Of a stretch of 7,785 nt of DNA, positions 1-7,785 are shown piece after piece. The position numbers were made by a program, and so were the translations under genes. Each line of letters opens with the position of its first letter. The stretch's first letter is position 1. The stretch is from JBFLXN01 sp040755715 [NCBI: Candidatus Edwardsbacteria bacterium] (GTDB lineage: Bacteria > Edwardsbacteria > AC1 > JBFLXN01), in contig JBFLXN010000131.1 in assembly GCA_040755715.1 (NCBI GenBank), positions 1 through 7,785 of the forward strand, given 5' to 3'. Under the pieces are notes generated by a model. The model was not told the DNA's origin, ran no database searches, and saw nothing but the letters and a program-made list of their open reading frames with translations.

Positions 1-2
1 AA

Positions 3-1556
3 GATACAAATGATTTTTGTTTCTATGTCAATGTGCGTGGAACAGACGGTAAGAACTACTATCTTGAATATCATCCTTATGAACCGGGACTTTCTAAATG
101 GTTTGATGGATACGATACCTGGTATGCAATTTACGGTATTGGCACGCAATACTGTGATGGCTATTGGCACACCATTCAGCGGGATTTAAATACAGATTTG
201 CTCAATGCTTACGGAACATACCCGCGATATGTTAGGTGGTTCTGTCTCCGGGGAGATTATTGGGTGGACGATATTGCGGTTAGTTCAGTTCCTTTTGGTT
301 ACAATATCGAATGGTGGGATTTGGCAATAACAGACGGACTCACTCCAACAGGCACCAGAATGTATGGAGTAACTGTCCGCACAAATGACGCAATTGGTGA
401 CCACTATACTAACGAAAATATTGTCTTGCGAGACAACTTAAACTATACTGTCACTTCCGGCAGTTACCTTGAATACGACATCCGTGCGAATCAAGATAGT
501 CCCTTGCGTGGCTCAGTTCAATTAGAATTTACCGATGGAACTGGCGATGCCAAATTCAGTTGGGGGAGTATGCTTAATGACCAGAACAATCTCTTAGGAC
601 AATGGCCCACTGTTTTACCTTATGTCAATCAGTGGTATCACAGGGTAATTCCACTTTCAAATTTTGCCGGAAGGGTTATTAAGAAAGTCTTCTTTATGAC
701 TAATGATTCACCAGACATTACCACCGGTGCGGCAACGCATACCTATTACTGCGATGATATTAAGATAGACGGCATCCCAATTGGTACGCCCTCTGAAGAT
801 ACACAGATTGCAAAAGGAACAGGAGGATATGTAGATTTATGGACGAAGACAGTGAAAAACTTTGAAGGAGCGGTAAATCCAACTGAGGGGAATAATTTAG
901 ATGCAATCTTAGTCTGCACGAAACCTGTAACTGGAGACCACTGGGCTTTGACTACATTAAAGGATAATGTAAATATTCCCATTCCGACCTGGACTACCAT
1001 CAGACCATATTATCTCATCTATGACATCAGAGCGGGGCAGACATCAAATATGCGTGGTTCTATCCAACTTCAATTCACTGATGGAACTGTTAGTTCCAAT
1101 TACTGGAGAACGACAAAAGACCAGAACGGAAGACTTGCGGAGTGGAATACAAATTTGAACTCAGTCTATTTTAATCAGTGGTATCATAGAGAAATTCCGC
1201 TTACTGTATTTAAGGGAAAGACCATCAAACAAATTTTCTTCATGGCAAATGACGAGCCGGGTATTTCTCAAAGAGAAACAGATATTTATTACTGCGACAA
1301 TGTGCGAATTACGAGAGGCATCCTTCCTGTTGCTCTTGCCAAATCAGAACTTGCCACTGCTTACAACAACTCTCGCAAACTGGCTCTGAGCAAAGACGGC
1401 ACACTGCATCTGGTCTACACAGATAGAGATAGTGTTTTTTACACCTATTCCAAAGACAAAGGTCAGAATTGGGCAAGTTCGGAAAGAATTGGGGAGGGTG
1501 GATTTCCAGCCTTAGCCCTGGATTCACAGGGTCATAGATTCATCGCCCTTTTTTAA
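3..1556 (+). CDS. Partial, 3'-truncated repeat protein with beta-sandwich-like modules and an Asp-box
   Basis: The frame is open to the left window edge, so the true start is outside; the GTG at 33 is an internal Val codon. About 517 residues are visible. The first ~95 look like one Trp/Tyr/Gly-rich beta module (GDYWVDDIAVS at its end). Two copies of a ~182-residue module follow; each contains YDIRA, RGS(V/I)QL(E/Q)FTDGT, NQWYHR(V/E)IPL and YYCD(D/N). After the second copy comes a sialidase-like segment with an Asp-box, SKDKGQNW (S-x-D-x-G-x-x-W), and then PALALDSQG. Asp-box proteins normally carry several such blades, but this one stops 7 residues later with the tail HRFIALF. That tail lies in the overlap with the end of the convergent recombinase gene, so I infer that the 3' part was cut off by insertion. 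Similar proteins are extracellular or surface-attached and may bind glycans. The substrate is unknown and no signal peptide can be seen because the start is missing. It may be a non-functional remnant. Confidence 0.8.
   Translation, partial: DTNDFCFYVNVRGTDGKNYYLEYHPYEPGLSKWFDGYDTWYAIYGIGTQYCDGYWHTIQRDLNTDLLNAYGTYPRYVRWFCLRGDYWVDDIAVSSVPFGYNIEWWDLAITDGLTPTGTRMYGVTVRTNDAIGDHYTNENIVLRDNLNYTVTSGSYLEYDIRANQDSPLRGSVQLEFTDGTGDAKFSWGSMLNDQNNLLGQWPTVLPYVNQWYHRVIPLSNFAGRVIKKVFFMTNDSPDITTGAATHTYYCDDIKIDGIPIGTPSEDTQIAKGTGGYVDLWTKTVKNFEGAVNPTEGNNLDAILVCTKPVTGDHWALTTLKDNVNIPIPTWTTIRPYYLIYDIRAGQTSNMRGSIQLQFTDGTVSSNYWRTTKDQNGRLAEWNTNLNSVYFNQWYHREIPLTVFKGKTIKQIFFMANDEPGISQRETDIYYCDNVRITRGILPVALAKSELATAYNNSRKLALSKDGTLHLVYTDRDSVFYTYSKDKGQNWASSERIGEGGFPALALDSQGHRFIALF
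309..1310 (+). repeat. Tandem duplication of a ~182-codon module
   Basis: Two tandem copies lie inside the repeat protein, roughly 309-767 and 828-1310. The best-conserved blocks are offset by exactly 546 bases: YDIRA...FTDGT, and NQWYHR...IPL...FF(M)(T/A)ND. At DNA level the copies still share aatcagtggtatca at 627-640 and 1173-1186. The N-terminal third of each unit is much more diverged than the core. Confidence 0.8.
1516..1556. other. Predicted attachment-site junction (attL or attR) of the integrated element
   Basis: Large serine recombinases commonly lie next to one attachment site of their element. Here the host frame loses its Asp-box character after LDSQG, and the recombinase frame ends in the same bases. 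A perfect 5-bp inverted repeat (CCCTG at 1516-1520, CAGGG at 1527-1531, 6-base spacer) sits at this spot and is encoded by the host-like part. The exact crossover bases cannot be fixed without the empty site or the other element end. Confidence 0.5.
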
Positions 1557-3035
1557 CAACTCTAAATCTAGGTTCTTTTGAAAAGCAGGAAAGAAATAGA
1601 GATTTATTTCTATTGTTTCTTTGCTTATTTTGATTGACTCAACAAGTTGCTCAATTAAACTGCGTTTCTCTTCAAACGTCATCATTTCCTGCAATGCTGT
1701 AAAGTTTTTTACTTGATTCATTACAAAATCAAGACTGTTTTCTTTAACTTTGAGAAAAACAGATTGACCTTCAAGAGTTGCTTTCTCTTGTTTTAATTGC
1801 TCTCGTCTTTCTTCAAGGACAGAGACTTTGTCTTTAAGAGTTGTGTCATCAATTAGTTTATTGAAATGTAGCCCTATCAATTTGTCTATTTCTTGTTCGT
1901 TCTTTGCTATGCTTCTTTTTACTATCTCTATTTCTTTATCAATCTCTTTTAATGTCTTGTTGTTAGGCAGTTCTGCGATTAAATCTTTTGGATTAAATTC
2001 ATAATGTTTTAATGTTTCTATAAAAACATTATCAAGTTCTTGCATGTAGATTTTTGCACCACATTTGCATTTGTAACAAGGAATTGCTCTGCCATAGGCA
2101 TAGCCATACATCTTGCTGTTGCATTCTGAACATTGAACAAGACCGCTTAACAAATATGCTCTTGGCTTTTTTGTTCTTGGTTTTGCGTTCTTCTTGAGAA
2201 TTAAGTTTGCTTGAGTCCATAGTTCTTCTTTGATAATAGGCTCAACTTTTAGCTCAACCCAGTCCTCTTTTGGCTTTTTATCCCAGCCTTTGCCTTCACC
2301 TCTTGATTTTGTATGATTGAGAATATGGATTCCTTTAGATGTTGAGTCTTGGAGCAGTCTTCTTACTGTTGAATCTGTCCATAGTTTTTTCTTTCTTGTG
2401 CGATAGCCTGCTTGATTCATAAGCCTTGCTGTTGTCTTTATTCTCTGACAATTGATAAAAGTTTCAAACAACTTTTTCAAGATAAAGGATTCCTGTTCAT
2501 TGATTATGAGTTTCTTTTCTTGCCATTCATAGCCAAAAGGTGCTTTTCCGCCTAATGGTCTTCCAAGTTTTGCTCTAACAGGAACACTCGCCGCAACTCT
2601 ACTTGCAATTTCTTCTCTTTCCCATTGAGCCAGACAAGCTATAAAATTGAACAAAAGCCTACCACCAGGAGTGCTCGTGTCTAATGATTCTTGCAAGGAA
2701 ACAAGGTCAGCATCATATTTTCTAAAATAGTCTGCAATTTCAATCAACTCTTTGACATTTCTTCCAAGCCTTGCTAATTTTGAAAATATCAATGCTTTGA
2801 TATGACCTGTTCTAATATCATTGAACATTCTCTTTGTTTCAGGATGCTCAATAACTGACTTGCCTGAAGTTACAAGCAAGTATTTTTCAGCTACTTGCCA
2901 GCCTTTTGCATCTGCATAGCTTTTTGCTCTCGCCTCGTGAACTCGAGGTGATTCGTTTTCATCCTGCATATCAGTTGAAACACGAATCCAGATGCCTACT
3001 GGTTTTGTGTTGGAATTCATAGGTTGAACTGCCAT
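1524..3035 (-). CDS. Large serine recombinase (site-specific integrase)
   Basis: This 503-residue protein catalyses integration and excision through a serine nucleophile. Domains in order: a resolvase-type catalytic domain (about 11-155) with RVST, where Ser20 is the likely nucleophile and Arg18 a helper, SKLARLGRN with Arg89 and Arg92, and the long helix GRLLFNFIACLAQWEREEI (125-143); a recombinase DNA-binding domain (about 160-290, GGKAPFGYEW near 162); a zinc ribbon (Cys302, Cys305, Cys320, Cys323/325); and a Glu/Lys-rich coiled coil (about 362-425). The length is normal for the family. The start is ambiguous between Met1 and Met6: neither has a good Shine-Dalgarno site, and both precede the catalytic strand. 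The gene faces the truncated host gene and overlaps its last 33 bases. The final codons (ESMTL and the stop) lie in the predicted attachment junction. All key residues are present, so the enzyme looks intact. Confidence 0.95.
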   Translation of the reverse strand: MAVQPMNSNTKPVGIWIRVSTDMQDENESPRVHEARAKSYADAKGWQVAEKYLLVTSGKSVIEHPETKRMFNDIRTGHIKALIFSKLARLGRNVKELIEIADYFRKYDADLVSLQESLDTSTPGGRLLFNFIACLAQWEREEIASRVAASVPVRAKLGRPLGGKAPFGYEWQEKKLIINEQESFILKKLFETFINCQRIKTTARLMNQAGYRTRKKKLWTDSTVRRLLQDSTSKGIHILNHTKSRGEGKGWDKKPKEDWVELKVEPIIKEELWTQANLILKKNAKPRTKKPRAYLLSGLVQCSECNSKMYGYAYGRAIPCYKCKCGAKIYMQELDNVFIETLKHYEFNPKDLIAELPNNKTLKEIDKEIEIVKRSIAKNEQEIDKLIGLHFNKLIDDTTLKDKVSVLEERREQLKQEKATLEGQSVFLKVKENSLDFVMNQVKNFTALQEMMTFEEKRSLIEQLVESIKISKETIEINLYFFPAFQKNLDLELLKKGDESMTL

Positions 3036-3069
3036 TTGAAAAAGGATCTATGAGATGATTTTTTGACAA

Positions 3070-3109
3070 GATAGCCTTTTGTTTCCGCTAGGTGAAGTTT
3101 TGGGCTATC
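3070..3109. repeat. Inverted repeat between the recombinase and the small membrane gene
   Basis: GATAGCC (3070-3076) and GGCTATC (3103-3109) form a perfect 7-bp inverted repeat around a 26-base spacer. It fills most of the 78-base gap between the 60-residue gene and the recombinase gene. No T-run follows the stem on either strand, so it is not a standard intrinsic terminator. It could be a recombinase- or regulator-binding site upstream of the recombinase, or chance. Confidence 0.35.
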
Positions 3110-3113
3110 GTTC

Positions 3114-3296
3114 CTAACGTACTGAGACAATGATAATTATCCCAGCTACAAGTCCAACGATGAAAAGCCCCCACAATGTTGGATTCGAGGTTGAGAACCT
3201 GTCTGAACCAGACACAGCAATACAGAATAACGCGAAACCAGAAAATCCACTAAGGATGAACAGACAAATTGCTACGAATCTAAGGATTCCCTCCAT
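3114..3296 (-). CDS. Small two-helix membrane protein, function unknown
   Basis: This is a 60-residue protein with two hydrophobic segments, about 5-29 and 41-59, joined by a short polar loop (SDRFSTSNPT, 31-40). It should sit in the cytoplasmic membrane as a hairpin. The start is well supported: AAGGAG at 3305-3310 (minus strand) lies 8 bases before the ATG. It is followed after 78 bases by the recombinase gene on the same strand, so the two could share a transcript. I do not recognise a family. Small membrane proteins of this size on mobile elements include holin-like, toxin and entry-exclusion proteins, but nothing in the sequence picks one. The overlapping plus-strand open frame lacks these membrane segments and is treated as a shadow. 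Confidence 0.65.
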   Translation of the reverse strand: MEGILRFVAICLFILSGFSGFALFCIAVSGSDRFSTSNPTLWGLFIVGLVAGIIIIVSVR

Positions 3297-3681
3297 GAAA
3301 CTCTCTCCTTGCTCTTAGATAGGTTGACAATTTCCACATTTAGCCTCATTTTGAAGACCGCGCGCTTTTCCAACTTTCGTTTAGGAACTCAATAGTTTAG
3401 AAAGAGAAAAACTTAGAGAGACTTACTACGAAACTCTCTGTTATCTGTAGTTCTTGCGATCTCTTTATTCTATTCCAACTTCTGTCTGTTTTTGTTGGCG
3501 ATAGTGATACTAATGGATACAAGGAATATGAAATAGACCCCGAGTTCTTCATCATGGAGTATCCTAACCGCATTCTGGAGGCATCTTTTTGGAGTAACTC
3601 CTGTGGCACACGCCACGTAGCATGCGCTGTGGCTAGAATTTTCTGGGAGGAGTGCTCAGAACTTATGCATGACCCTCTTTT
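3297..3681. other. 385-base stretch without a confident gene
   Basis: This is the only long break in the minus-strand gene series. It contains a plus-strand open frame (3401-3685), a GC-rich pair of alternative hairpins (3603-3633) and the Shine-Dalgarno site of the small membrane gene at its left end. A TTGACA lies at 3324-3329 on the plus strand, but no convincing -10 box follows. A minus-strand open frame with a GTG at 3609 has no ribosome site and a Ser-rich, antisense-like composition. I see no tRNA and no clear terminator. Confidence 0.5.
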
Positions 3682-3685
3682 TTAA
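3401..3685 (+). pseudogene. Possible coding remnant on the opposite strand, unknown family
   Basis: A plus-strand frame stays open for 94 codons from the stop at 3398-3400 to TAA at 3683-3685. From about 3488 it reads like real protein: acidic and aromatic residues (GDSDTNGYKEYEIDPEFF), then RHVACAVARIFWEEC and the end SELMHDPLF. There is no ATG, GTG or TTG near the start. The first in-frame ATG is at 3554, leaving only 43 residues, and it has no Shine-Dalgarno site. Its stop overlaps the stop of the convergent 72-residue gene. It may be the 3' remnant of a gene whose front was lost when the element was rearranged. It could also be a chance frame, because the opposite strand is open over much of the same stretch. 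I do not recognise a family. Confidence 0.25.
3603..3633. repeat. GC-rich alternative hairpins sharing one arm
   Basis: CTGTGGC occurs twice (3601-3607 and 3627-3633) with GCCAC (3612-3616) between them. GCCAC can pair with GTGGC at 3603-3607 across a 4-base loop. It can also pair with GTGGC at 3629-3633, where the inner AGC (3619-3621) and GCT (3626-3628) extend the stem around an ATGC loop with a 2-base bulge. The two folds exclude each other. The patch is clearly GC-richer than its surroundings. Confidence 0.4.
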
Positions 3686-3900
3686 TCATAGCCGTTACCT
3701 AGGAATGCCATCTTTACGTTTTCATATCCTACGAGAAAAGCTAGCCCACTTCTAGCTGAAGGAATCTCCCATAGTTCCCCCATTTCGTGGTAGACCACTA
3801 CATCATCCCCAAACTTTTTCTTGAACTTTTCTTCTAGTTCTCTACCTTTTGGAGTAGAAGGGTCTACTCTTAATTCAATCTTGTCAGATAGATCTGTCAT
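3682..3900 (-). CDS. Small soluble protein of unknown function (72 aa)
   Basis: The start is set at the ATG at 3898-3900 because AAAGGAG lies 5 bases upstream. A longer reading from a TTG at 3945 would add 15 Lys-rich residues that merely translate the ribosome site. The protein begins MTDLSDKIELRVDP, continues with a charged helix (about 17-30, GRELEEKFKKKF), and ends with beta-rich hydrophobic stretches (DDVVVYHE, LAFLVGYENVKMAFLGN). No membrane segment, cysteine or catalytic motif is visible. It follows the 709-residue gene by 73 bases on the same strand and could be co-transcribed or have its own promoter in that gap. I do not recognise a family. Its position suggests a companion of the large protein, but this is inference only. 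Confidence 0.7.
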   Translation of the reverse strand: MTDLSDKIELRVDPSTPKGRELEEKFKKKFGDDVVVYHEMGELWEIPSARSGLAFLVGYENVKMAFLGNGYD

Positions 3901-3905
3901 ATTAT

Positions 3906-3912
3906 CTCCTTT
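3906..3912 (-). promoter_or_regulatory. Shine-Dalgarno site fixing the start of the 72-residue protein
   Basis: AAAGGAG on the minus strand is followed by ATAAT and the ATG at 3900. It is the strongest ribosome site in this part of the window and favours this start over the upstream in-frame TTG at 3945. Confidence 0.75.
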
Positions 3913-3973
3913 GATTTGTTTCCTTTTATATTTTGTTGCAATCAAAGATATATATTACAGAATACCCTTTGAT

Positions 3974-6103
3974 TCATAAGAATTTCCTCACTTCTTGAAT
4001 TAATTCTTCGGTAGTTTCTACGATTAAGAATCCGTATTTCTGTTGAAGCTCGGAAAGATATGGTTTTTCTTTTTTCTTGTTCAATAACTGCTGGGCTATT
4101 TCAGTAGCCAACTCTTGTCTTTTCGCAGCATGAGACTCATCAAGAGCTCCACTCAAAGAGGGATTCAAATGAAGATTGTGCCTCAATAACAGCTCGTGCA
4201 ATTGCTTGCCAAGTTCTCTTGGATCCTGTACAGCTAAAAGATTTTGAATTGATAACAATCCACAGTCTCTAGCTCTTTCAAGGTTTCTCCAATCTTCTTC
4301 TGCGCAAACTATTTTCCCCTCCTTTCTAAGTATGGGAATTAACTCATTCCAAAACCAGTAATGTGGTATCATCGTAATATCCTCTTTAGGACAACATATT
4401 ATCGCAGTGGGTTTGCCCTCGTCTATTTTCAAATTTAATTCCCGCAAACGTCCGATATGATGTAATTCCTCTTGCACACCAGTTGCTATTTTTCCTTTAT
4501 AAAGTGGTCGAAACGCAATCACAATATCGGATTGTTCCACTAGCTTATGGTCGCGTGTATTGACTTGTGCAGTAACTTGTTCGATGAAATGCTTCAACAA
4601 AGAAGCATTTTTCTCATTTGGTATGAGATCCCGATCGTCTTCATTCCACCCATATGGGAAAACGTAATGACCTGGCCGCTCGGCAGGTTCTGGTTCCGCC
4701 CAGAGAAGGTCATCTCTTGTTCGCGTTCCTTTAGACCATCGTTTGTATAGTTTCCCTGTTTCTGGCCACATCCTTAATTCGTCCACGGTAGCAGGTTCCA
4801 TAACCGTAAAATCTGATTTAATATGGTTAACAAGTTCTTGACACTGAGCAATTATTCTTTCTGCTTCGTCTACAAGTCCTTTCTTAATCATCTGTCTCGG
4901 CTCGGTAATTGGATGAGAAAAATATGCTATTCGTTTCTTTGAGTATAATAAATCAAATAGAGTTGTCAGCGGATGCTTAATAGGGAGGAGATAATGCTTA
5001 ATTCCACAATAATCAGCGCAGTGTCCTGAAACAACGATTTCCGTCATTCGCCAGTCTAATATGCGAAACAATTGAAACAAAGAATCCTCCAGGGACTCTG
5101 GCATATCAAAGAATTGCTTTTTTATCAATCTATTTTGGCAATCGTAAATATCATCGATGAATGTTACTAAATGCTTTGGTTTAAGTGCTGCCAGTGCAGA
5201 GTAATCTACTGGAGATATATACTCTCGCGTTTTTGAACTATAATAACAGCAATGGAATGTAAGGATTATGTCTTCTTTTTTTATTATTTGTTTAGCTTTT
5301 TCTTCGATTCTTGCGATAGCTTTCCTCCATATTGACTTAAGATACTCTCTCGGAAGCATTGGTACACGATAACTAGGCTCGTAGACCTTTGGGTAGAGAT
5401 TAGTTGCAGCATGGTCTCCCTCTTTTATTACTTCGTCGTCTATAGATAAGAAAGAAAACCTTTTACTTCTTGTTGCGGAATACTTTACAAACTTTTCTAG
5501 GGAACTCTTTATACCTGTTCCTGCTATTCCTGTTATTAAGAAAATATTACCCATTGGATGATGAATCGCTCCTGTAATACCGAACCATCTTGCCTCGCTG
5601 AAAGCATCATTGCATTCACCGGCTAGCCTGACAGCTTCGTTAAGTTGAAGTATTGCATTTTCATATTCGCTTTTTCTCCAGCTTACGATTGCTTGGTTGC
5701 CAAATGCTTGGCACAGAATATTCTTGTCTTGTATTGACTGAGCATTTTCAATGCAAGCATGGAGCCGTGTGAGAGCTTCGGCATAATTTGATGTTTTCCA
5801 TGAAGCTATTCCAAGCCATAAGTTGAATTGTGCCTCAAGTCCTTTGTCTTTTGGTTCTGGTAAAGCATCCAAAGAAGTTGTAGCAAGACTTTTTGCCAAA
5901 CTGAACTGACTTAGCCTGTCAACTATGTTTAGAATCTTAATCTGAATAACAGACTGAACAAAACTTCTAAGTCTGTAGTGGTTTTCAAAGTAAGCTCTGA
6001 TTTTCTGCGCAATCTGTGTTTTAGAAATAGTCTCTAATTCAGTTGAGTCTTGTTTTCCGAGGTAGCTTGCAACTATGTTTGTCAAAGGATAGCATAATCT
6101 CAC
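3974..6103 (-). CDS. Multidomain protein: TPR-like region, P-loop kinase-like domain, nucleoside deoxyribosyltransferase-like domain
   Basis: A 709-residue frame begins at GTG 6101-6103. Residues 1-75 are helical and unrecognised, possibly the end of a winged-helix or STAND-type module. Residues 88-186 resemble TPR repeats (GIASWKTSNYAEAL, then AIVSWRKSEYENAI). Residues 185-380 look like an adenylate/nucleoside-kinase fold: strand NIFLIT, a P-loop variant GIAGTGIKSS (192-201), SIDDEVI, and HLVTFIDDIYD (311-321). Residues 390-630 resemble nucleoside 2-deoxyribosyltransferases: RIAYFSHPIT (391-400), then SDIVIAF with Asp526 and TGVQEE with Glu545/Glu546, where that family has its catalytic Glu. 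The C-terminal 60 residues are charged. The predicted role is a cytoplasmic enzyme that binds ATP and acts on nucleosides or nucleotides; the substrate is unknown. The upstream 88-residue gene ends 21 bases before. The start is weak: there is no Shine-Dalgarno site and no other Met before Met184 (ATG 5552-5554), which may be the original start. Domain calls are from motifs read by eye. Confidence 0.7.
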   Translation of the reverse strand: MRLCYPLTNIVASYLGKQDSTELETISKTQIAQKIRAYFENHYRLRSFVQSVIQIKILNIVDRLSQFSLAKSLATTSLDALPEPKDKGLEAQFNLWLGIASWKTSNYAEALTRLHACIENAQSIQDKNILCQAFGNQAIVSWRKSEYENAILQLNEAVRLAGECNDAFSEARWFGITGAIHHPMGNIFLITGIAGTGIKSSLEKFVKYSATRSKRFSFLSIDDEVIKEGDHAATNLYPKVYEPSYRVPMLPREYLKSIWRKAIARIEEKAKQIIKKEDIILTFHCCYYSSKTREYISPVDYSALAALKPKHLVTFIDDIYDCQNRLIKKQFFDMPESLEDSLFQLFRILDWRMTEIVVSGHCADYCGIKHYLLPIKHPLTTLFDLLYSKKRIAYFSHPITEPRQMIKKGLVDEAERIIAQCQELVNHIKSDFTVMEPATVDELRMWPETGKLYKRWSKGTRTRDDLLWAEPEPAERPGHYVFPYGWNEDDRDLIPNEKNASLLKHFIEQVTAQVNTRDHKLVEQSDIVIAFRPLYKGKIATGVQEELHHIGRLRELNLKIDEGKPTAIICCPKEDITMIPHYWFWNELIPILRKEGKIVCAEEDWRNLERARDCGLLSIQNLLAVQDPRELGKQLHELLLRHNLHLNPSLSGALDESHAAKRQELATEIAQQLLNKKKEKPYLSELQQKYGFLIVETTEELIQEVRKFL
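4587..4610. repeat. Perfect 9-bp inverted repeat inside the 709-residue gene
   Basis: AAATGCTTC (4587-4595) and GAAGCATTT (4602-4610) surround a 6-base loop AACAAA. On the plus strand a TTTTCTC-like run follows, so it resembles a weak terminator for transcripts against the gene. On the sense mRNA it would be a local hairpin. It may be a coding coincidence. Confidence 0.4.
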
Positions 6104-6124
6104 GGCTTTTCACTCGGCATCGGA

Positions 6125-6391
6125 CTAAACTAATTTTTTCCTTGTTTTCCAGTTGAGCCAATCTCTGTCTTCTTGTTTTTTGATGTCACTTATTATGCTC
6201 TTAAGAATGTTTATGAGTGATCTGTTTGGCAGAGGAGTGAGATAGAGCATACGAGAGAGAAGGTATGTAAAAGCTAGATCTTTCTGTTCTTCACTCAATT
6301 TGAGCCCAGCAATAGATTTTAGTATTTTCTTCCATTCGTTCGTAATCTTGGGTCTGGCTCTCTCAATTTCTTGACGCCACCTATCTTTCAT
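6125..6391 (-). CDS. Small basic helical protein, function unknown (88 aa)
   Basis: The ATG at 6389-6391 is supported by GGGAG at 6397-6401, 5 bases upstream on the minus strand. The protein is rich in Lys, Arg, Glu and Leu and looks all-helical: EIERARPKITNEWKKILKSI, then KLSEEQKDLAFTYLLSRMLYL, and a strongly basic Trp-containing end (WLNWKTRKKLV). There is no membrane segment or signal peptide. The charge and helices would fit a DNA-associated or partner-binding protein, but no motif proves this. It lies between the 82-residue gene (85 bases upstream) and the 709-residue gene (21 bases downstream), all on the same strand, so an operon is likely. I do not recognise a family. Confidence 0.6.
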   Translation of the reverse strand: MKDRWRQEIERARPKITNEWKKILKSIAGLKLSEEQKDLAFTYLLSRMLYLTPLPNRSLINILKSIISDIKKQEDRDWLNWKTRKKLV

Positions 6392-6476
6392 TTCTACTCC
6401 CGCATCTTTAATTATCCTAATTTATTTTGAACCATTCGCTTGATGCTGCTTGTTCAGAGGCCTGTCTATTTTTGCT

Positions 6477-6725
6477 TTATAATGATACAACTTTTTGCTC
6501 GGGTTTGTCAACAAAATTTTCTTCTAAGCGATTTTTTTCTAGCCTTGATATTGCTCTTGCTATTATCTGTTTAATGAACTTGGTTCTCATCGCGAGTTCA
6601 GCTTCACTAAGTTGACTGAAGGATAAAATTATTCTCCTTGGGCGAGAGAGTGATGCAAGTCTCTTGTCTTTGCTACGAAAAGATGGCTCTGTTTCAATTA
6701 TGACTTTTTCTGCTAAGTTTCTCAT
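6477..6725 (-). CDS. Small charged protein downstream of the HerA-like ATPase gene, function unknown (82 aa)
   Basis: It starts at ATG 6723-6725, 18 bases after the stop of the HerA-like gene. There is no clear Shine-Dalgarno site, so translation may depend on coupling to the upstream gene. It begins MRNLAEKVIIETEPSF, has a basic stretch (FRSKDKRLASLSRPRRI, 16-32), then a long charged helix (about 38-70, LSEAELAMRTKFIKQIIARA) and a polar tail. No membrane segment, cysteine or known motif is visible. The position and strand suggest the same operon as the ATPase. The plus-strand open frame over the same bases is less credible because it would start against the operon direction with no ribosome site. 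Family unknown. Confidence 0.5.
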   Translation of the reverse strand: MRNLAEKVIIETEPSFRSKDKRLASLSRPRRIILSFSQLSEAELAMRTKFIKQIIARAISRLEKNRLEENFVDKPEQKVVSL

Positions 6726-6743
6726 TGCCGGGTTTAAGACTTG

Positions 6744-7784
6744 TTAAGTTAGGTCTCTGAATTGCTTGAGAGTGAGAATTTGGATTTTTTCTTGTGTGGT
6801 TTTATCAAATTCTTTTATCAAGGCTTCTCTTAAGGCTTGCTTCTTTACCATTGCTTTTTCTTCATCTTCTACTATGGCATTGTCCTTATTACTCGTTGCT
6901 ACTATAATTATTTGAACATTCTCGTAGCCTGAATTGAGGTCTCTTTTAATATTCTTTATCTCGTCTTCTGGCGTCGTTGTCACAGATACTTCTACAGCAC
7001 ATTTTGCCTTGTCGCTTCTGTAAATGCCTAAGTCACAGTCATAGCCTTTATTTTTGCCTTCAATCAAGACTTCATAGCTTTTTTCATAGAAAGGTTTGAT
7101 GAGCTTATGGACGATTAAAGCATGTAAAAAGCCAGATTTGCCTTCGTAGGAGTTACTTGGTTTGAAGCCATTCTCATGAAGAAAGTTTTTGCCTTCTTCT
7201 GTTAACTCAAGGTAAGAGCCAAGTGAACCTCTTCCTTTCTTCAACTTGATTTTGTATTCATTAACAAAATTCTTCTCAAGAAGAATTTTTTTAATTCTGT
7301 CTGCATCAGCAACGCTATGAAAATTCAAGTTATCTATGTGTTCTGTAAACGTGAGAAATGAATTTGTCGCTATTTCATTCAGCAATTGCAAAATTTTTCT
7401 TTTATCCGAGGTTTCTGCCTCTTGCTTTATTTCTGGCATTGTCTTTGCCTTGGGCTTTTCTTTTTCAAGTTCTTGAAAAATCATATTAAGAACTCTTTGC
7501 TTTTCCTCTTCTGGAATTGGTTTGCAATCAAATCTCTGATTTATTAGCTCAAAGATTTTTTCTTCGTCTATATCTTTGTTAACTTTGAACTCAGGAACAT
7601 TAATCTTGAAAATCGGTGTGCCTGGTCTTGAGTCTAACTTCACTATCGCCTCACCGACTTGAAGTGAATCAATCATATTGATTGTTTCTTCGTTGAATTT
7701 GAGAGACATTGATTCTGATATCTGTCTCATTTCAGTTGGGTCTGTCTTGAAAATGATTTTTGCTCCTGCCATTGCTCTTGCTCC
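6744..7784 (-). CDS. C-terminal part of a HerA/TraG-like ATPase with winged-helix and nuclease-like tail (start outside window)
   Basis: The frame stays open beyond the ATG at 7770-7772 to the window edge (GARA precedes it), so this Met is internal and the ATPase core lies outside. Counting from that Met, residues 1-60 (AGAKIIFKTDPTE, MIDSLQVGEAIVKL) resemble the closing strands of HerA/DUF87 or TraG/VirD4-type ATPases. A charged linker (about 65-125) follows. Next is a winged-helix-like segment (about 126-205, ending SLGSYLELTEEGKNFL). The last part (about 212-342) resembles a PD-(D/E)xK nuclease fold: HALIVHKLI, GYDCDLGI with Asp245 and Asp247, AVEVSVTT with Glu261, and VQIIIVAT. The usual Lys of the ExK motif is Ser263, so it may be a DNA-binding relic rather than an active nuclease. 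On a mobile element such an ATPase could pump or handle DNA in transfer. It heads the visible operon and the 82-residue gene follows after 18 bases. Confidence 0.65.
   Translation of the reverse strand, partial: GARAMAGAKIIFKTDPTEMRQISESMSLKFNEETINMIDSLQVGEAIVKLDSRPGTPIFKINVPEFKVNKDIDEEKIFELINQRFDCKPIPEEEKQRVLNMIFQELEKEKPKAKTMPEIKQEAETSDKRKILQLLNEIATNSFLTFTEHIDNLNFHSVADADRIKKILLEKNFVNEYKIKLKKGRGSLGSYLELTEEGKNFLHENGFKPSNSYEGKSGFLHALIVHKLIKPFYEKSYEVLIEGKNKGYDCDLGIYRSDKAKCAVEVSVTTTPEDEIKNIKRDLNSGYENVQIIIVATSNKDNAIVEDEEKAMVKKQALREALIKEFDKTTQEKIQILTLKQFRDLT
7266..7289. repeat. Perfect 11-bp inverted repeat inside the HerA-like gene
   Basis: AAAATTCTTCT (7266-7276) and AGAAGAATTTT (7279-7289) are separated by only CA, giving a 24-base near-palindrome followed by more T on the plus strand. 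It encodes KILLEKNF on the minus strand. It could act as a protein-binding site or an antisense terminator-like hairpin, or be chance in AT-rich coding sequence. Confidence 0.4.
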
Positions 7785-7785
7785 A

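Follow-up and report, generated by a model that had tools for sequence, protein, structure and literature searches.

A possible P-loop and deoxyribosyltransferase-like cargo protein on a serine-recombinase element of Candidatus Edwardsbacteria

What kind of protein is encoded by a long minus-strand frame on a mobile element of Candidatus Edwardsbacteria, and do its parts form one working chain or a join of two genes? The window, i.e. the whole stretch of 7,785 nucleotides that was analysed (contig JBFLXN010000131.1), contains at 3974-6103 on the minus strand an open frame of 709 aa, which the ORF listing starts at a GTG and which has a TGA stop four codons 5' of this start; the coordinates and the length assigned to it by an earlier, sequence-only reading were right. 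With a probability of about 45%, we read the 709 aa protein as cargo of a serine-recombinase element in which an archaeal-adenylate-kinase-like P-loop domain (residues 184-387; 4943..5554, minus strand) is followed by a deoxyribosyltransferase- or DrHyd-type domain (residues 388-645; 4169..4942, minus strand). Such a protein would fit a known kind, the nucleotide-centred multi-domain cargo proteins, the identities of both domains being putative. If both domains are true, a single chain would hold a nucleotide-kinase-type switch and a glycosidase-type output. The mobile element would in that case carry a compact module centred on nucleotides, one that could be taken directly into tests.

The mobile-element context, which the sequence-only reading had also claimed, was supported by a large serine recombinase (1524..3035, minus strand), likely the integrase of the element. 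Pfam matched it to Resolvase (E 3e-28) and Recombinase (E 2.5e-17) and PHROG to an integrase (E 3.6e-102), and the NCBIfam models CcrB and XisF matched below their own cut-offs. Relatives of this recombinase were found in 3312 plasmid records, all at less than 60% identity, and in 2 of 40 genomes of one phylum, the best being 29% identical. It is encoded on the same strand as the 709 aa frame and adjoins a truncated host gene (1..1556, plus strand; ORF listing and alignments) that is open at the window start. The host gene carries two inner repeats, 48% identical to each other, and a search of the species genomes with an alignment of the repeats turned up just one relative, a 55% identical protein of Caldithrix sp. 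RBG_13_44_9; the host frame was matched somewhere by 20 of the 40 genomes of the phylum of that species, mostly over its last 100 residues. Because this frame ends 10-21 residues past the last aligned residue where six related loci run on, the alignments fit an insertion of the element near 1520-1556, though local alignments may also end for other reasons. The element extends past the window, whose end was reached before the other end of the element.

The first of the two proposed domains begins with a P-loop-like stretch read from the sequence, G192-IAGTGIKSS (5501-5530, minus strand). Its G192-I-A-G-T-G197 reproduces GxxGxG and is followed by an isoleucine, with the lysine one place later than in GxxxxGK; the archaeal adenylate kinases compared also mostly lack a lysine directly after GxxGxG. 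None of the curated families of Pfam, NCBIfam or PHROG covers this domain, residues 184-387 giving only AAA_17 at E 0.23 in Pfam, and a search of the PDB by sequence with the P-loop part gave nothing of note. Foldseek, run on an AF2 single-sequence model of residues 184-387 that is of low confidence (pLDDT 47.6, pTM 0.46), gave the top rank to OdinAK, an archaeal adenylate kinase that took 8 of the 11 top rows and accounted for 11 of the 50 matches listed, with TM values of 0.32-0.36, and the best E value on this low-confidence model was 1.4e-3, none of the matches listed being at or below 1e-3. VIA-align on the Foldseek candidates returned Rossmann-like folds with Z up to 6.1, among them response regulators and isomerases, and no adenylate kinase stood among the 50 entries listed, a result that leaves room for that family. 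No match in the BFVD structure search reached E 0.001; the second in rank was a guanylate kinase at E 0.036.

An adenylate kinase HMM made from five sequences, one of them a designed protein, scored 1.8 bits at residues 253-313, on the DTHST...LNPD region, a score reached by 19 of 2000 shuffles, and when it was run on 193 open frames, of which 100 were scored, the 709 aa frame came second. The five pairwise scores against adenylate kinases were reached by 2, 50, 95, 1 and 4 of 500 shuffles, two of the five pairs showing no signal above shuffles. Comparison with the archaeal enzymes (OdinAK, PDB 7owe; Methanococcus voltae, PDB 1kht) showed that in both cases the P-loop is close to the N terminus, preceded by a short lead of similar length, and that the order of elements is alike, residues 253-313 weakly matching the HST...LNPD region. 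However, the histidine of the DTH motif is kept here and the aspartate is not (LTFH), an extra C-terminal domain is present, and the similarity is very low. The P-loop kinase-like region of the sequence-only reading thus stood in part: the position of OdinAK in Foldseek and the shuffle counts of the HMM speak for it, while the want of a curated family, the pLDDT of the model and the VIA-align result speak against it. Together, sequence and model suggest weakly that residues 184-387 resemble an archaeal adenylate kinase, a domain that would bind a nucleotide, either as a kinase or as a sensor.

The second domain was assigned by an HMM and by motifs read from the sequence. The set of NDT/DUF4406-type proteins consisted of 21 viral loci, four phage proteins taken from the 25 listed of 45 matching phage records, and two Calditrichota proteins; the HMM used for the shuffle counts held 24 non-identical sequences, L012 and L013 being left out (26 with them). 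This HMM scored 7.5 bits over residues 389-448 (single-sequence E 1.6e-4), which 2 of 2000 shuffles reached, and the 709 aa frame ranked first among the 193 open frames of at least 80 aa, of which 126 were scored. When the N-terminal half of the model was used alone, the score was 4.1 bits (4 of 2000 shuffles) and the frame was second behind an unrelated one; when the C-terminal half was used alone, the score was -0.4 bits (322 of 2000 shuffles) and the frame was 17th of 101 scored frames. At this non-significant score, the C-terminal half laid its G...E motif on T541-GVQEEL (541-549). Three motifs were recognised by eye in the order Y394-FSHP, S525-D526 and T541-GVQEE546, and it is mainly the S525-D526...G542-VQE-E546 motif, read in this way, that led us to name E546 (codon 4466-4468, minus strand) as the candidate nucleophile; the title of a reference cited in PMC3710099 gives Glu98 as the nucleophile of a known NDT.

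Pfam and NCBIfam gave no curated NDT-type family for the 709 aa protein, and the AF2 model of residues 388-645 (pLDDT 38.9) was too poor to use. The NDTs, DNPH1, TIR and SLOG domains are treated as related groups in PMC9503650, PMC11204291 and PMC13174449. Comparison with DUF4406/NDT-type proteins and DNPH1/Rcl (DrHyd superfamily) showed that YFSHP stands for their Y-[FL]-A-[HA]-P and that an S-D and then a G...E with a candidate nucleophile follow in both; however, about 60 more residues separate the two halves here, the scores are below the curated cut-offs, and the C-terminal half is not significant. Of the deoxyribosyltransferase-like region claimed by the sequence-only reading, residues 389-448 held up by shuffle count and rank, and neither a Pfam or NCBIfam family nor a usable model came in its support. 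Pfam and structure prediction, applied to the two domains separately, thus yielded a weak adenylate kinase likeness, no curated family and poor models. From its sequence, the region 388-645 shows a weakly supported resemblance to nucleoside deoxyribosyltransferases and DrHyd proteins, and it would cleave or transfer the base-sugar bond of a nucleoside, a nucleotide or NAD by means of E546. The tail that follows (residues 646-709; 3977..4168, minus strand) is without a domain match; in Pfam, the C-terminal fragment 3974-4300 brought up nothing beyond PDDEXK_1 (E 0.076) and UBA_Crd2 (E 0.15).

Both labels would be wrong if the protein were a divergent one with other Rossmann-like folds, as the absent curated matches and the generic Rossmann matches of VIA-align (Z 5-6) could indicate; we regard this as unlikely, for each of two separate models finds its own family where it would be expected, and in the expected order.

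The kinase/NDT part had no relative in any of the viral contigs, genome contigs, plasmids, phages and 40 genomes searched. Viral contigs gave none when the whole 709 aa protein, 4190-4960 or 4919-5560 was the query. The genome contigs gave none by exact short peptide patterns, a search that shows close relatives only because such patterns were used. In plasmids and phages, tblastn at E 0.01 found no relative of the 709 aa protein; with 4000-5560 as the query and E 10 as the limit, one plasmid record (E 5) and nine phage records were obtained and judged to be noise; the top phage record (E 0.8) was from a Salmonella phage, and its stretch lies in no listed frame. When the query lacked the TPR part, the 40 genomes of one phylum gave one weak match (E 0.024) containing three stops. 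Since the kinase/NDT part has no relatives in these collections, there were no gene neighbourhoods to survey. A pairing of a P-loop domain with an NDT-type domain was not found described in the portions of open-licence PMC full texts that were consulted.

The same two domains could instead form an enzyme of nucleotide metabolism that joins a (d)NMP kinase with either a nucleotide N-hydrolase or a deoxyribosyltransferase and serves salvage or a modified-base pathway. Adenylate kinases and the NDT and DNPH1 relatives are metabolic enzymes, and the NDT-like references come mostly from phage contigs, some of them being annotated as nucleoside deoxyribosyltransferase. However, no metabolic gene adjoins the 709 aa frame within the window and no salvage operon was seen there, the P-loop is off register, and no relatives were found, so that a metabolic role appears improbable to us.

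The reading of the protein as a two-domain cargo protein leaves the front part to be explained. This part (residues 1-183; 5555..6103, minus strand) consists of TPR-like repeats, as shown by Pfam at residues 95-167 and by BLAST to TPR proteins, and the TPR-like region of the sequence-only reading was borne out. On the 709 aa protein, ANAPC5 matched at E 4.3e-5 with 23.9 bits, over its cut-off of 23, and TPR_12 matched at E 0.0012, below its cut-off, both at residues 95-167; on residues 1-188 alone, ANAPC5 rose to 26.5 bits (E 6.7e-6). Among 40 genomes of one phylum, 5 gave matches to the protein, six in total, and all six were of the TPR type and lay within residues 22-202. When these were re-aligned with BLAST, the earliest start was residue 21 and most alignments ended at 185-187, the exceptions being one that ended at 195 and one that ended at 166 and was accompanied by a second alignment to 187. 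One TPR is made of two helices, and in the final repeat here the sequence breaks off once the first helix is complete (…GITGAIHHPMGN); at this break the TPR partner L006 continues with SMGNYSQA, and the residues found here, IFLITGIAGTG, are the first strand and the P-loop of the next domain.

The break coincides with M184, whose ATG (5552..5554, minus strand), a candidate for the original start of the kinase/NDT protein, is the first of the frame and the only one of its N-terminal third; the in-frame start codons within residues 1-183 are GTG at 1 and TTG at 7, 69 and 78. The adenylate kinase of M. voltae starts 8 residues before its TG and M184 lies 7 residues before T191-G192, and the near equality of these distances gives M184 the position that an original start would have. 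An AGGAG is located 14 bases upstream of M184, which is a long spacing; the pairing energy of its ribosome-binding site is -6.7, as compared to -7.1 for the best 5% of random sites, and that of GTG 1 is weaker (-4.7). In codon use, the TPR part was not separable from the remainder of the 709 aa frame, and the codon-position G+C pattern of all parts was like that of other element genes. That the TPR homology in most alignments ends at 185-187, at M184, where a stand-alone adenylate-kinase-like protein would begin, casts doubt on a role of the TPR part as a sensor. From the sequence, we slightly favour the view that the TPR part is left over from a different gene and was joined in frame at M184 over the view that it is a partner-binding front; an assembly join at M184 may also be the source of the junction. 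If the TPR part is a remnant, the case would caution against reading a sensor-effector architecture from an open frame, which can mimic one.

The protein could be read in two further ways, according to how the parts on either side of the junction are valued. If they formed one functional chain, with a TPR sensor, a P-loop switch and an NAD- or nucleotide-cleaving output, the 709 aa protein would be an abortive-infection effector borne by the element. Mobile-element cargo is a frequent location of defence genes, and the frame is continuous over all 709 codons. NDT-like domains are, moreover, proposed or known as defence effectors: AbiJ-NTD1 fused to NDT is described in predicted defence proteins with a proposed abortive role (PMC3710099), the NDT-like effector of the type II retron Retron-Eco1 hydrolyses NAD (PMC12405507), and DrHyd domains are NADases in conflict systems (PMC9503650). 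The AbiJ-NTD1-NDT fusions have an NDT-type domain behind an N-terminal partner, as is the case here; however, the partner here is P-loop-like with TPR, and neither Pfam nor PADLOC gave a match to AbiJ-NTD1. An NDT-like output, as in Retron-Eco1, is also proposed for the 709 aa protein, but no reverse transcriptase was found among the window proteins scanned with Pfam and no Rfam match in the window, the element extending past the window. Against the abortive-infection chain, the sole PADLOC match among five window proteins scanned was BrxA at E 0.02, which fell on the 709 aa protein; the absence of relatives means that no defence neighbourhood was available, and the TPR homology breaks mid-repeat at M184. 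Within the window, nothing ties the 709 aa protein to defence, and we hold such an effector to be quite unlikely. In the other of the two readings, a TPR remnant was joined by deletion to a kinase/NDT gene and the whole is a decayed chimera without function. The mid-repeat junction and the lack of an ATG before M184 agree with decay, but 709 codons without a stop and a codon-position pattern that is uniform with the other element genes do not, which makes a functionless chimera distinctly doubtful. A conflict protein in which the adenylate-kinase-like P-loop would sense or charge a nucleotide and then switch on a DrHyd-type glycosidase destroying NAD or nucleotides, an optional TPR front recognising a phage or partner protein and the flanking 88 and 72 aa genes serving as possible partners, is very unlikely.

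Two of the proteins met in the comparisons have architectures of their own. L009 (G033), a frame of 820 aa, has numerous TPR repeats that follow a region resembling, by eye, a SIR2-type domain; proteins that combine a SIR2-type domain with TPR are often defence-related. L013 of Calditrichota (G002), a 797 aa frame, has by eye an NDT/TIR-like domain together with another of similar look and with the P-loop GQKGTGKS, and it matched PF05014 at E 3.7e-4, below the cut-off. It shares with the 709 aa protein an NDT/TIR-like domain and a P-loop in one chain, but the order is opposite and the P-loop is, by eye, of another type, and homology to the 709 aa protein was indicated by no test.

The window has no tRNAs and no Rfam families at the gathering score. 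Upstream of the 709 aa frame lie, all on the minus strand, an 88 aa gene with a good ribosome-binding site (6125..6391), an 82 aa frame (6477-6725, ORF listing) and a 342 aa frame (about 6744-7784, ORF listing) that is open at the window end. The 88 aa protein gave sub-threshold Pfam matches to Ribosomal_L27_C (E 5.9e-4, 19.8 bits, under the cut-off of 25) and to DUF1539, and searches for relatives of this gene and of the 342 aa gene gave nothing useful. A promoter-like site with 11 of 12 bases is located at 6511-6482, upstream of the 88 aa gene; 16 promoter-like sites were found in the region as compared to 14.7 expected, which is no excess over chance. The first 60 residues of the 342 aa frame presumably correspond to the C-terminal tail of a HerA/TraG-type ATPase. 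Its C-terminal part, which contains by eye a PD-(D/E)xK-like stretch, was matched weakly by SAVED models of Pfam and NCBIfam (E 0.023 to 0.086, below the cut-offs). Downstream of the 709 aa frame, a 72 aa gene (3682..3900, minus strand) has an ATG with a strong ribosome-binding site and is counted from this ATG, the ORF listing having 87 aa from a TTG. A 60 aa frame at 3114-3296 (minus strand) also has a strong ribosome-binding site (-8.3), and its sequence is hydrophobic and membrane-like.
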